64,000 nucleotides of DNA from contig NZ_JAFIQX010000005.1 in NCBI RefSeq assembly GCF_017356035.1, positions 221,368 to 285,367 on the forward strand, in the 5' to 3' direction. Under the pieces are notes generated by a model, which was given only the letters and a program-made list of their open reading frames with translations, searched no databases and was not told the DNA's origin. The stretch is from Longitalea luteola (GTDB lineage: Bacteria > Bacteroidota > Bacteroidia > Chitinophagales > Chitinophagaceae). The position numbers were made by a program, and so were the translations under genes. The stretch's first letter is position 1. Each line of letters starts with the position of its first letter. Below are positions 1 to 64,000 of this stretch, in pieces.

Positions 1-20
1 AATGGTATTTGATTAGTGCA

Positions 21-47
21 GCCTCCCCTCCGGGAGGCTATTTTTTT
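21..47 (+). terminator. Intrinsic terminator of a gene left of the window
   Basis: A perfect 7-bp stem, GCCTCCC with GGGAGGC around a 4-nt loop, is followed directly by seven T residues. No plus-strand gene precedes it inside the window, so it probably ends a transcript that starts to the left. Confidence 0.75.
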
Positions 48-174
48 GGTGTTTATTGTAGTTTTTACCGTCCTGCGCCCTTTTACTTACTCAACTCCTG
101 TTTTCCTCCCTTTTGGCTAATTTTTCTGCCCCCGGTAGTACCCTGGGCCGGGTTTGCTTCGCACCATCTTCTCC

Positions 175-275
175 CATGTCTCGTACATGTTCCGTAGATG
201 TCTCGTACATGTCTCGTATATAAGCCGTTCCTTTATAGATACGGGACATCCTCGAGATACGTACATAACAGCTGC
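175..275. repeat. 11-nt tandem array with inverted partner (family L)
   Basis: Four units of 11 nt (ATGTCTCGTAC, ATGTTCCGTAG, ATGTCTCGTAC, ATGTCTCGTAT) occupy 175-218. The same words return inverted at about 232-270 (ATACGGGACAT, GAGATACGTACAT), so the whole can fold into a long imperfect hairpin. The first 398 bases of the window hold no credible gene; this array and the terminator at 21-47 are the only structures I see there. Confidence 0.6.
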
Positions 276-398
276 GGGACAGTAACGATAGATTGGCGAA
301 GCAGGTACGAACCTGAAGCGATCCAGGTATCAACCTGGTATGATTCAACTGCTAAAGAGTGGCTGCGGGTGACCGGTCGTGTGGGCGCGCATCTTCGC

Positions 399-845
399 TT
401 ACCTGAACGACTTGATATTGGTAATGGCGAGGTTGGTGAAATCGATCTCCATATCAGGCAGAAAAGTGCCGGGAATGTACTCCTCGGTCTTTTGTAATTT
501 ATACTTCAGGTGATTGCTGTGCCTTTTGCTGATGAACATAAGGTCGTTGAACTTATCGGTGTAAAAACCAAGGCAATAGATGGTTATATAATACTTCCCT
601 TCGGGAACTTTGGGAATAGTGAATTGATTATTAGTGGGGTAGTAGATATTCCTTACAATCCCGGCCCCGGTATGGTCGAACCGGTCGAATATCACCAATA
701 CAGAATCAACCCGCGGACTGGAAGGGTTCCGCGGATGCAGACGGATCAGTACGTTCACACTGTCAGGTAGTCTTTTTCTTTGTGCGTTTGCTGTTCTTGC
801 TGTTAGCAGCGACAGCAGCAAAGTCAGCACAATGACCGCTTTCAT
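399..845 (-). CDS. Small secreted protein, carboxypeptidase-regulatory-like fold
   Basis: A 148-residue protein with an N-terminal signal peptide (hydrophobic residues 3-20, cleavage probably after ANAQ near residue 22). The middle, with the phrase IPKVPEGKYYITIYCLGF near residues 75-95, resembles the beta-sandwich carboxypeptidase regulatory-like/CarbopepD_reg domains common in Bacteroidota envelope proteins, where a value is inserted into a strand-rich scaffold. No catalytic motif is visible and no partner gene adjoins it. It ends convergently with nothing on its left. The function is unknown; secretion is well supported, the fold is inference. Confidence 0.6.
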   Translation of the reverse strand: MKAVIVLTLLLSLLTARTANAQRKRLPDSVNVLIRLHPRNPSSPRVDSVLVIFDRFDHTGAGIVRNIYYPTNNQFTIPKVPEGKYYITIYCLGFYTDKFNDLMFISKRHSNHLKYKLQKTEEYIPGTFLPDMEIDFTNLAITNIKSFR

Positions 846-1001
846 AGATATCGATATTAGGGTGCCGGAATAAAATTCACTTCATCTGATTAGTGTTTTT
901 TCTACGTCAATTTACTATTGGAAACTCTTTATCTCTAATAAGTAATAACGCTTATTCCGCCTGTTTCTTATTTGGCAAACGGCTGTTTTGAGTTAATTCA
1001 T

Positions 1002-1030
1002 AAAAAAATCCCGGAGGAGTGCTCCGGGAT
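1002..1030 (-). terminator. Terminator downstream of the alpha-oxoamine synthase gene
   Basis: Read on the minus strand, ATCCCGGAG and CTCCGGGAT form a perfect 9-bp stem with a 4-nt loop, followed by seven T residues. It lies about 105 nt after the stop codon of the minus-strand gene at 1135-2391. Confidence 0.85.
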
Positions 1031-1134
1031 CGTATTGGGATGTTGTAAATCAATTTGTTGATCAGGCCCTGAACGCGGTGGACGACTGGTTATTACCTCC
1101 TGACAGTGTTTCGGGCAGTCAAAAAGGGCATAAC

Positions 1135-2391
1135 TTACGCTTCGGCCATATCAGGAATGGCAGAAACTTTATAAGCGCCGGCATCCAGTTTTTGCTTGGT
1201 GGCAGAGAAGGCTTCCAGTGTTTTATGGATGTCCTGGTCCGTATGAGCCGCAGTAGGAATTAACCGGTAAATAATGTGTCCTTTTGGAATCACGGGGTAA
1301 ACTACGATAGAGCAGAAGATGCCGTAGTTCTCACGCAGGTCCATTACCATCGCGGTAGCTTCCTCAACGCCGCCTTTCATATATACGGGAGTAACCACTG
1401 AATCGGTCTTGCCGATATCAAAACCTCTTTCTTTCAGTCCTTTTTGCAGTTTGGTGGCCACATCCCACAGCTTTTCTTTCAGCTCAGGACGGGTCATCAG
1501 CAGTTCCAGGCGTTTCAGGTTACCGATCACCAGCGGCATTGGTAAACTTTTAGCAAAGATCTGGCTGCGGATATTATAGCGGATATAGTCGATGATCGCT
1601 TTCGGACCGGCAATAAATGCACCGATAGAAGCCATGGATTTAGCGAAGGTAGAGAAATACAGGTCGATCTCATCCTGTACGCCCTGCTCTTCACCAGCGC
1701 CGGCGCCGGTTTTGCCCAGGGTACCGAAACCATGTGCATCATCAACCAGTAAACGGAATTCGTATTTCTTTTTAAGATCGGCTATTTCTTTCAGTTTGCC
1801 CTGATCGCCGGCCATTCCAAATACACCCTCGGTGATCACCAGGATCCCGCCGGCCTTTTGTTTTTCGATCAGTGCAGTTGCGCGTTGCAATTGCTTTTCC
1901 AGGTCTTCCATATCATTATGTTTGAAAACATAACGGTGACCGGGGTGCAAACGAACACCATCTATAATACAGGCATGGCTTTCGGCGTCGTAAACAATAA
2001 TGTCGTGACGTCCGCACAACACATCGATCAGGCTAACCATACCCTGGTAACCAAAATTCAATAAAATGGCATCTTCCTTACCTTCAAAATCGGCCAGCTT
2101 TTTTTCCAGTAACTCATGGTTGTTGGAGTTACCACTCATCATGCGTGCGCCCATCGGCAATGCCAATCCGTATTGAGCAGCTCCTTCAGCATCGGCTTTC
2201 CGGATCTCAGGATGGTTGGCTAACCCCAGGTAATTGTTCAAACTCCACACGATCATTTCCTTTCCCCTGAATTTCATTTTGCTCCCGATCTCGCCTTCCA
2301 ATTTAGGAAATGCAAAATAACCATGAGCCCTTTCACGATGTTGACCTATTGGACCATAATTCTTTAGTAATCTTTCAAAAATATCTGCCAT
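1135..2391 (-). CDS. Alpha-oxoamine synthase (serine palmitoyltransferase-like)
   Basis: A 418-residue PLP-dependent enzyme of the alpha-oxoamine synthase family (serine palmitoyltransferase, AONS/BioF, KBL). These condense an amino acid with an acyl-CoA, releasing CO2. Visible landmarks are ESHA around His139 (cofactor stacking), VDDAHG at 216-221, and STFAKS with Lys251 as the expected Schiff-base lysine. The KHNDM motif near 157 is shared with Bacteroidota serine palmitoyltransferases, so a role in sphingolipid synthesis is my preferred reading. An alternative is 2-amino-3-ketobutyrate CoA ligase, since a threonine dehydrogenase gene lies at 55692-56639. The promoter word TACCTTTG lies at 2439-2446 (minus strand) and a terminator follows at 1002-1030, so the gene is probably monocistronic. 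Confidence 0.8.
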   Translation of the reverse strand: MADIFERLLKNYGPIGQHRERAHGYFAFPKLEGEIGSKMKFRGKEMIVWSLNNYLGLANHPEIRKADAEGAAQYGLALPMGARMMSGNSNNHELLEKKLADFEGKEDAILLNFGYQGMVSLIDVLCGRHDIIVYDAESHACIIDGVRLHPGHRYVFKHNDMEDLEKQLQRATALIEKQKAGGILVITEGVFGMAGDQGKLKEIADLKKKYEFRLLVDDAHGFGTLGKTGAGAGEEQGVQDEIDLYFSTFAKSMASIGAFIAGPKAIIDYIRYNIRSQIFAKSLPMPLVIGNLKRLELLMTRPELKEKLWDVATKLQKGLKERGFDIGKTDSVVTPVYMKGGVEEATAMVMDLRENYGIFCSIVVYPVIPKGHIIYRLIPTAAHTDQDIHKTLEAFSATKQKLDAGAYKVSAIPDMAEA

Positions 2392-2438
2392 AATATGGAT
2401 TTTAATTAAAGGGTTATTGCTGTATTTGGCGAATGGCG

Positions 2439-2446
2439 CAAAGGTA
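2439..2446 (-). promoter_or_regulatory. TAnnTTTG promoter box for the oxoamine synthase gene
   Basis: The minus strand reads TACCTTTG, an exact match to the Bacteroidota -7 consensus TAnnTTTG, 47 nt before the ATG at 2391. No clear TTG -33 element is seen at the usual distance. The 340-nt gap 2392-2731 otherwise holds only the divergent pafA promoter. Confidence 0.6.
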
Positions 2447-2708
2447 GCGCTTTTAATGGTTTAATGCCTGCCCGGGAGAACAATCGTTTAGGCGGGGCCT
2501 TTAACAAGTGATTTAATGGCCGACCGTTAGAACGTTACTGTTCCCTGTGGATTTGGTTGGATAAACGGATAAAGCGCCCGATTATTTGAACAGCTATAAC
2601 AATTGTGTAAAAACCCGGGTGGTGAAACAATTTCAATATCAAACTCTTAAGCAAACGGTTGTGTTGCTGATTTTATAAAATTTTAATGTTCCGGTTTAGG
2701 TAGCCGGC

Positions 2709-2716
2709 TATCTTTG
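2709..2716 (+). promoter_or_regulatory. TAnnTTTG promoter box for the PafA-like gene
   Basis: TATCTTTG is an exact -7 box. It overlaps the TTG at 2714 that would give a longer reading frame, so transcription must start after that codon. This fixes the translation start at the ATG at 2732, 15 nt after the box. Confidence 0.65.
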
Positions 2717-2731
2717 CGAAAACTAATTTTA

Positions 2732-4396
2732 ATGCGCCTTCTTTTAGCAACGATCTGTTTTTTGCTGTTTTGTTACATAACCCCCGCTCAAACTAAGACA
2801 AGTGCCACTAAGACAAGCACTGCTGCAGCTTCCGTAAACCGGCCCAAACTGGTAGTGGGTATCGTCATAGATCAAATGCGATGGGATTACCTGTATCGTT
2901 ATTATGACCGTTATGCCGCTGATGGTGGTTTTAAACGTTTTCTGAACCAGGGCTTCTCCTGTGAAAACACCATGATCCCCTATGTGCCCACGATCACTGC
3001 CTGTGGCCACACCTGCATTTATACCGGTAGTGTACCTGCCATTCATGGCATAATTGGCAACGGCTGGTACGACCCGCAAAAAAGACGCAGCGTGTATTGT
3101 ACAGAAGATACTGCCGAAACAACGGTAGGTGCTGCCGCCGGCACGCCTGGCGCTATGAGCCCCCGCAATATGTTCGTTACCACCATAGGCGATGAATTGA
3201 AACTGGCAACCAATTTCAAAAGCAAAGTAATTGGAGTAGCCGTGAAAGACCGCGGTGGTATTCTGCCCGCCGGTCACTCAGCAGATGCTGCCTACTGGTA
3301 CGACTCCCGCAATGGCAACTGGATAACTTCTACCTATTACATGAATGAACTTCCCAAATGGGTACAGGATTTCAACGCCCGCAAGCTGGTTGATAAATAC
3401 TATGCCATGGGATGGAATACATTGTATCCCATTAACACTTATACCCAAAGCACTGCCGACGAAAAACCATACGAAGGCAAACCGCTGGGCGCTGAACAGA
3501 AAGGCTTTCCGTATGACCTGAAAAAGTTTACCAATACCAATTATGGCGCTGTTTGCAGCACGCCCTACGGTAATGTGATAACGCTTGAAATGGCAAAAGA
3601 AGCGCTTGTAAATGAACAACTGGGCGCCGATAATGTCACTGACCTGTTAGCCATCAGCTTTTCTTCACCCGATTATATCGGCCATGCCTTTGGTCCAAAC
3701 TCTGTTGAACAGGAAGATGATTACCTGCGCCTTGATAAAGACCTCGGCGGCTTTTTCAATTTCCTCGATGCAAAGGTGGGTAAAGGCCAGTACCTGGTGT
3801 TTTTATCAGCCGACCACGCGGTAGCCCATGTGCCCGGTTTTATGAAAGAACATAAATTGCCGGGTGGTACAGCCCCTGCCAGCCGTTGGCTGAAAGAACT
3901 GGGTAGCATACTCTCAGAAAAATACGGCAACGGCAAGCTGATCATTGGCAATTACAACCACCAGCTTTACCTCGATCATAACCTGATAGATTCCCTGAAA
4001 CTCGATGAAGCGGCAATCAAGAAAACTATTGTAAAATACCTGAGCCGTCAACCCGAGGTTTCCCGTGTATTTGCGCTGGATAAACTGATGGAAGAGCCGC
4101 TCACTGCCAAACAACGCGATATGGTAGCCAATGGCTACAATCAGCGCCTGAGTGGCGATATTGAAGTTATGTTGCAGTCGAACTATATGGAAGGCGGCGC
4201 TACCGGTACAACCCACAGTGCCTGGAATCCGTACGATGCACATATCCCGCTGTTGTTCTACGGCTGGCGCATCCCTGTGGGCAAGACCAATCGCGAAACT
4301 TATATGACCGACATAGCGCCTACTTTAGCAGCGATGCTGCGCATTCAGATGCCCAGTGGCAGCGTGGGAGCTGTTATCCCAGAGGTGGTTAAGTAA
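2732..4396 (+). CDS. pafA: PafA-type alkaline phosphatase
   Basis: A 554-residue periplasmic phosphomonoesterase of the alkaline phosphatase superfamily. It has a signal peptide (residues 1-20, ending TPAQ). The early metal-binding Asp is in GIVIDQMRWD, the nucleophile Thr is in PTITACGHT (about residue 89), the Asn ligand is in GNGWYD, and a KDRG motif supplies the Lys/Arg pair that distinguishes PafA from diesterase relatives. Later Asp/His ligands are seen in SADHA and in GATGTTHS. In characterised Bacteroidota, PafA is expressed without phosphate starvation and releases phosphate from organic monoesters. The gene stands alone between its own promoter and a strong terminator at 4455-4497. 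Confidence 0.88.
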   Translation: MRLLLATICFLLFCYITPAQTKTSATKTSTAAASVNRPKLVVGIVIDQMRWDYLYRYYDRYAADGGFKRFLNQGFSCENTMIPYVPTITACGHTCIYTGSVPAIHGIIGNGWYDPQKRRSVYCTEDTAETTVGAAAGTPGAMSPRNMFVTTIGDELKLATNFKSKVIGVAVKDRGGILPAGHSADAAYWYDSRNGNWITSTYYMNELPKWVQDFNARKLVDKYYAMGWNTLYPINTYTQSTADEKPYEGKPLGAEQKGFPYDLKKFTNTNYGAVCSTPYGNVITLEMAKEALVNEQLGADNVTDLLAISFSSPDYIGHAFGPNSVEQEDDYLRLDKDLGGFFNFLDAKVGKGQYLVFLSADHAVAHVPGFMKEHKLPGGTAPASRWLKELGSILSEKYGNGKLIIGNYNHQLYLDHNLIDSLKLDEAAIKKTIVKYLSRQPEVSRVFALDKLMEEPLTAKQRDMVANGYNQRLSGDIEVMLQSNYMEGGATGTTHSAWNPYDAHIPLLFYGWRIPVGKTNRETYMTDIAPTLAAMLRIQMPSGSVGAVIPEVVK

Positions 4397-4400
4397 TAAC

Positions 4401-4572
4401 TGAAGTCGGAAGTCGGAAATCTGAGATCTGAAGTCGGAAGTCGGAAGATAATAAAAAGGTGAGCTCGCTATTGTATGCGAGGCTCACCTTTGTTTTTACC
4501 TGCCGACCTTGGTTACAATTCTGAGGAATAGGTCACTTCTCACCTCCGGCTTCCGACCTCTCACTTCGACCT
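4401..4572. repeat. 7-nt GGAAGTC arrays (family B) inverted around a terminator
   Basis: The left half, 4401-4448, is a degenerate tandem of GAAGTCG/GGAAGTC words. The right half, about 4532-4572, reads the inverted words (CTTCCGACCT, CACTTCGACC). Between them sits the pafA terminator hairpin, so the two arrays bracket it as an imperfect outer stem. Confidence 0.6.
4455..4497 (+). terminator. pafA terminator
   Basis: AAAGGTGAGC-TCGC pairs with GCGA-GGCTCACCTTT (14 pairs, one bulged G) around an 8-nt loop, followed by the T-rich tract TTTGTTTTT. Confidence 0.8.
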
Positions 4573-4595
4573 GCCCATTTTTTTACAAACGGGCG

Positions 4596-4625
4596 TTGAA
4601 GTTATGGCTACCCCAAATATTTTTG
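4596..4625 (+). promoter_or_regulatory. Full promoter (TTG-N19-TATTTTTG) for the M16 protease
   Basis: TTG at 4596-4598 and TATTTTTG at 4618-4625 are separated by exactly 19 nt, matching both boxes of the Bacteroidota primary-sigma promoter. The ATG at 4647 follows 21 nt after the -7 box. Confidence 0.75.
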
Positions 4626-4646
4626 TAATCCAAAACGACAACAACC

Positions 4647-7508
4647 ATGATGTACACTTTGCGTGTTGAAGTACGGTGGCTATTGCTGCTGCTTGGCTTC
4701 TTTGTAATGCAACCTTCTTTTTCGCAGGTAAACCTGTCCGCAAAACTACCGGTTGATTCCAAAGTAAAGATCGGCAAGCTGGATAACGGCCTCACGTACT
4801 ACATTCGCCAGAATAAAAAGCCTGAACAGAAAGTGGAGCTCCGCCTGGTACTGAATGCCGGTTCCATCCTGGAAGATGATGACCAGCAGGGGCTGGCGCA
4901 TATGGCGGAACATATGGCCTTTAACGGAACATCCCACTTCAAAAAAAATGACATCGTATCTTTTTTACAGGATATTGGCGTTGGCTTTGGCAATGACCTG
5001 AACGCTTACACCAGTTTTGATGAAACAGTTTACATGCTGCCCATCCCAACCGATAAACCGGGCAACCTGGAAAAGGGTTTTCAGGTACTGGAAGACTGGG
5101 CCCATAACGTAACCTATCTTGATGATGATATCAATGGCGAAAGAGCCATCATCCTGGAGGAAAGCCGGATGGGCAAAGGCGCCAATGAGCGCATCTTCAG
5201 GAAAATTTACCCGAAGCTGTTTGAAGGATCGAAATATGCAAAGCGGCTGCCGATTGGTGTTGACAGCATCATTAAAAATTTCCCCCTGGATAATATCCGT
5301 CGTTTTTATAAGGACTGGTACCGGCCAAACCTGATGGCTGTGGTGGTGGTAGGCGATATTGAGGTAGCCAAAGCAGAAGCCCTGGTCAAAAAGCATTTTG
5401 CCGGGTTAACCAATCCAGCTTCGCCCCGTACAAGGGAATATGCCCATGTGCCTCCTTATACCGCTTCACAGGCCATGGTGGTAACCGACAAGGAAGCTAC
5501 GAATAACAGGGTGGCAATAAATTATCCTGCCTATAAAAAAGCAGCCGCTGTAACTGTGGGCGATTACCGCGACGACCTGGTTCAACAGATGTTTGTGTCT
5601 ATGTTGAATGAACGTTTGCAGGAGTTGACCCAGCAAGCAAATCCGCCGTTCATCTATGGCGGTGCTGATTTTGATTCCTATGCCCGCGGATATGAGTCGT
5701 TCAATGCCCTGGCAGCAGCCGGTACCGGTGATCCGCAAAAAGCGCTGGCGGCGCTCACAGAAGAAATTGAGCGGGTAAAGCGGTACGGTTTTACGGCGCC
5801 TGAATTAGAGCGTGCCAAGAAATCGGTAATGGCTCAATATGAGAGAACCTATAACAATCGGGCAAAAACAGAATCGGCCGATTATGTAGAAGAATACATG
5901 AATCATTTTCTGCTGCAGGAACCAATACCGGGTATTGAAAAAGAGTATGAGTATGTGAAAGCGCTGTTACCGGCCATTACGCTGGCGGAAGTGAATGCAG
6001 TATCGAAACTCATTAAAGACCAGAAGAACCTGTTTGTGTACATGAGCGGTCCGGAGCCAAAGGAAACTGAAAAATTACCTACTGAGCAGGAACTGCTGGC
6101 GATCATTGATGCAAAGGCCCGCGCCGATATTAAACCATACCAGGAAAAAGCCATTGCCGCCACTTTGTTGCGCACAGAACCGAAAGCAGGCAAAGTGCTT
6201 GTAGTTAAAAAAAATGTACAACTGGGTACAACAGAATATACACTAAGCAATGGCATTACGGTGACCCTGAAGCCGACTGATTTTAAAAGCGATCAGATCA
6301 TTATGGGCGCTACCCGCCCGGGTGGCAAGAACAGTTATGGGCTCGCAGATAAATACAGCGCTGAATATATGGTTCCTGCTACGGTGGCTATGGGGGTAGG
6401 ACAATTTTCACCTACAGATCTCAGTAAGGTGCTGGCCGGTAAAACAGTTAGTGTAGATCCGGTGTTCACTTCCATTTCAGATGGCTACCGCGGCAGTAGC
6501 AGCGTTAAGGATCTGGCCACTTTGTTTCAGCTAACCTATCTGCATTGTACAGCGCCACGCGGCGATACTGCTTTGTTCAGGGCTTTTGTGCAAAAGAATA
6601 AATTGCAGTTCGCCAGGATCGATGCCAATCCAAGGGCTTCCTTTGTAGACACTTTATACAAAACCCTGTTCAATAACCATCCACTGGCGCCAGTGGCCGT
6701 GCCCAACAGTGCGAACTTCGACAAGATCGATTATGAACGGGTGCTGGCAATTCGCCAGGAACATTTGGGCGATTGCAGCAATATGCATTTTGTATTTGCA
6801 GGCAGCTTTAAAGAAGCAGACATTAAACCGCTCATAGAAAAGTATATAGCCAGCTTGCCTGTGTCCGGTAAAAAATTCAGCTTCACTGATAATAAAGTAC
6901 GACCCGTAGAAGGCAAACGAACTTTCACTATTAATAAGGGTAAAGAAGATCAAAGCCTGATACTGGCATTTTATACGGGTGAAACGCCGTACAATGAAGA
7001 TACGGAGCTGAAAGCGCATGCATTGAGTGAGGTGCTGAACATAAGGATCATTGAAGAATTGCGGGAAAAGATCCAGGGCATTTATGGCGGTGGTACGTAT
7101 GCCGAGCTGGAGAAATATCCTTACAACAGTTACAGTTTTGTAGTACAACTGCCATGCGGCCCGCAAAAAGTTGATACGCTGGTAAAAGCCATTAAACATG
7201 AGTTTTCATCCATTATAGCTGCAGGGCCCGATACCAGCTATTTGAACAAAGTAAAAAAGCAATGGCTTGAGCAACATAAGTTGAACCTGAAAGAGAACGG
7301 CGTTTGGGTAGAAAAGCTGTTGCAGTACAAATTGCAGGGTGGCGATCCCGACCGGTTCATTCATTATGAGAAGTATGTGAATGCATTGACACCGAAAGAT
7401 ATACAGGAAGTTGCCAAACTGGTGCTGGGTGGCAATGAATTCCTGGCTATTCAAATGCCTGAAAATGCGAATGGAGGAACGGCTGCAGAACCTAAGAAAG
7501 GATTTTAG
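4647..7508 (+). CDS. M16 family zinc metallopeptidase (insulinase/PqqL-like)
   Basis: A 953-residue exported protease with a signal peptide (residues 1-27, ending SFSQ). The N-terminal half carries the inverted zinc motif HMAEH at residues 85-89, with the third ligand expected about 75 residues later in the acidic DINGERAIILEE segment. The C-terminal half repeats the M16 fold without the zinc motif, as usual for two-domain single-chain M16 enzymes, and the length is normal for the Bacteroidota form. Family members degrade unfolded or imported peptides in a closed chamber. It has its own promoter at 4596-4625 and a hairpin terminator at 7530-7569. The substrate cannot be told from sequence. 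Confidence 0.88.
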   Translation: MMYTLRVEVRWLLLLLGFFVMQPSFSQVNLSAKLPVDSKVKIGKLDNGLTYYIRQNKKPEQKVELRLVLNAGSILEDDDQQGLAHMAEHMAFNGTSHFKKNDIVSFLQDIGVGFGNDLNAYTSFDETVYMLPIPTDKPGNLEKGFQVLEDWAHNVTYLDDDINGERAIILEESRMGKGANERIFRKIYPKLFEGSKYAKRLPIGVDSIIKNFPLDNIRRFYKDWYRPNLMAVVVVGDIEVAKAEALVKKHFAGLTNPASPRTREYAHVPPYTASQAMVVTDKEATNNRVAINYPAYKKAAAVTVGDYRDDLVQQMFVSMLNERLQELTQQANPPFIYGGADFDSYARGYESFNALAAAGTGDPQKALAALTEEIERVKRYGFTAPELERAKKSVMAQYERTYNNRAKTESADYVEEYMNHFLLQEPIPGIEKEYEYVKALLPAITLAEVNAVSKLIKDQKNLFVYMSGPEPKETEKLPTEQELLAIIDAKARADIKPYQEKAIAATLLRTEPKAGKVLVVKKNVQLGTTEYTLSNGITVTLKPTDFKSDQIIMGATRPGGKNSYGLADKYSAEYMVPATVAMGVGQFSPTDLSKVLAGKTVSVDPVFTSISDGYRGSSSVKDLATLFQLTYLHCTAPRGDTALFRAFVQKNKLQFARIDANPRASFVDTLYKTLFNNHPLAPVAVPNSANFDKIDYERVLAIRQEHLGDCSNMHFVFAGSFKEADIKPLIEKYIASLPVSGKKFSFTDNKVRPVEGKRTFTINKGKEDQSLILAFYTGETPYNEDTELKAHALSEVLNIRIIEELREKIQGIYGGGTYAELEKYPYNSYSFVVQLPCGPQKVDTLVKAIKHEFSSIIAAGPDTSYLNKVKKQWLEQHKLNLKENGVWVEKLLQYKLQGGDPDRFIHYEKYVNALTPKDIQEVAKLVLGGNEFLAIQMPENANGGTAAEPKKGF

Positions 7509-7529
7509 GCGTTAAATTTCTAATACACA

Positions 7530-7569
7530 ATAGTAAAGCCCTTCCGGTGTTTCGGGAGGGCTTTACTAT
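7530..7569 (+). terminator. Hairpin downstream of the M16 gene
   Basis: ATAGTAAAGCCCTTCC pairs with GGGAGGGCTTTACTAT around GGTGTTTC, a long stem but without a clean T-run on either side. It is the likely transcript end for the M16 gene. Confidence 0.55.
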
Positions 7570-7599
7570 GATGGCTATGTGTATTTTATTGAAATGCAG

Positions 7600-8106
7600 T
7601 GCAATTGAACCAGGCCGTGATATTGCTGAAAAAGGTAAAAGATGAATCTGCGCAAACACGGTCTGGACAAGCACTTCGTGACTATTTTGCTCATTCGTTT
7701 TATTGATAAAAAAGCCCAAAAAAATTTTTTTATTATAGTTTTACCACTAACTTGCAGGAACAAACGGATATAGCGAACTCCTCCCTAGTTGTGTTTTTGC
7801 TTTCATTATTTGCTTGGTTGTACAACAAGCTTGGCCCTTCATGATTACTATTAGAGACAGCATTAATTGTTATGATTGACATGCAGGTTTATAACCCTGT
7901 GTGTAGAAAAAAAAATACATAAATCATTTGTAAGATATCCCGGAGGTGAGAGGTGTCTTAGTACCGGCTTTAATTAGTAGCGGGTAAAGCTTTGTTCATA
8001 CAAGCATCGTTAAGTTGCTCTGGAAAATTACCCGTTTAACGATTTCGCTGGTTTAGGGGTTGCTAGATCACGACAGTCGGCCGCATGGCTGGCTGTCTTT
8101 TTTTTT
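7600..8106 (+). ncRNA. Candidate small RNA upstream of an orphan terminator
   Basis: No credible coding gene lies between 7509 and 8580, yet a perfect 11-bp intrinsic terminator ends at 8106. The preceding 150 nt can form alternative helices: CGGGTAA (7981-7987) with TTACCCG (8028-8034), and ATCGTTAA (8007-8014) with TTAACGAT (8036-8043), which are mutually exclusive. I find no exact TAnnTTTG box, so the 5' end is unknown and the coordinates are only an outer limit. I do not recognise tmRNA, RNase P or SRP RNA signatures. This is inference from structure only. Confidence 0.35.
8072..8106 (+). terminator. Strong orphan intrinsic terminator
   Basis: GACAGTCGGCC pairs over 11 bp with GGCTGGCTGTC (two G-U pairs) around the loop GCAT, followed by nine T residues. 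It lies 500 nt after the M16 terminator with no gene between them. Confidence 0.85.
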
Positions 8107-8182
8107 ACCCCTTACCAGAGATTGACAATGCCAGTCGGTTACGTCGCCGGACAAACGAAGTTGGCGCATTATGCAATACATA

Positions 8183-8318
8183 ATTACAAATCGTGAAACG
8201 GCAGACGGGAATCGGCAATCGTGAGTCGTCAATCGGCAATCCTCATCGTTAATCGGCAGACGGGAAACGGCAATCGTCAATCGGCAGACGGCAACCGTGA
8301 GTCGTCAATCGGCACCAG
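8183..8318. repeat. 7-nt AATCGGC array (family C)
   Basis: A degenerate tandem of AATCGGC, AATCGTC, AGACGGG and GAGTCGTC-like words with a 7-nt period runs for about 130 nt. Another short copy of the family lies at 21108-21130. It is followed by a family A array. Confidence 0.65.
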
Positions 8319-8361
8319 AAGCGCTTACGGCGGCGAAAGATTAGTTATGAGTCTCGATAGT

Positions 8362-8405
8362 AGCGAGCCACTCACCATTGGCCATTCACCATTGACCATT
8401 CACCA
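8362..8405 (-). repeat. 7-nt GGTSAAT array with GGCTCGC end (family A)
   Basis: On the minus strand the array reads GGTGAAT, GGTCAAT, GGTGAAT, GGCCAAT, GGTGAGT and ends in GGCTCGCTA. The same terminal word occurs in several other family A arrays in the window. Confidence 0.7.
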
Positions 8406-8580
8406 ATTGAAAAGAATATCTTAAATCAACCGCGCACTATCACTTTTATGTTGTCATTAACGATTAACCGGCTGTAACACAGCTTATATGCTTAAAGTTT
8501 GTTAATTGAACGGTTGTCCACATTTTAATTTAAACAGGGCATGTATTTTGGCGTCTCAATGATAACCAAATCGATTACAT

Positions 8581-9024
8581 ATGAAACGGGTTCTACAGAT
8601 TTTTCCACCGATGTGGGGACCTGCCGGTTACGCTTCCGTGGATTATTATTACCTGCCCGATATTGAATGTTACTATTATGTGCCCAGGCGTCAGTTCGTG
8701 TACTTAAGCGGTCCCAACTGGGTGTTCTCTTATAATTTACCTGCCCGCTGCCGCAATTATGATCTGTACAGCGGATATAAAGTGGTTTGCAGCGGTCCAA
8801 GGCCTTACATGCACTTCAGCGATCACCGGGTAACATATGCCCGTTACAGAAACTACAGGGGCCATCAGCAGTGCTGGCGCGATTACCGCGGCCGCGACGA
8901 TTATTATGATGGCCCACGCGGTCATGGACATGGCCACTACAAACATCATGGACGTGGTCACGACCGCGATCATGGTCATGGTCATGGTCGCGGACATGGA
9001 CGTGGTCATCATGATCATGACTGA
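8581..9024 (+). CDS. Bacteroidota Tyr-rich hypothetical with His/Gly-rich tail, signal peptide missing
   Basis: A 147-residue protein of a family I recognise only as a recurrent Bacteroidota secreted hypothetical. The core contains PPMWGPAGY near the start, DYYYLPDIECYYYVPRRQF, and NYDLYSGYKVV. The last 35 residues are almost only Gly, His, Arg and Asp (HGHGHG, GRGHGRGHHDHD), a likely metal-binding tail. Relatives normally have a signal peptide before the MWGPAGY segment. Here the frame opens only about 10 residues before it, with an in-frame TAA 18 nt upstream and no signal-like sequence in other frames. It may be a 5'-truncated gene. No good promoter is visible. Confidence 0.6.
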   Translation: MKRVLQIFPPMWGPAGYASVDYYYLPDIECYYYVPRRQFVYLSGPNWVFSYNLPARCRNYDLYSGYKVVCSGPRPYMHFSDHRVTYARYRNYRGHQQCWRDYRGRDDYYDGPRGHGHGHYKHHGRGHDRDHGHGHGRGHGRGHHDHD

Positions 9025-9071
9025 GGATAGTAGCAAAGTGTATAGTGAAGTGATGCTTTGTTTATATAGCA

Positions 9072-9300
9072 AGTGAAGTAAGAAGTACGAAGTCGTCAAT
9101 AAAGAACATGCTTTGTAATAAATAGAAGCTGGCAGCGAATAGCCGGTAGCCAATGGGAAGAACGCTGAGTTGTTGTTTTTCCTACTTGCCACTAGCTGTT
9201 TACTACCAGCTTTTTCGAATTATGTCGAAACCTGTTTCTTATTTGAAAGCTAAACCTGAATCGGATCTTCGTACTTCATACTTGTTACTTCCTGCTTCGC
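9072..9300. repeat. Nested inverted repeats incl. 7-nt GAAGTAC array (family K)
   Basis: The outer arms 9072-9095 and 9267-9300 are inverted GAAGTAA/GAAGTAC words. Inside, AGCTGGCAGCGAATAGC at 9127 and following is matched by the inverted AGCTGGTAGTAAACAGC at 9181-9211. The 304-nt gap 9025-9329 is thus almost entirely one nested hairpin, downstream of the class I aldolase gene. Confidence 0.55.
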
Positions 9301-9329
9301 ATCAATAAGAGCAGGAGCACGACTTAAGA

Positions 9330-10388
9330 CTAAGCAACAGTGATATCCTTATCCAGGTACACGTCCTGTGTAGCATGTAATAGCTCAACACCTTCCTTGA
9401 ACGGCCGTTGAAATGCTTTGCGGCCAAGGATCAATCCCATACCACCGGCGCGTTTATTGATCACAGCTGTATATACTGAATCGGCCAGGTCACTGGCGCC
9501 CTTGCTTTCGCCGCCGCTGTTGATCAGGCCCACACGGCCGCTGTAACAATTCAATACCTGGTAGCGGCAAAGATCGATCGGGTGATCGCTCGTAAGCTTA
9601 TCATACACCAGGTTAGAAGTTTTGCCGTGTTTGGTAGCCAGGTAACCGCCGTTATTGGTAGGCAGTTTCTGCTTAATGATATCGGCCTGCAATGTAACAC
9701 CAAGGTGATTGGCCTGTCCGGTAAAGTCTGCAGCGGTATGGTAATCCACATTATCTACTTTGAAACCACTGTTACGGGTATAACACCACAAAATGGTAGC
9801 CATGCCCAGCTCGTGTGCAATTTCAAAAGCCTCTGCCACTTCTTTTAACTGGCGGGCGCTTTCTGCAGAGCCCCAGTAAATGGTAGCACCCACTGCTACG
9901 GCTCCCATATTCCAGGCGCTTTTAATAGTACCAAACATGGTTTGATCGTACTTGTTGGGCAGGCTTAGGAATTCGTTGTGGTTGATCTTCACTACGAACG
10001 GAATACGATGCGCATATTTCCGGCTCATAATGCCCAATACGCCATACGTGCTGGCTACGGCGTTACAACCACCTTCAATGGCGAGTTTGATAATGTTTTC
10101 GGGATCGAAATAGATCGGGTTGGGGGAGAAGGCAGAACCTCCACTGTGTTCAATGCCCTGGTCAACCGGGAAGATGCTGCAAAAGCCGGTATTGGCCAGG
10201 CGGCCATTGCCTAACAAAGACTGCAGACTGCGCAGTACCTGGTTGCTGCGGTTACTGTTCAACCAGATGTCTTCAATGTGGGTGGGGGAGGGAAGTGTGA
10301 TCGTTGATTTGTCAATGGTCGTGCTTTTGTGTTCGAGCAGATAAGAGGCTTTGTCACCAAGCAGATCGATGATTTTTTTTGACGGCAT
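9330..10388 (-). CDS. fbaB: Class I fructose-bisphosphate aldolase (DhnA/FbaB type)
   Basis: A 352-residue Schiff-base aldolase of the archaeal/DhnA type, cleaving fructose 1,6-bisphosphate to glyceraldehyde 3-phosphate and dihydroxyacetone phosphate. Typical blocks are [12 protein letters not shown] near residue 70, [10 protein letters not shown] near 135 (catalytic-site lysine region), [10 protein letters not shown], and the C-terminal phosphate-binding INSGGES and GLILGRKAF. The class II enzyme gene lies directly upstream on the same strand (10692-11762), so both mechanistic classes are encoded side by side. A good promoter sits about 190 nt upstream at 10581-10611, separated from the gene by family A and B repeat arrays, so the predicted 5' UTR is unusually long. 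Confidence 0.88.
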
Positions 10389-10469
10389 ACTTATTTAAAA
10401 TTTAACGTGAATTGTCAATGGAATTGCCGTATGCAAACCATAAGCCACGCATCAATTATGCACAAGCTA

Positions 10470-10575
10470 GTGGTGAATGGTGAATGGTCAATGGTGAATA
10501 GCTCGCGCTTTTTTCCATCTTCTGATTTCCGACCTCCAGCTTCCGGCTACCGGCTTCCAACTTCCAACTTCCGGG
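10470..10575. repeat. Family A (GGTGAAT) and family B (GGAAGTC) arrays
   Basis: 10470-10508 is a plus-strand GGTGAAT/GGTCAAT array ending in AGCTCGCGC. 10511-10575 is a minus-strand GGAAGTT/GGAAGCC array. Both lie in the predicted 5' UTR of the class I aldolase gene, between its promoter and start codon. Confidence 0.65.
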
Positions 10576-10580
10576 CTGCG

Positions 10581-10611
10581 CAAAGATATGCCGTACAAGG
10601 GTGCGACGCAA
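10581..10611 (-). promoter_or_regulatory. Promoter (TTG-N20-TATCTTTG) for fbaB
   Basis: On the minus strand, TTG (10609-10611) and TATCTTTG (10581-10588) are 20 nt apart. It directs transcription toward the class I aldolase gene and overlaps the 3' side of the class II aldolase terminator region. Confidence 0.6.
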
Positions 10612-10615
10612 CGAA

Positions 10616-10639
10616 AGTCCCGACGGTACCGCCGGGACT
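10616..10639 (-). terminator. Hairpin downstream of class II aldolase gene
   Basis: AGTCCCG and CGGGACT form a 7-bp stem, extended inside by the self-complementary GGTACC; the minus strand continues with TTTCGTT. A moderately convincing terminator for the gene at 10692-11762. Confidence 0.55.
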
Positions 10640-10691
10640 GAGATCATAATCTTTTAAACCAGTAAAGGAATATGAAACTAAATTCTAAACT

Positions 10692-11762
10692 TTAAGCATT
10701 TCTGTTGATGCAATTCAAATCATTAAACGCAATTTCTAAACGTTTAATAAAGTTTTCTTCGCCTTTGCGCAACCAGGTCCGCGGATCGTAGTATTTTTTG
10801 TTTGGTTTGTCTGGTCCTTCGGGGTTGCCCAGCTGATCCTGCAGGTATCCTTCGCTTTTTTTGTAATAGTTGAGAATACCTTCCCAGAATGCCCATTGCA
10901 GATCGGTATCGATATTCATTTTGATAGCGCCATAGCTGATGGCTTCCCTGATCTGATGTTGGGGTGAACCGCTGCCGCCGTGGAATACGAAGTACACGGG
11001 TTTCTCGCCGGTCTTGAATTCTTTTTTGATATATTCCTGGCTGTTCTTCAGGATCTCGGGACGCAGTTCTACGTTACCCGGACTATAAACACCATGCACG
11101 TTGCCAAATGCAGCAGCTACGGTGAACAGGCGGCCAACTTTGCCTAACTGCTCATACGCATACGCTACGTGCTGCGGCTGTGTATATAATTTTTCATTTT
11201 CAACACCGCTGTTATCAACGCCATCTTCTTCACCACCGGTAACACCCAGCTCAATCTCAATACCCATGCCCAGGGGCTGCATGCGTTTATAATATTCAAC
11301 AGATGTATGAATGTTCTCCTCGATCGGCTCTTCGCTCAGGTCGAGCATGTGAGAGCTGAACAAAGGTTGTTTTTTCTCTTTGAAGAAGAGTTCACCGGCA
11401 TCGATGAGACCACTGATCCAGGGTAACCATTTTTTAGCGGCATGGTCGGTGTGCAGCACAACCGGTACGCCATAATATTTAGCTACATTATGAATATGCA
11501 ATGCACCGGAAATGGCGCCGGAAATATTGCCTTGTAACTGGTCGTTAGGCATGCCTTTACCGGCAATGAACTGTGCACCGCCATTGGAGAATTGAATGAT
11601 TACAGGTGAGTTTACTTTTGCGGCTGTCTCAAGGGTCGCATTGATCGTATTAGTGCCAATTGTATTTACGGCAGGTAAAGCAAACTGGTTTTCCTTTGCA
11701 TCTTTATACAGGGCTTCCAGTTCTTCACCAAAGAGCACTCCTGGTTTGTATTTTTTCATCAT
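10692..11762 (-). CDS. fbaA: Class II fructose-bisphosphate aldolase
   Basis: A 356-residue zinc-dependent aldolase of the E. coli FbaA type, close to the family length. It catalyses the same step as the neighbouring class I enzyme but uses a metal. Visible landmarks are LPAVNTIGTNTINA near residue 30, VVLHTDHAAK with the catalytic Asp and zinc His near residue 105, IEIELGVTGGEEDGVDNS near 175, VFHGGSGSP near 260 and IKMNIDTDLQ near 285 (phosphate-binding loop). The minus-strand word TATCTTCG at 11850-11857 is a one-mismatch promoter box. The 234-nt gap upstream holds nothing else recognisable. Confidence 0.92.
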   Translation of the reverse strand: MMKKYKPGVLFGEELEALYKDAKENQFALPAVNTIGTNTINATLETAAKVNSPVIIQFSNGGAQFIAGKGMPNDQLQGNISGAISGALHIHNVAKYYGVPVVLHTDHAAKKWLPWISGLIDAGELFFKEKKQPLFSSHMLDLSEEPIEENIHTSVEYYKRMQPLGMGIEIELGVTGGEEDGVDNSGVENEKLYTQPQHVAYAYEQLGKVGRLFTVAAAFGNVHGVYSPGNVELRPEILKNSQEYIKKEFKTGEKPVYFVFHGGSGSPQHQIREAISYGAIKMNIDTDLQWAFWEGILNYYKKSEGYLQDQLGNPEGPDKPNKKYYDPRTWLRKGEENFIKRLEIAFNDLNCINRNA

Positions 11763-11996
11763 TTTCAGTGTTAAAGCGTCTTGTTAGTTAATTGAGTATC
11801 AAAAGCGTTGGAAATTCTTTAAGAAATTATCTCTTTTTTTAATAAGGCGCGAAGATAGTCAATTTAGCAAAGAAAGAGGTGTATTTGTTACATGCTAAAC
11901 CGGCCGGTCTTGCATAACCAATTGATTCTCCGGTTACCTTGTTAAAGGCAAAAAGGATAGTTATTGATTGTAATGTATGATATGAAGCTAACCTTT

Positions 11997-12869
11997 TTAA
12001 GCGTTCACGGGTACTGTTTTCAGGATATCGCTGGCCACGGCGCCAGGCAACACCCTGAATACCGGGATATTGATAGCATAGCGGTTACAAAGCTCCAGGA
12101 TCCGGCGGTCGATCTGTTCCTGAGAATAGCGTGCTGAAAAGTGACCCAGGATGAGCTGTTCAATCCGTGAACGGCTTACCATTTCCATCACTTCTTCGAG
12201 ATAACTGTGTTTGTTACCATGAGCGTAGATCAGGTTGTCGTCCTCGTGCATGAAGGTAGCTTCGTGGATCAGTATTTTTGAATCTTCCCAACGGGTGACA
12301 TCTTCTACCGGAGTATCGCCTGAATAACTCAATAAAACAGTTTGAACCTCGGTATGGGTGTTTGCCCGGCCCTGTTCTTCAATGATCTGTCTTATTCGTT
12401 CGCCCGGAAGCTGCGTAAGCTCGGGCTTTAATTTCAATTTCGATTGAATCACCTTATAGCTGAGACTTTTTACCCCTGCTTTCGTAGCCACATGTCCGTT
12501 GTGAACCGCTTTAATGATAATGTCTTCTTTAATGCGCAAGTTGCTATCGGGTGTAATAGCATTCCATACGACACTGGAAACAGGCGGGTCGAATTTTGTG
12601 GTGAAGTCTTTCAGTGCCGGGAAAGAACCGCAATCTCTGGGATAATATATAACGGGAAAACCAGGACGGGCATTCAGCTGGTTGAATTGCAACAGTCCGG
12701 TGAGATGGTCGCGGTCGGCATGCGATATAAAAACATGTTCTATTTTTCTGCTTTTCTGTAAGAGGCTGGCGGCAACGCCGTCGCCGGCATCGAACAGGAG
12801 TTTGAGCTCTTCAATAAAGTACCAGGTAGAAAAAAGCGCGGTTGAATAACCGGTAATGGTGAAATGCAT
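11997..12869 (-). CDS. Metallo-beta-lactamase-fold hydrolase, RNase Z-like
   Basis: A 290-residue protein of the metallo-beta-lactamase fold. The zinc motif reads SHADRDH (residues 49-55) instead of the usual HxHxDH, so the second histidine is Asp. Later ligand candidates are in NGHVATKAGV, SGDT, IHEATF and LGHFSARY, the order found in RNase Z and its relatives, but the gene has no long exosite arm. It could be an RNase Z-like nuclease or an unrelated phosphodiesterase. Its start lies 18 nt after the stop of the upstream gene (12888-13979), so the two are probably cotranscribed. Confidence 0.72.
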   Translation of the reverse strand: MHFTITGYSTALFSTWYFIEELKLLFDAGDGVAASLLQKSRKIEHVFISHADRDHLTGLLQFNQLNARPGFPVIYYPRDCGSFPALKDFTTKFDPPVSSVVWNAITPDSNLRIKEDIIIKAVHNGHVATKAGVKSLSYKVIQSKLKLKPELTQLPGERIRQIIEEQGRANTHTEVQTVLLSYSGDTPVEDVTRWEDSKILIHEATFMHEDDNLIYAHGNKHSYLEEVMEMVSRSRIEQLILGHFSARYSQEQIDRRILELCNRYAINIPVFRVLPGAVASDILKTVPVNA

Positions 12870-12887
12870 GTTGGTTGGGTATTTAGA

Positions 12888-13979
12888 TCAATCTTCAAAC
12901 TTGCCGAGGTTCTTCTGGATCAGTTTCAAATTCTTTTGCAGGGTTTGTTTCAACTGGCGTTTTACCAGCTGGCCCATGGAGTTGCATTTGTAAAACTGCT
13001 GGTTATGAAAATAATCACCCAGCTCGGTGCGCAGCTGGTGCAATTTAGCCGGCACAGAGATCTGGTCTTTGGCCATGATGTTTAGTAGTTCCATCAGGCG
13101 GAAACGGGACGAAGCCACCCGGAATGCCATCATGGTCCGTTCTTCCGTCTGGTACTGGTGAATACTTTCTTTATTGAGCAGTTTCGAGCACAGGTCAACC
13201 AGGGCATAGTTCTCTTTGAAGAACTGTGGCATGTACAAATTTTTGCGTCCTTCATAGGATTGCTGGTCGAAGTCGATGGCGCGGATGCGGTATTGATAGT
13301 CTTCAATATCCGGTGTAATATCCACCACAAAATTGTAAGAACGCATATCACCCAGTAACCGCACAAAGCAGCGTTCATTGAACTTGACGAATTCCTTCGC
13401 CAGCCTGATCTTGTTGGTGTGCGGATCGTTGAGATGATTGGCTATGAATACATCGCCGGGAATGCCGGGAATATGCTCTTCCACCAGTGTGTTCTGGTTG
13501 GTAAGGTAGGTAATACGGTTGGGTGAAAGGATATGCTCCAGCTCGAGGCCGTAGATGCGTGAAGCATCGGCGATCTTGATATAGTAATGGTCGTAATTGT
13601 CGTTATACTTGTTTACAATGCGGATACGGAAGGGGTTGGAATTACCGAAGCTGCAATAATCTATGCGGGCCACATCGAGGTGACTGGTGAATGTTAGATC
13701 GCCCTCTGTTTTCAGGATGGCATACATCTGCACCAGTCCGCTGCGGATAAACTCCCAGTCGCGCATATCGTACACGACCGTTTCCCAATACGTATCGTTC
13801 CCTTTTTTATCTTTCAACGGAACCGAATAAGTGATGTGCAGCAGGTCATTGTACAATACTGGCAGCTTCACTTCACGGCCATGGTTTTTTAAATAGCCGC
13901 GTAACCGGTCATGTACCGGGAACATGGGTTTTTTACGGGATGGTTTATTCGGTTCGTTTGTCTCTATAATGTCAATCAT
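12888..13979 (-). CDS. Conserved hypothetical protein
   Basis: A 363-residue protein I can place only as a conserved Bacteroidota hypothetical. It is soluble with no signal peptide. The segment LGDMRSYNFVVD ... IRAIDFDQQSYEGR (about residues 230-265) recalls the catalytic loop and DFD of kinase-like folds, but this is weak. The ORF can be extended to 14009, but those ten residues (MTIDYSPLTN) are encoded by the GGTCAAT repeat array, so I start at the ATG at 13979 (MIDIIE). It precedes the metallo-beta-lactamase-fold gene by 18 nt. Confidence 0.65.
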   Translation of the reverse strand: MIDIIETNEPNKPSRKKPMFPVHDRLRGYLKNHGREVKLPVLYNDLLHITYSVPLKDKKGNDTYWETVVYDMRDWEFIRSGLVQMYAILKTEGDLTFTSHLDVARIDYCSFGNSNPFRIRIVNKYNDNYDHYYIKIADASRIYGLELEHILSPNRITYLTNQNTLVEEHIPGIPGDVFIANHLNDPHTNKIRLAKEFVKFNERCFVRLLGDMRSYNFVVDITPDIEDYQYRIRAIDFDQQSYEGRKNLYMPQFFKENYALVDLCSKLLNKESIHQYQTEERTMMAFRVASSRFRLMELLNIMAKDQISVPAKLHQLRTELGDYFHNQQFYKCNSMGQLVKRQLKQTLQKNLKLIQKNLGKFED

Positions 13980-13984
13980 ATTCG

Positions 13985-14180
13985 TCAATGGTGAATAGTC
14001 AATGGTCAATGGTCAATGGTGAATAGTCAATAGTCAATGGTCAATGGTCAATGGTGAATAGTCAATGGTCAATGGTAAAAAAGCTACCAGTTGCCAGGTC
14101 CAGGTTACCAGGGGCGTATTGCAAATAGCCCTCTGCATTTTGTATTTCCGGTAACCGGAAACCGGTAACTGGTAACTAGT
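13985..14180. repeat. Family A (GGTCAAT) array and family D (GGTAACC) inverted pair
   Basis: 13985-14076 is a long GGTCAAT/AGTCAAT/GGTGAAT tandem with a 7-nt period. 14082-14180 is an inverted pair of 7-nt arrays: the left half CCAGTTG/CCAGGTTACCAG, the right half GGTAACCGGAAACCGGTAAC, around a 40-nt unique spacer. Together they fill the 220-nt gap between the BtuF-like gene and the conserved hypothetical. Confidence 0.7.
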
Positions 14181-14199
14181 ATTCAACTTCAACCCAAAG

Positions 14200-14979
14200 T
14201 TAATCGATGCTTTTCAATAAGCTGTTAAAATAGGCAGGTGCATGCAACAACCGGCTGCCATACCAGCTGAACATTTCGCCATCGACCAGCATGATCCTGG
14301 TATTGGGTAACTGCGCCTGCAGTTCATCAAGATGTTTCTGTTTAAAGGGGTATGGTTCCGATGAGAGTAATAAGAGGTCGCAGTGGGCCAGTTGCCAGGT
14401 GTCAACGGCAGGGTAACGGGTGGTATTACCAAATATATTGGTAAAGCCGCAACGCGTAAGCATATCGTGAATGAAAGTATCCTTGCCAATGGTCATATAG
14501 GGATTGCGCCAGATGAGATAGCCTGTTCTGGGTTTATGGTTTGTAACCTGGAGGTTCGAAAATGCGCACCTGATCTGGCTCACCAGGTGGTTGGCGTTAG
14601 CGGTTGTTCCCGTGATGGCGCCAATTTGCTCGATCATCTCGAGCGCATCGTCGAGGTTGTTTACATCTGTAGTAAATACCGGGAATTGTTTGGCCAGTTG
14701 TTCAACCTGCGCTTTTACGTTCTCTTCTTTATTGGCAATGATGAGATCCGGTTGTAACTGTTGAATGGCGCTGGTATTGATGTTCTTGGTGCCGCCGATC
14801 CTGGTCTTTTGCCGGAACCAGCTTTGGGGGTGAATGCAAAATTTGGTTATACCGGTTACCTGTTCATCGAGCTGTAAAGTGTACAGCAATTCTGTTATGG
14901 AAGGAACCAGTGATACAATGCTGCGGGGCGTAGCCGGCAGCTCAAGCACATGGCCCAGCTGATCGATGTAAACTGGCAT
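14200..14979 (-). CDS. BtuF-like helical-backbone metal receptor, no signal peptide
   Basis: A 259-residue protein of the ABC-transporter substrate-binding family that binds cobalamin or iron-siderophore ligands (BtuF/helical backbone metal receptor). It has IVSLVPSITELLYTL near residue 23, TRIGGTKNI, LQPDLIIANKEEN, and the C-terminal half IGKDTFIHDMLTRCGFTNIFG. Family members are normally exported, but this protein begins MPVYIDQLG with no signal peptide or lipobox. No permease or ATPase gene adjoins it. It may act in the cytoplasm or be an orphan receptor. Octameric CTAATTAG repeats lie immediately upstream. Confidence 0.75.
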   Translation of the reverse strand: MPVYIDQLGHVLELPATPRSIVSLVPSITELLYTLQLDEQVTGITKFCIHPQSWFRQKTRIGGTKNINTSAIQQLQPDLIIANKEENVKAQVEQLAKQFPVFTTDVNNLDDALEMIEQIGAITGTTANANHLVSQIRCAFSNLQVTNHKPRTGYLIWRNPYMTIGKDTFIHDMLTRCGFTNIFGNTTRYPAVDTWQLAHCDLLLLSSEPYPFKQKHLDELQAQLPNTRIMLVDGEMFSWYGSRLLHAPAYFNSLLKSID

Positions 14980-14984
14980 AAAAT

Positions 14985-15030
14985 AATGTGCTAATTAGCT
15001 AATGTGCTAATTAGCTAATGTAATGTGATA
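14985..15030. repeat. 8-nt CTAATTAG/CTAATGTG array (family G)
   Basis: Tandem 8-nt words alternate TGTGCTAA and TTAGCTAA for about 45 nt just upstream of the BtuF-like gene. Confidence 0.65.
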
Positions 15031-15039
15031 ATGGAACCA

Positions 15040-16110
15040 AAGCTGCAAAAGTACTGAACATAGGCTTTGGTTTTTGTAATGGTGCTGGAAATGTTTTACC
15101 TGAAGGAGAAATGATGAAGTTGGAGGGTGTTTTGCGTAGCGTTAAGCGTTTGAGGACCGCTGCTGCCTCCTGCTAAAAGCATTGTCGGTTTTAGCAGGAG
15201 GGGTTATTGGAGTTAAGCAGACGGTTTTTAACACACAGGAATTGGAACTACCTCGGTCTTTATGGGACGTTGGATTTTAATTTACTGGTTGATCACAGGA
15301 TATACTGGTGGTTTTCACAGAATACTCGGTTGTCACGGACATTGGATCCTGGATAATGGATTTTATAGAATGATATCGGATTGTAAAAAGTGAAGTTGAC
15401 TGGTACCGGATCTACGTTTTTTATTGGATATTGAACACGAACAGTTTTTCTGGAACATTGGATTTAGATTGATTAGTAATCAATCAACTTCTAAGACAAA
15501 GTTACATCTAAACGAAATGTTAACAAGCGCAGAAACTCTCGATTTAAATCGTTCGGTATTTACTGCAAAAATAGTAGCTGTCCACCCCCGTTATACGTAT
15601 TATTGCTGATGGGGTAAAGTAGTATTACTAAGCAGTGAAACGGGAGCCTGGTTTTTTATTGATCGGGATCAAACATCTTGTAAAAAGTATATATCTGAAA
15701 CGCTGTTCCAGTAAGGGTTTCACGGGATCTTCACAGCTTAATCCGGAATTTCTTTGCATTAAACGAGGAAGGAATGCCATTGATCGAATAAAGTCACAAC
15801 ACCGCAAAAACATCATCATCTTTGTACTGTCAAAACATTGTTGACGTACCCTGAAAGATCACGTACCCGAGAACACGAACACAACCTTACTCCTGAACGT
15901 AGAAGAACCCCTAATCCCTGATTTAGTTTTATAGTTTTTTGGTTTTTGATCCGTACCCCGTATCCAATATCGTGAAAACCAGAAATCTCTATCAGCAAAC
16001 CAGTCCTTAGTTAAAACCGTCCAAAGTACCTGAACAAGATTTCACAAAGGCGTCCTGCTAATACCGGGGCGCTTTGTTTTTACGCCAAATACTCAACGCC
16101 TAGCGCAAAT
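15040..16110. other. Gene-free kilobase with inverted arms and an orphan terminator
   Basis: No ORF here has a credible start, length or family. What can be seen: a perfect 13-bp hairpin (CCTCCTGCTAAAA / TTTTAGCAGGAGG) at 15166-15201; a degenerate 7-nt TGGATNN array from about 15290 to 15440; and at about 15945-16012 the inverted counterpart. Aligning 15256-15330 with the reverse complement of 15950-16025 gives clear similarity around GACTGG and TGGTTTTCAC. The arms enclose about 600 nt of unrecognised sequence. A plus-strand terminator ends the region at 16045-16081. It could be a decayed mobile element or an RNA gene. Confidence 0.4.
16045..16081 (+). terminator. Orphan plus-strand terminator
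   Basis: CAAAG-G-CGTCC pairs with GGGCG-CTTTG (10 pairs, one bulge), followed by TTTTT. No plus-strand gene precedes it within more than 8 kb apart from the unexplained region 15040-16044. Confidence 0.55.
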
Positions 16111-16111
16111 G

Positions 16112-16160
16112 CTTAAAATACAGAACGCAATGCCAAGCATTTTGCGTTCTGTATTTTAAG
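16112..16160. repeat. Perfect 19-bp hairpin downstream of the CBS gene
   Basis: CTTAAAATACAGAACGCAA at 16112-16130 is exactly inverted at 16142-16160 around an 11-nt loop. There is no adjacent T-run, so it is not a classical terminator. The words GCATTTTGCGT and CTGTA recur at about 24988-25008. A family G array (8-nt AATTATCA words) follows at 16166-16206 and overlaps the end of the cystathionine beta-synthase gene. Confidence 0.6.
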
Positions 16161-16202
16161 CTGTATTTCATTATCAAATTATCGAATTATCACATCATCA
16201 CA

Positions 16203-17570
16203 TTAATTCCCCAGTGCCTGAATGACATCATATTTGGTCACGATATGATAGTTCCCCAGCTCATCTTTGCTAAGCACGGCTCCATTGTCTTTATTGATCA
16301 ACGTGCGCAGCTTTTCAATAGGTGTATTGAAATCAACCACGGGGAAGGCGGGTTCCATAACGGTTGCTATGGCAGCATTTTTAATATCAGGATCGGAAAA
16401 TACTTTTTGGAACAAACCACTTTCACTGATGGCGCCAACGGGACCGCTGCCATTAATGACCGGAATATGCTCTATGTCGTATTTGCGCATCAGTTCCACT
16501 GCATCAGCTACGGTGTGTTCGGGTGCAATGGTGATGAGCTTCTGTTTGGCGGCGCGGCTGTTAATGATGTCTTTGCAGGTCTTTACATCCATAAAACCAC
16601 GTTCCATCATCCACTGGTCATTATATATTTTAGCTACATAGCGGCTGCCATGGTCGTGGAAGATACAAACCACCAGGTCGTCTTTTGTCAAAGGGAATTG
16701 GGCAGCAACCTGTAAAAGTCCCTGTACACAACTGCCTGCACTGTAGCCACAGAAAATGCCTTCGTCTTTGGCCAGGCGGCGGGCCATGATAGCCCCATCG
16801 CGGTCGGTCACCTGCTCAAAATGATCGATGACGCTCATGTCGTAATTCTCCGGCACAAAATCTTCACCAAAGCCTTCCGAGATATAGGGATGCACTTCAT
16901 TCATATCCACTTCGCCCGTGCGAAAGTATTTTGTAAGCAAAGAACCATACACATCGATCGCCCATATTTTGATATTGGGATTCTTTTCTTTCAGGAACAT
17001 AGCCACGCCTGTTACTGTGCCGCCCGTGCCGGCTGTACAAACCAGGTGAGTGATCTTTCCATCGGTTTGCTTCCAGATTTCCGGGCCGGTAGTTTCATAA
17101 TGGGCCAGCCGGTTAGCCAGGTTGTCATATTGATTACAGTGAAATGAATTGGGGATCTCTTTAGCCAGGCGGCGGGCTACTGAATAATAACTTCGGGGAT
17201 CATCTGGTTCAACATTGGTTGGACAAACAATTACTTCTGCGCCTACTGCCTTGAGGATATCTACTTTTTCTTTGGATTGTTTATCGGTTGTCGTGAAAAT
17301 GCATTTATATCCCTTTACACAGGCTGCCAGTGCCAGTCCCATGCCGGTATTACCGCTGGTGCATTCAATGATGGTTCCACCCGGTTTTAATTTTCCCTCC
17401 TGTTCGGCTACTTCGATCATCTTAATGGCCATGCGGTCCTTGATGGAGTTGCCCGGATTAAAATAATCTACTTTGGCAACCACGGTGGCAGGCAGCTGCC
17501 GGGTGATCTTGTTGAGCCTGATAAGTGGCGTATTTCCAATCGTTTCAAGAATATTATTTTTAATATCCAT
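16203..17570 (-). CDS. Cystathionine beta-synthase with C-terminal CBS domains
   Basis: A 455-residue PLP enzyme of the cysteine synthase/cystathionine beta-synthase family, condensing serine (or acetylserine) with homocysteine or sulfide. The PLP lysine is in PGNSIKDR (about residue 44), the phosphate/asparagine loop is TSGNTGMGLA, and the glycine-rich phosphate-binding loop is GTGGTVTG. The last 120 residues form two CBS domains (IAPEHTVADAVELMRKYDIEHIPV and the final repeat), which in relatives regulate activity by adenosyl ligands. The length matches CBS rather than a plain cysteine synthase. The TACCTTTG box at 17590-17597 (minus strand) supports the start. Confidence 0.88.
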   Translation of the reverse strand: MDIKNNILETIGNTPLIRLNKITRQLPATVVAKVDYFNPGNSIKDRMAIKMIEVAEQEGKLKPGGTIIECTSGNTGMGLALAACVKGYKCIFTTTDKQSKEKVDILKAVGAEVIVCPTNVEPDDPRSYYSVARRLAKEIPNSFHCNQYDNLANRLAHYETTGPEIWKQTDGKITHLVCTAGTGGTVTGVAMFLKEKNPNIKIWAIDVYGSLLTKYFRTGEVDMNEVHPYISEGFGEDFVPENYDMSVIDHFEQVTDRDGAIMARRLAKDEGIFCGYSAGSCVQGLLQVAAQFPLTKDDLVVCIFHDHGSRYVAKIYNDQWMMERGFMDVKTCKDIINSRAAKQKLITIAPEHTVADAVELMRKYDIEHIPVINGSGPVGAISESGLFQKVFSDPDIKNAAIATVMEPAFPVVDFNTPIEKLRTLINKDNGAVLSKDELGNYHIVTKYDVIQALGN

Positions 17571-17589
17571 GTCATGTAGTTTATGGTTT

Positions 17590-17597
17590 CAAAGGTA
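17590..17597 (-). promoter_or_regulatory. TAnnTTTG box for the cystathionine beta-synthase gene
   Basis: The minus strand reads TACCTTTG, 19 nt before the ATG at 17570. No TTG element is evident at -33. Confidence 0.6.
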
Positions 17598-17685
17598 AGG
17601 TTTTCCTTTCTGCCGCGGGGAGCGTGTTAATTTGGCAGGATTGTTTATTTAACATTCAGGTCGGGAAAGAGCGTTGATTCCAATG

Positions 17686-17693
17686 TAAATTTG
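17686..17693 (+). promoter_or_regulatory. TAnnTTTG box for the alpha/beta hydrolase gene
   Basis: TAAATTTG overlaps the TTG at 17691 that opens the longer frame, so translation must begin at ATG 17709 or 17712. Confidence 0.55.
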
Positions 17694-17708
17694 TACCGGG
17701 GGAACTTA

Positions 17709-18368
17709 ATGATGAAAGTGTATTTTATAAGCGGAATGGCTGCAGACAAGCGGGTATTTAAATACATACAATTACCAGCCAATTTTGAAGCCGTTTACCT
17801 GGATTGGATCACACCTGAAAAAGAAGAAACCCTGCCATCATACGCCCTGCGCCTGGCATCTGGCATCAATACCAATGAACCTTTTGCTCTGGTAGGTTTA
17901 TCATTTGGCGGCATGCTCGCTATAGAGATCGCCAAACAATATCATCCATCAGCAACCATACTTATTTCCAGTGTACCGGTATCGAACCAGTTACCAGGCT
18001 ATTTTCGCATGGCCGGTAAAATAGGATTACACAAACTGGTGCCGGTATCGTTATTGAAATCAGCAGCTGCTGCAAAACGATTCTTTACCCGCGAAAAGAA
18101 TGAGGTTAAAAAGTTATTAAGGCAGATCATCCACGAAAGCGATGATGATCTGATCCGCTGGAGCATGCATGCCATTTTGAACTGGCAAAATGAAACCGTT
18201 CCACAACCGGTATGGCATATTCATGGAACGAGAGATGAAATTCTGCCGGTAAAATTTACACAGCCCACACATGTGATTCAGAAAGAAGGTCACATGATGA
18301 TCATGACGGCGCCGCATCTTGTCAATGAATTTCTCCAAAAAGCACTTATTGAGGGAAGCAGGTCTTAA
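17709..18368 (+). CDS. Alpha/beta hydrolase
   Basis: A 219-residue soluble alpha/beta hydrolase. The nucleophile elbow is GLSFGG, with the serine near residue 66. The acid is probably the Asp of GTRDEILP near 180, and the histidine is in EGHMMIM near 200. The lid region is short and basic (AAAAKRFFTREKNEVKKLL). Its length and HIHGTRD motif resemble small esterase/lipase-like hydrolases. The substrate is unknown. It diverges from the cystathionine beta-synthase gene and has its own promoter box. Confidence 0.75.
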   Translation: MMKVYFISGMAADKRVFKYIQLPANFEAVYLDWITPEKEETLPSYALRLASGINTNEPFALVGLSFGGMLAIEIAKQYHPSATILISSVPVSNQLPGYFRMAGKIGLHKLVPVSLLKSAAAAKRFFTREKNEVKKLLRQIIHESDDDLIRWSMHAILNWQNETVPQPVWHIHGTRDEILPVKFTQPTHVIQKEGHMMIMTAPHLVNEFLQKALIEGSRS

Positions 18369-18490
18369 CTGGTGCTTTCCATGTCCGATTGGTTTGCTTT
18401 TTGCTACATCCACTCTCGCCTGAGTGGGAGGGAACAAAGGCCTACCGTGATGGGTGACAGGCATGTAGTAAAATACCATTTTTTTTCTTA

Positions 18491-18565
18491 ATGAAAAAGC
18501 CGGCAAGATTAATTCTGGTGATGGCCGCTTCAACCTTTATATGTTATAATTTTGATCAGACCTAA
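18491..18565 (+). CDS. Possible 24-residue hydrophobic peptide
   Basis: ATG at 18491 opens a 24-codon frame beginning MKKPARLILVM, with a hydrophobic stretch and a single Cys (STFICYN), recalling the start of a lipoprotein signal. It could be a gene remnant. It lies in the 368-nt gap between the hydrolase gene and tex. The same gap holds a T-run at 18479-18486 and a GGAAGTC-type array at about 18652-18690. No supporting homology is known to me. Confidence 0.2.
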   Translation: MKKPARLILVMAASTFICYNFDQT

Positions 18566-18635
18566 TAAAATAGGTTACGTTTTTCGGAAAAAAATGTTGT
18601 TGGTAAAAACAAGTTTTTTCTTTGTTTTGATGCCT

Positions 18636-18643
18636 TACATTTG
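18636..18643 (+). promoter_or_regulatory. TAnnTTTG box for tex
   Basis: TACATTTG lies 93 nt upstream of the tex ATG. A family B repeat (GGAAGCC/GGAAGTC words, 18652-18690) lies between it and the start codon, in the presumed 5' UTR. Confidence 0.5.
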
Positions 18644-18736
18644 CGACCCCTTTACCGGAAGCCGGAGATTGGAAGTCAGCAGCCGGCGAAGGGGATAGCA
18701 GGTTAATCGAAATTAAAAAACTGCAAATTCTAATAG

Positions 18737-21013
18737 ATGGAAGTAAAGTACATTCAGAAGATCGCTGAAAAATTATCATTCAGCATTAAGCAGATCACCA
18801 ATATTCACCAGTTGCAAAGTGAAGGTGCTACCATTCCGTTCATGGCCCGTTACCGGAAGGAAGCGACCGGCAACATGGATGAAGTGGGTATCACCCAGGT
18901 GGTTGAACAGATCGCTTATTTTTCTGAACTGGATAAGCGCAAAGAAACAGTTGTTAAAACGATAGAAGGCCTCGGAAAATTAACACCCGAGCTGAAAGAA
19001 CGCATAGAGAACTGTTTCGACGCTACGGAGCTGGAGGATATTTATCTGCCGTACAAACCCAAACGCAAAACAAGAGCTACGCAGGCCATTGAAAAAGGAC
19101 TGGAGCCTTTGGCGAAACTGGTATTTGAACAGGGCAATGAAAATCCTGATGAAGAAGCTGCCAAATTCCTGAATGAGCAGGTTAAAGATATTAAAGAGGC
19201 CATGCAGGGCGCCCGCGATATCATTGCAGAATGGGTGAGTGAAAATGAGCAGGCGCGTAATAAGGTGCGTCAGCAGTTCACCGAAACAGCCAGGCTGACG
19301 TCGAAAGTACTAAGCAGCAAAAAAGAAGAAGAGGAAGCACAGAAATACCGTGATTACTTTGAGTTCAATGAGAACCTGGCTGACAGTCCTTCTCACCGCA
19401 TACTGGCTATACGCCGTGCCGAGAAAGAAGGTTACCTGGTTATGGATATCAATATCGACAAACAAACCGCTATTGATGAGTTGAACAGGACCTTTGTGAA
19501 AAACAACAACCCGTTTGCCAATGAGGTTAAGAAAGCGATCGATGATTCATTCGATCGTTTATTGAAACCATCTATCGAAAACGAGTTCCGCCTGGCCAGC
19601 AAGAACAAAGCCGACGAAGAAGCTATCCAGGTGTTTACCGAGAACCTGCGTCAGCTGTTGCTGGCTTCACCTTTGGGCTCGAAGAGAGTACTGGCGCTTG
19701 ACCCCGGTTTCCGTACCGGTTGTAAAGTCGTATGTCTCGATGCGCAAGGTAATCTTTTGCACAATACAGCTATCTATCCACACCCGCCACAGAACGAATG
19801 GCAGAAGAGTGTAGCTGAAATAAAATTCCTGGTCGACAAATACGATATCGAGGCCATTGGTGTTGGAAATGGAACAGCAGGCCGCGAGACTGAACAACTC
19901 GTACGAAGCATCGATTATGGCAAACCGGTAAGCGTATTCCAGGTGAATGAAAGCGGCGCTTCTATTTATTCTGCTTCAGAAGTTGCCCGTGAAGAATTCC
20001 CTGATCATGATGTAACGGTTCGTGGCGCCGTAAGTATTGGCCGCCGTTTACTCGATCCGCTGAGTGAACTGGTAAAGATCGATCCCAAATCGATCGGTGT
20101 TGGCCAGTACCAGCACGATGTTAACCAAACCCGCCTGAAGGAAGCATTGGACAGGGTAGTAGAAAGTGCGGTGAACTTTGTAGGCGTTGATGTGAACACA
20201 GCTTCCAAACACCTGCTGGTGTATGTTTCCGGTTTAAGCAATACGCTGGCTAAAAATATTGTTGAATACCGCGCCAAGAACGGTCCATTCAAAACCCGTG
20301 AAGAATTGAAGAAAGTGCCTATGATGGGACCCAAATCGTTCGAACAGTGCGCAGGGTTCTTACGTATTCCCGGGGCTGAAAATCCGCTGGATAATTCTTC
20401 CGTGCATCCGGAGAGCTATCATGTAGTTGAAGCCATGGCGAAGGATCTGCAGGCGTCGCTTGAAGACCTGATCAAAAAAGCCGATCTGCGTAAAAAGATC
20501 AATAAAAGACAATACATCAACGAAAGCATTGGTGAATACACCATCGATGATATTTTGAAAGAGCTGGAAAAACCTGGTCGCGACCCGCGCGCCCCGATCG
20601 AGGAATTCCGCTTCGATGACACCATCAAAGCCATCGAGGATGTAAAACCCGGCATGACAGTGCCCGGCATCATTACCAATATCACCAACTTTGGTGTGTT
20701 TGTCGACATTGGTGTTAAACAGGATGGTCTCGTGCATATTTCCCAGCTGAGCAATACCTATGTTTCTGATCCCAACGAAGTGGTGAAGCTGCAACAGAAG
20801 GTGATGGTTACCGTTACTGAAGTGGATGTGCCCCGTAAAAGGATCTCCCTTACCATGAAGGATCAGGCGAAAGGTGGCGGCGGTGAAAGACGCAGTGGCG
20901 GCAGTGGCGATCGTAAGCCGGCAGCTGGCGGAAAGGGCCAGCCGAAGAAACAGGAGCCGCTGAATCCGTTCCAGGCGAAGCTGGCTGAGTTGAAGAAGAA
21001 GTTTAATGATTAG
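18737..21013 (+). CDS. tex: Tex family RNA-binding transcription accessory protein
   Basis: A 758-residue Tex/YhgF protein, close to the usual length. Order of parts: N-terminal helical Tex domain with PFMARYRKEATGNMDE near residue 35; a YqgF/RNase H-like domain with LALDPGFRTGCK near 325; helix-hairpin-helix repeats (KNIVEYRAKNGPFKTREEL near 515); and a C-terminal S1 domain (KPGMTVPGIITNITNFGVFVDIG from about 640 to 710). A Gly/Arg/Lys-rich tail follows. Tex binds nucleic acids and affects transcription; its exact role is unsettled. The gene is monocistronic with a terminator at 21071-21105. Confidence 0.93.
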   Translation: MEVKYIQKIAEKLSFSIKQITNIHQLQSEGATIPFMARYRKEATGNMDEVGITQVVEQIAYFSELDKRKETVVKTIEGLGKLTPELKERIENCFDATELEDIYLPYKPKRKTRATQAIEKGLEPLAKLVFEQGNENPDEEAAKFLNEQVKDIKEAMQGARDIIAEWVSENEQARNKVRQQFTETARLTSKVLSSKKEEEEAQKYRDYFEFNENLADSPSHRILAIRRAEKEGYLVMDINIDKQTAIDELNRTFVKNNNPFANEVKKAIDDSFDRLLKPSIENEFRLASKNKADEEAIQVFTENLRQLLLASPLGSKRVLALDPGFRTGCKVVCLDAQGNLLHNTAIYPHPPQNEWQKSVAEIKFLVDKYDIEAIGVGNGTAGRETEQLVRSIDYGKPVSVFQVNESGASIYSASEVAREEFPDHDVTVRGAVSIGRRLLDPLSELVKIDPKSIGVGQYQHDVNQTRLKEALDRVVESAVNFVGVDVNTASKHLLVYVSGLSNTLAKNIVEYRAKNGPFKTREELKKVPMMGPKSFEQCAGFLRIPGAENPLDNSSVHPESYHVVEAMAKDLQASLEDLIKKADLRKKINKRQYINESIGEYTIDDILKELEKPGRDPRAPIEEFRFDDTIKAIEDVKPGMTVPGIITNITNFGVFVDIGVKQDGLVHISQLSNTYVSDPNEVVKLQQKVMVTVTEVDVPRKRISLTMKDQAKGGGGERRSGGSGDRKPAAGGKGQPKKQEPLNPFQAKLAELKKKFND

Positions 21014-21056
21014 TTGACCAGTTAACCAGTTAACCAGTTGACCAGTTAACTAGTTG
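21014..21056. repeat. 8-nt AGTTAACC array (family F)
   Basis: Tandem AGTTAACC, AGTTGACC, AGTTAACT words with an 8-nt period start directly at the tex stop codon. The same family forms a near-perfect palindrome at 37345-37374. Confidence 0.65.
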
Positions 21057-21070
21057 AAGAGCGAAATATA

Positions 21071-21105
21071 AAAAGGCCTCTGCTGATAGCGGAGGCTTTT
21101 TGCTT
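21071..21105 (+). terminator. tex terminator
   Basis: AAAAGGCCTC-GC pairs with GC-GAGGCTTTT around TGATA, ending in five T residues. It is also usable in the reverse direction. Confidence 0.75.
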
Positions 21106-21107
21106 TA

Positions 21108-21215
21108 TGTCGTTAATCGGCAATCGGGCGCCTGCAATAAAATTCGGGCGGCGCAGAATCCTATATTGATCCGGATAATCGCGAGCCACTCAGCATTCAC
21201 CACTCACCACTCACG
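21108..21215. repeat. Family C words and a family A array with GGCTCGCGA end
   Basis: 21108-21130 holds AATCGGC words of family C. 21179-21215 reads on the minus strand GGTGAGT, GGTGAAT, GCTGAGT and ends GGCTCGCGAT, one of the clearest examples of the conserved family A terminus. The array touches the end of the anti-sigma gene. Confidence 0.6.
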
Positions 21216-21735
21216 ACCTCTTACTTTCCATTTTAGATTTACGGAAATTCAGGTAACGATCCAGCAACACCAACCCCAGCACTACATTGATCATCATGAA
21301 TAGGGTGGTGTAGGTACTATTAATAAAGCGGCCGGGGTCTACATGGCTGAGCTTACCAAAGTTGATCGCAGAAGAGCTGACGGAACTGCCGGCCGACCAG
21401 TTCACCTGGGTTAAACAGGCCACCAGCAATACAATGATGCTGCAGATAAAAAAACCGGCAATGCCCCAGATGATCCGTTTATTGATGTATGATCTGGCAG
21501 CAGGGGCTATATGATGTTTGCTGATAGATTCCATGATGTTCTGGGTGAACCGCATGGAGGGTTCGTCCAGCTCGAGGTGACTCAGCATGTCCTGTAATTG
21601 CAGCAGTTCCTCGTATTTGGTTTTCCATTCCTGGTTGGTAGTTATCAATTGTTCAATAAACAAGCGGTCCTCAGCACTGCCTGCGCCGTCGATATACTCC
21701 CACAAACGTTCCTCTATATGTTGTTGCTTGTTCAT
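21211..21735 (-). CDS. Anti-sigma-factor-like membrane protein
   Basis: A 174-residue protein with a soluble N-terminal half (residues 1-85) and two transmembrane segments (about 90-112, IIWGIAGFFICSIIVLLVA, and 142-162). The N-terminal helices with the WEYIDG phrase match the small anti-sigma proteins that pair with ECF sigma factors. The ECF sigma gene ends 32 nt upstream on the same strand, the classic order for a sigma/anti-sigma pair. No zinc-binding HxxxCxxC motif is seen, so it is not a ZAS-type anti-sigma. Function is inferred mainly from context. Confidence 0.65.
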   Translation of the reverse strand: MNKQQHIEERLWEYIDGAGSAEDRLFIEQLITTNQEWKTKYEELLQLQDMLSHLELDEPSMRFTQNIMESISKHHIAPAARSYINKRIIWGIAGFFICSIIVLLVACLTQVNWSAGSSVSSSAINFGKLSHVDPGRFINSTYTTLFMMINVVLGLVLLDRYLNFRKSKMESKRS

Positions 21736-21767
21736 AGTTGTGTTTTTACGCGTTAATTTTTAACCGG

Positions 21768-22352
21768 CTAATCCCTCAGCTCTTCAACGACTTCTGCAAA
21801 ATGTTTTTCCATTTTCTCTTTCAACCGTTGCCGTGCGCGGTGCAGTTTTACCTTGGCGGTATTGGGATCGATACCCAGGATACGGCCGATCTCTTCCAGG
21901 CTTTGTTCAGCCTGGTAAAACAGGGTAATGATCCGGGCGTCATCAACACTCAATAACCGCATGGCTTCCTGTATGGCCTGCGCTTTGGATTTCTGTTCTA
22001 CCTGGTTGGCGCGGAAAGCCGAATTCTGATTGTCTGCCACCTCAAACACCCGTTCGTTATCGAGTGAATGCACCGGTATTCTTTTTTTGCGTAAAAAAGT
22101 GATACAGGTGGTGGTGACAATAGTATACAACCAGGTGCTGAATTTTGAATCGCCGCGGAAATCGGCGAGGCTCCGGTAAGCTTTGACAAACACGTCCTGG
22201 GCTATTTCCTCGGCATCTTCCCGGGCAGGGGTATAGCGCAAGGTTATGGTAAAAACGAAATTCTGGTATCGCTTTACCAATTCAGCATACATAGCCTGGT
22301 CGCCTTTCAGTACCCTGCTAATGATCTCAGTATCACCCGGTCCGGTTTGCAT
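21768..22352 (-). CDS. ECF-type RNA polymerase sigma factor
   Basis: A 194-residue sigma-70 family factor with region 2 (MYAELVKRYQNFVFTITLR ... AEEIAQDVFVKAYRSLADFR ... FSTWLYTIV) and region 4 (LLSVDDARIITLFYQAEQSLEEIGRILG, helix-turn-helix near residues 150-180). It would direct RNA polymerase to a regulon controlled by the adjacent membrane anti-sigma. A TTG at 22379 gives nine extra residues, but the ATG at 22352 (MQTGPGD) starts at the normal position for the family. It is divergent from the DUF6249-like membrane gene at 22581, a possible target. Confidence 0.88.
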   Translation of the reverse strand: MQTGPGDTEIISRVLKGDQAMYAELVKRYQNFVFTITLRYTPAREDAEEIAQDVFVKAYRSLADFRGDSKFSTWLYTIVTTTCITFLRKKRIPVHSLDNERVFEVADNQNSAFRANQVEQKSKAQAIQEAMRLLSVDDARIITLFYQAEQSLEEIGRILGIDPNTAKVKLHRARQRLKEKMEKHFAEVVEELRD

Positions 22353-22580
22353 TATTAACGGTATGACGATGTAAGACAAATAAAGGTTACAGGCTTTGGC
22401 GCATTAGCTGTGCCGGAATCGGGCAGGTTTGATTATCAGTCGTTTATTTAGAAGGCTTATTACAGAACTGTTCGGTTTTGATACTTTTCTGTTCATTTAT
22501 GAAATAAATTGACCGGTTAGCCTGTAACCTGCCGGCAACAGCTGTAGTCATAGATGTATAGAACTTAAAAAATATACATT

Positions 22581-22943
22581 ATGGATAAAGGAATATTAGC
22601 GATCATCTGGTTGATCATCTCTTCTTTGGGATTGTTGATCATGATCTTTGGCATCAGGTATTTGATCAGCCGTGAAAACCTGGCCATGCTTGAAAAAGGA
22701 CTGAACCCCCGGGACAAGATCAACCGGCCGGCGCCATATACCAATCTGAAATGGGGTTTGCTGCTGTTTGGCGCAGGTTTGGGACTGGCCCTGTCTTATT
22801 TTATTACGCAGTACATGCTGCACGATTATGAGAACCCGGCATTGTGGTTTGCCTTTATTGCCATGGGCGGTGGTACGGGCTTGATAGCTTCTTACCGGAT
22901 CGAGAAGAAAGAGTTATACCCCCCTAACCCCGCGGCCCCCTGA
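22581..22943 (+). CDS. Small membrane protein, DUF6249-like
   Basis: A 120-residue protein with three hydrophobic segments: residues 4-27 (ILAIIWLIISSLGLLIMIFG), 57-78 and 86-106. The linker ENLAMLEKGLNP is typical of the Bacteroidota DUF6249 family, often found beside ECF sigma genes. Function is unknown. It diverges from the ECF sigma gene, which suggests it may be autoregulated with that system. A family B/A repeat and a terminator follow. Confidence 0.65.
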   Translation: MDKGILAIIWLIISSLGLLIMIFGIRYLISRENLAMLEKGLNPRDKINRPAPYTNLKWGLLLFGAGLGLALSYFITQYMLHDYENPALWFAFIAMGGGTGLIASYRIEKKELYPPNPAAP

Positions 22944-22945
22944 AC

Positions 22946-23009
22946 CGAAGTCAGAGGTCGGAAGTCACCATTGACCATTCACCATTGACCATTGACCATT
23001 CAGCATTTC
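22946..23009. repeat. Family B and family A arrays
   Basis: 22946-22965 holds GAAGTCAGAGGTCGGAAGTC words. 22966-23009 is a minus-strand GGTCAAT/GGTGAAT array. They lie between the membrane protein gene and its terminator. Confidence 0.6.
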
Positions 23010-23039
23010 ACCTCATAACCCAACAATCAACAAAATGAA

Positions 23040-23066
23040 AAAGCCCCGAATGTAATCCGGGGCTTT
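23040..23066. terminator. Bidirectional terminator between convergent genes
   Basis: AAAGCCCCG and CGGGGCTTT form a perfect 9-bp stem with a 9-nt loop, between the plus-strand DUF6249-like gene and the minus-strand S41 protease gene. Confidence 0.75.
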
Positions 23067-23130
23067 CTTGTTATAAAAATCTTATTACTTTTCGATCTGT
23101 AACCTGTAACTCCCCTTTAAGGGTGGGTTT

Positions 23131-24717
23131 TTATTTTTTCATTTCCGCCAACGCCCTGGTCAGCGCTGCATCATCGGTGTTACTAACCTCGTAATAACCT
23201 TCCATGCGCCAGATCTGACGGGCCAGCCAGGTCTTGATGCGTTTCTCGATCTCCAGTTTATCGCGTTCGGGTACGTTCTGTACGTTCACGGCGTTTTTGC
23301 CGGCATAGTTTACCAGGCTGTTCCAGGCAGTGCGGGTATCGGTAAAACGACGCGCAAAATCAGCCGGGTTCTTGAACTGGTCGAAATACGACTTGTTCTG
23401 CTGGTAGTAGATGTAAATGAATTTGCTGAACAACTGGTTGTCGAACAGCACATACACGTTGCTCGAGAAAGTAGCCGTATCGAAAGGAATAAATACGTCG
23501 GGTGTAATGCCACCGCCACCATATACGATCCTGCCGCTTTTGGTCTTGTAGGCCGGACCATTATGTTTGGCAACGGTATCGCCATTCACCAGCTCGCCGT
23601 TCTCGAAACGTTCAGCCAGTTCATCATTATAAGCAGCACGGCCCCGGTTATACGGCTTTTGAATATTCCGGCCAATAGGAGTATAATACCGGGCCACAGT
23701 TAAGCGCAGCGCCGATCCATCACTGAGGTCATATTGTTCCTGTACGAGGCCCTTGCCAAAGGTGCGGCGCCCAATAATGGTAGCACGGTCCCAGTCCTGC
23801 AGGGCGCCGGCCACTACTTCACTCGCGCTGGCAGAGCTTTCATCAACCAGCAGTACCAGCTTGCCGGTTTCAAACAGCCCCGGGCGTTTACAATGGTATT
23901 CTATTTTTTCCTGCTTGTTACCTTGTGTGTATACGATCAGGCGGTCATTGCCCAGGAACTCATCAACTATGTCGGTAGCTTCAGTGAGTATACCACCACC
24001 ATTGCCGCGCAGGTCGAAAATAAGTTTGGTCATGCCTTTCGCCTGCAGGGTTTCCATGGCCTTCATGAATTCCTCATAGGTGGTGCCCGAGAACTTGTTC
24101 AGGTGTATGTACCCGGTGGAGGTATCGATCATATAAGCCGCATCCACTGAGTACAGAGGAATGGTTCCGCGGGTAATGGACGTTTTTATTTGTTTGCCAG
24201 CGCGTAAAACGGTCACTTCAACCTTGCTGCCGCCTACGCCCCGCAGAAAGTTCTTTATTTTATCGGCGTTGATAGACTTGCCTGTTACCACCGAGTCGCC
24301 TACTTTCAGGAACTTATCACCCACCTGCAAGCCGGCTTTGTCGCTGGGCCCGTCAGCCAGCACATTGGTTACATGAACAGTATCGTCGATGATGAAGAAC
24401 TCAACTCCGATGCCTTCAAAATTTCCTTGCAGGTCTTCGTTTATTTCTTCAACGTTAGAAGCAGGAATAAAAACCGAGTGCGGATCGAGGTGAGCGAGCA
24501 TAGCCTGTACGGCGTCTTCGGTCAGGCTGTCGGTATTAACCTTGTCGACATATTTCAAATTGACCAGGTCAACCACTTCCTGTAGCACAGAACGTTTACC
24601 ACTGTTGAAAATACCGCGGGAGCTGGGGACGTTCTGCCTTAAAGCCGAACCGATGAACATGCCCAGGATCAATACAAGAGAAAATAACAGTGGCATCCAT
24701 ACTTGAAGTCTTTTCAT
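23131..24717 (-). CDS. S41 family C-terminal processing peptidase (CtpA-like)
   Basis: A 528-residue periplasmic serine protease. It has an N-terminal signal/anchor (residues 8-25), a PDZ domain at about 85-170 (GIGVEFFIIDDTVHVTNVLADGPSDKAGL) and an S41 catalytic domain. The serine is in DESSASASE near residue 300 and the lysine in RRTFGKGLVQ about 25 residues later. It resembles Ctp/tail-specific proteases that trim envelope proteins after a PDZ-bound C-terminus. Downstream genes are convergent. Upstream (24718 onward) lies a long repeat array instead of a recognisable promoter. Confidence 0.9.
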   Translation of the reverse strand: MKRLQVWMPLLFSLVLILGMFIGSALRQNVPSSRGIFNSGKRSVLQEVVDLVNLKYVDKVNTDSLTEDAVQAMLAHLDPHSVFIPASNVEEINEDLQGNFEGIGVEFFIIDDTVHVTNVLADGPSDKAGLQVGDKFLKVGDSVVTGKSINADKIKNFLRGVGGSKVEVTVLRAGKQIKTSITRGTIPLYSVDAAYMIDTSTGYIHLNKFSGTTYEEFMKAMETLQAKGMTKLIFDLRGNGGGILTEATDIVDEFLGNDRLIVYTQGNKQEKIEYHCKRPGLFETGKLVLLVDESSASASEVVAGALQDWDRATIIGRRTFGKGLVQEQYDLSDGSALRLTVARYYTPIGRNIQKPYNRGRAAYNDELAERFENGELVNGDTVAKHNGPAYKTKSGRIVYGGGGITPDVFIPFDTATFSSNVYVLFDNQLFSKFIYIYYQQNKSYFDQFKNPADFARRFTDTRTAWNSLVNYAGKNAVNVQNVPERDKLEIEKRIKTWLARQIWRMEGYYEVSNTDDAALTRALAEMKK

Positions 24718-24747
24718 CTGCTTTATATAGTTATGTTTTAATAAGGC

Positions 24748-24945
24748 CGGTGAAATTAAGCTGAACGCTTAACGCTGAAGGCTTAACGCCGTCCTCCGAA
24801 ATACCTTCTTCCCGAATAATTTCGAAAAGTCCGAAATTAAGCTGAACGCTTAACGCTTTTCTCCGAATACGTTCAAACCGAATAATTTCGAGAGCCTGAA
24901 GTTCGGTTTCGGCGTTCAGCATTGTGCGTTCCGCGTTTAGCGCCT
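24748..24945. repeat. 7-nt CTTAACG/CTGAACG array (family I) with long direct repeats
   Basis: Words CTGAACG, CTTAACG and CTGAAGG with a 7-nt period recur. GAAATTAAGCTGAACGCTTA occurs at 24752 and again at 24833, and CCGAATAATTTCGA at 24812 and 24878, so a block of roughly 66-81 nt is imperfectly duplicated. An inverted counterpart (GCGTTCAGCATTGTGCGTTC) follows near 24915. The rest of the gap to 25324 shows CCTGCC/GGCAGG inverted words at 24944-24984, a near-consensus TACCTTCG box at 25247-25254, and nothing else. Confidence 0.6.
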
Positions 24946-25324
24946 GCCCGCCGGCCCGAAGCTACGCAAAGGCGCAGCAGGCAGGTTGAGCATTTTGCGT
25001 ACTGTAAGTGAATTTGCCGGAGCAGCAAAGAAACAGCATCGCAAGGGATAGAAATCTATAAATTTTCGGCGAAGTTCATAATTAATTTGCAAGAAACAGC
25101 TTTTTGTTTTGAATGGTTACAGACCGCATGGTTCCGGTACTTTTAACCAATAGCCGATGGGGGAAGGCAGCGTAGAGACGGGCTGCTTGCGTTTTTGTGC
25201 AAGGTATATGCCTGGCTTTCAGCATGGTTGTTTCAGGTATGCGCCTTACCTTCGCAGGATGGCTATGTGTATAAATGAGCCTGTAACAAGAGTTTGGAAA
25301 TTATACGACTAAACGGTTATAAAT

Positions 25325-26167
25325 ATGGCAATACTGCTGGCAGATAGTGGGGCCACCAAATGTGAATGGTTTCTGGCAGAATCTAAGGAGAACACTAAAA
25401 CAGTTTTTACTCAGGGCATCAGTCCGTATTTCTTTAATACAGAAAAAACGGTAGCGTTACTGCAGCAGGAATTACTGCCTCAGTTACCGGCATCGGCAGT
25501 AATAGAAGAAATACATTATTATGGAACCGGCATGCGGAATCCGGTTAACGTAGATATGGTGCGGCAATCACTAACAACTGTTTTTGAAAAGGCCTCGATA
25601 GAAGTGAGTGATGATATGCTGGCAGCGGCGAGGGCCCTCAATGGGCGCGAGGCAGGCATGGCCTGTAATTTGGGTACCGGCTCTTTTGCCGTTTATTACG
25701 ATGGTAACCAAATAACCAGGCAGGCTCCGGGCATCGGGTATATCCTGGGCGATGAAGGAAGCGGCGCCTACCTCGGCAAAAAAGTACTTCAATATTATTT
25801 GTACAATACGTTTGATGAAGAGCTGCGTTACAAATTCGAAAAAAGATATAATACATCAGCCGTAGAAATTTTAGAGAACGTATACCGGAAGCCCCTGGCA
25901 AACAGATACATGGCCACTTTTTGCCTGTTTTTGTCGGAAAACAGGGGGCACTATATGATTGAAAATATCATTGAGGACGGTTTGAATGATTTCTATTTTA
26001 CACACTTATGTAAATTCCCTGAAAGCTGGAACAGCCCCATCCATTTTGTAGGCGGCGTGGCTTTTGCGTTCCATGATATAATTCAGGAGTTGTCTCATTC
26101 CTATGAATTTGAGCAGGGGAAAATTCTAAAAGGCGCTATGGAAGGCCTGATCCAATACCATGTTTAA
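25325..26167 (+). CDS. BadF/BcrA-type N-acetyl-amino-sugar kinase
   Basis: A 280-residue kinase of the ASKHA fold, BadF/BadG/BcrA/BcrD type, related to N-acetylglucosamine kinase. Phosphate 1 is ADSGATKCEW at residues 5-14, phosphate 2 is NLGTGSFAVYYDG near 115, and GYILGDEGSGAYLGKK near 140 is the sugar-kinase signature. It is followed 51 nt later by murQ. In some Bacteroidota, MurNAc is imported and phosphorylated by MurK next to MurQ, so this kinase may phosphorylate MurNAc and/or GlcNAc released from peptidoglycan. Kinase function is well supported; substrate is inferred from context. Confidence 0.8.
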   Translation: MAILLADSGATKCEWFLAESKENTKTVFTQGISPYFFNTEKTVALLQQELLPQLPASAVIEEIHYYGTGMRNPVNVDMVRQSLTTVFEKASIEVSDDMLAAARALNGREAGMACNLGTGSFAVYYDGNQITRQAPGIGYILGDEGSGAYLGKKVLQYYLYNTFDEELRYKFEKRYNTSAVEILENVYRKPLANRYMATFCLFLSENRGHYMIENIIEDGLNDFYFTHLCKFPESWNSPIHFVGGVAFAFHDIIQELSHSYEFEQGKILKGAMEGLIQYHV

Positions 26168-26218
26168 CAAATAACAAACCTTGTGCAGAACCCGAATAAA
26201 ACATTGAACAACAGAACT

Positions 26219-27040
26219 ATGGCAGCAGAATTTACCAGGGTAACAGAGCAGCCGAGCAATTACCGGCATCTTGAGCAAATGAGTATTCCTGAGTTGCTTA
26301 CCAACATGAACAATGAGGATAAGAAGGTGCCTATTGCAGTTGAGAAAGCCATCCCGCAAATAGAGAAACTCGTGGCTGCTATTTCCGATAAAATGCTGGC
26401 CGGTGGCCGCCTCTTCTATATTGGCGCCGGTACCAGCGGCCGCCTGGGCATCCTGGATGCCAGCGAAATTCCCCCCACGTATGGCCTTCCCCAGGGCCTG
26501 GTGATCGGTATCATTGCCGGTGGCGATGTGGCTATCCAACGCCCGGTAGAGCAGGCTGAAGACAGCTGGGAGCAGGGCTGGCTCGACCTTATGAAACATG
26601 CTATTGACGAAAAGGATGTCGTAATAGGCATTGCCGCCAGCGGCACAACGCCTTATGTGATCGGCGCCCTTACCGAAGCCCGCCAAAAAGGCATTACCAC
26701 CGGTTGTATAACCTGTAACGCGGGCTCGCCGCTGGCCGATGCAGCTGAACTGCCTGTTGAAGTAGTGGTAGGTCCCGAGTTCGTTACCGGCAGCACCCGC
26801 ATGAAAAGCGGCACCGCACAAAAGCTGGTATTGAATATGATCTCTACCGCGGTCATGATCCAGATCGGCCGGGTAGAAGATAATAAAATGGTAAACATGC
26901 AACTTACCAATAGCAAGCTGGTTGACAGGGGCACCAAGATGGTAATGGAAAAAACCGGTATCAACAGCTACGATAAAGCCCGCGAACTGTTGCTGAAATA
27001 TGGCAGCGTGAAGAAGGCGGTTGATTCGTTTAATGCTTAA
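26219..27040 (+). CDS. murQ: N-acetylmuramic acid 6-phosphate etherase
   Basis: A 273-residue SIS-domain lyase that cleaves the lactyl ether of MurNAc-6-phosphate, giving GlcNAc-6-phosphate and lactate in peptidoglycan recycling. Diagnostic blocks are NMNNEDKKVPIAVEKA near residue 25, GGRLFYIGAGTSGRLGILDASE near 60, VIGIAASGTTPYVIGAL near 140, and TGSTRMKSGTAQKLVLNMIS near 200. The frame can start at a GTG at 26183, but the extra 12 residues show no family similarity; I use the ATG at 26219. It forms an operon with the upstream kinase. Confidence 0.9.
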   Translation: MAAEFTRVTEQPSNYRHLEQMSIPELLTNMNNEDKKVPIAVEKAIPQIEKLVAAISDKMLAGGRLFYIGAGTSGRLGILDASEIPPTYGLPQGLVIGIIAGGDVAIQRPVEQAEDSWEQGWLDLMKHAIDEKDVVIGIAASGTTPYVIGALTEARQKGITTGCITCNAGSPLADAAELPVEVVVGPEFVTGSTRMKSGTAQKLVLNMISTAVMIQIGRVEDNKMVNMQLTNSKLVDRGTKMVMEKTGINSYDKARELLLKYGSVKKAVDSFNA

Positions 27041-27214
27041 GGCTTAAGGCGGAAGGCTGAAGGCGGAGGTCGGAAGTCTGCAGTATGAAGTCGGAAGACT
27101 GAGGTCTGAAGTCTAAGGTCAGAAGCCGGAAGGCTAAAAACATCGCGAGCCATTCACCATTCACCATTCACCATTCACCATTCACCATTCACCATTCACC
27201 ATTGCCCATTCACG
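27041..27214. repeat. Family B array followed by family A array with GGCTCGCGA end
   Basis: 27041-27138 is a degenerate GGAAGTC/GGAAGGC tandem. 27142-27214 reads on the minus strand as about nine GGTGAAT units ending in GGCTCGCGATG, the most regular family A array in the window. Confidence 0.7.
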
Positions 27215-27304
27215 TGGTTACTATAAACAGATGACAATAATTTAGCATTGGCAGGCTCCGTAAAAAGCTGTAACTTTTAAGTACATATCATTAAACTTTT
27301 ACTT

Positions 27305-28546
27305 ATGAGGTACAGCTTTACACTATCTGCTATGGCAACGTGTTTGCTATTGGCCAATACACAAGTTTCTGCCCAACAAAAATTAACGACAGCATACGCT
27401 ATAACAAGTTCAGAAAAAGGAAATTTCAACTGGACGGATGTAAAGCAGATCGACTTTACAACCGGTACCGTTACCCGCTCTATTTTTGATTCCAAGCAGC
27501 CTAATTTCACGGTGTACAATGCACGAACCGGAAAAGAAATTAAAGCAGTTACTACACAGAATGGCGCTACACCTAATGTGACTGTTCCGGTAGCTTCGCT
27601 GTCGGCCGCCTGCGCGTATGACCAGCGGCACAACCGCCTCTATTATGCGCCGTTATTCACTAACCAGCTTCGCTACCTCGACCTGGGTGAACAGGTTCCC
27701 AAGCTATATTACTTCGAGAATGAAAATTTCACGCCGGCTGCTGATCTTAATAACGAAGCCAATCATATTACCCGTATGGTCATTGCTGCTGATGGCAATG
27801 GTTATGCGCTAAGCAACGATGCCAATCACCTGATAAGGTTCACTACGGGCCGCAAACCGGTGATCACCGATCTGGGTGCATTGCAGGACGATGCCAACAA
27901 TGGCGAAAGATCGATACATGCAAAAACAACGGGCTGGGGTGGAGATATGATCGCCGATGCTGCCGATAACCTGTATGTAATATCTGCGTACCGCCAGGTG
28001 TTCAAGGTGAACATTCAAACCAGGCTGGCCAGCTGGGTGGCAGAGATCCAGGGTTTGCCGGCTACCTTCACTACTAACGGCGCCGTGGTAGATAATGATG
28101 GTGATTTGATCGTAAGCAGTGCCAATACAGCCGAAGCATATTACAAAGTAGATATGCATTCATGGCTGGCCACGCGTATAGATATCAAAGGCACTGTCTT
28201 CAATGCATCTGACCTGGCCAATGGCAATCTGGCCTTTGCCAATGATAAACCGGTTATATCGTTAATTAACAGGGCTATCATTCGCAATGATAAGATCTCA
28301 ATGTATCCCAATCCCGTTGCTACCAGTTGGGTAAATGTTAATTTCAATGGTAAGGAATCCGGTCGGTATACAATTCAATTGGTTGATCTTACAGGAAAAA
28401 TAATTTCAGAGAAGATAGCCATGGTCAATGGAACCCAGTCTGTGCCTGTGTTTCTTAAGGCAGGCCTGGCCAAAGGCGCTTACATGATCAAAGTGTTAAG
28501 TAATAGTAAAAAAGCGGTGTTTACCGACAAGTTGATGGTAGAATAA
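27305..28546 (+). CDS. Secreted protein with T9SS type A sorting domain
   Basis: A 413-residue exported protein. It has a signal peptide (residues 1-24, ending QVSAQ) and a central region of about 290 residues that looks like a beta-propeller (repeated blocks such as AADGNGYALSNDANHLIRFT and DAADNLYVISAYRQVFKV). At the C-terminus, about 335-413, is a type IX secretion sorting domain that begins MYPNPV and ends VFTDKLMVE. It should pass the outer membrane through the T9SS and be surface-attached or released. The biochemical role is unknown. It is monocistronic with a strong terminator at 28579-28611. Confidence 0.8.
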   Translation: MRYSFTLSAMATCLLLANTQVSAQQKLTTAYAITSSEKGNFNWTDVKQIDFTTGTVTRSIFDSKQPNFTVYNARTGKEIKAVTTQNGATPNVTVPVASLSAACAYDQRHNRLYYAPLFTNQLRYLDLGEQVPKLYYFENENFTPAADLNNEANHITRMVIAADGNGYALSNDANHLIRFTTGRKPVITDLGALQDDANNGERSIHAKTTGWGGDMIADAADNLYVISAYRQVFKVNIQTRLASWVAEIQGLPATFTTNGAVVDNDGDLIVSSANTAEAYYKVDMHSWLATRIDIKGTVFNASDLANGNLAFANDKPVISLINRAIIRNDKISMYPNPVATSWVNVNFNGKESGRYTIQLVDLTGKIISEKIAMVNGTQSVPVFLKAGLAKGAYMIKVLSNSKKAVFTDKLMVE

Positions 28547-28578
28547 ACAATAAAAAAATATTTGGAAACCGCATTGCG

Positions 28579-28611
28579 AAGGCTGTAAATTGCTACAGCC
28601 TTTTTTCTTTT
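28579..28611 (+). terminator. Terminator of the T9SS substrate gene
   Basis: AAGGCTGTA and TACAGCCTT form a perfect 9-bp stem with a 6-nt loop, followed by a long T-rich tract. Confidence 0.85.
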
Positions 28612-28669
28612 AATGCCTTCGTGGCATGGTTTTTAAGCAAGATTGCCAAGTGACAATTGACATAAAAAT

Positions 28670-29233
28670 ATGCATGAGATAGAACCATTTTATAATTGGC
28701 GTCACATTTACACCAGTGAGCAGGATGAGCGGTCACCGTTTTTCGGAAGGGTGTATTCTGAGTTTACATTTTCACAAACTGTTTACAATTATTATATCCA
28801 TCCGCAGTGGGACGATTTCGGTTCCCGCACCATGTACCTGAAAACATTAATGGCCGATTATGAAGAGAAGTATGCGATCATAGAACTGATCGGTGAATGG
28901 AACGATGCGATAGAAAATGATATCATGGAGCTGAAGCGGGAGGTAACCGACGTTTTTTTCTACGAGGGTATCAGCAAGTTCATTTTCATTGCCGAGAACG
29001 TACTCAATTTTCATAGCGGCGATAAAGACTATTACCAGGAATGGTTTGAAGAAGTGACCGACGAAGAAGGCTGGATCGTGATCCTCAACATGCCCGAACA
29101 AACGCAATACGACTTCAAAGGAGCCCGCCTGAATCGCTACGTTGAACTGATGGATCTCGATAACTGGCGCACTTATAAGCCCTTCCATTTGTTCAAAAAA
29201 ATTGATGAACAAATGCGCAAAAGGCTTGAATAA
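28670..29233 (+). CDS. Conserved Bacteroidota hypothetical protein
   Basis: A 187-residue acidic soluble protein with no signal peptide, rich in aromatic residues (YNWRHIY, VYNYYIHPQWDDFGSRTMYLK). I recognise it only as a conserved hypothetical in Bacteroidota. No catalytic motif is obvious. It ends 100 nt before the promoter of the phe/tyr attenuator, so it could be upstream of that operon but is probably separate. Confidence 0.65.
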   Translation: MHEIEPFYNWRHIYTSEQDERSPFFGRVYSEFTFSQTVYNYYIHPQWDDFGSRTMYLKTLMADYEEKYAIIELIGEWNDAIENDIMELKREVTDVFFYEGISKFIFIAENVLNFHSGDKDYYQEWFEEVTDEEGWIVILNMPEQTQYDFKGARLNRYVELMDLDNWRTYKPFHLFKKIDEQMRKRLE

Positions 29234-29331
29234 ATTTGAAAACCGGTTTTTTAATTCGCTGAAAAGCAGTCCCAGACTGTGTTTTACACTAAAACGGGTG
29301 GGTTGGGGACAGTAGAATTATCTGAAAAAAG

Positions 29332-29362
29332 TTTGCATGTAAGTATTTAGTTATTATTTTTG
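29332..29362 (+). promoter_or_regulatory. Promoter (TTTG-N19-TATTTTTG) of the aromatic amino acid operon
   Basis: TTTG at 29332-29335 and TATTTTTG at 29355-29362 have the ideal 19-nt spacing. The leader peptide ATG at 29368 is only 5 nt after the -7 box, so its mRNA would be leaderless or nearly so. Confidence 0.8.
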
Positions 29363-29367
29363 ATGTA

Positions 29368-29460
29368 ATGATTACAGCAAAGGCATACCGTTTCTTTTAC
29401 TTTTATTTTTATTTCTACTTTACCAGTAGGCCGGGAATGCTTTTGTTGACAACAAAATAA
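29368..29460 (+). CDS. Phe/Tyr leader peptide of the aromatic operon attenuator
   Basis: A 30-codon frame (ATG 29368, TAA 29458-29460). It starts MITAKAYR, and codons 9-18 (29392-29421) read FFYFYFYFYF; with Tyr7 there are six Phe and five Tyr codons. It ends TSRPGMLLLTTK. This is the composition expected of a ribosome-stalling leader that senses charged tRNA-Phe and tRNA-Tyr. It lies between a consensus promoter and an intrinsic terminator, upstream of pheA and tyrA. It is too short for standard gene calling. The role is inferred from the established attenuation mechanism of enterobacterial phe, trp and his operons. Confidence 0.85.
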   Translation: MITAKAYRFFYFYFYFYFTSRPGMLLLTTK

Positions 29461-29517
29461 GAATAAACAAAAAGTTCAACATAAGAAGTCCCGGCGAAAA
29501 AGCCGGGACTTTTTTTA
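29429..29517 (+). promoter_or_regulatory. Transcription attenuator of the aromatic operon
   Basis: The terminator is AAGTCCCGGC (29486-29495) paired over 10 bp with GCCGGGACTT (29502-29511), loop GAAAAA, then a run of T to 29517. GCCGGGA in the leader (29430-29436), just after the Phe/Tyr codons, is complementary to TCCCGGC of the terminator 5' arm and can form an antiterminator when the ribosome stalls early in the run. TTTTGTT-GAC-AACAAAA (29441-29457) is a further small hairpin. Terminator seen directly; the switch is inference. Confidence 0.78.
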
Positions 29518-29564
29518 TTGCTTTTTAATCCCCCGTTCAACGGGTAAAGCATAAAAAAAAATCT

Positions 29565-30455
29565 ATGATCGACCGAAAACAACAACAGGAGATCACGCCA
29601 GGCTCCAATGGCATGCAGGGTACAGGCATAAAGGTTTCTATCCAGGGATATGAAGGTAGTTTTCACCAGGTAGCAGCCCGCCAGTTCTTCGGCAAAAATG
29701 TAGAAGTGATCCCCTGCGCCACCTTTCGCGAACTAACCAGGATCGCCAGCAGCAAAAAGGAAAGTAATGGTGGCGTGATGGCCATCGAGAACTCCATCGC
29801 CGGCAGCATCTTACCCAACTACAACCTGTTGCAGAAGAGCACCCTGAAGATCATTGGAGAAATATACCTGCCTATAAAACAACAACTGTTAGTTAATCCC
29901 GGCGTACAACTGGAAGACATCCGCGAAGTGCATTCCCACCACATGGCCATTCAGCAGTGCCTTGAATACCTCGACAAATACAACTGGAAGCTGGTAGAGA
30001 CTGAGGATACCGCCTTAAGCGCCAAACATATTCACCAGCATCGCAGTAAACACATCGCCGCCATCGCCAGCAAACTCGCCGCCGACCTGTTCAATCTCGA
30101 AGTGATCGCCCCCAACATACATACCATGAAAAACAATTATACCCGGTTCCTGGTGCTGCAACCAGAGGAAGTAGCGCAACCGGTAGCTGATGCCAATAAA
30201 GCATCGGTGAGCTTTATCACCGATCACTCGCGCGGCAGCCTGGCCCGGGTACTTACCCGCATTGCCGATGGCGGCATCAACCTGAGCAAGCTGCAAAGTT
30301 TTCCCATTCCCGGCAGCGACTGGAAATACAGTTTTCATGCAGATATGGAATTCACTACGCAGGATCAGTTTGAAGAGGTTATTAAAAATATGAAGCCGAT
30401 CACGGAAGAGTTGAAAGTGTACGGCGTTTATAAGAATGGGAAGACTGTTGAATAG
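29565..30455 (+). CDS. pheA: Prephenate dehydratase
   Basis: A 296-residue monofunctional prephenate dehydratase converting prephenate to phenylpyruvate. The catalytic domain starts with VSIQGYEGSFHQVAAR near residue 24, has GVMAIENSIAGSI near 70, and ends with NNYTRFLVL near 190, which holds the Thr-Arg-Phe catalytic triplet. The last 85 residues are an ACT domain (GSLARVLTRIADGGINLSKLQSFPIPG), the expected site of phenylalanine feedback. The usual ESRP motif is replaced by QSFP. No chorismate mutase domain is attached; that activity is fused to DAHP synthase at 34658. First structural gene after the Phe/Tyr attenuator. Confidence 0.92.
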   Translation: MIDRKQQQEITPGSNGMQGTGIKVSIQGYEGSFHQVAARQFFGKNVEVIPCATFRELTRIASSKKESNGGVMAIENSIAGSILPNYNLLQKSTLKIIGEIYLPIKQQLLVNPGVQLEDIREVHSHHMAIQQCLEYLDKYNWKLVETEDTALSAKHIHQHRSKHIAAIASKLAADLFNLEVIAPNIHTMKNNYTRFLVLQPEEVAQPVADANKASVSFITDHSRGSLARVLTRIADGGINLSKLQSFPIPGSDWKYSFHADMEFTTQDQFEEVIKNMKPITEELKVYGVYKNGKTVE

Positions 30456-30560
30456 GTACCGGTTCCAAGGTACCGGTTACCGGGGAATACAGCCCTCGAA
30501 TTGCGAGCAGCCTGCAGGAAAAGCGCGGCGCCTGGAAACCGCAACCGGTAACTGAGAAAC
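30456..30560. repeat. 7-nt GGTACCGGTTACC array, inverted pair (family D)
   Basis: GGTACCGGTTCCAAGGTACC on the left is answered by inverted GGAAACCGCAACCGGTAACT on the right around a 40-nt spacer. It fills the gap between pheA and the aminotransferase gene without a T-run. Confidence 0.6.
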
Positions 30561-30604
30561 AAATCACTAACGATACAAGTTATACGATCAAGAAAAACAA
30601 TGAT

Positions 30605-31783
30605 ATGCAAACTTCAAAAAGATTGGAAGGAATTGGCGAATACTATTTTTCGCAAAAGCTGCGGGAGATCGATGAGTTGAACAAGCAGGGCAGGAACGTG
30701 ATCAACCTGGGCATTGGCAGCCCCGACCTGCCGCCGCATGCCGATGTGGTAAAGACCCTGCAGGAAGAAAGCGCCAAACCCAATGTACATGCTTATCAGA
30801 GTTATAAAGGCTCGCCGGTATTGCGTAAAGCCATCAGCGACTGGTATAAGAAATGGTATGATGTAGAACTGAATGCCGATACAGAGATATTACCACTGCT
30901 GGGCAGCAAGGAAGGCATTATGCACATTTGCATGACCTACCTGAATGCAGGCGATAAAGTGCTGGTACCCAATCCCGGCTATCCTACCTACAGAAGCGCC
31001 GTTAAACTGGCCGGTGGCGAATGCGTTGATTACGATCTTACGGAAGCCAATAACTGGGAGCCTGATTTTAATGCGCTGGATAAACTGGTGGCTGCCGGTG
31101 GGACATTTAAATTAATGTGGATCAACTATCCGCAAATGCCGACGGGGCAACTACCGTCTGTTAGCCTGTTCGAAAAGATCGTGGCCTTCGGTAAAAAGCA
31201 TAACATTCTTGTTTGTCATGATAACCCTTATTCTTTTATCCTGAACGACAACCCCACGAGTTTACTGCGGGTGCCCGGGGCGAAGGAAATAGCGATCGAG
31301 CTGAATTCGCTCAGTAAATCGCACAATATGGCCGGCTGGCGGGTAGGGGTCTTGAGCGGCGCCAAAGAGCGCATCGATGAAGTACTGCGGTTTAAAAGCA
31401 ATATGGACAGCGGTATGTTCCTTCCCGCACAATTAGCGGCTGCCAAAGCATTACAATTACCAAAGAGCTGGTACGATGAAGTGAATGCTATTTACAAAAA
31501 GCGTCGTGAGAAAGTTTTTGAATTGCTCGATCTGCTGGAATGCGTGTATGATAAAAGCCAGGCTGGAATGTTTGTATGGGCCAGGATCCCGGCCGGCTAC
31601 AAGACCGGTTATGAGCTGAGCGATCAGGTGCTGTACAATACCGGGGTATTTATAACGCCCGGGGGCATTTTTGGAAAGGCAGGCGATGGCTATATACGGG
31701 TGAGCCTGTGCAGCACGGAAGAAAAGTTCGCAGAAAGCATTACACGGATAAAAGCATTTTTACCAGCATTAAAAGTTAATTAG
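30605..31783 (+). CDS. Class I/II aminotransferase, probably aromatic
   Basis: A 392-residue fold-type I PLP aminotransferase. It shows NLGIGSPDLPPH near residue 36, YPTYRSAVKLAGG near 125, HDNPYSFIL near 205 (Asp and Tyr cofactor contacts), and NSLSKSHNMAGWRVG with the Schiff-base lysine near residue 238. It also resembles LL-diaminopimelate and aspartate aminotransferases. Its place between pheA and tyrA, three nucleotides before tyrA, suggests it transaminates phenylpyruvate and 4-hydroxyphenylpyruvate in the last step of Phe and Tyr synthesis. Specificity is inference from context. Confidence 0.82.
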   Translation: MQTSKRLEGIGEYYFSQKLREIDELNKQGRNVINLGIGSPDLPPHADVVKTLQEESAKPNVHAYQSYKGSPVLRKAISDWYKKWYDVELNADTEILPLLGSKEGIMHICMTYLNAGDKVLVPNPGYPTYRSAVKLAGGECVDYDLTEANNWEPDFNALDKLVAAGGTFKLMWINYPQMPTGQLPSVSLFEKIVAFGKKHNILVCHDNPYSFILNDNPTSLLRVPGAKEIAIELNSLSKSHNMAGWRVGVLSGAKERIDEVLRFKSNMDSGMFLPAQLAAAKALQLPKSWYDEVNAIYKKRREKVFELLDLLECVYDKSQAGMFVWARIPAGYKTGYELSDQVLYNTGVFITPGGIFGKAGDGYIRVSLCSTEEKFAESITRIKAFLPALKVN

Positions 31784-31786
31784 AGC

Positions 31787-32635
31787 ATGTTCAATACCGT
31801 TACCATAGTTGGTGTAGGATTAATCAGCGGTTCCTTCAGCCTGGCCCTGAAAGAGCGGGCGCTGGTTAAAAAAGTGATCGGTGTAAGCCGTACGGAGGCA
31901 AGTGCACAGAAGGCCATAGAGCTGGGCCTCATAGATGAAGCGCTGCCCCTGGACGAAGCGGTAAAACAGGCCGATCTCATTTATGTGGCCATCCCGGTTG
32001 ATGCTACCATCGGCGTTATGCAACAGGTGATGGACATGATAACCGATAAACAGATCGTGGCCGATGCAGGCAGCACCAAACATGCTTTGTGTTCTGCCAT
32101 AGCCAGCCATCCCATGCGTCACCGGTTTGTGGCCACCCATCCTATGTGGGGTACGGAATACAGCGGTCCGGAAGCAGCTGTGCGGAATGCATTTGCCGGC
32201 CGTTCCTGTGTGATCTGTGAAAAAGAAAAAAGTGATGCAGCCGCGGTTGCAACCATTGAAGACATTTACCGTCAATTGGGTATGCACCTGGTATACATGG
32301 ATGCCGACAGCCATGATATGCATACGGCCTATGTAAGCCATATTTCGCACATCACTTCCTTTGCCCTGGCCAATACGGTACTGGAAAAGGAAAAAGAAGA
32401 AGATACCATTTTCGAGCTGGCAGGTGGTGGTTTTGAGAGTACGGTTCGTTTAGCAAAGAGTAACCCGGCGATGTGGGTGCCTATTTTCAAACAGAACCGC
32501 GAGAACGTGCTGGATGTGCTGAATGAACATATCAGCCAGCTGCGCAAGTTCAAGGCCTGCCTGGAGAAGGAGAACTATGCTTATTTGCTGGAGTTGATAG
32601 AGCAGGCGAATAAGATCAAACGAATACTAAAATGA
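31787..32635 (+). CDS. tyrA: Prephenate dehydrogenase
   Basis: A 282-residue NAD(P)-dependent prephenate dehydrogenase giving 4-hydroxyphenylpyruvate. The Rossmann loop is GVGLISGS at residues 9-16. The catalytic region is ATHPMWGTEYSGPEAA near residue 117, and the C-terminal all-helical dimerisation domain includes HDMHTAYVSHISHITSFAL near 168. It starts 3 nt after the aminotransferase stop, so the two are translationally coupled. No ACT domain is present. With pheA it accounts for both branches whose products are read by the Phe/Tyr leader peptide. Confidence 0.92.
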   Translation: MFNTVTIVGVGLISGSFSLALKERALVKKVIGVSRTEASAQKAIELGLIDEALPLDEAVKQADLIYVAIPVDATIGVMQQVMDMITDKQIVADAGSTKHALCSAIASHPMRHRFVATHPMWGTEYSGPEAAVRNAFAGRSCVICEKEKSDAAAVATIEDIYRQLGMHLVYMDADSHDMHTAYVSHISHITSFALANTVLEKEKEEDTIFELAGGGFESTVRLAKSNPAMWVPIFKQNRENVLDVLNEHISQLRKFKACLEKENYAYLLELIEQANKIKRILK

Positions 32636-32720
32636 GTTCCAGGATACAGGTTACAAGTTACAGGGGATCACATTTTTTGAAGTTGTACTCCCTGCAACCT
32701 GAAACCTGGAACTTGTAACA
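32636..32720. repeat. 7-nt GGTTACA array, inverted pair (family E)
   Basis: GTTCCAGGATACAGGTTACA on the left is answered by inverted words of the form GTTACAAGTTCCAGGTTTCA on the right around about 21 nt. Other copies lie at 38690, 40181 and 53957. Confidence 0.65.
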
Positions 32721-32836
32721 GCACTAATACAGCGGGCTCGTAACCCTGAAAAGGGGCTCTGAAGGTCCCAGCCGAACTGGATATAATCAAATTGCTCTTT
32801 GAACAGGATTAAATTGGTCAACGGCCATAATAACAG

Positions 32837-32844
32837 TACCTTTG
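32837..32844 (+). promoter_or_regulatory. Internal TAnnTTTG box before the DEAD-box helicase gene
   Basis: TACCTTTG lies 17 nt before the ATG at 32862, inside the longer frame that opens with TTG at 32799. It shows both that the true start is 32862 and that the helicase can be expressed independently of the attenuator. Confidence 0.6.
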
Positions 32845-32861
32845 CGCCAAATTTTCTGACT

Positions 32862-34529
32862 ATGATAACATTTGATGCATTGGGATTGGATGAACGGCTG
32901 ATACAGGCTACCAATGCTTTAGGATTTACTAACCCCACCCCGATACAGGAAAAAGCCATTCCTGTGTTGTTGAGCGGAACAAAAGATCTGGTGGGACTGG
33001 CGCAAACAGGTACCGGTAAAACGGCTGCATTTGGGTTGCCCCTGTTGCATTTGGTGAATGAGCAGTTGAAGCATCCCCAGGCATTAGTGGTGTGTCCGAC
33101 AAGGGAATTGTGCATGCAGATCGTGAATGAAATTGAAGGATTCAAAAAGTTTATACCCGGTATGTATGTGGCGGCTGTTTATGGCGGCGCGCCTATAGGC
33201 CAGCAGATACGTGATTTGAGAAGAGGTGTGCAGATCGTTGTAGCCACACCCGGCCGTTTGATCGATCTGATAGAACGCAAGGCAATCGACCTTGAGCAGA
33301 TCCAGTATGTCATCCTGGATGAAGCCGATGAGATGTTGAACATGGGCTTCCAGGAAGATATTGAATTCATTTTGCAGAACACGCCCAAACGCGAAAGCAC
33401 CTGGTTGTTCAGCGCTACCATGCCACCGGAAATTCGCCGCGTGAGCAAGCGCTATATGAAAGAGCCCGTTGAAGTAACAGTGGGCAAAGTGAATTCAGCC
33501 AACAAGAACATCGATCACCAGTACTACATCACCAGTGCTCAGCACCGGTATGAAGCACTGAAAAGACTGATCGATTTCAATCCTGGCATTTACGGCATCA
33601 TTTTTACGCGTACAAAAGCCGATGCCCAGGATATTGCCGAGAAGTTAACCCGCGAAGGATACGATATCGATGCATTGCATGGCGACCTTACCCAGCAGCA
33701 GCGCGACAAGGTGATGGGTGATTTCAGGGATAAGACCTTACAGCTCCTGATAGCAACAGATGTGGCCGCCCGCGGTATCGACGTATCGGGCATCACGCAT
33801 GTGATCAACTACGAGCTGCCCGATGATGTGGAAGTATACACCCATAGAAGCGGAAGAACCGGCCGTGCCGGTAAGACCGGGGTATGTATGTCGATCGTGC
33901 ATGTGCGCGAACTGGGAAAGATGCGGCAGATACAAACCATTGTACAGGCGCCTTTCCATAAGCTGGAGATCCCTACCGGTAAGGATGTTTGCCGTAAACA
34001 GTTCTACCACTTCATGGACAAGCTGTTGCAACTGGAGGTGAACCATGGCGATTATGAGACGTATGTACCCATGCTTGAAGAGAAGTTCGCCGATATGAGC
34101 AAGGAAGACATTTTGAAACGCGTGGCCGCCCTGGAGTTTGACCGCTTTTTGAAATATTACGAGAATGCCGAAGACCTGAACGTACGGGAACAACGCCGCG
34201 AAAGAGGCGAACGCCTGACCGTTCGGCGCGATGGCGACAGAAAACCATACACCGATACCAGGGGCCGCAAATTCGCTGGTGGTGGCGATTATACCAAGTT
34301 GTTTGTGAACCTTGGTACCAAGGACGGTTTTTATAAAGCCAGTTTTCTGCAGTTCATTTTAGATATGAGCGAACTGCAAAAAGATGTGCTTGGAAGAATA
34401 GATATGAAGGAAATGAATAGCTGGATCGAGATCGATAAACGGGCAGCCCGTCAGATGATCCAGGCTATTGATGGAAGAAATTACAAGGGAAGAAGGATCA
34501 GGATGAACGAAGCGGATAGCAGACGCTAA
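32862..34529 (+). CDS. DEAD-box ATP-dependent RNA helicase
   Basis: A 555-residue RNA helicase with all core motifs: Q motif (NPTPIQEKA), AQTGTGKT, PTRELC, TPGR, DEADEM, SATM, and HRSGRTGRAG. After the two RecA domains comes a basic linker (REQRRERGERLTVRRDGDRK) and, in the last 75 residues, a DbpA-like RNA-binding domain (YTKLFVNLGTKDGFYKASFLQF). Relatives act in ribosome assembly or cold adaptation. It sits inside the aromatic operon between tyrA and the DAHP synthase gene but has its own promoter box; no metabolic link is apparent. Confidence 0.92.
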   Translation: MITFDALGLDERLIQATNALGFTNPTPIQEKAIPVLLSGTKDLVGLAQTGTGKTAAFGLPLLHLVNEQLKHPQALVVCPTRELCMQIVNEIEGFKKFIPGMYVAAVYGGAPIGQQIRDLRRGVQIVVATPGRLIDLIERKAIDLEQIQYVILDEADEMLNMGFQEDIEFILQNTPKRESTWLFSATMPPEIRRVSKRYMKEPVEVTVGKVNSANKNIDHQYYITSAQHRYEALKRLIDFNPGIYGIIFTRTKADAQDIAEKLTREGYDIDALHGDLTQQQRDKVMGDFRDKTLQLLIATDVAARGIDVSGITHVINYELPDDVEVYTHRSGRTGRAGKTGVCMSIVHVRELGKMRQIQTIVQAPFHKLEIPTGKDVCRKQFYHFMDKLLQLEVNHGDYETYVPMLEEKFADMSKEDILKRVAALEFDRFLKYYENAEDLNVREQRRERGERLTVRRDGDRKPYTDTRGRKFAGGGDYTKLFVNLGTKDGFYKASFLQFILDMSELQKDVLGRIDMKEMNSWIEIDKRAARQMIQAIDGRNYKGRRIRMNEADSRR

Positions 34530-34654
34530 CCAATTAGCTAATTTGATAATTTGCTAATTAGCTAATTGGAAAACCACTGACAATAATTTCAATTAGCAAT
34601 TATATCATTTAACATTAGCAGATTATCACATTAGCAAATTAGCAAATTAACAAT
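34529..34654. repeat. 8-nt CTAATTAG array with 14-bp palindrome (family G)
   Basis: CCAATTAGCTAATT (34530-34543) and AATTAGCTAATTGG (34556-34569) form a perfect 14-bp hairpin. Further ATTAGCAA/ATTATCAC words with an 8-nt period run to 34654, up to the DAHP synthase start. Confidence 0.7.
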
Positions 34655-34657
34655 TGT

Positions 34658-35746
34658 ATGCAACAAACATCAACAACCATGAGAGAGACCGTGCAACAGG
34701 TATGGAAAAAACGCCCGATGATTATCAGTGGACCCTGCAGTGCCGAAACGGAAGAGCAGGTTCTGGAAACCGCTACCCGGCTGGCAAAAACAGGTAAGGT
34801 AGACATGCTGCGTGCCGGCATTTGGAAACCACGTACACGTCCGGGAAGTTTTGAAGGAATTGGAACAAAAGGTTTACCCTGGATGCAGCAAGCCAAAAAG
34901 ATCACCGGCTTACCAGTGACTGTAGAAGTAGCTACTGCAAAGCAGGTAGAAGATGCACTGACCTTTGATGTAGACGTATTGTGGATCGGTGCCCGTACCA
35001 CTGTTAACCCGTTCAGTGTACAGGAAGTAGCAGATGCTTTGCGTGGTGTTGATGTACCCGTGTTGATCAAGAACCCTATTAATCCTGACCTGGAACTGTG
35101 GACCGGTGCTGTTGAGCGTGTGGCCAAGGCAGGCATCAAACAGATTGGTTTGATCCACCGCGGATTCAGTTCTTATGGTAATACCGAATACCGGAATGCG
35201 CCTATGTGGCACCTGGCCATCGAAATGAAACGCCGCAATCCGGAATTATTAATGATCAACGATCCTTCACATATCAGTGGTCGCCGCGATATCCTGCTCG
35301 ATGTAGCCCAGAAAGCTATTGACCTGGATATGGACGGATTGATCATCGAAAGCCATATCGATCCCGATAAAGCCTGGAGCGATGCCAAACAACAGGTTAC
35401 CCCCGAAAGACTGGGTGAAATGATCGGTCAGATCGCATGGCGCAGAGAAGATGTTAACTCCGAAGAATATCATGCCGCTCTCGAAAAATTGCGTCAGCAG
35501 ATCAATCACCTCGATGATGAACTGATGCAGATCTTAAGTCAGCGTATGAGCATTGCAGAAAAGATCGGTGAATACAAAAAGAACAATAACATCACCATTC
35601 TGCAAACCAACCGCTGGAATGAGATCCTCGACAGAGCATTCAAAAAAGGTGAAAAACTGAACCTGAGCAAAGAGTTCATCACCAAATATTTTGATGCTGT
35701 ACACATGGAGAGCATTAACCACCAGAACAAGATCATGAATTCATAA
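34658..35746 (+). CDS. Bifunctional DAHP synthase / chorismate mutase
   Basis: A 362-residue fusion. Residues 1-265 form a type I-beta 3-deoxy-7-phosphoheptulonate synthase (KDO8P synthase-like), with IISGPCSAE near residue 23, RAGIWKPRTRPGSFEGIG near 50, IHRGFSSYG and ESHIDPDKAWSDAKQQVTP. Residues about 270-355 are an AroQ-type chorismate mutase (LRQQINHLDDELMQILSQRM). It thus catalyses the first shikimate step and the step from chorismate to prephenate, a fusion that allows prephenate feedback in Porphyromonas/Prevotella-type enzymes. The first seven codons follow directly on the family G repeat; Met8 (34679) is an alternative start. Confidence 0.92.
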   Translation: MQQTSTTMRETVQQVWKKRPMIISGPCSAETEEQVLETATRLAKTGKVDMLRAGIWKPRTRPGSFEGIGTKGLPWMQQAKKITGLPVTVEVATAKQVEDALTFDVDVLWIGARTTVNPFSVQEVADALRGVDVPVLIKNPINPDLELWTGAVERVAKAGIKQIGLIHRGFSSYGNTEYRNAPMWHLAIEMKRRNPELLMINDPSHISGRRDILLDVAQKAIDLDMDGLIIESHIDPDKAWSDAKQQVTPERLGEMIGQIAWRREDVNSEEYHAALEKLRQQINHLDDELMQILSQRMSIAEKIGEYKKNNNITILQTNRWNEILDRAFKKGEKLNLSKEFITKYFDAVHMESINHQNKIMNS

Positions 35747-35749
35747 GAT

Positions 35750-35858
35750 GTGAATGGTCAATGGTGAATGGTGAATAGCTCACGGATCTGGAGGTTCCGG
35801 ATTACCCGGGAAATTCAAAATCGAGAAATTATTGACCATTGACAATTGACCATTCACG
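35750..35858. repeat. Family A inverted pair directly upstream of the Y1 transposase
   Basis: The left arm, 35750-35783, reads GTGAATGGTCAATGGTGAAT and ends AGCTCACGG. The right arm, 35829-35858, is the inverted form ending CCATTCACG. The arms enclose 45 nt of unique sequence, and the Y1 transposase ATG follows 15 nt later. It is the same family as the arrays at 8362, 10470, 13985, 21179, 22966, 27142, 48289 and 57709. Confidence 0.75.
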
Positions 35859-35872
35859 ATAAAGACTTCCAA

Positions 35873-36301
35873 ATGACAAGCCAAAACAGCAAAGTGTATT
35901 TGTTCATACATGTTATAACCTGTGTAAAGAATAAAGAGCCTTTGTTGACGAAGCCTGTTCGTACTGTTTTATTTGCACACATTAAGAAGCATGCAGCCGA
36001 GAATGGCATCAATGTGCTGTCGGTGAACGGCACCGATGATCATATGCATGCTGTCGTGCAAATGATGCCAACGCAGAATCTGGCCCAGATAATGAAGAGC
36101 ATCCGTACCGAATCAGCCGCCTGGATCAATGAAGGCAATTTCATCAAAAGCCATTTTGAGTGGGACGAAAACATCGCCGCATTGAGCGTTAGCCCAAGCA
36201 GCGTAAAACAGGTGCTTGATTATATTGAAAAACAGGAAGAACACCACAAAACGAAGACGCTGGAAAGTGAGCTGGAAGTGTTTCAGAAAATTCAAGTTTG
36301 A
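35873..36301 (+). mobile_element. Y1 HUH transposase (IS200/IS605 TnpA, RAYT-like)
   Basis: A 142-residue transposase of the Y1_Tnp family. The HUH metal motif is His57-Met58-His59 in DDHMHAVV. The single catalytic tyrosine is Tyr117, with Gln121, in LDYIEKQEEHHKTKT. FEWDENIAAL before it corresponds to the FEWQEGYGAF block of Bacteroidota IS200-like proteins. All catalytic residues are intact. There is no tnpB and no IS200-type ends. Instead, it is preceded by an inverted pair of GGTSAAT arrays. It sits in the aromatic operon with its stop 9 nt before aroB, as expected of a domesticated REP-associated tyrosine transposase (RAYT). A TTG at 35846 would extend the frame into the repeat; I use the ATG at 35873. 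Confidence 0.82.
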
Positions 36302-36310
36302 TTAGCGCGT

Positions 36311-37333
36311 ATGCAAACAAAAAGTTACCAGTTTACTGCAGCCACCGTGAACTATTATTTCGATGCTGATTTTTCCCGGCTGGAAAAAATGATCGGCAAG
36401 GAACACGCGGTGCTGATCACGGATGAACATATTTTCCAGGCCCATAAAAAAAAGCTGAAGGGGTGGAACTGCATTTCCCTGAAGCCCGGTGAAGAATATA
36501 AAGTGCAGGCTACCGTTGATTCGATCATAGAACAACTGATCGAGTTCAAAGCCGACCGCAGTACCTGGCTCATAGGTATCGGTGGCGGGGTGGTTACCGA
36601 TATTACCGGTTATGTAGCCGCAGTTTACATGCGGGGCATCAGATGTGGCTTTGTACCTACCACCATCCTGGCCATGGTAGATGCTTCCATCGGTGGCAAG
36701 AATGGAATTGATGTAGGCATTTATAAAAATCTAGTAGGCACCATCCGACAGCCGCAATTTTTATTGTACGACTATAGCTTTCTGAAATCTTTGCCCAAAC
36801 AGGAATGGGTGAACGGTTTTGCCGAGATCATCAAACATGGTTGTATAAAAGACCTGTCCTTATTCAAAGAGCTTGAAAAGAACAAGCTTACCCATTACCA
36901 GAAAAACAAACCCGCTTTAGCCAAACTCATTCGCCGCAATGCAGATATAAAATCAACTGTAGTGCAGGCCGATGAATTTGAGAAAGCAGAACGGCGCCTG
37001 CTGAACTTTGGCCATACCCTGGGGCATGCTATTGAAAATATGTATGAGCTCAGCCATGGCCAGGCCATCAGCATCGGTATGACAGCCGCCTGCCAGATCT
37101 CGGAAAAGCTGGTGCGTTTTAAAGACAGTGACCGGGTTATACAAACGCTTGATCAATATGGATTGCCCACGCTGGCCAACTTCGATAAACCCAAAGCATT
37201 TGAGGTATTGAAGATGGATAAAAAGCGGGAGCAAAAAGAAATGAATTTTGTGCTGCTGGAAAAGATAGGGAAGGGGATCGTTAAGCCCATACCTATGGCG
37301 GAGCTGGAGAAAATTATTAATGAACTTAGTTAA
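36311..37333 (+). CDS. aroB: 3-dehydroquinate synthase
   Basis: A 340-residue enzyme converting DAHP to 3-dehydroquinate with NAD and a divalent metal. NAD-binding GIGGGVVTDITGYVAAVYMRG is near residue 92, PTTILAMVDASIGGKNGID near 117, the metal ligands include Glu in NGFAEIIKHG near 177, and His in LLNFGHTLGHAIE near 230. It starts 9 nt after the Y1 transposase stop, so its translation may depend on reading through that gene. Confidence 0.92.
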   Translation: MQTKSYQFTAATVNYYFDADFSRLEKMIGKEHAVLITDEHIFQAHKKKLKGWNCISLKPGEEYKVQATVDSIIEQLIEFKADRSTWLIGIGGGVVTDITGYVAAVYMRGIRCGFVPTTILAMVDASIGGKNGIDVGIYKNLVGTIRQPQFLLYDYSFLKSLPKQEWVNGFAEIIKHGCIKDLSLFKELEKNKLTHYQKNKPALAKLIRRNADIKSTVVQADEFEKAERRLLNFGHTLGHAIENMYELSHGQAISIGMTAACQISEKLVRFKDSDRVIQTLDQYGLPTLANFDKPKAFEVLKMDKKREQKEMNFVLLEKIGKGIVKPIPMAELEKIINELS

Positions 37334-37344
37334 TCAGTTAACAA

Positions 37345-37374
37345 GTTGACCAGTTAACTAGTTAACTGGTCAAC
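37345..37374. repeat. Near-perfect palindrome of AGTTAACC words (family F)
   Basis: GTTGACCAGTTAAC at 37345-37358 is exactly inverted at 37361-37374 with only TA between. Flanking AGTTAAC and AACTTATG-type words make the whole 37331-37384 gap repeat-derived, between aroB and aroA. Confidence 0.7.
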
Positions 37375-37384
37375 TGATCAACTT

Positions 37385-38668
37385 ATGAGAGTAACAATTC
37401 AACCATCTGAAATAAAAGGAACCATACAGGCGCCTGCCTCTAAAAGCTCGATGCAAAGAGGATGTGCAGCGTCATTACTCTTCAAAGGAACCACCATCAT
37501 TCGCAATCCCGGTCATTCAAATGACGATAATGCAGCGCTGGGTGTTATCAGGGACCTGGGTGCTGTAGTACAGAAAATGGACGACGGCAGTTTGCAGATC
37601 ACCGGCGGTGGCGTAAATCCCGAAAGCGGCGCTGTTAATTGTGGCGAAAGTGGTTTGGGCATCCGCATGTTCACGCCGATTATCTCATTGAGTAATAAAC
37701 GTATTACCATCAATGGCGAGGGCAGCCTGGTGAACCGTCCGATGGATTTCTTTGATGAAGTGTTGCCGCAGCTGGGTGTTGAGATCAATTCGCGCGAAGG
37801 CAAACTGCCCTTGCACGTGAAAGGACCACTGCAGCCCAAAAATATTACCATCGATGGCTCTTTGAGCTCACAATTCCTGACCGGCCTCTTATTCGGTTAT
37901 GCCGCTTCAAATGCCAAAGGCGTAACCATAACGGTGAACAACCTGAAAAGTAAGCCGTATATCGATCTTACCTTAACGGTAATGAAACAGTTTGGCTGGC
38001 AGGTAGAGAACAGGAATTATGAAGCCTTTCATTTTACCGGAACAATCAATCCTCCATCTGAACGGATAATTTATACCGTAGAAGGTGACTGGAGTGGGGC
38101 GGCCTTCCTGCTGGTGACCGGCGCCATTGCCGGCGATATCACCGTAATGGGACTCGATGTACAATCGACCCAGGCCGACCGCGCCGTACTGCAGGCATTG
38201 CAGGCTTGCGGCGCCCGCATGAGCATACAACCTGAGCAAATTGAGATCGGACCTGCTGCCTTGAAAGCTTTCCAGTTCGATGCAACAGAATGTCCTGACC
38301 TGTTTCCGCCCCTGGTAGCCCTGGCTGCTTATTGCAAAGGCACTACCGTTATTGAAGGCGTAACCCGGTTAACCCATAAAGAAAGCAACCGCGCCTTAAC
38401 ACTGCAGGAAGAGTTTGGCAAAATGGGCGTTGACATTCAACTGCAGGATGACCTGATGCTCATCAAAGGTGGCAACGGACTGAAAGGCGCTGCCGTACAT
38501 TCGCACCACGACCACCGCATAGCGATGGCCTGCGCCGTAGCTGCTTTAAAAGCAACCGGTGAAACCGTGATCAGCGAAGCCCAGGCGGTGAGTAAATCCT
38601 ATCCTGATTTTTATGAGCATATTACAGCTTTGGGTGCCATTGTAAGCAAAGCGGGTACAAAGCCGTAA
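37385..38668 (+). CDS. aroA: 3-phosphoshikimate 1-carboxyvinyltransferase (EPSP synthase)
   Basis: A 427-residue EPSP synthase, joining shikimate 3-phosphate with phosphoenolpyruvate. It has the N-terminal PASKSSMQR motif (residues 17-25, phosphate and glyphosate-region Lys), GESGLGIRMF near 82, SSQFLTGLL near 163, DWSGAAFLL near 238 and HHDHRIAMA near 380. The usual NAGT/LGNAGT block appears as NCGESGLG, typical of some non-enterobacterial forms. It is directly upstream of aroC. Confidence 0.9.
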   Translation: MRVTIQPSEIKGTIQAPASKSSMQRGCAASLLFKGTTIIRNPGHSNDDNAALGVIRDLGAVVQKMDDGSLQITGGGVNPESGAVNCGESGLGIRMFTPIISLSNKRITINGEGSLVNRPMDFFDEVLPQLGVEINSREGKLPLHVKGPLQPKNITIDGSLSSQFLTGLLFGYAASNAKGVTITVNNLKSKPYIDLTLTVMKQFGWQVENRNYEAFHFTGTINPPSERIIYTVEGDWSGAAFLLVTGAIAGDITVMGLDVQSTQADRAVLQALQACGARMSIQPEQIEIGPAALKAFQFDATECPDLFPPLVALAAYCKGTTVIEGVTRLTHKESNRALTLQEEFGKMGVDIQLQDDLMLIKGGNGLKGAAVHSHHDHRIAMACAVAALKATGETVISEAQAVSKSYPDFYEHITALGAIVSKAGTKP

Positions 38669-38689
38669 TGGTAGATATGAGTGTAATTA

Positions 38690-38772
38690 AGGGTTACAAG
38701 TTACAGGTTACATGTTCCAGGGAACATAATGAAATGTACGCCATGTAACCAGAGACCTGCAACCTGTAACAT
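38690..38772. repeat. 7-nt GGTTACA array, inverted pair (family E)
   Basis: GGTTACAAGTTACAGGTTAC on the left and inverted GACCTGCAACCTGTAAC on the right enclose a 30-nt spacer between aroA and aroC. Confidence 0.65.
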
Positions 38773-38841
38773 ATTGTTAGTTGCTGCACGCATATTGTAT
38801 GCTGAAGCGCTCTAATATTAAAAGAAGAACATTACAATACA

Positions 38842-39834
38842 ATGAACAGTTTCGGTCGCATATTCAAAGTAACCATATTCGGAGAATCGCATGGTGAAAG
38901 TGTGGGTTTGAATATTGATGGTTGTCCTGCCGGTTTGCCATTATCGGTAGAAGATTTCCTGGCAGATATAGAACGCCGGAAAGGCGGTACCCAAAAAGGT
39001 ACCACGCCGCGTAAAGAGGATGATCTGCCTATTTTTAAAAGCGGGGTGTTCAACAACAAAACAACCGGCGCTCCGCTGACCATTTTATTCGAAAACAAGA
39101 ATACGCGTTCAGGCGACTACGAAAAGCAACGCGCTGTTCCCCGCCCGGGCCATGCTGATTTTGTTGCTCATCAAAAGTTTGGCGGACATGAAGATTACCG
39201 CGGCGGCGGCCATTTCAGTGGCCGGTTAACCGTGAGCCTGGTAGCTGCCGGTGTAATTGCCAAAAAACTGTTGGGTGATGCCAAAGTAACCGCCAGCATC
39301 CTGGAGATCGGCGGTGAAAAAGACCTCGAGAAAGGCTTACAAAATGCGATCGATCATAAAGACTCTATTGGTGGTATTGTTGAATGCCGCGTAACCGGTC
39401 TGCCGCCAGGGCTGGGCGAACCTTTCTTCGATTCAGCCGAATCACTGATCAGTCATGCGGTATTTGCCATCCCTGCCATCCGCGGCATTGAATTCGGCAC
39501 CGGCTTTGCCGCTGCGCGGATGTATGGAAGCGAACACAACGATGCTATTGAAGATATGACCGGTAAAACCCGCACCAACCATGCCGGTGGCATCGTGGGT
39601 GGAATTACCAATGGCAATGAACTGGTTTTCCGCATTGCAGTAAAACCGACTTCCTCCACTCCCAAAGAACAACAGACGCTGAACTGGGAAACCGGTGAAC
39701 AGGAAGCGTTCTCCGTAAAGGGCCGCCACGATCTGTGTATTGCCCTGCGTGTACCTGTTGTACTGGAGGCGGTTACTGCCATGGTGCTGGCCGACCTGCT
39801 GTTGCTGGAGCAACGCATCAAACGACTGGTGTAA
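38842..39834 (+). CDS. aroC: Chorismate synthase
   Basis: A 330-residue flavin-dependent chorismate synthase, slightly shorter than the typical 350-360. The signature GESHGESVG is at about residues 14-22. RPGHADF near 94, GGHEDYRGGGHFSGRLT near 110 and NHAGGIVGGITNG near 250 are all present. It makes chorismate, the substrate of the fused mutase at 34658. It is followed after 45 nt, without a repeat array, by a thiamine-binding protein gene. Confidence 0.93.
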   Translation: MNSFGRIFKVTIFGESHGESVGLNIDGCPAGLPLSVEDFLADIERRKGGTQKGTTPRKEDDLPIFKSGVFNNKTTGAPLTILFENKNTRSGDYEKQRAVPRPGHADFVAHQKFGGHEDYRGGGHFSGRLTVSLVAAGVIAKKLLGDAKVTASILEIGGEKDLEKGLQNAIDHKDSIGGIVECRVTGLPPGLGEPFFDSAESLISHAVFAIPAIRGIEFGTGFAAARMYGSEHNDAIEDMTGKTRTNHAGGIVGGITNGNELVFRIAVKPTSSTPKEQQTLNWETGEQEAFSVKGRHDLCIALRVPVVLEAVTAMVLADLLLLEQRIKRLV

Positions 39835-39879
39835 TGCCGCTGCTACATCATATTCCTTACCAGCAAACCATAAACAACA

Positions 39880-40176
39880 ATGCATTCTTACATCATCAAT
39901 GCTTCTATACAAATAGTTCCTATTGTACTCGACAAACATCCTTACCAGTGGGTTGATGATGCCATTGCCATTATTCAACAATCCGGGATCAAATATGAAG
40001 TAGGTCCTTTCGCGACTGTGCTCGAAGGAACGTATGATGACGTAATGAAGGTGATTCACCAGGTAAATGAATTCCTATACCAGAAGGGATGCGCCGAGTG
40101 GATCACTAATTTGCAGATCCAGGTTCGTAGTAGTAGCAATGTAACTGGTGATGAAAAGATTTCGAAGTTTAGATAG
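39880..40176 (+). CDS. Thiamine-binding protein (MTH1187/YkoF family)
   Basis: A 98-residue protein of the MTH1187/YkoF (DUF77) family, a ferredoxin-like fold of about 95-100 residues. It has ASIQIVPIV near the start, KYEVGPFATVLEG near residue 36 and VRSSSNVT near 85. Relatives bind thiamine or its HMP part. It is the last gene of the aromatic cluster by spacing, but no functional tie to it is evident. Confidence 0.75.
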   Translation: MHSYIINASIQIVPIVLDKHPYQWVDDAIAIIQQSGIKYEVGPFATVLEGTYDDVMKVIHQVNEFLYQKGCAEWITNLQIQVRSSSNVTGDEKISKFR

Positions 40177-40180
40177 AGTT

Positions 40181-40253
40181 ACAGATTTCAGGTGACAGGG
40201 GGATAGTCTTTATGATTTACATTGAATGCCCTGCAACTTGTAAACCGTAACAT
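40181..40253. repeat. 7-nt GGTTACA-type inverted pair (family E)
   Basis: GTTACAGATTTCAGGTGACA on the left and inverted CCTGCAACTTGTAAACCG on the right, between two convergent genes. It is the only structure in this gap and may act as the transcript end. Confidence 0.55.
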
Positions 40254-40985
40254 TTACTTGCTGTTGGAAAGTAAATCATTAAAAGGAAGATCAAGTACCT
40301 CATATCCACGATCATTGCTCCAGAAAAAGTGCCACCACTCCGTTTCCAGTTTAGTAAAACCATGTTTTTCCATCGTTTCTTTTAACAGCTTCCGGTTGGC
40401 CAGTACGGCTGGTGACAAAGCAGTAAAACTATGATGGGCCGTGTCGGTAAAATTATCAAAGCCGGTTCCCATATCCAACTCATGGCGGGTGTTAAGATCG
40501 ATGATCGTAAGGTCAACCGCCAGGCCGCGATTGTGTCCTGATCCTTTCCCTGGATGAGCCACATAGCGCTCATCGCCAATCAGTTCCCAAAATTTTACCG
40601 TAACGCTGTATGGACGGTAAGCATCGAATATCTTCAGCCCATAGCCCTGGCTGTTCAATTCTTTTTGAACCGCCGCCAGGGCCCTGGCAGCAGGCAGCCG
40701 CAGGAACGTGCAGCGGGGCGCCGGCACATACATTTGCCGGTGGGTAAAATTGTTGGCGCCGGCATAGCGCAGATCGAGCACCAGACCCGGCATAAATTTT
40801 AGCAGTTCCACCATTTTTTTGGCAGAATCATTGTGTACAGATAATTGATAATCAGTGAATTTATTTATGACTGGCACGCCGTACCGGCTAACGCCTGTTT
40901 CTTGTCCGCGGCCCGGCAGCACGTGGAAAAAAATAAGGAAAGCCAGGATGTAAATACAACGGTGAAGTACTATTTTGTATAACAT
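40254..40985 (-). CDS. VanX-like D-Ala-D-Ala dipeptidase (M15D)
   Basis: A 243-residue exported zinc dipeptidase with a signal peptide (residues 10-27). Ligands are in SGHNRGLAVDL (His and Asp, near residue 153) and ETEWWHFFW (catalytic Glu and third ligand His, near 214); the FDAYRPYSV motif near 122 carries the catalytic Arg. In vancomycin-resistant bacteria VanX removes D-Ala-D-Ala. Isolated chromosomal copies such as this one more often serve wall turnover or peptide scavenging. It diverges from the L,D-transpeptidase gene. Confidence 0.85.
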   Translation of the reverse strand: MLYKIVLHRCIYILAFLIFFHVLPGRGQETGVSRYGVPVINKFTDYQLSVHNDSAKKMVELLKFMPGLVLDLRYAGANNFTHRQMYVPAPRCTFLRLPAARALAAVQKELNSQGYGLKIFDAYRPYSVTVKFWELIGDERYVAHPGKGSGHNRGLAVDLTIIDLNTRHELDMGTGFDNFTDTAHHSFTALSPAVLANRKLLKETMEKHGFTKLETEWWHFFWSNDRGYEVLDLPFNDLLSNSK

Positions 40986-41053
40986 TGCAACCGGTTTAAA
41001 GGCAGGTCAGTCACTGAAAAGATACAAACTTTTATTCCGGATAACCAGGATCC

Positions 41054-42757
41054 ATGAACATGAAAAAATGTATTCTTTCCCGCCTTCATTGGTGTTTGAT
41101 CATTGTAGCGCTCGGCCTGGCTGCCTGCCATGGACGCGGAAAAGCGGCCGTTAAGCCTCCCCAGCCAAAAGAAAAAGACATTGTAGAACAGCCCGAAGCA
41201 CTGAATATCCGCATCCCCAGGAATATTCAGTCGGCCCTCGAATTCATTCTGGCCAGTAACGGGGTGCTGAACGACTCCATGTATTTTGCAAAAGACTCGC
41301 TCGTTCACGAAGTTTATCAAAAAAGAAACTTTGAACCCATCTGGAGCCGCCAGGAAAAATGGCTGCCGCTGAGCGATTCGCTGCTGCACTTTATTGGCCA
41401 GTCGAAGGATTATGGATTATTTCCCACTGACTATCATTACAATATCTTAAACAACATCCGCACTAAAACCACGGAGGACACGCTCGCTCAAAAAGACGCT
41501 GCGCTGTGGTCGCGGGGCGAATTGCTGCTCACCGACGCTTTTTTCAGAATTTGCAGCGACCTGCACCGGGGCCGGCTGCCGTATGACAGCGTCACGTTAC
41601 GCAAAGACACGCTTACCAGAAGCGCCTACCTCAGTTTGTTCGACTCGCTGCAGCAAACAGGCCAGGTAGATACTTTGATGCACGCCCTGGAGCCCAAACA
41701 CATGGCGTACGACTCGCTGAAATTCGAGCTGCAGAAAATGCTCCGATCAGTAGAACCTCTTAAACGATATACATATATTCCCTCGCCGCCTAATAATTCC
41801 ATGGATTATGTCAACAACCTCAAGCAGCGGCTGTTTGAAGAGGAGTTACTGGAATCGCCTTATGATTATCTCGACACTACGTCGCTTAAGATGGTGATCG
41901 CCAGATACCAGCGAAAGAAAGGGCTTGCAGAGACCGGAAAATTGAACCTTAACACGATCAACAGCCTGAATAATACGGATTGGGAAAAGTTTAAAAGGAT
42001 TGCCATTACGCTGGACAGGTATAAATTGTTACCAGATTCAATGCCAACGACTTATATCTGGGTGAACATTCCGGCCTTCAAAATGTGCATTGTTGATTCG
42101 GGTACTGTGAAGATGGAATCGAACGTTATAGTGGGGCAGCCTAAGACAAGGACGCCGCTGCTGACATCGAATGTATCGAATTTCATTACATATCCGCAAT
42201 GGACGGTTCCTTACAGTATCATTTTCAATGAAATGTTACCAAAGATCAAGGCCAATCCCGACTATTTGCGGAAGCAGAACCTGATGGTGGTTGACAAGAA
42301 CGACAGTGTAATGAATCCGGACAGCGTGAACTGGAAGCGATACAGCAAGCATTATTTTCCCTTTCTGATAAAACAACGGCAGGGTGACGATAACTCGCTG
42401 GGGGTGTTGAAGTTCAATTTTGCAAACAAATACGCTGTTTATTTGCACGATACCAATGCCCGCTGGCTATTCTCTAAAGAGAACCGGGCCTTGAGTCATG
42501 GATGTGTAAGGATCAAGGATTTCATGAAATTGGCCGATTTTTTGGTAAGGAATGATACGCTGCGATATCCGCCCGACACGTTGCGGAGCTGGATAGACAG
42601 GCGGGAAAAACATGTGGTTTCCGGGTTCCCCCGGGTGCCCATTTTTATCAGGTATTTTACCTGTGAAGCGAAGAACGGAAGCATTAAGTTTTATAATGAT
42701 GTATATGGGGAAGACAGGTTATTGAGTGAGCGATACTTCGATACCAAGACCCTTTGA
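41054..42757 (+). CDS. YkuD-type L,D-transpeptidase lipoprotein
   Basis: A 567-residue lipoprotein (lipobox GLAAC, Cys near residue 25) with the long YcbB/LdtD-like layout. An N-terminal scaffold comes first (residues 60-270), then a peptidoglycan-binding segment (MVIARYQRKKGLAETGKLN near 278). The YkuD domain runs from about 330 to 510, with the catalytic HDTNARWLF ... SHGCVRI (Cys near 489). It would form 3-3 cross-links or attach proteins to peptidoglycan. An RlpA-like gene follows after 13 nt, so the two wall genes form an operon. Confidence 0.88.
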   Translation: MNMKKCILSRLHWCLIIVALGLAACHGRGKAAVKPPQPKEKDIVEQPEALNIRIPRNIQSALEFILASNGVLNDSMYFAKDSLVHEVYQKRNFEPIWSRQEKWLPLSDSLLHFIGQSKDYGLFPTDYHYNILNNIRTKTTEDTLAQKDAALWSRGELLLTDAFFRICSDLHRGRLPYDSVTLRKDTLTRSAYLSLFDSLQQTGQVDTLMHALEPKHMAYDSLKFELQKMLRSVEPLKRYTYIPSPPNNSMDYVNNLKQRLFEEELLESPYDYLDTTSLKMVIARYQRKKGLAETGKLNLNTINSLNNTDWEKFKRIAITLDRYKLLPDSMPTTYIWVNIPAFKMCIVDSGTVKMESNVIVGQPKTRTPLLTSNVSNFITYPQWTVPYSIIFNEMLPKIKANPDYLRKQNLMVVDKNDSVMNPDSVNWKRYSKHYFPFLIKQRQGDDNSLGVLKFNFANKYAVYLHDTNARWLFSKENRALSHGCVRIKDFMKLADFLVRNDTLRYPPDTLRSWIDRREKHVVSGFPRVPIFIRYFTCEAKNGSIKFYNDVYGEDRLLSERYFDTKTL

Positions 42758-42770
42758 TAAATTCTATACC

Positions 42771-43205
42771 ATGAAAAATATATTGGTTTTAACAGTCCTG
42801 ATGTGTGCGGCTGTTGCGTCAAAAGCGCAACAGAAAGTAGATAGCGTGGCATTGAACAAGAAAAGAAATGTGCCTGTAACTCAGTATGGTGTGGCTAGTT
42901 TTTATGCCGATAAGTTCGAAGGCCTGCGTACCTGCACCGACGAGGTGTTCACCCAGAAAAAACTGACCGCAGCCTGTAATACCCTCCCGCTCAATTGCTG
43001 GATCCGCGTTACCAATCTGAGAAATGATAAATCGGTGGTAGTATGGATCAACGACCGCATGCACCCGGCCAACCCCCGTTTGATCGATATGAGTAAATCG
43101 GCCGCTGTCGCCCTGGGCTATACCGGCCGTGGCTTAACCAAAGTTAAGATCGAGTATCTGGGTAAAAAGAAACCGGAAGACCAGATGGTGGCCGGCAATC
43201 AATAA
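42771..43205 (+). CDS. RlpA-like double-psi beta-barrel protein
   Basis: A 144-residue secreted protein with a signal peptide (residues 1-20, ending SKAQ) and a double-psi beta-barrel domain: GVASFYADKFEGLRTCTDE, KLTAACNTLPLNCWIRVTN, WINDR and RLIDMSKSAAVALGY. RlpA proteins bind or cleave denuded glycan strands, but this form has extra Cys residues (about 53, 68 and 75) that could form a disulfide. There is no SPOR domain. The longer frame from 42726 overlaps the upstream gene and lacks a signal-like start, so I use ATG 42771. Confidence 0.82.
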   Translation: MKNILVLTVLMCAAVASKAQQKVDSVALNKKRNVPVTQYGVASFYADKFEGLRTCTDEVFTQKKLTAACNTLPLNCWIRVTNLRNDKSVVVWINDRMHPANPRLIDMSKSAAVALGYTGRGLTKVKIEYLGKKKPEDQMVAGNQ

Positions 43206-43233
43206 TTAATTTCTCCAGTTTACAGGTACCGGC

Positions 43234-43241
43234 TATTTTTG
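43234..43241 (+). promoter_or_regulatory. TAnnTTTG box before the outer-membrane-type protein
   Basis: TATTTTTG overlaps the TTG at 43239 of the longer frame and sets the translation start to ATG 43272, 30 nt downstream. Confidence 0.55.
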
Positions 43242-43271
43242 CCCGAACGGTTCTTCCCAAACCGGCCGGAT

Positions 43272-43886
43272 ATGAAAAAACATGTAGGATTTCTGCTGGC
43301 TGTCCTGTCATTAGTAGCCCCTGCATATAGTCAGGACGATTATATACAGCGACCTACCTTGGGGATCTATTTTTTCTTCAATGATTTCAAATCGGCTGCG
43401 AATATCCGCGCTACTTCGCTGCGCCAGGCGCTGCGGAATTCACAATTCGGCAAGCTGAAAGATATGTCGCCCGGACTGGCATTGAACTTCATCAACGGGT
43501 TAACGAAGTATTTCGATTTTACGGGTACATTGACCGGTAGTTTCCTGGATTATTATAAACAGGATGACGTGTTGCTGGGGCAGGATAACCTGTTGCTGGA
43601 AGGCGATGTATCTATTAAAGGAAAATTGTTTTCAAACCGGTATTGGGTGAGTCCCTTCCTGCAAATAGGCACGGGCATTTCCAAGTTCAGAAGTTACTGG
43701 GGCGCATTCATTCCTGCCGGCACCGGCTTACAGGTAAATCTCTTCGATGAAGTCTTCTTTGTTTTTAATGCACAATACCGGGTAGCGGTTACCGAAACAG
43801 TAAGCAATCATTTCTATTACAGTATTGGCCTTGCAGGGAATATCGGGAGGAAGAAGGTGGTTCATCGTTCTGTGTTGCCTCAATAG
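43272..43886 (+). CDS. Outer-membrane-type beta-barrel protein, unknown function
   Basis: A 204-residue exported protein with a signal peptide (residues 1-20, ending PAYSQ). The rest is rich in alternating hydrophobic and polar strands with Gly and aromatic residues (WVSPFLQIGTGISKF, FFVFNAQYRVAV, FYYSIGLAGNIG), as in porin-like/OmpA-like barrels. No specific family is recognised. It is convergent with hisB. Confidence 0.6.
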   Translation: MKKHVGFLLAVLSLVAPAYSQDDYIQRPTLGIYFFFNDFKSAANIRATSLRQALRNSQFGKLKDMSPGLALNFINGLTKYFDFTGTLTGSFLDYYKQDDVLLGQDNLLLEGDVSIKGKLFSNRYWVSPFLQIGTGISKFRSYWGAFIPAGTGLQVNLFDEVFFVFNAQYRVAVTETVSNHFYYSIGLAGNIGRKKVVHRSVLPQ

Positions 43887-43990
43887 TTTACAGTTCATAG
43901 TTCACAGTTCAAAATTTATAAGTTATTAAGTTATTTAGTTCGTTAGTTAGAACTAAATAACTTAATAACTTAATAACTGAAGAACTGATT
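43887..43990. repeat. 8-nt AACTTAAT array with perfect 21-bp hairpin (family H)
   Basis: AGTTATTAAGTTATTTAGTT plus C (43921-43941) is exactly inverted at 43950-43970 around an 8-nt loop. Further AACTTAAT/AACTGAAG words extend the array to 43990. It lies between two convergent genes and may stop transcription from both sides. A second copy of the family is at 48481-48578. Confidence 0.75.
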
Positions 43991-43997
43991 AATCAGG

Positions 43998-45137
43998 CTA
44001 CAGCACACCTTTGGTAGAAGGGAGATAGTTCGATAACGGATCACGCTTAACCGCCATGCGTATCGCTTTGGCGAAAGCTTTGAAGATGGCTTCTATTTTA
44101 TGGTGTTCATTATCACCGTGGCATTCGATATTCAGGTTGCAGCGGGCTGCATCTGAAAACGATTTAAAGAAGTGAAAGAACATTTCTGTTGGCATTTCAC
44201 CTATGCGTTCTCTTTTGAATTCGGCATTCCATACGATCCAGTTGCGGCCGCCGAAATCGATCAGTACTTTGGCATCGGCTTCATCCATCGGTAATGCAAA
44301 ACCGTAACGCTCCATACCCCGTTTGTCGGCCAGAGCTTTGGCAAATGCTTCACCAAGTGCAATACCGGTATCTTCAATGGTGTGGTGTTCATCGATATGC
44401 AGATCACCGTTTGCCCGAATGGTAAGGTCCATTTTACCATGGCGCGCGATTTGATCGAGCATATGATCAAAAAAGCCGAGACCGGTATAAATAGCACCCT
44501 TGCCGCTGCCATCTACATTCAGGTCTATTTTGATCTGCGTTTCATTGGTATTGCGTTCATGCACCACTCTGCGCAGGCCCAGTTTCAGGTATTCATAAAT
44601 GGTGCTCCAGTGCGTAGATTCCAGGGCAATCACCGGACGCAATTCATTTATCTTATCACTTATTTCACCGGCGCCCAGGTTGGGGTCCTGGTTCAGCCAG
44701 ATGGCTTTACAACCGAGGTTCTTGGCCAGCTGTACATCGGTGATACGATCGCCGATCACATAGGAGTTGGCAATATCATACGCCGGATTGTTCAGATATT
44801 GTGTGAGCATGCCCGTCCCAGGTTTGCGGGTAGGGGCATTGTCTTTGGGAAATGAACGGTCGATATGAACGGCGCTGAAATGAATGCCTTCACCTTCCAG
44901 ACTTTTCATCACCAGGTTATGCAGGGGCCAGAAGGTGTCTTCCGGGAAAGCATCAGTGCCCAGGCCATCCTGGTTGGTGACCATTACCAGTTCATAATCC
45001 AGTTCACGGGCAATGCGGCCCATGTACTCGAACATGTTCGGATAAAAAGTGAGCTTGTCAAAAGAATCTAACTGGTACGTAGGAGGCGCTTCGTTAATTA
45101 AGGTTCCGTCGCGATCGATGAATAAAATCCGTTTCAA
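43998..45137 (-). CDS. hisB: Bifunctional histidinol-phosphatase / IGP dehydratase
   Basis: A 379-residue HisB fusion. Residues 1-165 are a HAD phosphatase ([11 protein letters not shown] at 6-16, [11 protein letters not shown] near 52). Residues about 190-379 are imidazoleglycerol-phosphate dehydratase with the metal motifs [11 protein letters not shown] near 222, HHTIEDTGI near 255 and [13 protein letters not shown] near 345. It serves two steps of histidine synthesis. The start codon appears to be TTG at 45137: an in-frame stop lies 18 nt upstream and no ATG is available. It lies downstream of the interrupting cytochrome c gene. Confidence 0.92.
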
Positions 45138-45162
45138 AAAAGTTATTTTAAAAGTTCAATTG

Positions 45163-45591
45163 TTATTTGAGCTTGGCGCGCAGGGCTTTTACTTCAGCAG
45201 CCGTCACCATGCTGGCTTTATTCCCAAAGCTATTGCGAACATACGTTAAAACATCAGCAATTTCCTGATCATTCAACACTGATTCCTGCGGAGGCATGGG
45301 ATTGTGGAATTTATCCCCGTCAATTTCAATTTCACCACCCTGTAAGCCTTTCAGTACAATCCTGGTGAGGGCTTTTTTATCACCCAGCACCCATTTTGTT
45401 TTTATCAGGGGCGGGTTCATGTTTGGTACGCCGCTGCCATCGGGCTGGTGACAGGCCAGGCAGGCATTTTCATACACCGTTTTACCTCTGGCCATCGCCG
45501 CTTTTAACCTGGCTGGTTGTTGCTGTTTTTGTTGAAATGCAAATGCGGTGGCAATGAATAATACCAGTACTATGAGCATCGTTCTTTTCAT
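45163..45591 (-). CDS. Secreted c-type cytochrome
   Basis: A 142-residue exported monohaem cytochrome. It has a signal peptide (residues 4-19), haem motif CLACH near residue 44, and the distal Met probably in NPMPPQE near 97. Similar small cytochromes accept electrons from quinoprotein sugar or alcohol dehydrogenases. The gene directly upstream encodes such a dehydrogenase, so the two probably form one oxidation unit. They sit between hisC and hisB on the same strand, interrupting the his operon. Confidence 0.83.
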   Translation of the reverse strand: MKRTMLIVLVLFIATAFAFQQKQQQPARLKAAMARGKTVYENACLACHQPDGSGVPNMNPPLIKTKWVLGDKKALTRIVLKGLQGGEIEIDGDKFHNPMPPQESVLNDQEIADVLTYVRNSFGNKASMVTAAEVKALRAKLK

Positions 45592-45633
45592 ATATGATTA
45601 GTTTAACTGTGATTGGTTGGGTGTTGATGAATT

Positions 45634-45745
45634 GTTACCGGGTACCGGTTACCAGTTACCGGGCTAAAAATTTATACAGTTTAATTATTGTCAGGCAGCA
45701 TGCATTTAGAGCCTGGCAACCGGCAACTGGTAACTGGTAACTGAC
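45634..45745. repeat. 7-nt GGTAACC/GGTTACC inverted pair (family D)
   Basis: GGTACCGGTTACCAGTTACC on the left and inverted GGCAACTGGTAACTGGTAAC on the right around about 55 nt, between the sugar dehydrogenase and cytochrome c genes. Confidence 0.6.
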
Positions 45746-45746
45746 T

Positions 45747-47039
45747 TTACTTGCCATAACTCACTTTCCATATCGTCCCATTGTTGTCATCGGAAACATA
45801 CAGCGAGCCATCGGGGCCTTGTGCCAGCCCGCAGGGGCGGTATTTCGCTTTACCGGTTGATCCGCCCTGTTGAAAACCGGAGAAGCCGTCAGCAAATACC
45901 TCCCATTTTCCATTGGGCATGCCGTCCTTGAACGGTACGAACACGACAAAGAAACCAGCCTGTGGTTCGGGAGCTCGGTTCCACGAGCCATGAAAGGCGA
46001 TAAAAGCGCCGTTTTTGTATTTGGCGGGGAATTGATCTCCTGTATAGAACAGCAGCGCATTGGGCGCTAAATGGCCGGGGAACTGTACAATTGATTTTGT
46101 TTTGTCGGCACAGCGATCTGCCTTCTGGCGGTCGCCGCCATATTCCGGATTTTGTAACTGTTGGTTTTTGTCGATATCCCAGTAGCAATAAGGCCAGCCG
46201 CAGTCGGCGCCTTTCTTCACGCGGAACATTTCTTCAGCCGGATTTTCAGCGCCTTCTTTCTGATTGAACAGTTGGGGGAAGAACTGGTATAACATGTCGC
46301 GGCCATGTTGCATAACGTACAGGTCATTTACTTCGGTATTCCAGTCGAGGCCCACTACATTGCGCAAGCCGGTCGCGTATCGTACGCCTTGTTCGTATGA
46401 CTGGTTTGTTTTATCAGCTTTGAACTGCCAGATCCCGCCTGCTTTTTCGAGGATGGGGCAGGGGTCTTGTCCGGGTGACCCTTTAACGCGGTCCTGCACC
46501 TGGCAGCAATTGGAAGGAGCGCCGATGTTTACATAGATGTTGCCATTGTTGTCCAACGCAAGTGATTTTGAATTGTGTTGGCTTTTATCAACCAGTCCGG
46601 TTACTATTTTTTCTTCTGAGGCAATATCTACAGCGCCGGTCTTTTCATCGATCTTGTAACGGTACACATCCGAATTGGAAGATGCATACAGGTAACCATT
46701 CTTTATGACAATGCCGGTGCCTACATAATTGCCAAAGCCGCTGGTTTCATCGGCTTTGCCATCGCCATTGGTATCGTGTAAACGGATAATGCCTTTATTA
46801 TCTTTCAGTTTTTCGAGCTTGACAAATACATCACCATTGGCGGCCACCGTGAGGTGGCGGGCCTTGCCCAATCCGCTTGTTACAACTACCGATTTAAAAC
46901 CCTGAGGCAACGTGATGGCCGGGCCATCGTCGTCTTTTTGAACAATGCCGGTCGAAGGTGATTTCAGCCTGGTGGTATCATTGCCGAATGCAGTAACAGC
47001 TATAACGGCTGTACATGCAAGGATCATTAAATTTTTCAT
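45747..47039 (-). CDS. PQQ-dependent sorbosone/sugar dehydrogenase-like protein
   Basis: A 430-residue exported six-bladed beta-propeller of the soluble glucose/sorbosone dehydrogenase family. It has a signal peptide (residues 1-19), LPQGFKSVVVTSGLGKARHLTV near residue 45, NSKSLALDNNGNIYVNIG near 155, YATGLRNVVGLDWN near 220 and HGSWNRAPEPQAGF near 345. These proteins oxidise sugars or aldoses with pyrroloquinoline quinone in the periplasm. The frame to 47072 has no signal-like start; the ATG at 47039 does. It pairs with the downstream cytochrome c gene and interrupts the his operon. Confidence 0.83.
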   Translation of the reverse strand: MKNLMILACTAVIAVTAFGNDTTRLKSPSTGIVQKDDDGPAITLPQGFKSVVVTSGLGKARHLTVAANGDVFVKLEKLKDNKGIIRLHDTNGDGKADETSGFGNYVGTGIVIKNGYLYASSNSDVYRYKIDEKTGAVDIASEEKIVTGLVDKSQHNSKSLALDNNGNIYVNIGAPSNCCQVQDRVKGSPGQDPCPILEKAGGIWQFKADKTNQSYEQGVRYATGLRNVVGLDWNTEVNDLYVMQHGRDMLYQFFPQLFNQKEGAENPAEEMFRVKKGADCGWPYCYWDIDKNQQLQNPEYGGDRQKADRCADKTKSIVQFPGHLAPNALLFYTGDQFPAKYKNGAFIAFHGSWNRAPEPQAGFFVVFVPFKDGMPNGKWEVFADGFSGFQQGGSTGKAKYRPCGLAQGPDGSLYVSDDNNGTIWKVSYGK

Positions 47040-47092
47040 AATGCAACTGTTTATAGCGCTTTTTTTAAACAAGCGAATTTTAAAATTACTGT

Positions 47093-47211
47093 TTAGTTAC
47101 CAGTTACCAGGTCCCAGATACCAGACAAAAAATTCGGAGTTCCCGACTGCAGGCAGAATGATCGACATTCATGGCCCGGAAACCGGTAACCGGTACCTGG
47201 CAACAACCTGA
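47093..47211. repeat. 7-nt GGTAACC inverted pair (family D)
   Basis: Left GTTACCAGTTACCAGGTCCC and inverted right GGAAACCGGTAACCGGTACC, spacer about 50 nt, between hisC and the inserted sugar dehydrogenase gene. With 45634-45745, two copies of the same family lie within the interrupting block. Confidence 0.6.
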
Positions 47212-48267
47212 TCAGGATGGTTTCCAGTTTTTCACTGCATCAACAACGGCCGCATTTTCTGCCGGGGTGCCCACGGTGATCCGCAAACAACCGGCGCACA
47301 GCTCAACACTGCTGCGATCGCGCACCACAATGCCTTTTTCGAGTAAATATTTATATAAAGACTTTGGCTCAGTTACCTGCACCAGCAAAAAGTTGGCATC
47401 TGAAGGATAAATCTTTTGAACCACGGGAATAGTCAACAGGTCTTTCGCCAGTAAATCGCGCTGGGCAACTATTTCTTTGATCATGTCATTTACCTGTCCA
47501 ACCTCTTCCAAAGCCTGCAGGGTCAGTTCCTGCGAAGCCTGGTTAATATTGTAAGGCGGTTTTATTTTATTCATCACGTGAATGATCTCCTGCGACGCAA
47601 ATGCCATACCCACACGCAGGGCGGCCAGGCCCCAGGCTTTTGACAGGGTTTGCAGGATCACCAGGTTGGGATAATCATTCAATTCCTGGGTGAACGAACG
47701 AAAGCGGGAGAAATTGATATATGCTTCATCGATCACTACAATGCCGTGGTAATTGTTCAGAATAACTTCAATATCGTCGCGATCCAGTGAATTGCCGGTA
47801 GGGTTATTGGGCGAACATAAGAAGATGATCTTGGTGTTGTCATCGATCGCTTCTTCAATGGCCGGCAGGTTGAGCTGGAACGCCGGGGTGAGCGGAACCT
47901 TTTTGATATTAACATCATTGATGTGGGCGCTTACTTCATACATGCCATAGGTGGGCGGACAAATAAGAATATTATCGACGCCTGGCTCGCAAAATGCCCG
48001 CATCAGCACATCGATACATTCATCACTGCCATTTCCCAGGAAGATGTTCTCCACCGGAACGCCTTTAATGGTCGACAGCTTTTCTTTTACTTTCAATTGT
48101 AATGGATCCGGATACCGGTTATACCATTTGGTAAGCGGTGAGCCGAAACTGTTTTCATTCGCATCAAGGAAAGTGTTGGCCTCCCCTTTGAATTCATCGC
48201 GTGCTGATGAATAGGGTACCAGCTTTTTTATATTTTCTCTTAGTAAACTATTTAAATCGAATGACAT
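47212..48267 (-). CDS. hisC: Histidinol-phosphate aminotransferase
   Basis: A 351-residue fold-type I aminotransferase of the HisC type. LDANENSFGSP near residue 33 is the family start, IFLGNGSDECIDVL near 82, CSPNNPTGN near 152, VIDEAYINF near 180 and TLSKAWGLAALRVG with the PLP lysine near 212. It converts imidazole acetol-phosphate to histidinol-phosphate. Third gene of the his operon, separated from hisD by a 347-nt stretch of repeats. Confidence 0.93.
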   Translation of the reverse strand: MSFDLNSLLRENIKKLVPYSSARDEFKGEANTFLDANENSFGSPLTKWYNRYPDPLQLKVKEKLSTIKGVPVENIFLGNGSDECIDVLMRAFCEPGVDNILICPPTYGMYEVSAHINDVNIKKVPLTPAFQLNLPAIEEAIDDNTKIIFLCSPNNPTGNSLDRDDIEVILNNYHGIVVIDEAYINFSRFRSFTQELNDYPNLVILQTLSKAWGLAALRVGMAFASQEIIHVMNKIKPPYNINQASQELTLQALEEVGQVNDMIKEIVAQRDLLAKDLLTIPVVQKIYPSDANFLLVQVTEPKSLYKYLLEKGIVVRDRSSVELCAGCLRITVGTPAENAAVVDAVKNWKPS

Positions 48268-48288
48268 ACTTTTTTTTTATCGTGAAAC

Positions 48289-48371
48289 GTGAACGGTCAA
48301 TGGTCAATGGTCAATGGTCAATAGCCAATGGTCAATAGTCAATGGTCAATGGTCAATGGTCAATGGTCAAT
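48289..48371. repeat. Regular 7-nt GGTCAAT array (family A)
   Basis: About eleven units GGTCAAT/AGTCAAT/AGCCAAT run in register for 80 nt, followed by family H words at 48481-48578. Together they fill most of the 347-nt gap between hisD and hisC. Confidence 0.75.
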
Positions 48372-48480
48372 CCGCCTTCGCCAGGGCTTTGGCGGACAAG
48401 CGTACAATTGAATTTTCGAAAAAGCGCAACTTTAATGTAAATAATCACAGTTGCCAACGCTTTTTCGACGAACTGCCGTT

Positions 48481-48578
48481 ACAAACCACAAACCACTAAC
48501 TAAAGAACTTAATAACTAAAAACTTACGAACTAAGAACCGGAACTGAAAACTTTGAACTGAAAACTTCAAACTATGTG
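48481..48578. repeat. 8-nt AACTTAAT/AACTGAAA array (family H)
   Basis: Tandem 7-8 nt words AACTAAAG, AACTTAAT, AACTAAAA, AACTGAAA on one strand only; no inverted partner is evident here. Confidence 0.55.
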
Positions 48579-48614
48579 GTAACCGGTTACTATGCCCCCT
48601 TTCGGGGCAGGGTA

Positions 48615-49886
48615 TCATAAACGAACTTTAACCGCATTTGCATGCGCCTGTAACCCTTCCGCTTCTGCCATGGTAATAACTGTTTTGCTGATGTTTTTCA
48701 GGCCTTCCTGGGTCAGCTGCTGGAACGTGATCTTTTTTACAAAGCTGTCCACGCTTACGCCGCTGTACGCTTTGGCATAGCCATTGGTGGGCAGGGTATG
48801 ATTGGTTCCGCTGGCGTAATCACCGACGCTTTCGGGTGAATAATGGCCCAGGAATACAGATCCTGCATTGATGATCTTTTCAGCAATGGCTTCCGGGTTG
48901 TTACAACTTAAAATGAGGTGTTCTGCGGCATACTCATTCAGCAGGTCAATCGCTTCTGCTTCATTATTTACCAGGATCAGTTTGCTGTTGGCCAGCGCTT
49001 TTACAGCAATGTCTTTTCGCGGTAGTACGGCTACCTGTTTGTTGATCTCCTGTTCAATATCCTCAACGACGGCCTGCGTGCAGCTCACCAGCACCACCTG
49101 GCTGTCGCTGCCATGTTCTGCCTGGCTCAACAGATCGGCTGCTACAAAGGCCGCATTCGCCGATTCATCGGCATAAACGGCCACTTCGCTGGGGCCGGCG
49201 GGCATGTCGATGGCCAGTCCATCCTGTTGCACCAGTTGTTTGGCGCAGGTTACATACTGATTGCCTGGACCGAATATTTTAGACACAGCCGGAATGGTTT
49301 CCGTGCCATAAGCCATTGCGCCGATAGCCTGTACGCCGCCTGCTTTAAATACTTTGGTAATGCCCACTGCTTTGGCTGCAAACAGAATGGCCGGGTGCAG
49401 CTGGCCATTGGCATCGGGCGGTGAGCAAAGGATTATCTCCGTACAGCCCGCGAGCCTGGCCGGAGCGCCCAGCATCAGGATAGTGGAAAACAGCGGCGCC
49501 GTACCACCGGGAATATACAAACCTACTTTCTCGATGGCCACATTTTTGCGCCAGCATTTCACGCCGGGCATGGTCTCAATAATTTCAGGCGCCGAAAGCT
49601 GTGCTTTGTGAAATGTTTCAATATTTACTTTGGCCGAAAGGATGGCGGCTTTCAGTTTAGCGTCGAGCGCTTGTTGCGCGATCGTGAATTCCTCCTCATT
49701 GACCTGGAGGTTGTAGATAGCAGCTTTATCAAACTGCTGCGTGAACCTTTTTACGGCTGCATCACCTTCCTGTTTAACAGCCTGCAGAATATTTTTTACA
49801 GAACCTTCCAGTGCTTCTACATTCATCACCGGCCGTTGCAGCAACGCCTTCCATTCACTCCGTTGCGGATATTGATAAACTTGCAT
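48615..49886 (-). CDS. hisD: Histidinol dehydrogenase
   Basis: A 423-residue zinc enzyme oxidising histidinol to histidine in two NAD-dependent steps, of normal length. The blocks are VGLYIPGGTAPLFSTILM near residue 115, IFGPGNQYVTCAKQLV near 205, DMPAGPSEV near 230, LSQAEHGSDSQVVLV near 255, SVFLGHYSPESVGDYASGTNHTLPT near 350. Second gene of the his operon. Confidence 0.95.
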   Translation of the reverse strand: MQVYQYPQRSEWKALLQRPVMNVEALEGSVKNILQAVKQEGDAAVKRFTQQFDKAAIYNLQVNEEEFTIAQQALDAKLKAAILSAKVNIETFHKAQLSAPEIIETMPGVKCWRKNVAIEKVGLYIPGGTAPLFSTILMLGAPARLAGCTEIILCSPPDANGQLHPAILFAAKAVGITKVFKAGGVQAIGAMAYGTETIPAVSKIFGPGNQYVTCAKQLVQQDGLAIDMPAGPSEVAVYADESANAAFVAADLLSQAEHGSDSQVVLVSCTQAVVEDIEQEINKQVAVLPRKDIAVKALANSKLILVNNEAEAIDLLNEYAAEHLILSCNNPEAIAEKIINAGSVFLGHYSPESVGDYASGTNHTLPTNGYAKAYSGVSVDSFVKKITFQQLTQEGLKNISKTVITMAEAEGLQAHANAVKVRL

Positions 49887-49959
49887 AATGAAATTAATTA
49901 GGCTTGTTCTTGTTTTCTTGTGCCCTGATGATTGTTTCTTTGACTCTTATGTTATTTGC

Positions 49960-49997
49960 CTTCAGCCTTCAGCCTTCAGCCTTTAGCCTTCAGCTTT
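49960..49997. repeat. 7-nt CCTTCAG array (family I)
   Basis: Five tandem CCTTCAG/CCTTTAG units lie between hisG and hisD; the last unit abuts the hisG stop codon. Confidence 0.6.
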
Positions 49998-50850
49998 ATA
50001 TGATCATTTTTTCAATAGGCACTACCAGGATGCCCTGGGCGCCGGCAGCCTTGAGCTGTTCAATGATATCCCAGAAAGTATCTTCACTCAGCACGCTGTG
50101 TACACTGCTCCAGCCAGCTTCGGCCAGCGGCAGCACGGTGGGGCTTTTCATGCCAGGCAACAGGGCAATGATCTCCTTTACCTTATCGTTGGGCGCGTTC
50201 AATAGAACATACTTGTTGTTATCGGCTTTCTTTACTGCGCGGATGCGGAAGATCAGTTTATCGAGCAGTTTTTGCTGGTCGGCATCCAGGTTGTTATTAC
50301 GGATGAGCACTGCCTGAGATTGTAATAGAACTTCGACTTCTTTAAGGCCATTCATCAGTAAAGTAGAACCGCTGCTTACAAGGTCGGCCACTACATCGGC
50401 CAGGCCAATGCCGGGAGCTATTTCAACCGAGCCGCTGATCTCATGGATCTCGGCCTGCACACTATTTTTAGCGAGGAATTCATTAACGAGGAGGGGATAG
50501 CTGGTGGCGATGCGTTTGCCCTGTAAACTTTGCACGCCTTCGTATTGCTGGTTGCGGGGGATCGCTACGGAAAGGCGGCATTTGCCAAAGCCGAGTTTTT
50601 CAACGATAGCTGCTTTTTTGTTCTTTTCGTACAGGACGTTCTCGCCTACGATACCAATATCAGCTACGCCATCTTCAACGTATTGCGGAATATCGTCATC
50701 GCGCAAAAAGAACACTTCGAGGGGAAAGTTGTCTGATTCTGTTTTCAGGCGGTCTTTTACATTGCGCAGGGCAATACCACATTCTTTCAGCAGTTGTACG
50801 GAATCTTCATACAGGCGTCCCGATTTCTGAATAGCGATCCGAAGTTTCAT
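49996..50850 (-). CDS. hisG: ATP phosphoribosyltransferase (long form)
   Basis: A 284-residue HisG of the long type, first committed step of histidine synthesis. The catalytic part begins LRIAIQKSGRLYEDS and has DIGIVGENVLYE near residue 75 and the PRPP-binding loop ADVVADLVSSGSTL near 165. The C-terminal 75 residues (VLLNAPNDKVKEIIALLPGMKSPTV) form the regulatory ACT-like domain that binds histidine. The frame opens at 50883 directly behind the attenuator terminator, but the family start is at Met12 (50850), with Met10 as an alternative. Confidence 0.92.
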   Translation of the reverse strand: MKLRIAIQKSGRLYEDSVQLLKECGIALRNVKDRLKTESDNFPLEVFFLRDDDIPQYVEDGVADIGIVGENVLYEKNKKAAIVEKLGFGKCRLSVAIPRNQQYEGVQSLQGKRIATSYPLLVNEFLAKNSVQAEIHEISGSVEIAPGIGLADVVADLVSSGSTLLMNGLKEVEVLLQSQAVLIRNNNLDADQQKLLDKLIFRIRAVKKADNNKYVLLNAPNDKVKEIIALLPGMKSPTVLPLAEAGWSSVHSVLSEDTFWDIIEQLKAAGAQGILVVPIEKMII

Positions 50851-50895
50851 CAGCATGTCATGTTTTAAGGTCTTGCAGACCATGTTTAAAATGAT

Positions 50896-50960
50896 AAGGG
50901 CTTACCATGCGGTAAGCCCTTAAAAATATCTGGCACTACACAAAGCACCATCGGCCTACC
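50896..50960 (-). promoter_or_regulatory. Transcription attenuator of the his operon
   Basis: On the minus strand AAGGGCTTACC and GGTAAGCCCTT form a perfect 11-bp stem around GCAT, followed by ATCATTTT. GGTAGGCC (50960-50953), overlapping the leader peptide stop codon, can pair with GGCTTACC of the terminator 5' arm over 8 bp (one G-U). A ribosome stalled at the His codons would leave it free (antitermination); a ribosome at the stop codon would cover it (termination). The hairpin is seen directly; the switch is inference from classical his attenuation. Confidence 0.8.
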
Positions 50961-51009
50961 TGCTGAGGTAAGTATGATGATGGTGGTGGATGTGTATGAA
51001 AATTATCAT
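50956..51009 (-). CDS. His leader peptide of the his operon attenuator
   Basis: A 17-residue peptide, MIIFIHIHHHHHTYLSR, with six His codons at positions 6 and 8-12 and a TAG stop. It follows a consensus promoter and precedes an intrinsic terminator and hisG. This is the composition and position of a his operon attenuator leader. The start codon lies 9 nt after the promoter -7 box, so ribosome entry must occur on a very short or absent 5' UTR. Confidence 0.85.
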   Translation of the reverse strand: MIIFIHIHHHHHTYLSR

Positions 51010-51018
51010 AATGAGCCG

Positions 51019-51048
51019 CAAAAATACTACCTATTAGCTGCCAGCAAA
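51019..51048 (-). promoter_or_regulatory. Promoter (TTTG-N18-TATTTTTG) of the his operon
   Basis: On the minus strand TTTG (51048-51045) and TATTTTTG (51026-51019) are 18 nt apart. Layout and -7 box are identical to the promoter of the aromatic operon at 29332-29362. The remaining gap to 51259 shows nothing else recognisable. Confidence 0.75.
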
Positions 51049-51259
51049 ATTTTTTTTGGGTGACCGGTGATCAACCATAAGCTGAAAAATAATTTTGGGC
51101 GCATCCGTTTAATAATGTGTAACTTACAGAATAGATAACCCCGCCGTGCACCAGCCCGGGATGGCTTGTTACGGTAACCCAGGGAATAATACATTACATA
51201 AATGATAGGCTTGCAGACTGGTATTCCCTGTTCATTGTTGGATAATTAAACATTGCACT

Positions 51260-51391
51260 ATGCCAAACCGATCTCGCATCCAACGATTTGTTATTCTGCT
51301 ATTGCTGCTCTTTATGGCCTGGTTTACGAGGTGTAAACCTTCCGTTGCACCGGCAGGCACCCCGGAGCAACCCGCAGCAATTGGGCAATAA
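51260..51391 (+). CDS. Small putative lipoprotein
   Basis: A 43-residue frame with a basic N-terminus (MPNRSRIQR), a hydrophobic core (FVILLLLLFMAWF) and a cysteine in TRCKP, ending in a Pro/Ala-rich tail (VAPAGTPEQPAAIG). This is the pattern of a small lipoprotein, although Arg before the Cys is not an ideal lipobox. The stop is 15 nt before the OsmC start, so the two may be cotranscribed. Function unknown. Confidence 0.45.
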   Translation: MPNRSRIQRFVILLLLLFMAWFTRCKPSVAPAGTPEQPAAIGQ

Positions 51392-51406
51392 CCTTAACTT
51401 GATTCT

Positions 51407-51889
51407 ATGAAAGCGCATCACTACAAAGTAAATATTACCTGGACGGGCAACCGGGGAAAGGGCACCGCCTCCTATACTTCGTATGAACGAGAGCATATCA
51501 TTGCCGCCGGTAACAAGCCGGTGATCCCCGGCTCATCAGACCCTGCCTTCCGGGGCGATATCACGAGGTACAATCCTGAAGAATTGCTGGTGGCTTCGCT
51601 GTCATCCTGCCACATGTTATGGTTCTTGCATTTATGCACCACGGCTGGTGTGCGTGTGATGGAGTATGTTGATGATGCTACCGGCATTATGGAAGAAACA
51701 GCTGACGGCGGCGGCCGCTTTATCGAAGTGACCTTGTTCCCGGTGATCACGGTGGCCAATGAAGAAATGGTAGACAAGGCCGATGCATTACATGAAAAGG
51801 CCAATGCCCTGTGTTTTATTGCCAACTCCTGCAATTTCCCCGTTCATCATAAGCCTATTTATAAGATTGCGGAAACGCAAAACGCTTAA
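51407..51889 (+). CDS. OsmC family protein
   Basis: A 160-residue OsmC/Ohr-fold protein. The two redox cysteines are in LSSCHMLWFLHLC near residue 68 and NSCNFPV near 145, the pattern of hydroperoxide-reducing OsmC relatives. The NPEELLVASLSSCH stretch is the family signature. It would reduce organic hydroperoxides at the expense of a dithiol. Its stop codon lies in a CTTAACG repeat of family I. Confidence 0.82.
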   Translation: MKAHHYKVNITWTGNRGKGTASYTSYEREHIIAAGNKPVIPGSSDPAFRGDITRYNPEELLVASLSSCHMLWFLHLCTTAGVRVMEYVDDATGIMEETADGGGRFIEVTLFPVITVANEEMVDKADALHEKANALCFIANSCNFPVHHKPIYKIAETQNA

Positions 51890-51899
51890 CGCCGAACAC

Positions 51900-52538
51900 T
51901 TAGCGGGCCGGGGGGTAAGAAATGGAGCGCAGGATCGTTTTCTTCAGGATGAATTTGAAGAAGAGGTACAATACGTGTAAGATAAATATGGTCCACACCA
52001 GGAAATCGAATATACGTCCCATCATTTTTTCTGCTCCCGTAAACATTACAATATCCCGGTCCAGACTCTTGGTTACAAACAATTCATCGAGGTACACATA
52101 CGTGCAACCCAGCAGCAACAACAGGAACAGTTCCTGCAGGATGAAGGTGAAGAACGCGAACGGCTTTTTGAGCTGGTTCCTGACCCGGTAATAAAAATAA
52201 ACAGTCACAATATTATAAGGGATCAGGGAGAGGTACGCGTTGGTATTGCTGTTGAAATAAATGAAGTTCAGCATAACACAACTTAGAAGTATACTTACCT
52301 CCATACCCGGACTGTTGGCCAGATCGGGATTAATGAAAACCAGGTACACGGCGCTGAACAATAGCATGAGAAATAAAGTTCCTATGATGGTGGATTTCGT
52401 AGTAGCAGGGCAGTCATTGGTGAAACATACTGCTTCAGCAATATTATAGTGATACAGAATGTATTGTCCCAACCAGGCCATTGTAAACGAAATACCCACG
52501 ATCAGGGTAATGGATTGTATCGCATTACGGAGGGTCAT
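51900..52538 (-). CDS. Integral membrane protein of unknown function
   Basis: A 212-residue protein with about five hydrophobic segments (roughly residues 8-28, 48-68, 83-100, 125-145 and 172-192). Only the start MTLRNAIQS and the basic C-terminus FILKKTILRS look cytoplasmic. I recognise no family and no motif. It is convergent with the OsmC gene. Confidence 0.55.
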   Translation of the reverse strand: MTLRNAIQSITLIVGISFTMAWLGQYILYHYNIAEAVCFTNDCPATTKSTIIGTLFLMLLFSAVYLVFINPDLANSPGMEVSILLSCVMLNFIYFNSNTNAYLSLIPYNIVTVYFYYRVRNQLKKPFAFFTFILQELFLLLLLGCTYVYLDELFVTKSLDRDIVMFTGAEKMMGRIFDFLVWTIFILHVLYLFFKFILKKTILRSISYPPAR

Positions 52539-52747
52539 AAGGATCTTATATTGCCTTTTATTACCTTATAAAAATAGCAAAATTTATCAGTGTGGCTAAT
52601 AGCGTGTGACGCTCTTGTCGTTATTATACCCGTTTGACTTTATTCCGGCTGATTACCAGGTAACTTCACGAAATGATTGCTCTTAATATGTGGCTTATTT
52701 ATTGCAGCCAGGAGCCATTATCCACATTACTTATTAACTTTCGGGGT

Positions 52748-53020
52748 ATGGAACAAACCATCTCAATTACCGTAAGCGGCCTCGTACAGGGGGTATATTT
52801 CCGGCAAAGCACGAAAGAGAAGGCGCTGGAGCTGGGTGTCTCGGGTTTGGTAAAGAACCTGCCCGATGGCAACGTGCATATTATGGCCACCGGAACCGCC
52901 GACCAGCTCGATCAATTGGTGCACTGGTGCAAACAGGGACCACCTCATGCCAAAGTAAGTGGCGTTGATGTTAAACAGGTAGACAAGCAGGTATTTATGA
53001 GCTTCGTTATTCAACGATAA
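52748..53020 (+). CDS. acyP: Acylphosphatase
   Basis: A 90-residue acylphosphatase, the normal length. The phosphate loop and catalytic Arg are in VSGLVQGVYFRQSTKEKA (Arg near residue 18) and the catalytic Asn is in GLVKNLPDGNVHI (near 36). It hydrolyses acyl phosphates. The frame can be extended to a start at 52673, but those residues are not conserved; ATG 52748 (MEQTISI) is the family start. Confidence 0.9.
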   Translation: MEQTISITVSGLVQGVYFRQSTKEKALELGVSGLVKNLPDGNVHIMATGTADQLDQLVHWCKQGPPHAKVSGVDVKQVDKQVFMSFVIQR

Positions 53021-53059
53021 CCCCGCCCCCCTGAAGGGGGAGAAATCAAATGTACTTAT

Positions 53060-53086
53060 GAGGTGATTTGCTAATGTGCTAATACG
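53060..53086. repeat. Short 8-nt GCTAATTTG/GCTAATGTG array (family G)
   Basis: Two to three CTAATGTG-type words between the acylphosphatase and DUF1080 genes. Confidence 0.45.
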
Positions 53087-53164
53087 ACTGACCGGCTAGT
53101 GGTTCTCGTTGCCTCGTTGCCTTTTTCATTAACTTTCCAACTCAATAATAAAAACTATCAACCA

Positions 53165-53914
53165 ATGGTTAAACGATTCGTATGTGCCTTTGCCTTCATT
53201 ATCTGTGTATATGCCGTACAGGCGCAAAAACCTTTACGGCAGGGTGATCCCAAACTATCTGAAGTATGGGAACCCGAGCCTAAAGTGATCACGCCCGGCA
53301 AAACCAGTTCTGACGCACCTTCAGATGCCATCATACTGTTCGACGGACAAAACGCGAATGCCTGGGCGGGAAAAGACAACGGCCCGGTTAAATGGAAAGT
53401 AGAGAATGGCGCATTGACGGTTGCGGCCGGAACGGGTGAAATTCATACCAAACAGGGATTTGGGGATTGCCAGTTGCATGTTGAATGGCGTACCCCCGCC
53501 GAAGTAAAAGGCGATGGGCAGGGACGTGGCAACAGCGGTATTTTCTTAATGGGCCGGTATGAACTGCAGGTGCTCGATTCCTATAAGAACAGGACCTACA
53601 GCAATGGCCAGGCAGGCAGTATTTACAAACAATTGCCCCCTTTGGTAAATGCCAGCAGAGGTCCCGGGGAATGGCAAACCTATGATATCATTTTTATAGC
53701 ACCGCGCTTTTATGAAGATGGTTCTGTTAAATCACGCGCACAGATAACCGTATTGCATAATGGCGTGCTGGTGCAGAATAATTCCACGCTGTGGGGCAGC
53801 ACCCAGTACATTGGCATTGCCACTTATGAGAAACATGGCGATAAAGAACCGCTGGTGTTGCAGGATCATGGCAATCCAACAAGCTTTAGAAACATCTGGA
53901 TACGGCCTCTCTAA
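53165..53914 (+). CDS. Secreted DUF1080 (3-keto-disaccharide hydrolase-like) protein
   Basis: A 249-residue exported protein with a signal peptide (residues 1-21, ending VQAQ). The remainder is one DUF1080 beta-sandwich, a concanavalin-like fold: LFDGQNANAWAGKDNGPVKWKVENGALTV, GDCQLHVEWRTP, GNSGIFLMGRYELQVLDS and a final ENIW-like SFRNIWIRPL. Some DUF1080 proteins act on 3-keto-glycosides. ATG 53165 is used because the signal peptide begins there, not at 53099. Confidence 0.82.
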   Translation: MVKRFVCAFAFIICVYAVQAQKPLRQGDPKLSEVWEPEPKVITPGKTSSDAPSDAIILFDGQNANAWAGKDNGPVKWKVENGALTVAAGTGEIHTKQGFGDCQLHVEWRTPAEVKGDGQGRGNSGIFLMGRYELQVLDSYKNRTYSNGQAGSIYKQLPPLVNASRGPGEWQTYDIIFIAPRFYEDGSVKSRAQITVLHNGVLVQNNSTLWGSTQYIGIATYEKHGDKEPLVLQDHGNPTSFRNIWIRPL

Positions 53915-53956
53915 GTGATATCGTAGGCAATAATGAGTGCCAGTGAGTAAACAATA

Positions 53957-54043
53957 TGTTACAGGTTTCAGGTTACAGGTTGCAGGGAAAACCGGATAGT
54001 ATTAACCTGAACCCTGAACCCTGAAACCTGGAACCTGTAACTG
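53957..54043. repeat. 7-nt GGTTACA inverted pair (family E)
   Basis: GTTACAGGTTTCAGGTTACA on the left and inverted CCTGAAACCTGGAACCTG on the right, between the convergent DUF1080 and TlpA genes. Confidence 0.65.
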
Positions 54044-54057
54044 CCGACAAGGACCCT

Positions 54058-55293
54058 CTAGGTTCCTTGTTTTAATAATTCGTCTACTATAGTATTAAAC
54101 TCTTTCTTGAACGTCTCGTAGTGTTCGCCAGTACCAGGTCCATAAAAACCACTATGCGTTCTTTTCAGCTTTCCATCACGGCCAATGAAGAGGGTAGTGG
54201 GAAACATTTTGATCTTCGTTATTTGCGGTAATGTCTTTTCTGTTCGCAGAGTATCTGAAACCCGTACGCCTGTTATGAGCATGGGATAGGTAATATTGAA
54301 ATGCTGCTGGAATTTACGCAGGCTTTTTTGTGAACGGCGAAAGTCGGTGCTGTATTCGTAAGCCAGTGCGATCATTTCAATGCCGCGTTGTTTGTTCTTT
54401 TTATAATACTCACTTAAGAAAGCGGTCTCATCCATACAATTGGGGCACCAGGAGCCCATGATCTGAATGATCACTACTTTATTGCGGAAACGATCATCGT
54501 TAATGGATACCATATTGCTGTCCAGGTCGGGAAACCTGAAGTTCAGGCGGTCTTCACCAGGTTTCAGGTAAACATTTGCCAGCGTATCGGGAATCGTGGC
54601 CTGCTCATTTTTGCGGGCTGTCCAGTTTTCGACAAAAGTGGCGCCGGAAAAGAACAAGCCGTCTGTAATGGCAGTATCGTTGTGAACGGTGCCTCTGAAG
54701 TAATACGCGTGGCTGCCATCGAAAGTGCTCATGTGTAAAGTGTCCCCGTCTAGTGCCCCTTCGAGGTAACGGTAATCACCGGTTGGCGTTAATACGGTGC
54801 CAGCTACCTGGTTACCCGATTGTTTGAATTCAATAACGGCCGGTTTGCTTCTGTTTTTATCGAAGAAAGTAGCGCCCCACCGTCCGGCAATTTTGCGGTT
54901 GCTTTTTTTCGCCTGGGGAAACCGTTCTGCCTGGTCATAGTTAAATACCACAGGCATTACCTGGGTTGCTGTTGAAGTACCTTTCACCCACACCCCCCGC
55001 AGGGTGTGGGTGCCTAGCAGTTGCAACCTGAATTCCGATTCAAACAAAGGCATTTGCACCACGATGGAATCCTGCTTTTGTTCAATAGCGGTTACCCTGA
55101 TCTTTTCCTCAGCATTCCGCACAAACCACACCGGTTTACCCGATATATATTGTATAGTAACACTAAAATCAATGGTATAGCCATCAGCCCGTTGCAGGGA
55201 GGCGCGCCACATACCGCCGGCCGGCTTTTGGTTGGCTGCAGCACTGAAAACAAAAGCGGTCATTAAACCGATGATCCAGGAAATCTTTTTCAT
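54058..55293 (-). CDS. TlpA-like thiol-disulfide oxidoreductase
   Basis: A 411-residue exported protein with a signal peptide (residues 5-21). The first 250 residues are a beta-rich domain of unknown type (GRWGATFFDKNRSKPAVIEF, GTVLTPTGDYRYLEGAL). The C-terminal 150 residues are a thioredoxin fold of the TlpA/AhpC-TSA type, active site WCPNC near residue 286. Long Bacteroidota TlpA relatives of this sort reduce or shuffle disulfides in the periplasm. No cytochrome-maturation genes are adjacent. Confidence 0.82.
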   Translation of the reverse strand: MKKISWIIGLMTAFVFSAAANQKPAGGMWRASLQRADGYTIDFSVTIQYISGKPVWFVRNAEEKIRVTAIEQKQDSIVVQMPLFESEFRLQLLGTHTLRGVWVKGTSTATQVMPVVFNYDQAERFPQAKKSNRKIAGRWGATFFDKNRSKPAVIEFKQSGNQVAGTVLTPTGDYRYLEGALDGDTLHMSTFDGSHAYYFRGTVHNDTAITDGLFFSGATFVENWTARKNEQATIPDTLANVYLKPGEDRLNFRFPDLDSNMVSINDDRFRNKVVIIQIMGSWCPNCMDETAFLSEYYKKNKQRGIEMIALAYEYSTDFRRSQKSLRKFQQHFNITYPMLITGVRVSDTLRTEKTLPQITKIKMFPTTLFIGRDGKLKRTHSGFYGPGTGEHYETFKKEFNTIVDELLKQGT

Positions 55294-55355
55294 ATTATTT
55301 ATCTAAACAAAATTTAACCGTGCAAGTTTAGTGCATTTGCATGGTACTAAAAGTT

Positions 55356-55384
55356 GGGGCTGCTTCATTTTTTGAAACAGCCCC
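55356..55384 (-). terminator. Hairpin in the gap upstream of the TlpA gene
   Basis: GGGGCTG-TTCA pairs with TGAA-CAGCCCC (11 pairs, one mismatch); the minus strand continues with AACTTTTAG. It could end the minus-strand threonine dehydrogenase transcript. The 398-nt gap 55294-55691 also holds an 8-nt AATTATCA array (family G) at 55497-55537 and no gene. Confidence 0.4.
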
Positions 55385-55691
55385 GGTGACAACACATAGC
55401 ACTAAATGCTCAAAGAAAAACAGTGAATATGTTAATTTGATATGATAATGGCCTTACGGGGAGAAGCCTGCAAAAAATGGAACCTCCCGAATTAATACAT
55501 TGTCAAATTATCGAAATGTCAAATTATCACATTAGAAGGTTGCTATATCAGGAACCTGACCAGAAATGCAGGAAAAACTAATATACTATTGAATACTACG
55601 CCGATTGTTCAGGAAATTTAATACACAATTCCTGGAATACAAAATAAATTCTACAACCGGTACGGTTACCCGCTTACTCCTGCAAAATCAG

Positions 55692-56639
55692 TTATTTGTC
55701 GCGCAGGTTCTCGAGCATGTCCTTGGTCATTTTTAACAGATCGTATTCATGTTTCCAGCCCCAGTCTTTGCGCGCAACTGAATCATCAATACTTTGCGGC
55801 CAGCTGTCGGCGATAGCTTGCCGGTAGTCGGGTTCGTAATTGATAGTGAATTCGGGAATATAGTTCTTAATGGCGCTGGCAATTTCTTTGGGCGAGAAAC
55901 TCATTGCTGAGATATTATACGAAGTGCGAACCGAGATATTACTGGCCGGCGCTTCCATCAGTTCAATGGTTGCTTTAATAGCATCCGGCATATACATCAT
56001 GGGCAGGTAAGTGTCTTCTTTCAAAAAGCAGGTGTATTTTTTTTCTTCCAGTGCTTCATGAAATATTTCCACTGCATAATCAGTAGTGCCGCCACCAGGT
56101 GCTGATTTGTAAGAGATCAAACCGGGATAACGAAGGCTGCGTACATCCACCTGGTAACGCTGGTGATAATAGTTACACCAGAATTCACCGGCGTATTTAC
56201 TGATGCCATAGACGGTTATTGGTTCAATGATGGTTTGCTGCGGGCACTGTTGTTTGGGTGACGTAGGGCCAAATACGGCAATGCTGCTGGGCCAGTATAC
56301 TTTATTGATCTTTTCTTCCCGGGCGATATCCAGCACATTCAGCAGGCCCTGCATATTGAGATGCCAGGCAAGGTTAGGATTTTTTTCACCCGTGGCCGAC
56401 AGGATGGCCGCCAGCAAATAGATCTGGGTAATGTTTTGCCGGATAACCTGAACGTGCAGCATTTCCTTGTTCATAACGTCGAGGCTGACATACGGACCGG
56501 TACCTTTCAATAAATCGTTCTCTTCCCGGAGATCAGAAGCAATGACATTGGCATTACCATAGATCTTGCGCAGGGCCAGTGTAAGTTCAACACCAATTTG
56601 GCCTGAAGCGCCAATTACGAGTATTCTTTCTCTAATCAT
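55692..56639 (-). CDS. Short-chain-type L-threonine 3-dehydrogenase
   Basis: A 315-residue NAD-dependent enzyme of the extended SDR family. It has the Rossmann loop GASGQIG near residue 9, SSIAVFGPTSPKQ near 118, the catalytic YGISK near 144, and the substrate-lobe phrase LLAAILSATGEKNPNLAWHLNM, which matches SDR-type threonine dehydrogenases (Flavobacterium-type TDH). It oxidises threonine to 2-amino-3-ketobutyrate. UDP-sugar epimerases are the main alternative. The matching ligase could be the alpha-oxoamine synthase at 1135-2391. Confidence 0.8.
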   Translation of the reverse strand: MIRERILVIGASGQIGVELTLALRKIYGNANVIASDLREENDLLKGTGPYVSLDVMNKEMLHVQVIRQNITQIYLLAAILSATGEKNPNLAWHLNMQGLLNVLDIAREEKINKVYWPSSIAVFGPTSPKQQCPQQTIIEPITVYGISKYAGEFWCNYYHQRYQVDVRSLRYPGLISYKSAPGGGTTDYAVEIFHEALEEKKYTCFLKEDTYLPMMYMPDAIKATIELMEAPASNISVRTSYNISAMSFSPKEIASAIKNYIPEFTINYEPDYRQAIADSWPQSIDDSVARKDWGWKHEYDLLKMTKDMLENLRDK

Positions 56640-56696
56640 TAATAAACAACTGTTAGTTTTTGTAATAGTCGCAAAAGAAAGAAAAAATGGTCAAAT

Positions 56697-56868
56697 ACCA
56701 ATGTGATAATATGATAATTGGATAATGTGATAATGCCTGTGTGGCCAGCGATGCTGAAAGCGAATCTGCGATTTAATTATTTGATATTTAAGAAATTGCA
56801 TAAGTTTTGAGCTGCTAAAATTAGGTGAGCCCATTATCAAATTATCACATCATCACATTAGCACATTA
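56697..56868. repeat. 8-nt GATAATGTG / CACATTATC inverted pair (family G)
   Basis: GTGATAAT/GATAATTG words at 56697-56738 are inverted as ATTATCAA/ATTATCAC/ATTAGCAC at 56826-56868, with about 90 nt between. The right arm runs directly into the kdsA promoter box. Confidence 0.65.
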
Positions 56869-56874
56869 CTTTTA

Positions 56875-56882
56875 TACCTTTG
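56875..56882 (+). promoter_or_regulatory. TAnnTTTG box of kdsA with predicted leaderless start
   Basis: TACCTTTG ends only 4 nt before the ATG at 56887. Any transcript from it would begin at or beside the start codon. The -33 region is made of the family G array. Confidence 0.55.
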
Positions 56883-56886
56883 CTGC

Positions 56887-57708
56887 ATGAAAAAAATGCT
56901 TACTGACCTTTTCGCCGGACAACAATACGATGAATCGAACTTCTTTTTGATTGCTGGTCCCTGTGTAGTGGAAAGTGAAGAATTGTTGATGGAAGTAGGA
57001 GATAAAGTATCCACTATCTGCCGCAACCTGGGCATTCCTTATATTTTTAAAGCCTCTTACCGGAAAGCCAATCGCACCAGCGCTTCTTCCTTTACCGGTC
57101 TGGGCGATGAAACCGGCTTGCAGCTGTTACAAAAAACAGGCGCTGCTTTTAAAGTACCGGTAACAACAGACATCCATGCACATGATGAGGCCGCCATTGC
57201 GGCGCAGTTTGCCGATGTTTTACAAATACCCGCCTTTTTATGCCGGCAAACCGACCTGCTGATCGCAGCGGCCGAAACCGGCAAAGTAGTGAATGTAAAG
57301 AAAGGGCAGTTCGTTAGCGGTCCATCCATGAAATTTGCCGTGGAAAAGATCGTAAAGGCCGGTAATGAAAATGTGATCCTTACCGAGCGGGGTAACAGTT
57401 TCGGTTACCAGGACCTGATAGTCGATTACAGGAATATTCCCTGGATGCAAGAACATGGCGCACCGGTGGTGATGGATTGCACCCACAGTCTGCAACAACC
57501 CAATCAAACAACCGGTGTTACCGGAGGTAACCCGCAATTGATCGGTACCATTGCGAGCGCTGCCATTGCATCGGGCGCTGATGGTTTGTTTATTGAAACA
57601 CATCCCAATCCCGCCGTTGCCAAAAGTGATGGAGCCAATATGCTGAAACTCGACCTGCTGGAAGGTTTGTTGCAAAAGCTGGTGAAGCTGAGGAAAGCGG
57701 TGGTGTAA
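56887..57708 (+). CDS. kdsA: 3-deoxy-8-phosphooctulonate (KDO-8-P) synthase
   Basis: A 273-residue KDO-8-phosphate synthase joining arabinose 5-phosphate and phosphoenolpyruvate for lipopolysaccharide core synthesis. It has FLIAGPCVVESEE near residue 20, FKASYRKANRTSASSFTG near 58, LCRQTDLLIAAAETG near 118, and RGNSFGYQDLIVDYR near 172. A Cys stands in GPC where E. coli has Asn (FGGMN), the hallmark of the metal-dependent class of this enzyme. The gene is monocistronic between a promoter box and a terminator. Confidence 0.92.
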   Translation: MKKMLTDLFAGQQYDESNFFLIAGPCVVESEELLMEVGDKVSTICRNLGIPYIFKASYRKANRTSASSFTGLGDETGLQLLQKTGAAFKVPVTTDIHAHDEAAIAAQFADVLQIPAFLCRQTDLLIAAAETGKVVNVKKGQFVSGPSMKFAVEKIVKAGNENVILTERGNSFGYQDLIVDYRNIPWMQEHGAPVVMDCTHSLQQPNQTTGVTGGNPQLIGTIASAAIASGADGLFIETHPNPAVAKSDGANMLKLDLLEGLLQKLVKLRKAVV

Positions 57709-57935
57709 TGGTGAGTGGTGAATGGTCAATAGTCAAAGGTCAATGGTCAATAGTCAATGGTCAATAGTCAATGGTGAATGGGTTCCTACGTTCACGCCTA
57801 ATAATTAATATTAATATCGCGTTTCCCCAAAAGAAAATGCCCTTACAGCAAGTTCTGCTATAAGGGCATTTTATGTTTTAACTTAGTGAGGTTTGAATAA
57901 AGGGCATATTCACCATTCACCATTGACCATTCACT
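57709..57935. repeat. Family A inverted arrays flanking the kdsA terminator
   Basis: 57709-57780 reads GGTCAAT/AGTCAAT/GGTGAAT about nine times. 57907-57935 is the inverted form. Between them lies the terminator hairpin at 57834-57872, the same layout as at 4401-4572 with family B. Confidence 0.7.
57834..57872. terminator. Bidirectional terminator between kdsA and the DUF4382 gene
   Basis: AAAATGCCCTTA pairs with TAAGGGCATTTT over 12 bp around a 15-nt loop that can pair further (CAGCA with TGCTA). Confidence 0.75.
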
Positions 57936-58720
57936 TATTTTACCAAACGCACCGTATCTACAACAGTAACATTACCGGTTGTAACAGCAATGCCGGTCTT
58001 GGCCTGTGAGTTGTAGGCAGTGTCGGTTGGCCAGTACTGCAAGTTGTAAGTAGCTGCAGGTACACCTTTGATGAGGTAGCCACCGGTTGCATCGGTAAAG
58101 GTAGTCATGGTATCGGTACCATTGATCGCATAAACGGCTGTGATCACGCTGGCAGGTGTAACGGCACCTTTGATGCTGCCACCAACGGCATTCAGTACCG
58201 TGCGGATAACAGGCTTCAAAATGTACTTGCCGCCGCCAGTAGTTACAACTGATTTTCCTGCATCAAAATCAAGCAGCATGGTATACAAAATGCCACCTTT
58301 TACATCTTGCTGAACGTTCAGCTTTAAACCGCTTTGCATGGCGCTGGGTGTTTCCAATGGAATGGTAGTTCCATCTACAACAATAGAATTGTTGTTGCCC
58401 AGTACGAGGCGGATCTGGTGCAGTTTTCCGGTAGGGATGTCGGCATTCACCAACAGGGTGTCTTTGTCATTCACCAGGTCGAGCAAATTATAAATACCTT
58501 TTTGCACACCAGGTAAAGATTGCCATCCTTTGTCGTCTTCACCGGTTACATTGATCTGTACATCCTTAAGATCGATATAAACTGCATCATAAGCTGCAGG
58601 ATCATCGGTCATGCGGACCTCTAACCTGGCTCTTTCATTCGATTCTTTGTCAGAACAGGAAACCAGGCCGGTAGTAAACAGTGCACATGCGAAAAGGAAC
58701 GTGCGAAAGTTGGATTTCAT
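57935..58720 (-). CDS. DUF4382 lipoprotein
   Basis: A 261-residue predicted lipoprotein (SCSDKES, Cys near residue 22) with a DUF4382 domain (ARLEVRMTDDPAAYDAVYIDLKDVQ, residues about 30-170) and a C-terminal carboxypeptidase-regulatory-like beta-sandwich (TDATGGYLIKGVPAATYNLQ). Such proteins are surface or periplasmic lipoproteins of unknown role in Bacteroidota. The frame extends to 58828, but those residues lack a signal peptide; ATG 58720 starts MKSNFRTFLFACAL. Confidence 0.8.
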   Translation of the reverse strand: MKSNFRTFLFACALFTTGLVSCSDKESNERARLEVRMTDDPAAYDAVYIDLKDVQINVTGEDDKGWQSLPGVQKGIYNLLDLVNDKDTLLVNADIPTGKLHQIRLVLGNNNSIVVDGTTIPLETPSAMQSGLKLNVQQDVKGGILYTMLLDFDAGKSVVTTGGGKYILKPVIRTVLNAVGGSIKGAVTPASVITAVYAINGTDTMTTFTDATGGYLIKGVPAATYNLQYWPTDTAYNSQAKTGIAVTTGNVTVVDTVRLVK

Positions 58721-58795
58721 AGTGTGTGAAATATTTAATGTGTTCACAAAGAAGCTAAAAGTATACCATACATAAAAATGTAATATGAAAAAAGC

Positions 58796-58812
58796 TCCCG
58801 GCGGGAGCTGTA
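58796..58812 (-). terminator. Terminator in the gap between AraC and DUF4382 genes
   Basis: AGCTCC/GGAGCT with a CGGCG loop is followed on the minus strand by TTTTTT. It probably ends the AraC-regulator transcript, although it lies about 260 nt after that gene. In the remainder of the gap 58813-59074 I see nothing else. Confidence 0.6.
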
Positions 58813-59074
58813 ATACACTGTTTATCAAGACAGTTGTGATGCATAAAAATATTTATAAACATTTTTACACATGTAATATTGGATCTAAAAACGGGGGGAA
58901 CCTGAATAAATTTATACTGTAGATCTACGGAAAATTATACCGGAATTTTACGATGCAGTATCCAATATAGTCATAACAATAACCGCAGGAAGTAAACGAT
59001 ATGTTACTGATGTTGATTTAACATTTTATAAACAGAGCCGGCGGTCGTAACTATTATAGACCAGCACATGGATT

Positions 59075-60079
59075 TTAATGCGACAGTTTCTTTTGGGAGA
59101 GCAGCTGGCTGGGTAAGATGCCAAATTCTTTTTTGAATGCAATGGTGAAATTGCTCAGGTTCGAATAGCCCAGTTCCATGGCCACTTCTTTTACCGAGAA
59201 TTTTCCGGTGAGTAATTTGTCCTGGGCGGCATGCATGCGTGCTTTCTGAAAATACTCATATATGGGAAAATTGTACATGGTCTTGAAATCCTTTTTCAGC
59301 TTCGATTCACTGATGGCGGCTATTCTGGCCAGTTGCTGGATCGATGGAGGCGTTTGCAACAAATTCCTTGTCAACAATCGTTCAATATGCATTACCCGGG
59401 CAATATCTTCATGAGACAGGGGCAGCCGGTAAGCAGGATTGCTCATCTTTTCGAAGAGGCCTGTAAAGAACCGTTCGATCAGCAGCATCATGCGGTTTTG
59501 CAGGATCGTTGTACGTAACGGATTGTCATCTTCTACATGACTGACGGTTTTCATCCACCGGCGGTACCGTGCATCGAGTGGCACAATATTTATGCTTTCC
59601 GCTTTTAATGAAATGTAGGACGAAAGCACATCTTCCACCCGTTCTATCTCAAAATACCTGGCCAGCCACTGTTTGCTGAATGCAATGAGTACACCTCTAT
59701 ATGTACTACCCGCTGTTCCTTCATACGACCAGTTATAGAGGGAACTTGTGAGATAAGCCAAAGCGCGGTTGGTATTTTTTTCCCTGATCTTTTCATCAGC
59801 TACGGTAATGGTCAATGACTGTGGAACGGCCAGTTCATCAAACCGAAGCATGTAGTATTCTTCACTGGATTGATTGATGTGTATATGCCAGTCCTTATGA
59901 AACGTACATTCAATGAGGTAGGCATGTAGTCCATTAGGCGCATGTATATGACGAAAACTACCGTTGCCGACAGCTTCGGGAAATAACAATTGTTCATTGT
60001 GCACGGGAACCTGTAATAAGGAGGCCATCGCATGCACCAATTGCTCATAATTGGTATTAGTGTAGTCAAATTCGAACAC
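59075..60079 (-). CDS. AraC family transcriptional regulator
   Basis: A 334-residue regulator. The N-terminal 220 residues are a sensor domain I do not recognise (no cupin motif is obvious). The last 95 residues contain the AraC double helix-turn-helix: IQQLARIAAISESKLKKDFKTMY ... SVKEVAMELGYSNLSNFTIAFKKEFG. It opens with GTG at 60079. A small PspC-domain gene lies upstream on the same strand; no clear target operon adjoins it. Confidence 0.82.
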   Translation of the reverse strand: MFEFDYTNTNYEQLVHAMASLLQVPVHNEQLLFPEAVGNGSFRHIHAPNGLHAYLIECTFHKDWHIHINQSSEEYYMLRFDELAVPQSLTITVADEKIREKNTNRALAYLTSSLYNWSYEGTAGSTYRGVLIAFSKQWLARYFEIERVEDVLSSYISLKAESINIVPLDARYRRWMKTVSHVEDDNPLRTTILQNRMMLLIERFFTGLFEKMSNPAYRLPLSHEDIARVMHIERLLTRNLLQTPPSIQQLARIAAISESKLKKDFKTMYNFPIYEYFQKARMHAAQDKLLTGKFSVKEVAMELGYSNLSNFTIAFKKEFGILPSQLLSQKKLSH

Positions 60080-60168
60080 CGAGCCTTATTTACGTCTGTA
60101 CATAGGACAGATAATAAAAAAATCCGTACCAGCCCAGGTAAGGCTACTATTCAGAGGAGTAAAAGGTT

Positions 60169-60390
60169 CTATTGATATTTCAGGGGGTTACGGCGGAGAG
60201 ACCAGATGTATCGCTTAATGTTCATCCAGAACGCCAGGATGAAGTAAATGATCAATGGAGAACCCATTGTAAGAAAAGAAACATAAATAAACCAGGTACG
60301 AATGCGCGAGGTGGCAATGCCCAGCCTTTCTCCAATAGCTGTGCATACGCCAAATGCCTGCCATTCTATAAATTGCCTGAACCGGTTCAT
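60169..60390 (-). CDS. PspC domain membrane protein
   Basis: A 73-residue protein with the PspC domain, containing GVCTAIGERLGI near residue 14 and one transmembrane helix (about 31-53, TWFIYVSFLTMGSPLIIYFIL). PspC proteins take part in envelope-stress sensing. No PspA-like gene is nearby. Confidence 0.75.
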   Translation of the reverse strand: MNRFRQFIEWQAFGVCTAIGERLGIATSRIRTWFIYVSFLTMGSPLIIYFILAFWMNIKRYIWSLRRNPLKYQ

Positions 60391-60456
60391 GGCTCTAAAT
60401 TAAAACATTCATCAAAAATCTGCAAGCAATGAATCCCACCCTACCCATTTTTTAGG

Positions 60457-60464
60457 TAACTTTG
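60457..60464 (+). promoter_or_regulatory. TAnnTTTG box for the aconitase gene
   Basis: TAACTTTG lies 43 nt upstream of the ATG at 60508. No TTG -33 element is seen at the expected place. Confidence 0.55.
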
Positions 60465-60507
60465 CCAAACTTTTTTATACGTTTGATCACTTCTTAAACG
60501 AAAAATC

Positions 60508-62775
60508 ATGGTTTTTGATCTGGACTTAATTAAAAAGGTTTACGCCGCAATGCCTGAGAAGGTGGCTGAAGCGCGTAAACTGGTAGGCCGTCCCCTCACA
60601 TTAGCAGAAAAAATATTATATGCCCACCTGTTCGTTCCGGCAGAAAAAGCCTACGATCGTGGCGTTGACTACGTAGATTTCACACCCGACCGCGTAGCCA
60701 TGCAGGACGCAACCGCGCAGATGGCATTGTTGCAGTTTATGACCTGCGGACGTGCAAAAGTAGCCGTTCCTTCAACCGTGCATTGTGATCACCTGATTCA
60801 AGCCAAGACCGGTGCCCAGGAAGACCTGAAAACCGCGAATGAGATCAATAAAGAAGTATACGAATTCCTTTCTTCTATTTCTGATAAATATGGTATCGGT
60901 TTCTGGAAACCCGGCGCTGGTATCATTCACCAGGTAGTGCTGGAAAATTACGCCTTCCCCGGTGGTATGATGATCGGTACCGACTCCCATACACCTAATG
61001 CCGGTGGTTTAGGTATGATCGCCATCGGTGTAGGAGGTGCTGACGCGGTTGACGTAATGGCAGGTTTGCCCTGGGAGCTTAAAATGCCCAAACTCATCGG
61101 TGTTAAATTAACCGGCAAAATGAGTGGTTGGACTGCCGCCAAGGACGTGATCCTGAAAGTGGCTGGTATCTTAACCGTAAAAGGTGGTACCGGAGCTATT
61201 GTTGAGTATTTCGGCGAAGGCGCCGACAGCCTGAGCGCTACCGGTAAAGCTACTATCTGTAACATGGGTGCTGAAATTGGTGCTACCTGCTCACTGTTCG
61301 CATACGACGAGAAAATGGCCAGCTACCTGACCGCTACCGGCCGTGAGGATGTAGCTTACCTGGCTACTCAGATCAAGGAACACCTGCGTCCTGATGAAGA
61401 AGTATACGCTGATCCTGCCAAATACTACGATCAGTTGATCGAGATCAACCTCGATGAGCTGGAACCATATGTAAACGGTCCGTTCACACCAGACCTCGCA
61501 TGGCCTATTTCCAAGTTTGCAGAAGCTGTAAAAGCGAACGATTGGCCGCAACGCCTGGAAGTAGCCCTGATCGGTTCCTGCACCAACTCTTCTTATGAAG
61601 ATATCAGCCGTTCTGCCTCACTGGCAAAACAGGCGATCGATAAAAATCTGAAAGCTAAAGCTGAATTCACCATCACCCCCGGTTCTGAGGTGGTTCGCTA
61701 TACTATTGAAAAAGACGGCTTCCTCGATACTTTCGACAAGATCGGTGGTATTGTACTGGCCAATGCCTGCGGTCCCTGTATCGGTCAATGGGCCCGTCAC
61801 ATCGACGATCCCAAACGTAAGAACTCGATCATCACTTCGTTTAACCGCAACTTCGCAAAACGTAATGACGGTCTGGCTTCTACCCACGCGTTTGTGGCCT
61901 CTCCGGAGATCGTAACCGCATTCGCTATTGCCGGTGATCTTACCTTCAACCCATTAAAAGATAAGTTGAAGAATGAAGATGGTAAAGAAGTGATGCTGGA
62001 TGAACCAACCGGTATGGAATTACCGCCCAGAGGTTTTTCTGTAGAAGATCCCGGTTACCAGGCGCCTGCAGCTGATGGCAGCGGCGTTCAGGTAAAAGTG
62101 GCTCCTGATTCACAACGTTTGCAGTTACTGGAACCATTTGCTGCCTGGGAAGGCACCGACCTGAAAGGGTTGAAACTGCTGATCAAAGCAAAAGGTAAAT
62201 GTACTACTGACCATATCTCTATGGCTGGTCCATGGTTGAAATTCCGCGGCCACCTCGATAATATCAGTAACAACATGCTGATCGGCGCCGTGAACTTCTT
62301 TAACGAAGAAACCGATAAAGTCAAGAACCAGCTGACCGGCGAATACGGTCCGGTTCCTGCAACACAACGCGCTTACAAAGCAGCAGGCATTGGTTCTGTT
62401 GTAGTAGGTGATGAGAACTACGGTGAAGGCTCCAGCCGCGAGCACGCTGCTATGGAACCCCGTCACCTGGGCGTTCGCGCTATCGTGGTAAGAAGTTTCG
62501 CCCGTATTCACGAGACCAACCTGAAAAAACAGGGTATGCTGGCATTGACCTTCGCAAATAAAGAAGACTACGATAAAGTACAGGAAGATGATAGCATCGA
62601 TATCGTTGGACTGGCATCTTTTGCGCCTGGTAAACCATTGACCATGGTATTGAACCATAAAAATGGCAGCAAAGACGAAATAACGTTGAACCACACTTAC
62701 AATAAACAACAGATCGAGTGGTTTAAAGCAGGTGGTGCATTGAACGTTATCCGTTCACAGTTTGCGAAGAAGTAG
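60508..62775 (+). CDS. Aconitate hydratase (mitochondrial-type)
   Basis: A 755-residue iron-sulfur aconitase interconverting citrate and isocitrate in the TCA cycle. Its length matches the mitochondrial-type aconitase, shorter than AcnA and unlike AcnB. The [4Fe-4S] ligand cysteines are in IGSCTNSS near residue 355 and [11 protein letters not shown] near 418 and 421. [12 protein letters not shown] near 155 and the C-terminal swivel-domain motif [17 protein letters not shown] near 640 are present. It is monocistronic, with its own promoter box and terminator. Confidence 0.94.
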
Positions 62776-62798
62776 GCAATCGCTTAACTTAATAAAAT

Positions 62799-62843
62799 AA
62801 AGAGAGCAAAGTGAGTTCCGTACTCCTTTGCTCTCTTTTATTT
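62799..62843 (+). terminator. Aconitase terminator
   Basis: AAAGAGAGCAAAG pairs with CTTTGCTCTCTTT over 13 bp around GTGAGTTCCGTACTC-type loop sequence, then T-rich. Confidence 0.85.
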
Positions 62844-62985
62844 TTGATGATAGGTAAATGTGCCGCAGCAATAAACGATACCTGTGCCCGTGAGCGCTTT
62901 TATACGAGTGGTTACCATTCAATGGACGTTCGGCTGTACATTACATTTTTCGCTTTAACAGCACTAATATTTAAAAACATATTTC

Positions 62986-64000
62986 ATGACCCGCATTGCA
63001 TTAAAAATCCTGTTGCTACTTGTCATATACACCAGCGGTTTTTCACAGGCTGCCTCCAAAAAGAGCGGCAAAGCGCAGCCGCTGAACGTTATTGCCTACT
63101 ATGCCGGCCAGGCTGCCCAGGTTGACAGTTTTGCGGCCGAAAAGCTCACCCACATCATTTTTAGTTTTTGTCATTTAAAAGGCAATCAACTGGTAGTTGA
63201 TAATGCCGGTGACAGCGCCACCATTCAACGGCTGGTAGGGCTGAAGAAAAGAAATCCGCAATTAAAGGTGCTGCTATCTCTCGGTGGATGGGGCGGCTGT
63301 GAAACCTGTTCCGATGTGTTTTCCACAGATAAAGGCAGGGCTGAATTTTCGCGCTCGGTGAAAGGACTGCTCGATCATTTCAAGGCCGATGGAATCGACC
63401 TCGACTGGGAATATCCTGCCATTTCGGGGTATCCCGGTCACCGGTTTGTGCCCGAGGATAAACCCAATTTCACCAAACTGGTCATCGAATTGCGCAAGGC
63501 CATTGGCCCCAAAAATATTATCAGTTTCGCTGCCGGCGGATTTACCCAGTTCCTGCAGGAAAGTATTGAATGGAAAAAAGTAATGCCGGTCATTGACATG
63601 GTTAATTTAATGACCTATGATCTGGTAAATGGGTTCAGCACCGTTACAGGTCATCATACGCCCATTTATTCAACACCTCAGCAAAAAGAATCGGCCGACA
63701 ATGCCATCCGTTTCCTCGATTCTATAGGCGTTCCCCGAAACAAAATGGTGATCGGTGCAGCCTTCTACGCACGCATATTTGAAAACGCAGAAAACGTAAA
63801 TAACGGCCTGTACCAGGCGGCTACATTCAAACGGGGCGTGCCGTTCAGGAATTATCCCAAAGTATTTGCCCCCGACAGTGGTTATGTTTATCACTGGGAT
63901 CCGGTTGCAAAAGCCCCCTGGTTGTATAATGCGGAAAAGAAACTGTTCGTAACGTACGATGATACCACCTCCATGCGGCTTAAAACGGAGTATGCGGTCA
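62986..64000 (+). CDS. GH18 chitinase, cut by the window edge
   Basis: The first 338 codons of a secreted glycoside hydrolase family 18 enzyme; the frame is open at the end of the window. It has a signal peptide (residues 1-22, ending GFSQA), VIAYYAG near 37, the substrate-barrel motif LLSLGGWGG near 100, and the catalytic DGIDLDWEYP (DxxDxDxE, catalytic Glu near residue 141) followed by MVNLMTYDL near 205. It would hydrolyse chitin by a substrate-assisted retaining mechanism. In the upstream gap I see no TAnnTTTG box. Confidence 0.87.
   Translation, partial: MTRIALKILLLLVIYTSGFSQAASKKSGKAQPLNVIAYYAGQAAQVDSFAAEKLTHIIFSFCHLKGNQLVVDNAGDSATIQRLVGLKKRNPQLKVLLSLGGWGGCETCSDVFSTDKGRAEFSRSVKGLLDHFKADGIDLDWEYPAISGYPGHRFVPEDKPNFTKLVIELRKAIGPKNIISFAAGGFTQFLQESIEWKKVMPVIDMVNLMTYDLVNGFSTVTGHHTPIYSTPQQKESADNAIRFLDSIGVPRNKMVIGAAFYARIFENAENVNNGLYQAATFKRGVPFRNYPKVFAPDSGYVYHWDPVAKAPWLYNAEKKLFVTYDDTTSMRLKTEYAV

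Follow-up and report, generated by a model that had tools for sequence, protein, structure and literature searches.

A classical ribosome-mediated transcription attenuator very probably controls the pheA–aminotransferase–tyrA operon of Longitalea luteola, judging from the sequence of the DNA ahead of pheA and of its counterparts in related bacteria. In the window (the whole 64,000-nucleotide stretch that we analysed), this leader contains the features of the attenuator class: an ORF with control codons, a terminator, an antiterminator and a protector 1:2 hairpin that encloses those codons (Table 1). The attenuation reading, put forward in the original prediction, is supported by the presence of the codon run and the hairpin in relatives and by covariation of three helices.

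The predicted promoter letters, TTTG-N19-TATTTTTG, are present at the positions given for them. An ATG (29368-29370) lies 5 nt past the box and opens the 30-codon frame MITAKAYRFFYFYFYFYFTSRPGMLLLTTK (29368-29460), in the translation of which FFYFYFYFYF is indeed seen at codons 9-18. The 10-bp terminator with its T-run (29486-29517) can be read in the sequence as AAGTCCCGGC-GAAAAA-GCCGGGACTT (29486-29511) followed by the T tract to 29517; the terminator program lists the same hairpin as 29483-29514, with 13 pairs. Pfam and NCBIfam profile matches bore out the downstream order of pheA, aminotransferase and tyrA, and all 25 NCBIfam models shown for the aminotransferase score under their cut-offs. 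Genes for a DEAD-box helicase and a DAHP synthase-chorismate mutase come after tyrA. The nearest pheA found is that of Longitalea arenae (96% identical), followed by those of Niastella species.

Table 1. Features of the leader and the pheA operon in the window (window positions).
Feature	Position	Strand	Basis
187-aa gene directly upstream of the leader	28670-29233		Pfam, NCBIfam searched
Promoter: TTTG 29332-29335, 19-nt spacer, TATTTTTG 29355-29362	29332..29362	+	predicted Bacteroidota-type promoter
Leader peptide ORF, 30 codons, stop TAA 29458-29460	29368..29460	+	ORF listing
Region 1, CAAAGGCAT, codons 4-7, partner of region 2	29378..29386	+	pairing and covariation
Phe/Tyr run FFYFYFYFYF of the leader ORF, codons 9-18	29392-29421	+	translation
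Region 2: GCCGGGA 29430-29436, ATGCTTTTG 29437-29445, TGTTGA 29444-29449	29430..29449	+	pairing, covariation
Region 3: TCAACA 29476-29481, AAG 29483-29485, TCCCGGC 29489-29495	29476..29495	+	pairing, covariation
Predicted intrinsic terminator (3:4), stem 29486-29495 with 29502-29511, T tract to 29517	29486..29517	+
Region 4, terminator 3′ arm	29502-29511	+	pairing
pheA, prephenate dehydratase	29565..30455	+	PF00800 191.6 bits, cut-off 25.2
Aminotransferase class I/II (LL-diaminopimelate-aminotransferase-like)	30605..31783	+	PF00155 205.8 bits
tyrA, prephenate dehydrogenase	31787..32635	+	NF006307 371.2 bits, cut-off 295; PF02153, PF20463

The original prediction proposed a comparison with the regions upstream of pheA in other Chitinophagaceae, and its outcome was favourable: the codon run and the hairpin recur in 79/79 loci, and all three helices covary. 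The set was built from the best 80 of 113 pheA loci; two (L029 and L043) were left out for having less than 100 nt of upstream sequence, and the remaining 78 plus the window make up the 79. The Phe/Tyr-rich ORF starts 99-254 nt before the pheA match start, beginning with GTG in one locus (L051), and the terminator-type hairpin always follows it. In three loci (L049, L071, L078) the hairpin ends just past the start of the tblastn match, and the pheA start there is putative. A hairpin kept without the run, the pattern that had been named as contradicting the prediction, was seen in 0 of the 79 loci. The order pheA-aminotransferase-tyrA was found in all 72 family-set loci having 3 kb of downstream DNA.

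As a control, we scored an ORF with at least six Phe or Tyr residues in nine as a leader. By this definition leaders are present in 78/79 real upstream regions, 0/79 reverse complements and 4/395 dinucleotide shuffles; with at least seven residues, the counts are 75, 0 and 0. The weakest leader ORF (L076) has five in nine. The 79 leaders represent 75 distinct peptides, and no frameshifts were seen inside the Phe/Tyr run among the 79 loci.

With 1623 T among the 2373 bases of the runs, one might suspect a merely U-rich, low-complexity stretch that has no coding role. The codons leave this explanation next to no probability. Phe or Tyr is encoded by 722/791 run codons, while shuffling the bases within the runs yields a mean of 364 such codons and a maximum of 388, and on the reverse strand a Phe/Tyr ORF is found in 0/79 loci. 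Synonymous codons are mixed (302 TTT, 113 TTC, 167 TAC and 140 TAT), and neither TTA nor TTG occurs among the 69 run codons for other amino acids, which indicates selection on the amino acids read rather than on U-rich RNA.

Terminator-like sites are not enriched in the 64-kb stretch (8 found vs 6.1 expected), so the case for the hairpin rests on its conservation and covariation. The original prediction had noted that GCCGGGA (29430-29436) is complementary to TCCCGGC in the terminator arm; this pairing is present and covaries in relatives. GCCGGGA:TCCCGGC forms the first helix of a 2:3 antiterminator, and TGTTGA:TCAACA plus CTT:AAG form a second one, in which codons L26-T28 pair with 29476-29481. 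Region 2 (29430-29449) has a double use, as the 5′ side of the antiterminator and the 3′ side of the 1:2 hairpin, and region 3 is the antiterminator 3′ side and includes the 5′ arm of the terminator. The earlier account lacked the 1:2 hairpin, the second helix of the antiterminator and the nearly leaderless start, which are added here.

Own partners mostly pair better than shuffled ones. For 2:3, z lies below -1 in 79/79 loci (median -4.6), for 1:2 in 65/79 and for 3:4 in 79/79, the last figure being partly circular as the hairpins were found by a hairpin search. Own pairing is also stronger than the mean of swapped partners in 66/79 (2:3), 59/79 (1:2) and 72/79 (3:4) loci. On average, 1:2 pairing (-14.3) is weaker than 2:3 pairing (-22.0).

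Covariation was measured on a MAFFT alignment of the 79 loci against 500 shuffles, which leave relatedness uncontrolled, and against slid versions, which retain it. In the terminator, 96.9% of cells are paired, 6/10 pairs show changes on both sides, and 45 cells are changed on both sides vs a shuffle mean of 3.8. The corresponding numbers of cells are 70 vs 28.2 for the antiterminator and 41 vs 14.8 for the 1:2 hairpin (81.2% of cells paired), and for each helix 0/500 shuffles are as high. The percentage paired, the both-side cells and the covariation score drop in every slid version for all three helices. When pairs rather than cells are counted, both-side changes do not exceed the controls in the antiterminator (40/500 shuffles as high; 10 at slide -1 vs 8) or in 1:2 (57/500 shuffles; 8 at slide -2 vs 7), and neither do further pair types in the antiterminator (291/500 shuffles as high). 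MAFFT misplaces a 13-member VVFAKA clade by one column, which lowers the covariation counts.

Compensatory changes can be seen directly, with ACCGGG and CCCGGT in place of GCCGGG and CCCGGC, and GTTAA and TTAAC in place of GTTGA and TCAAC. The reading frame of the CCGG core varies, being 0 in 54 leaders, 2 in 14 and 1 in 5 (6/79 lack the exact core), which points to conservation of the RNA rather than of the peptide at this place. In a clade swap test (58/79 rows fall in clades A, B and C), pairing proved clade-specific for A vs B in 1:2 and 2:3, with little specificity within clades; region 2 of clade C pairs with region 3 of clade A equally well as with its own.

We placed the downstream edge of the ribosome, by assumption, at 12 nt, counted from the first A-site base. 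When the ribosome occupies the last Phe/Tyr codon, this edge falls -3 to +3 nt (median -1) from the first paired base of region 2 in 79/79 loci, and with a ribosome at the stop codon it lies 16 nt (median; 11-30) before the region 3 core. The distance to region 2 was taken from the duplex; anchoring on CGGG, which mis-set some rows, gave a median of 1 (range -7 to 5). When pairs across the ribosome are forbidden, a ribosome stalled in mid-run leaves region 3 mostly paired prior to synthesis of the 3′ arm (mean 0.95; above 0.8 in 78/79), and one at the stop codon leaves it mostly free (mean 0.08; below 0.2 in 73/79). Given the 12-nt edge and this ban, the spacing is that expected of attenuation; once pairs are allowed to span the ribosome, the two states separate poorly (0.95 stalled vs 0.80 at the stop).

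From these parts, their conservation, pairings and spacing, all read from the DNA, we infer a start site, translation, stalling, a direction of response and sensing of both Phe and Tyr. RNA polymerase would start at or slightly before the leader ATG, and a ribosome would initiate on the nearly leaderless RNA and stay close behind it. A shortage of charged tRNA-Phe or tRNA-Tyr would stall the ribosome within FFYFYFYFYF, where it would block 1:2 pairing and leave region 2, one footprint downstream, free. Free region 2 would capture region 3 in the two-part antiterminator ahead of region 4 synthesis, and transcription would read through into pheA. With both amino acids plentiful, the ribosome would reach the stop codon just beyond region 2 and cover the far end of that region; region 3 would thereby be left free, the 3:4 terminator would form, and transcription would end. 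In an untranslated leader, the 1:2 hairpin would tip the balance towards termination.

In equilibrium folds of the full-length RNA, mean values favour the terminator in every state (0.83 to 1.00), that with a stalled ribosome included (mean 0.83; 0.999 for the window), so antitermination would have to be kinetic. The trp attenuator, too, is taught as a kinetic switch. Under the model that permits pairing across the ribosome, an RNA free of ribosomes has region 3 largely paired (0.92) ahead of 3′ arm synthesis; basal termination would thus depend on the order of folding.

Promoter-like sites, like terminator-like ones, are not enriched in the 64-kb stretch (6 sigma-70-type sites found vs 8.7 expected). 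In a search 10-22 nt ahead of the leader start, an exact TAnnTTTG nevertheless begins at 11-21 nt in 65/79 loci (median 15), vs 1% of shuffled upstreams with the box at that spacing. A TTTG precedes this box by 17-21 nt in 37 of the 65, and the other 14/79 upstream regions carry variants of the box or no clear box. The quoted Bacteroidota promoter consensus places the box at -7 (PMC7366714), so the 5′ UTR of the leader RNA would be roughly 0-10 nt. The leader mRNA, with its predicted start site, is thus most likely nearly leaderless. In B. thetaiotaomicron, only about 3.7% of 5′ UTRs are reported to be shorter than 10 nt (PMC7366714), and 5.5% of F. psychrophilum mRNAs to be leaderless (PMC9723704).

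To see how far the leader extends, we used a phylum sample of 158 genomes, in 138 of which PF00800 was found. Upstream regions were taken for 56 loci, a choice that was not random (5 from the family, 29 from the order and class, and 22 others, the last mostly with unfused pheA). The leader is present in 33/56 loci, vs 0/56 reverse complements and 1/280 shuffles, and outside the family in 28/51. By family, the counts are 5/5 in f1, 2/2 in f2, 5/5 in f3, 15/15 in f5, 2/4 in f8 and 1/1 each in f9, f14, f17 and f32; the 21 loci of f4, f10, f13, f15, f16, f24, f26, f28 and f29 combined yielded no leader (0/21), the f29 locus comprising 353 bases. A terminator lies within 130 nt of 32/33 leaders and was not found within that distance in L154. 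For 2:3 complementarity, z is below -2 in 28/32 leaders of the sample and in 24/27 outside the family, pairing being weak in L143, L153, L172 and L181. The arms differ in sequence and remain complementary (GAGGC/GCCTC, CAGGATT/AATCCTG). Some hairpin-plus-T, mostly A+T-rich, is listed for 7/23 leaderless loci.

In families f3 and f5 the box, if found, is mostly 23-37 nt upstream of the leader start (18 in L161), which suggests that the nearly leaderless form belongs to the window's family rather than to the class. It seems typical of the Chitinophagaceae-set leaders, judging from box positions, with exceptions both ways: the box is at 29 nt in L172, at 16 in L144 and at 14 in L188.

Downstream DNA (4 kb) was examined for 38 of the 56 loci, with matches at E 1e-4. 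Among loci with the leader, an aroG-type gene is near pheA in 20/20 (at 30% identity in L225), and in 15 of those 20 the aminotransferase and tyrA genes lie between the two. Among leaderless loci, pheA is alone in 16/18, and 2/18 have pheA-aminotransferase-tyrA. These counts indicate that the leader and the aromatic gene cluster go together, with kinship as a confounder. The natural contrast is offered by L155 and L163 of family f8, which keep pheA-aminotransferase-tyrA and in which neither leader nor hairpin was found. Four loci (L145, L152, L156, L160) have a Phe and Tyr leader and pheA followed by an aroG-type gene, with tyrA not found in the 4 kb. Trp occurs in 14/33 phylum-sample leaders vs 10/79 family-set leaders, and the Trp-containing leaders may possibly sense the third aromatic amino acid. 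A pattern scan of 195 genomes matched in 72; its tally was set aside, as the backward control also matched, pointing to a noisy background.

Could the hairpin instead belong to the gene upstream (28670-29233), with the short ORF being incidental? The product of this gene had no match in Pfam or NCBIfam. Between 29233 and 29483 the plus strand has no listed terminator-like site, and L010, L035 and L067 have a similar C-terminal protein tail ahead of the leader, both in favour of such an origin. Yet a promoter-like box stands between gene and hairpin, the ORF is kept in 79/79 loci with codon-level selection, and the terminator arm covaries with leader codons, which together make this origin very improbable; the hairpin might play a double role, serving both the leader and the upstream gene. 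Comparably improbable is a mechanism other than transcription attenuation: translation coupling, reinitiation, or a leader peptide that causes arrest or works in trans. There is a precedent in S. meliloti peTrpL, which derives from an attenuator and is reported to act in trans (PMC7298713). Here, however, the leader stop is 104 nt from pheA in the window, while Bacteroidetes leader genes are described as peaking at 11-14 nt (PMC4833913), and beyond the run it is the RNA that is conserved, with a core read in three frames and not as one peptide.

A harder question within classical attenuation is what the leader senses. Our account of it as a two-input OR gate, in which one nearly leaderless attenuator, old within the class and tied to clustered pheA, tyrA and aroG, answers a shortage of either Phe or Tyr, is one that we hold with even confidence and doubt. 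Reporting on both by a single leader would fit its codons and the gene order: all 79 runs hold 3-7 Phe and 2-6 Tyr, at least two Tyr are present in 33/33 phylum-sample leaders, and tyrA is downstream in 72/72 loci. The attenuator might instead sense Phe only, with the Tyr codons as spacers or historical remnants. We consider this the less probable case, albeit one to be taken seriously: Phe codons outnumber Tyr codons in the runs (415 vs 307), the first gene of the operon is pheA, and the C. glutamicum leader AroR (Phe-Tyr-Phe) is reported to respond to Phe limitation and not to Tyr availability (PMC11802643).

AroR, which precedes the aroF operon, is the closest Phe/Tyr precedent, sharing a Phe-Tyr-Phe leader, ribosome stalling and an aromatic operon with the element described here. 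As described, it differs in that three aromatic residues are named, in the DAHP synthase gene and in showing no Tyr response (PMC11802643).

Across the 64-kb window there were 0 Rfam matches at the gathering score, and no T-box or riboswitch match. Among 4227 Rfam families, Phe_leader (RF01859) matches 29300-29600 best; the match spans the whole model and scores 34 bits vs a gathering score of 55, which leaves the stretch outside that family. When eight relatives were compared with Rfam at E 0.1, four matched Phe_leader (35.1-39.3 bits), and no other family appeared. RF01859 is the enterobacterial pheA (pheL) attenuator, likewise a Phe-codon leader peptide upstream of pheA, and its model pairings are presumably of the 1:2, 2:3 and 3:4 type. 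By analogy, the Longitalea leader would work like the pheL attenuator; it differs in having Tyr codons too, in its phylum, in the nearly leaderless start and in having tyrA in the operon.

Within the phylum, the closest precedent, as far as the description in the F. psychrophilum transcriptome report goes, is the structured 5′ element that Flavobacteriaceae have ahead of pheA (PMC9723704). For amino-acid operons, that report speaks of "strong clues" of attenuation by leader peptides. Gene and phylum are the same, whereas the relevant portion of the report names no Phe/Tyr run, pheA-specific mechanism or wider distribution (PMC9723704). The 15/15 leader loci of f5 may be kin of this element. 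The original statement that no Phe/Tyr leader of this form had been described in the phylum is thus partly anticipated; it holds insofar as no detailed description of a Phe/Tyr leader in Bacteroidota was found in the open-access literature searched. As for other systems, the S. meliloti trpL attenuator shares an RNA reported to begin, leaderless, at the leader ATG (PMC7298713), and differs in the amino acid (Trp) and lineage (Alphaproteobacteria). The Bacteroid-trp RNA motif (RF01692) is also listed for Bacteroidetes (PMC2864571); it has no match in the window at the gathering score and is absent from the 20 matches at E 1 for 29300-29600.

Other leader-like elements were noticed in the same genome. 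An attenuator-like leader lies upstream of hisG on the minus strand of the window (51026-50893), with a TATTTTTG box starting 17 nt before the ATG, a 17-codon ORF MIIFIHIHHHHHTYLSR (51009-50956 including the stop) and a hairpin (50921-50893) with a poor T tract. On contig C11, locus L201 has a Trp leader, MKKQLQNNHWWWHTNSKRGL (ORF at 727), upstream of a chorismate-binding (trpE-like) gene; there follows a hairpin, CCCCGAC-GATACT-GTCGGGG, with a T tract, and the hairpin 5′ arm contains AGCCCC, complementary to AGGGGCT of the leader. A second Phe/Tyr run, on contig C22, runs antisense to a longer gene and is probably fortuitous. In the near-upstream DNA of the loci examined, no Thr or Ile/Val leader was convincing.

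The leader is ordinary in kind, well supported, widely distributed and little described in the phylum. It assigns regulation to a core biosynthetic operon, and permits testing whether one leader senses two amino acids. Ribosomes of this class are reported not to recognise Shine-Dalgarno sequences (PMC9976891). If the OR gate is true, ribosomes must follow RNA polymerase closely across a class without such recognition. An attenuator that covaries in the family and is present in other families of the class would imply close coupling of transcription and translation in the class, for which it could serve as a simple reporter.
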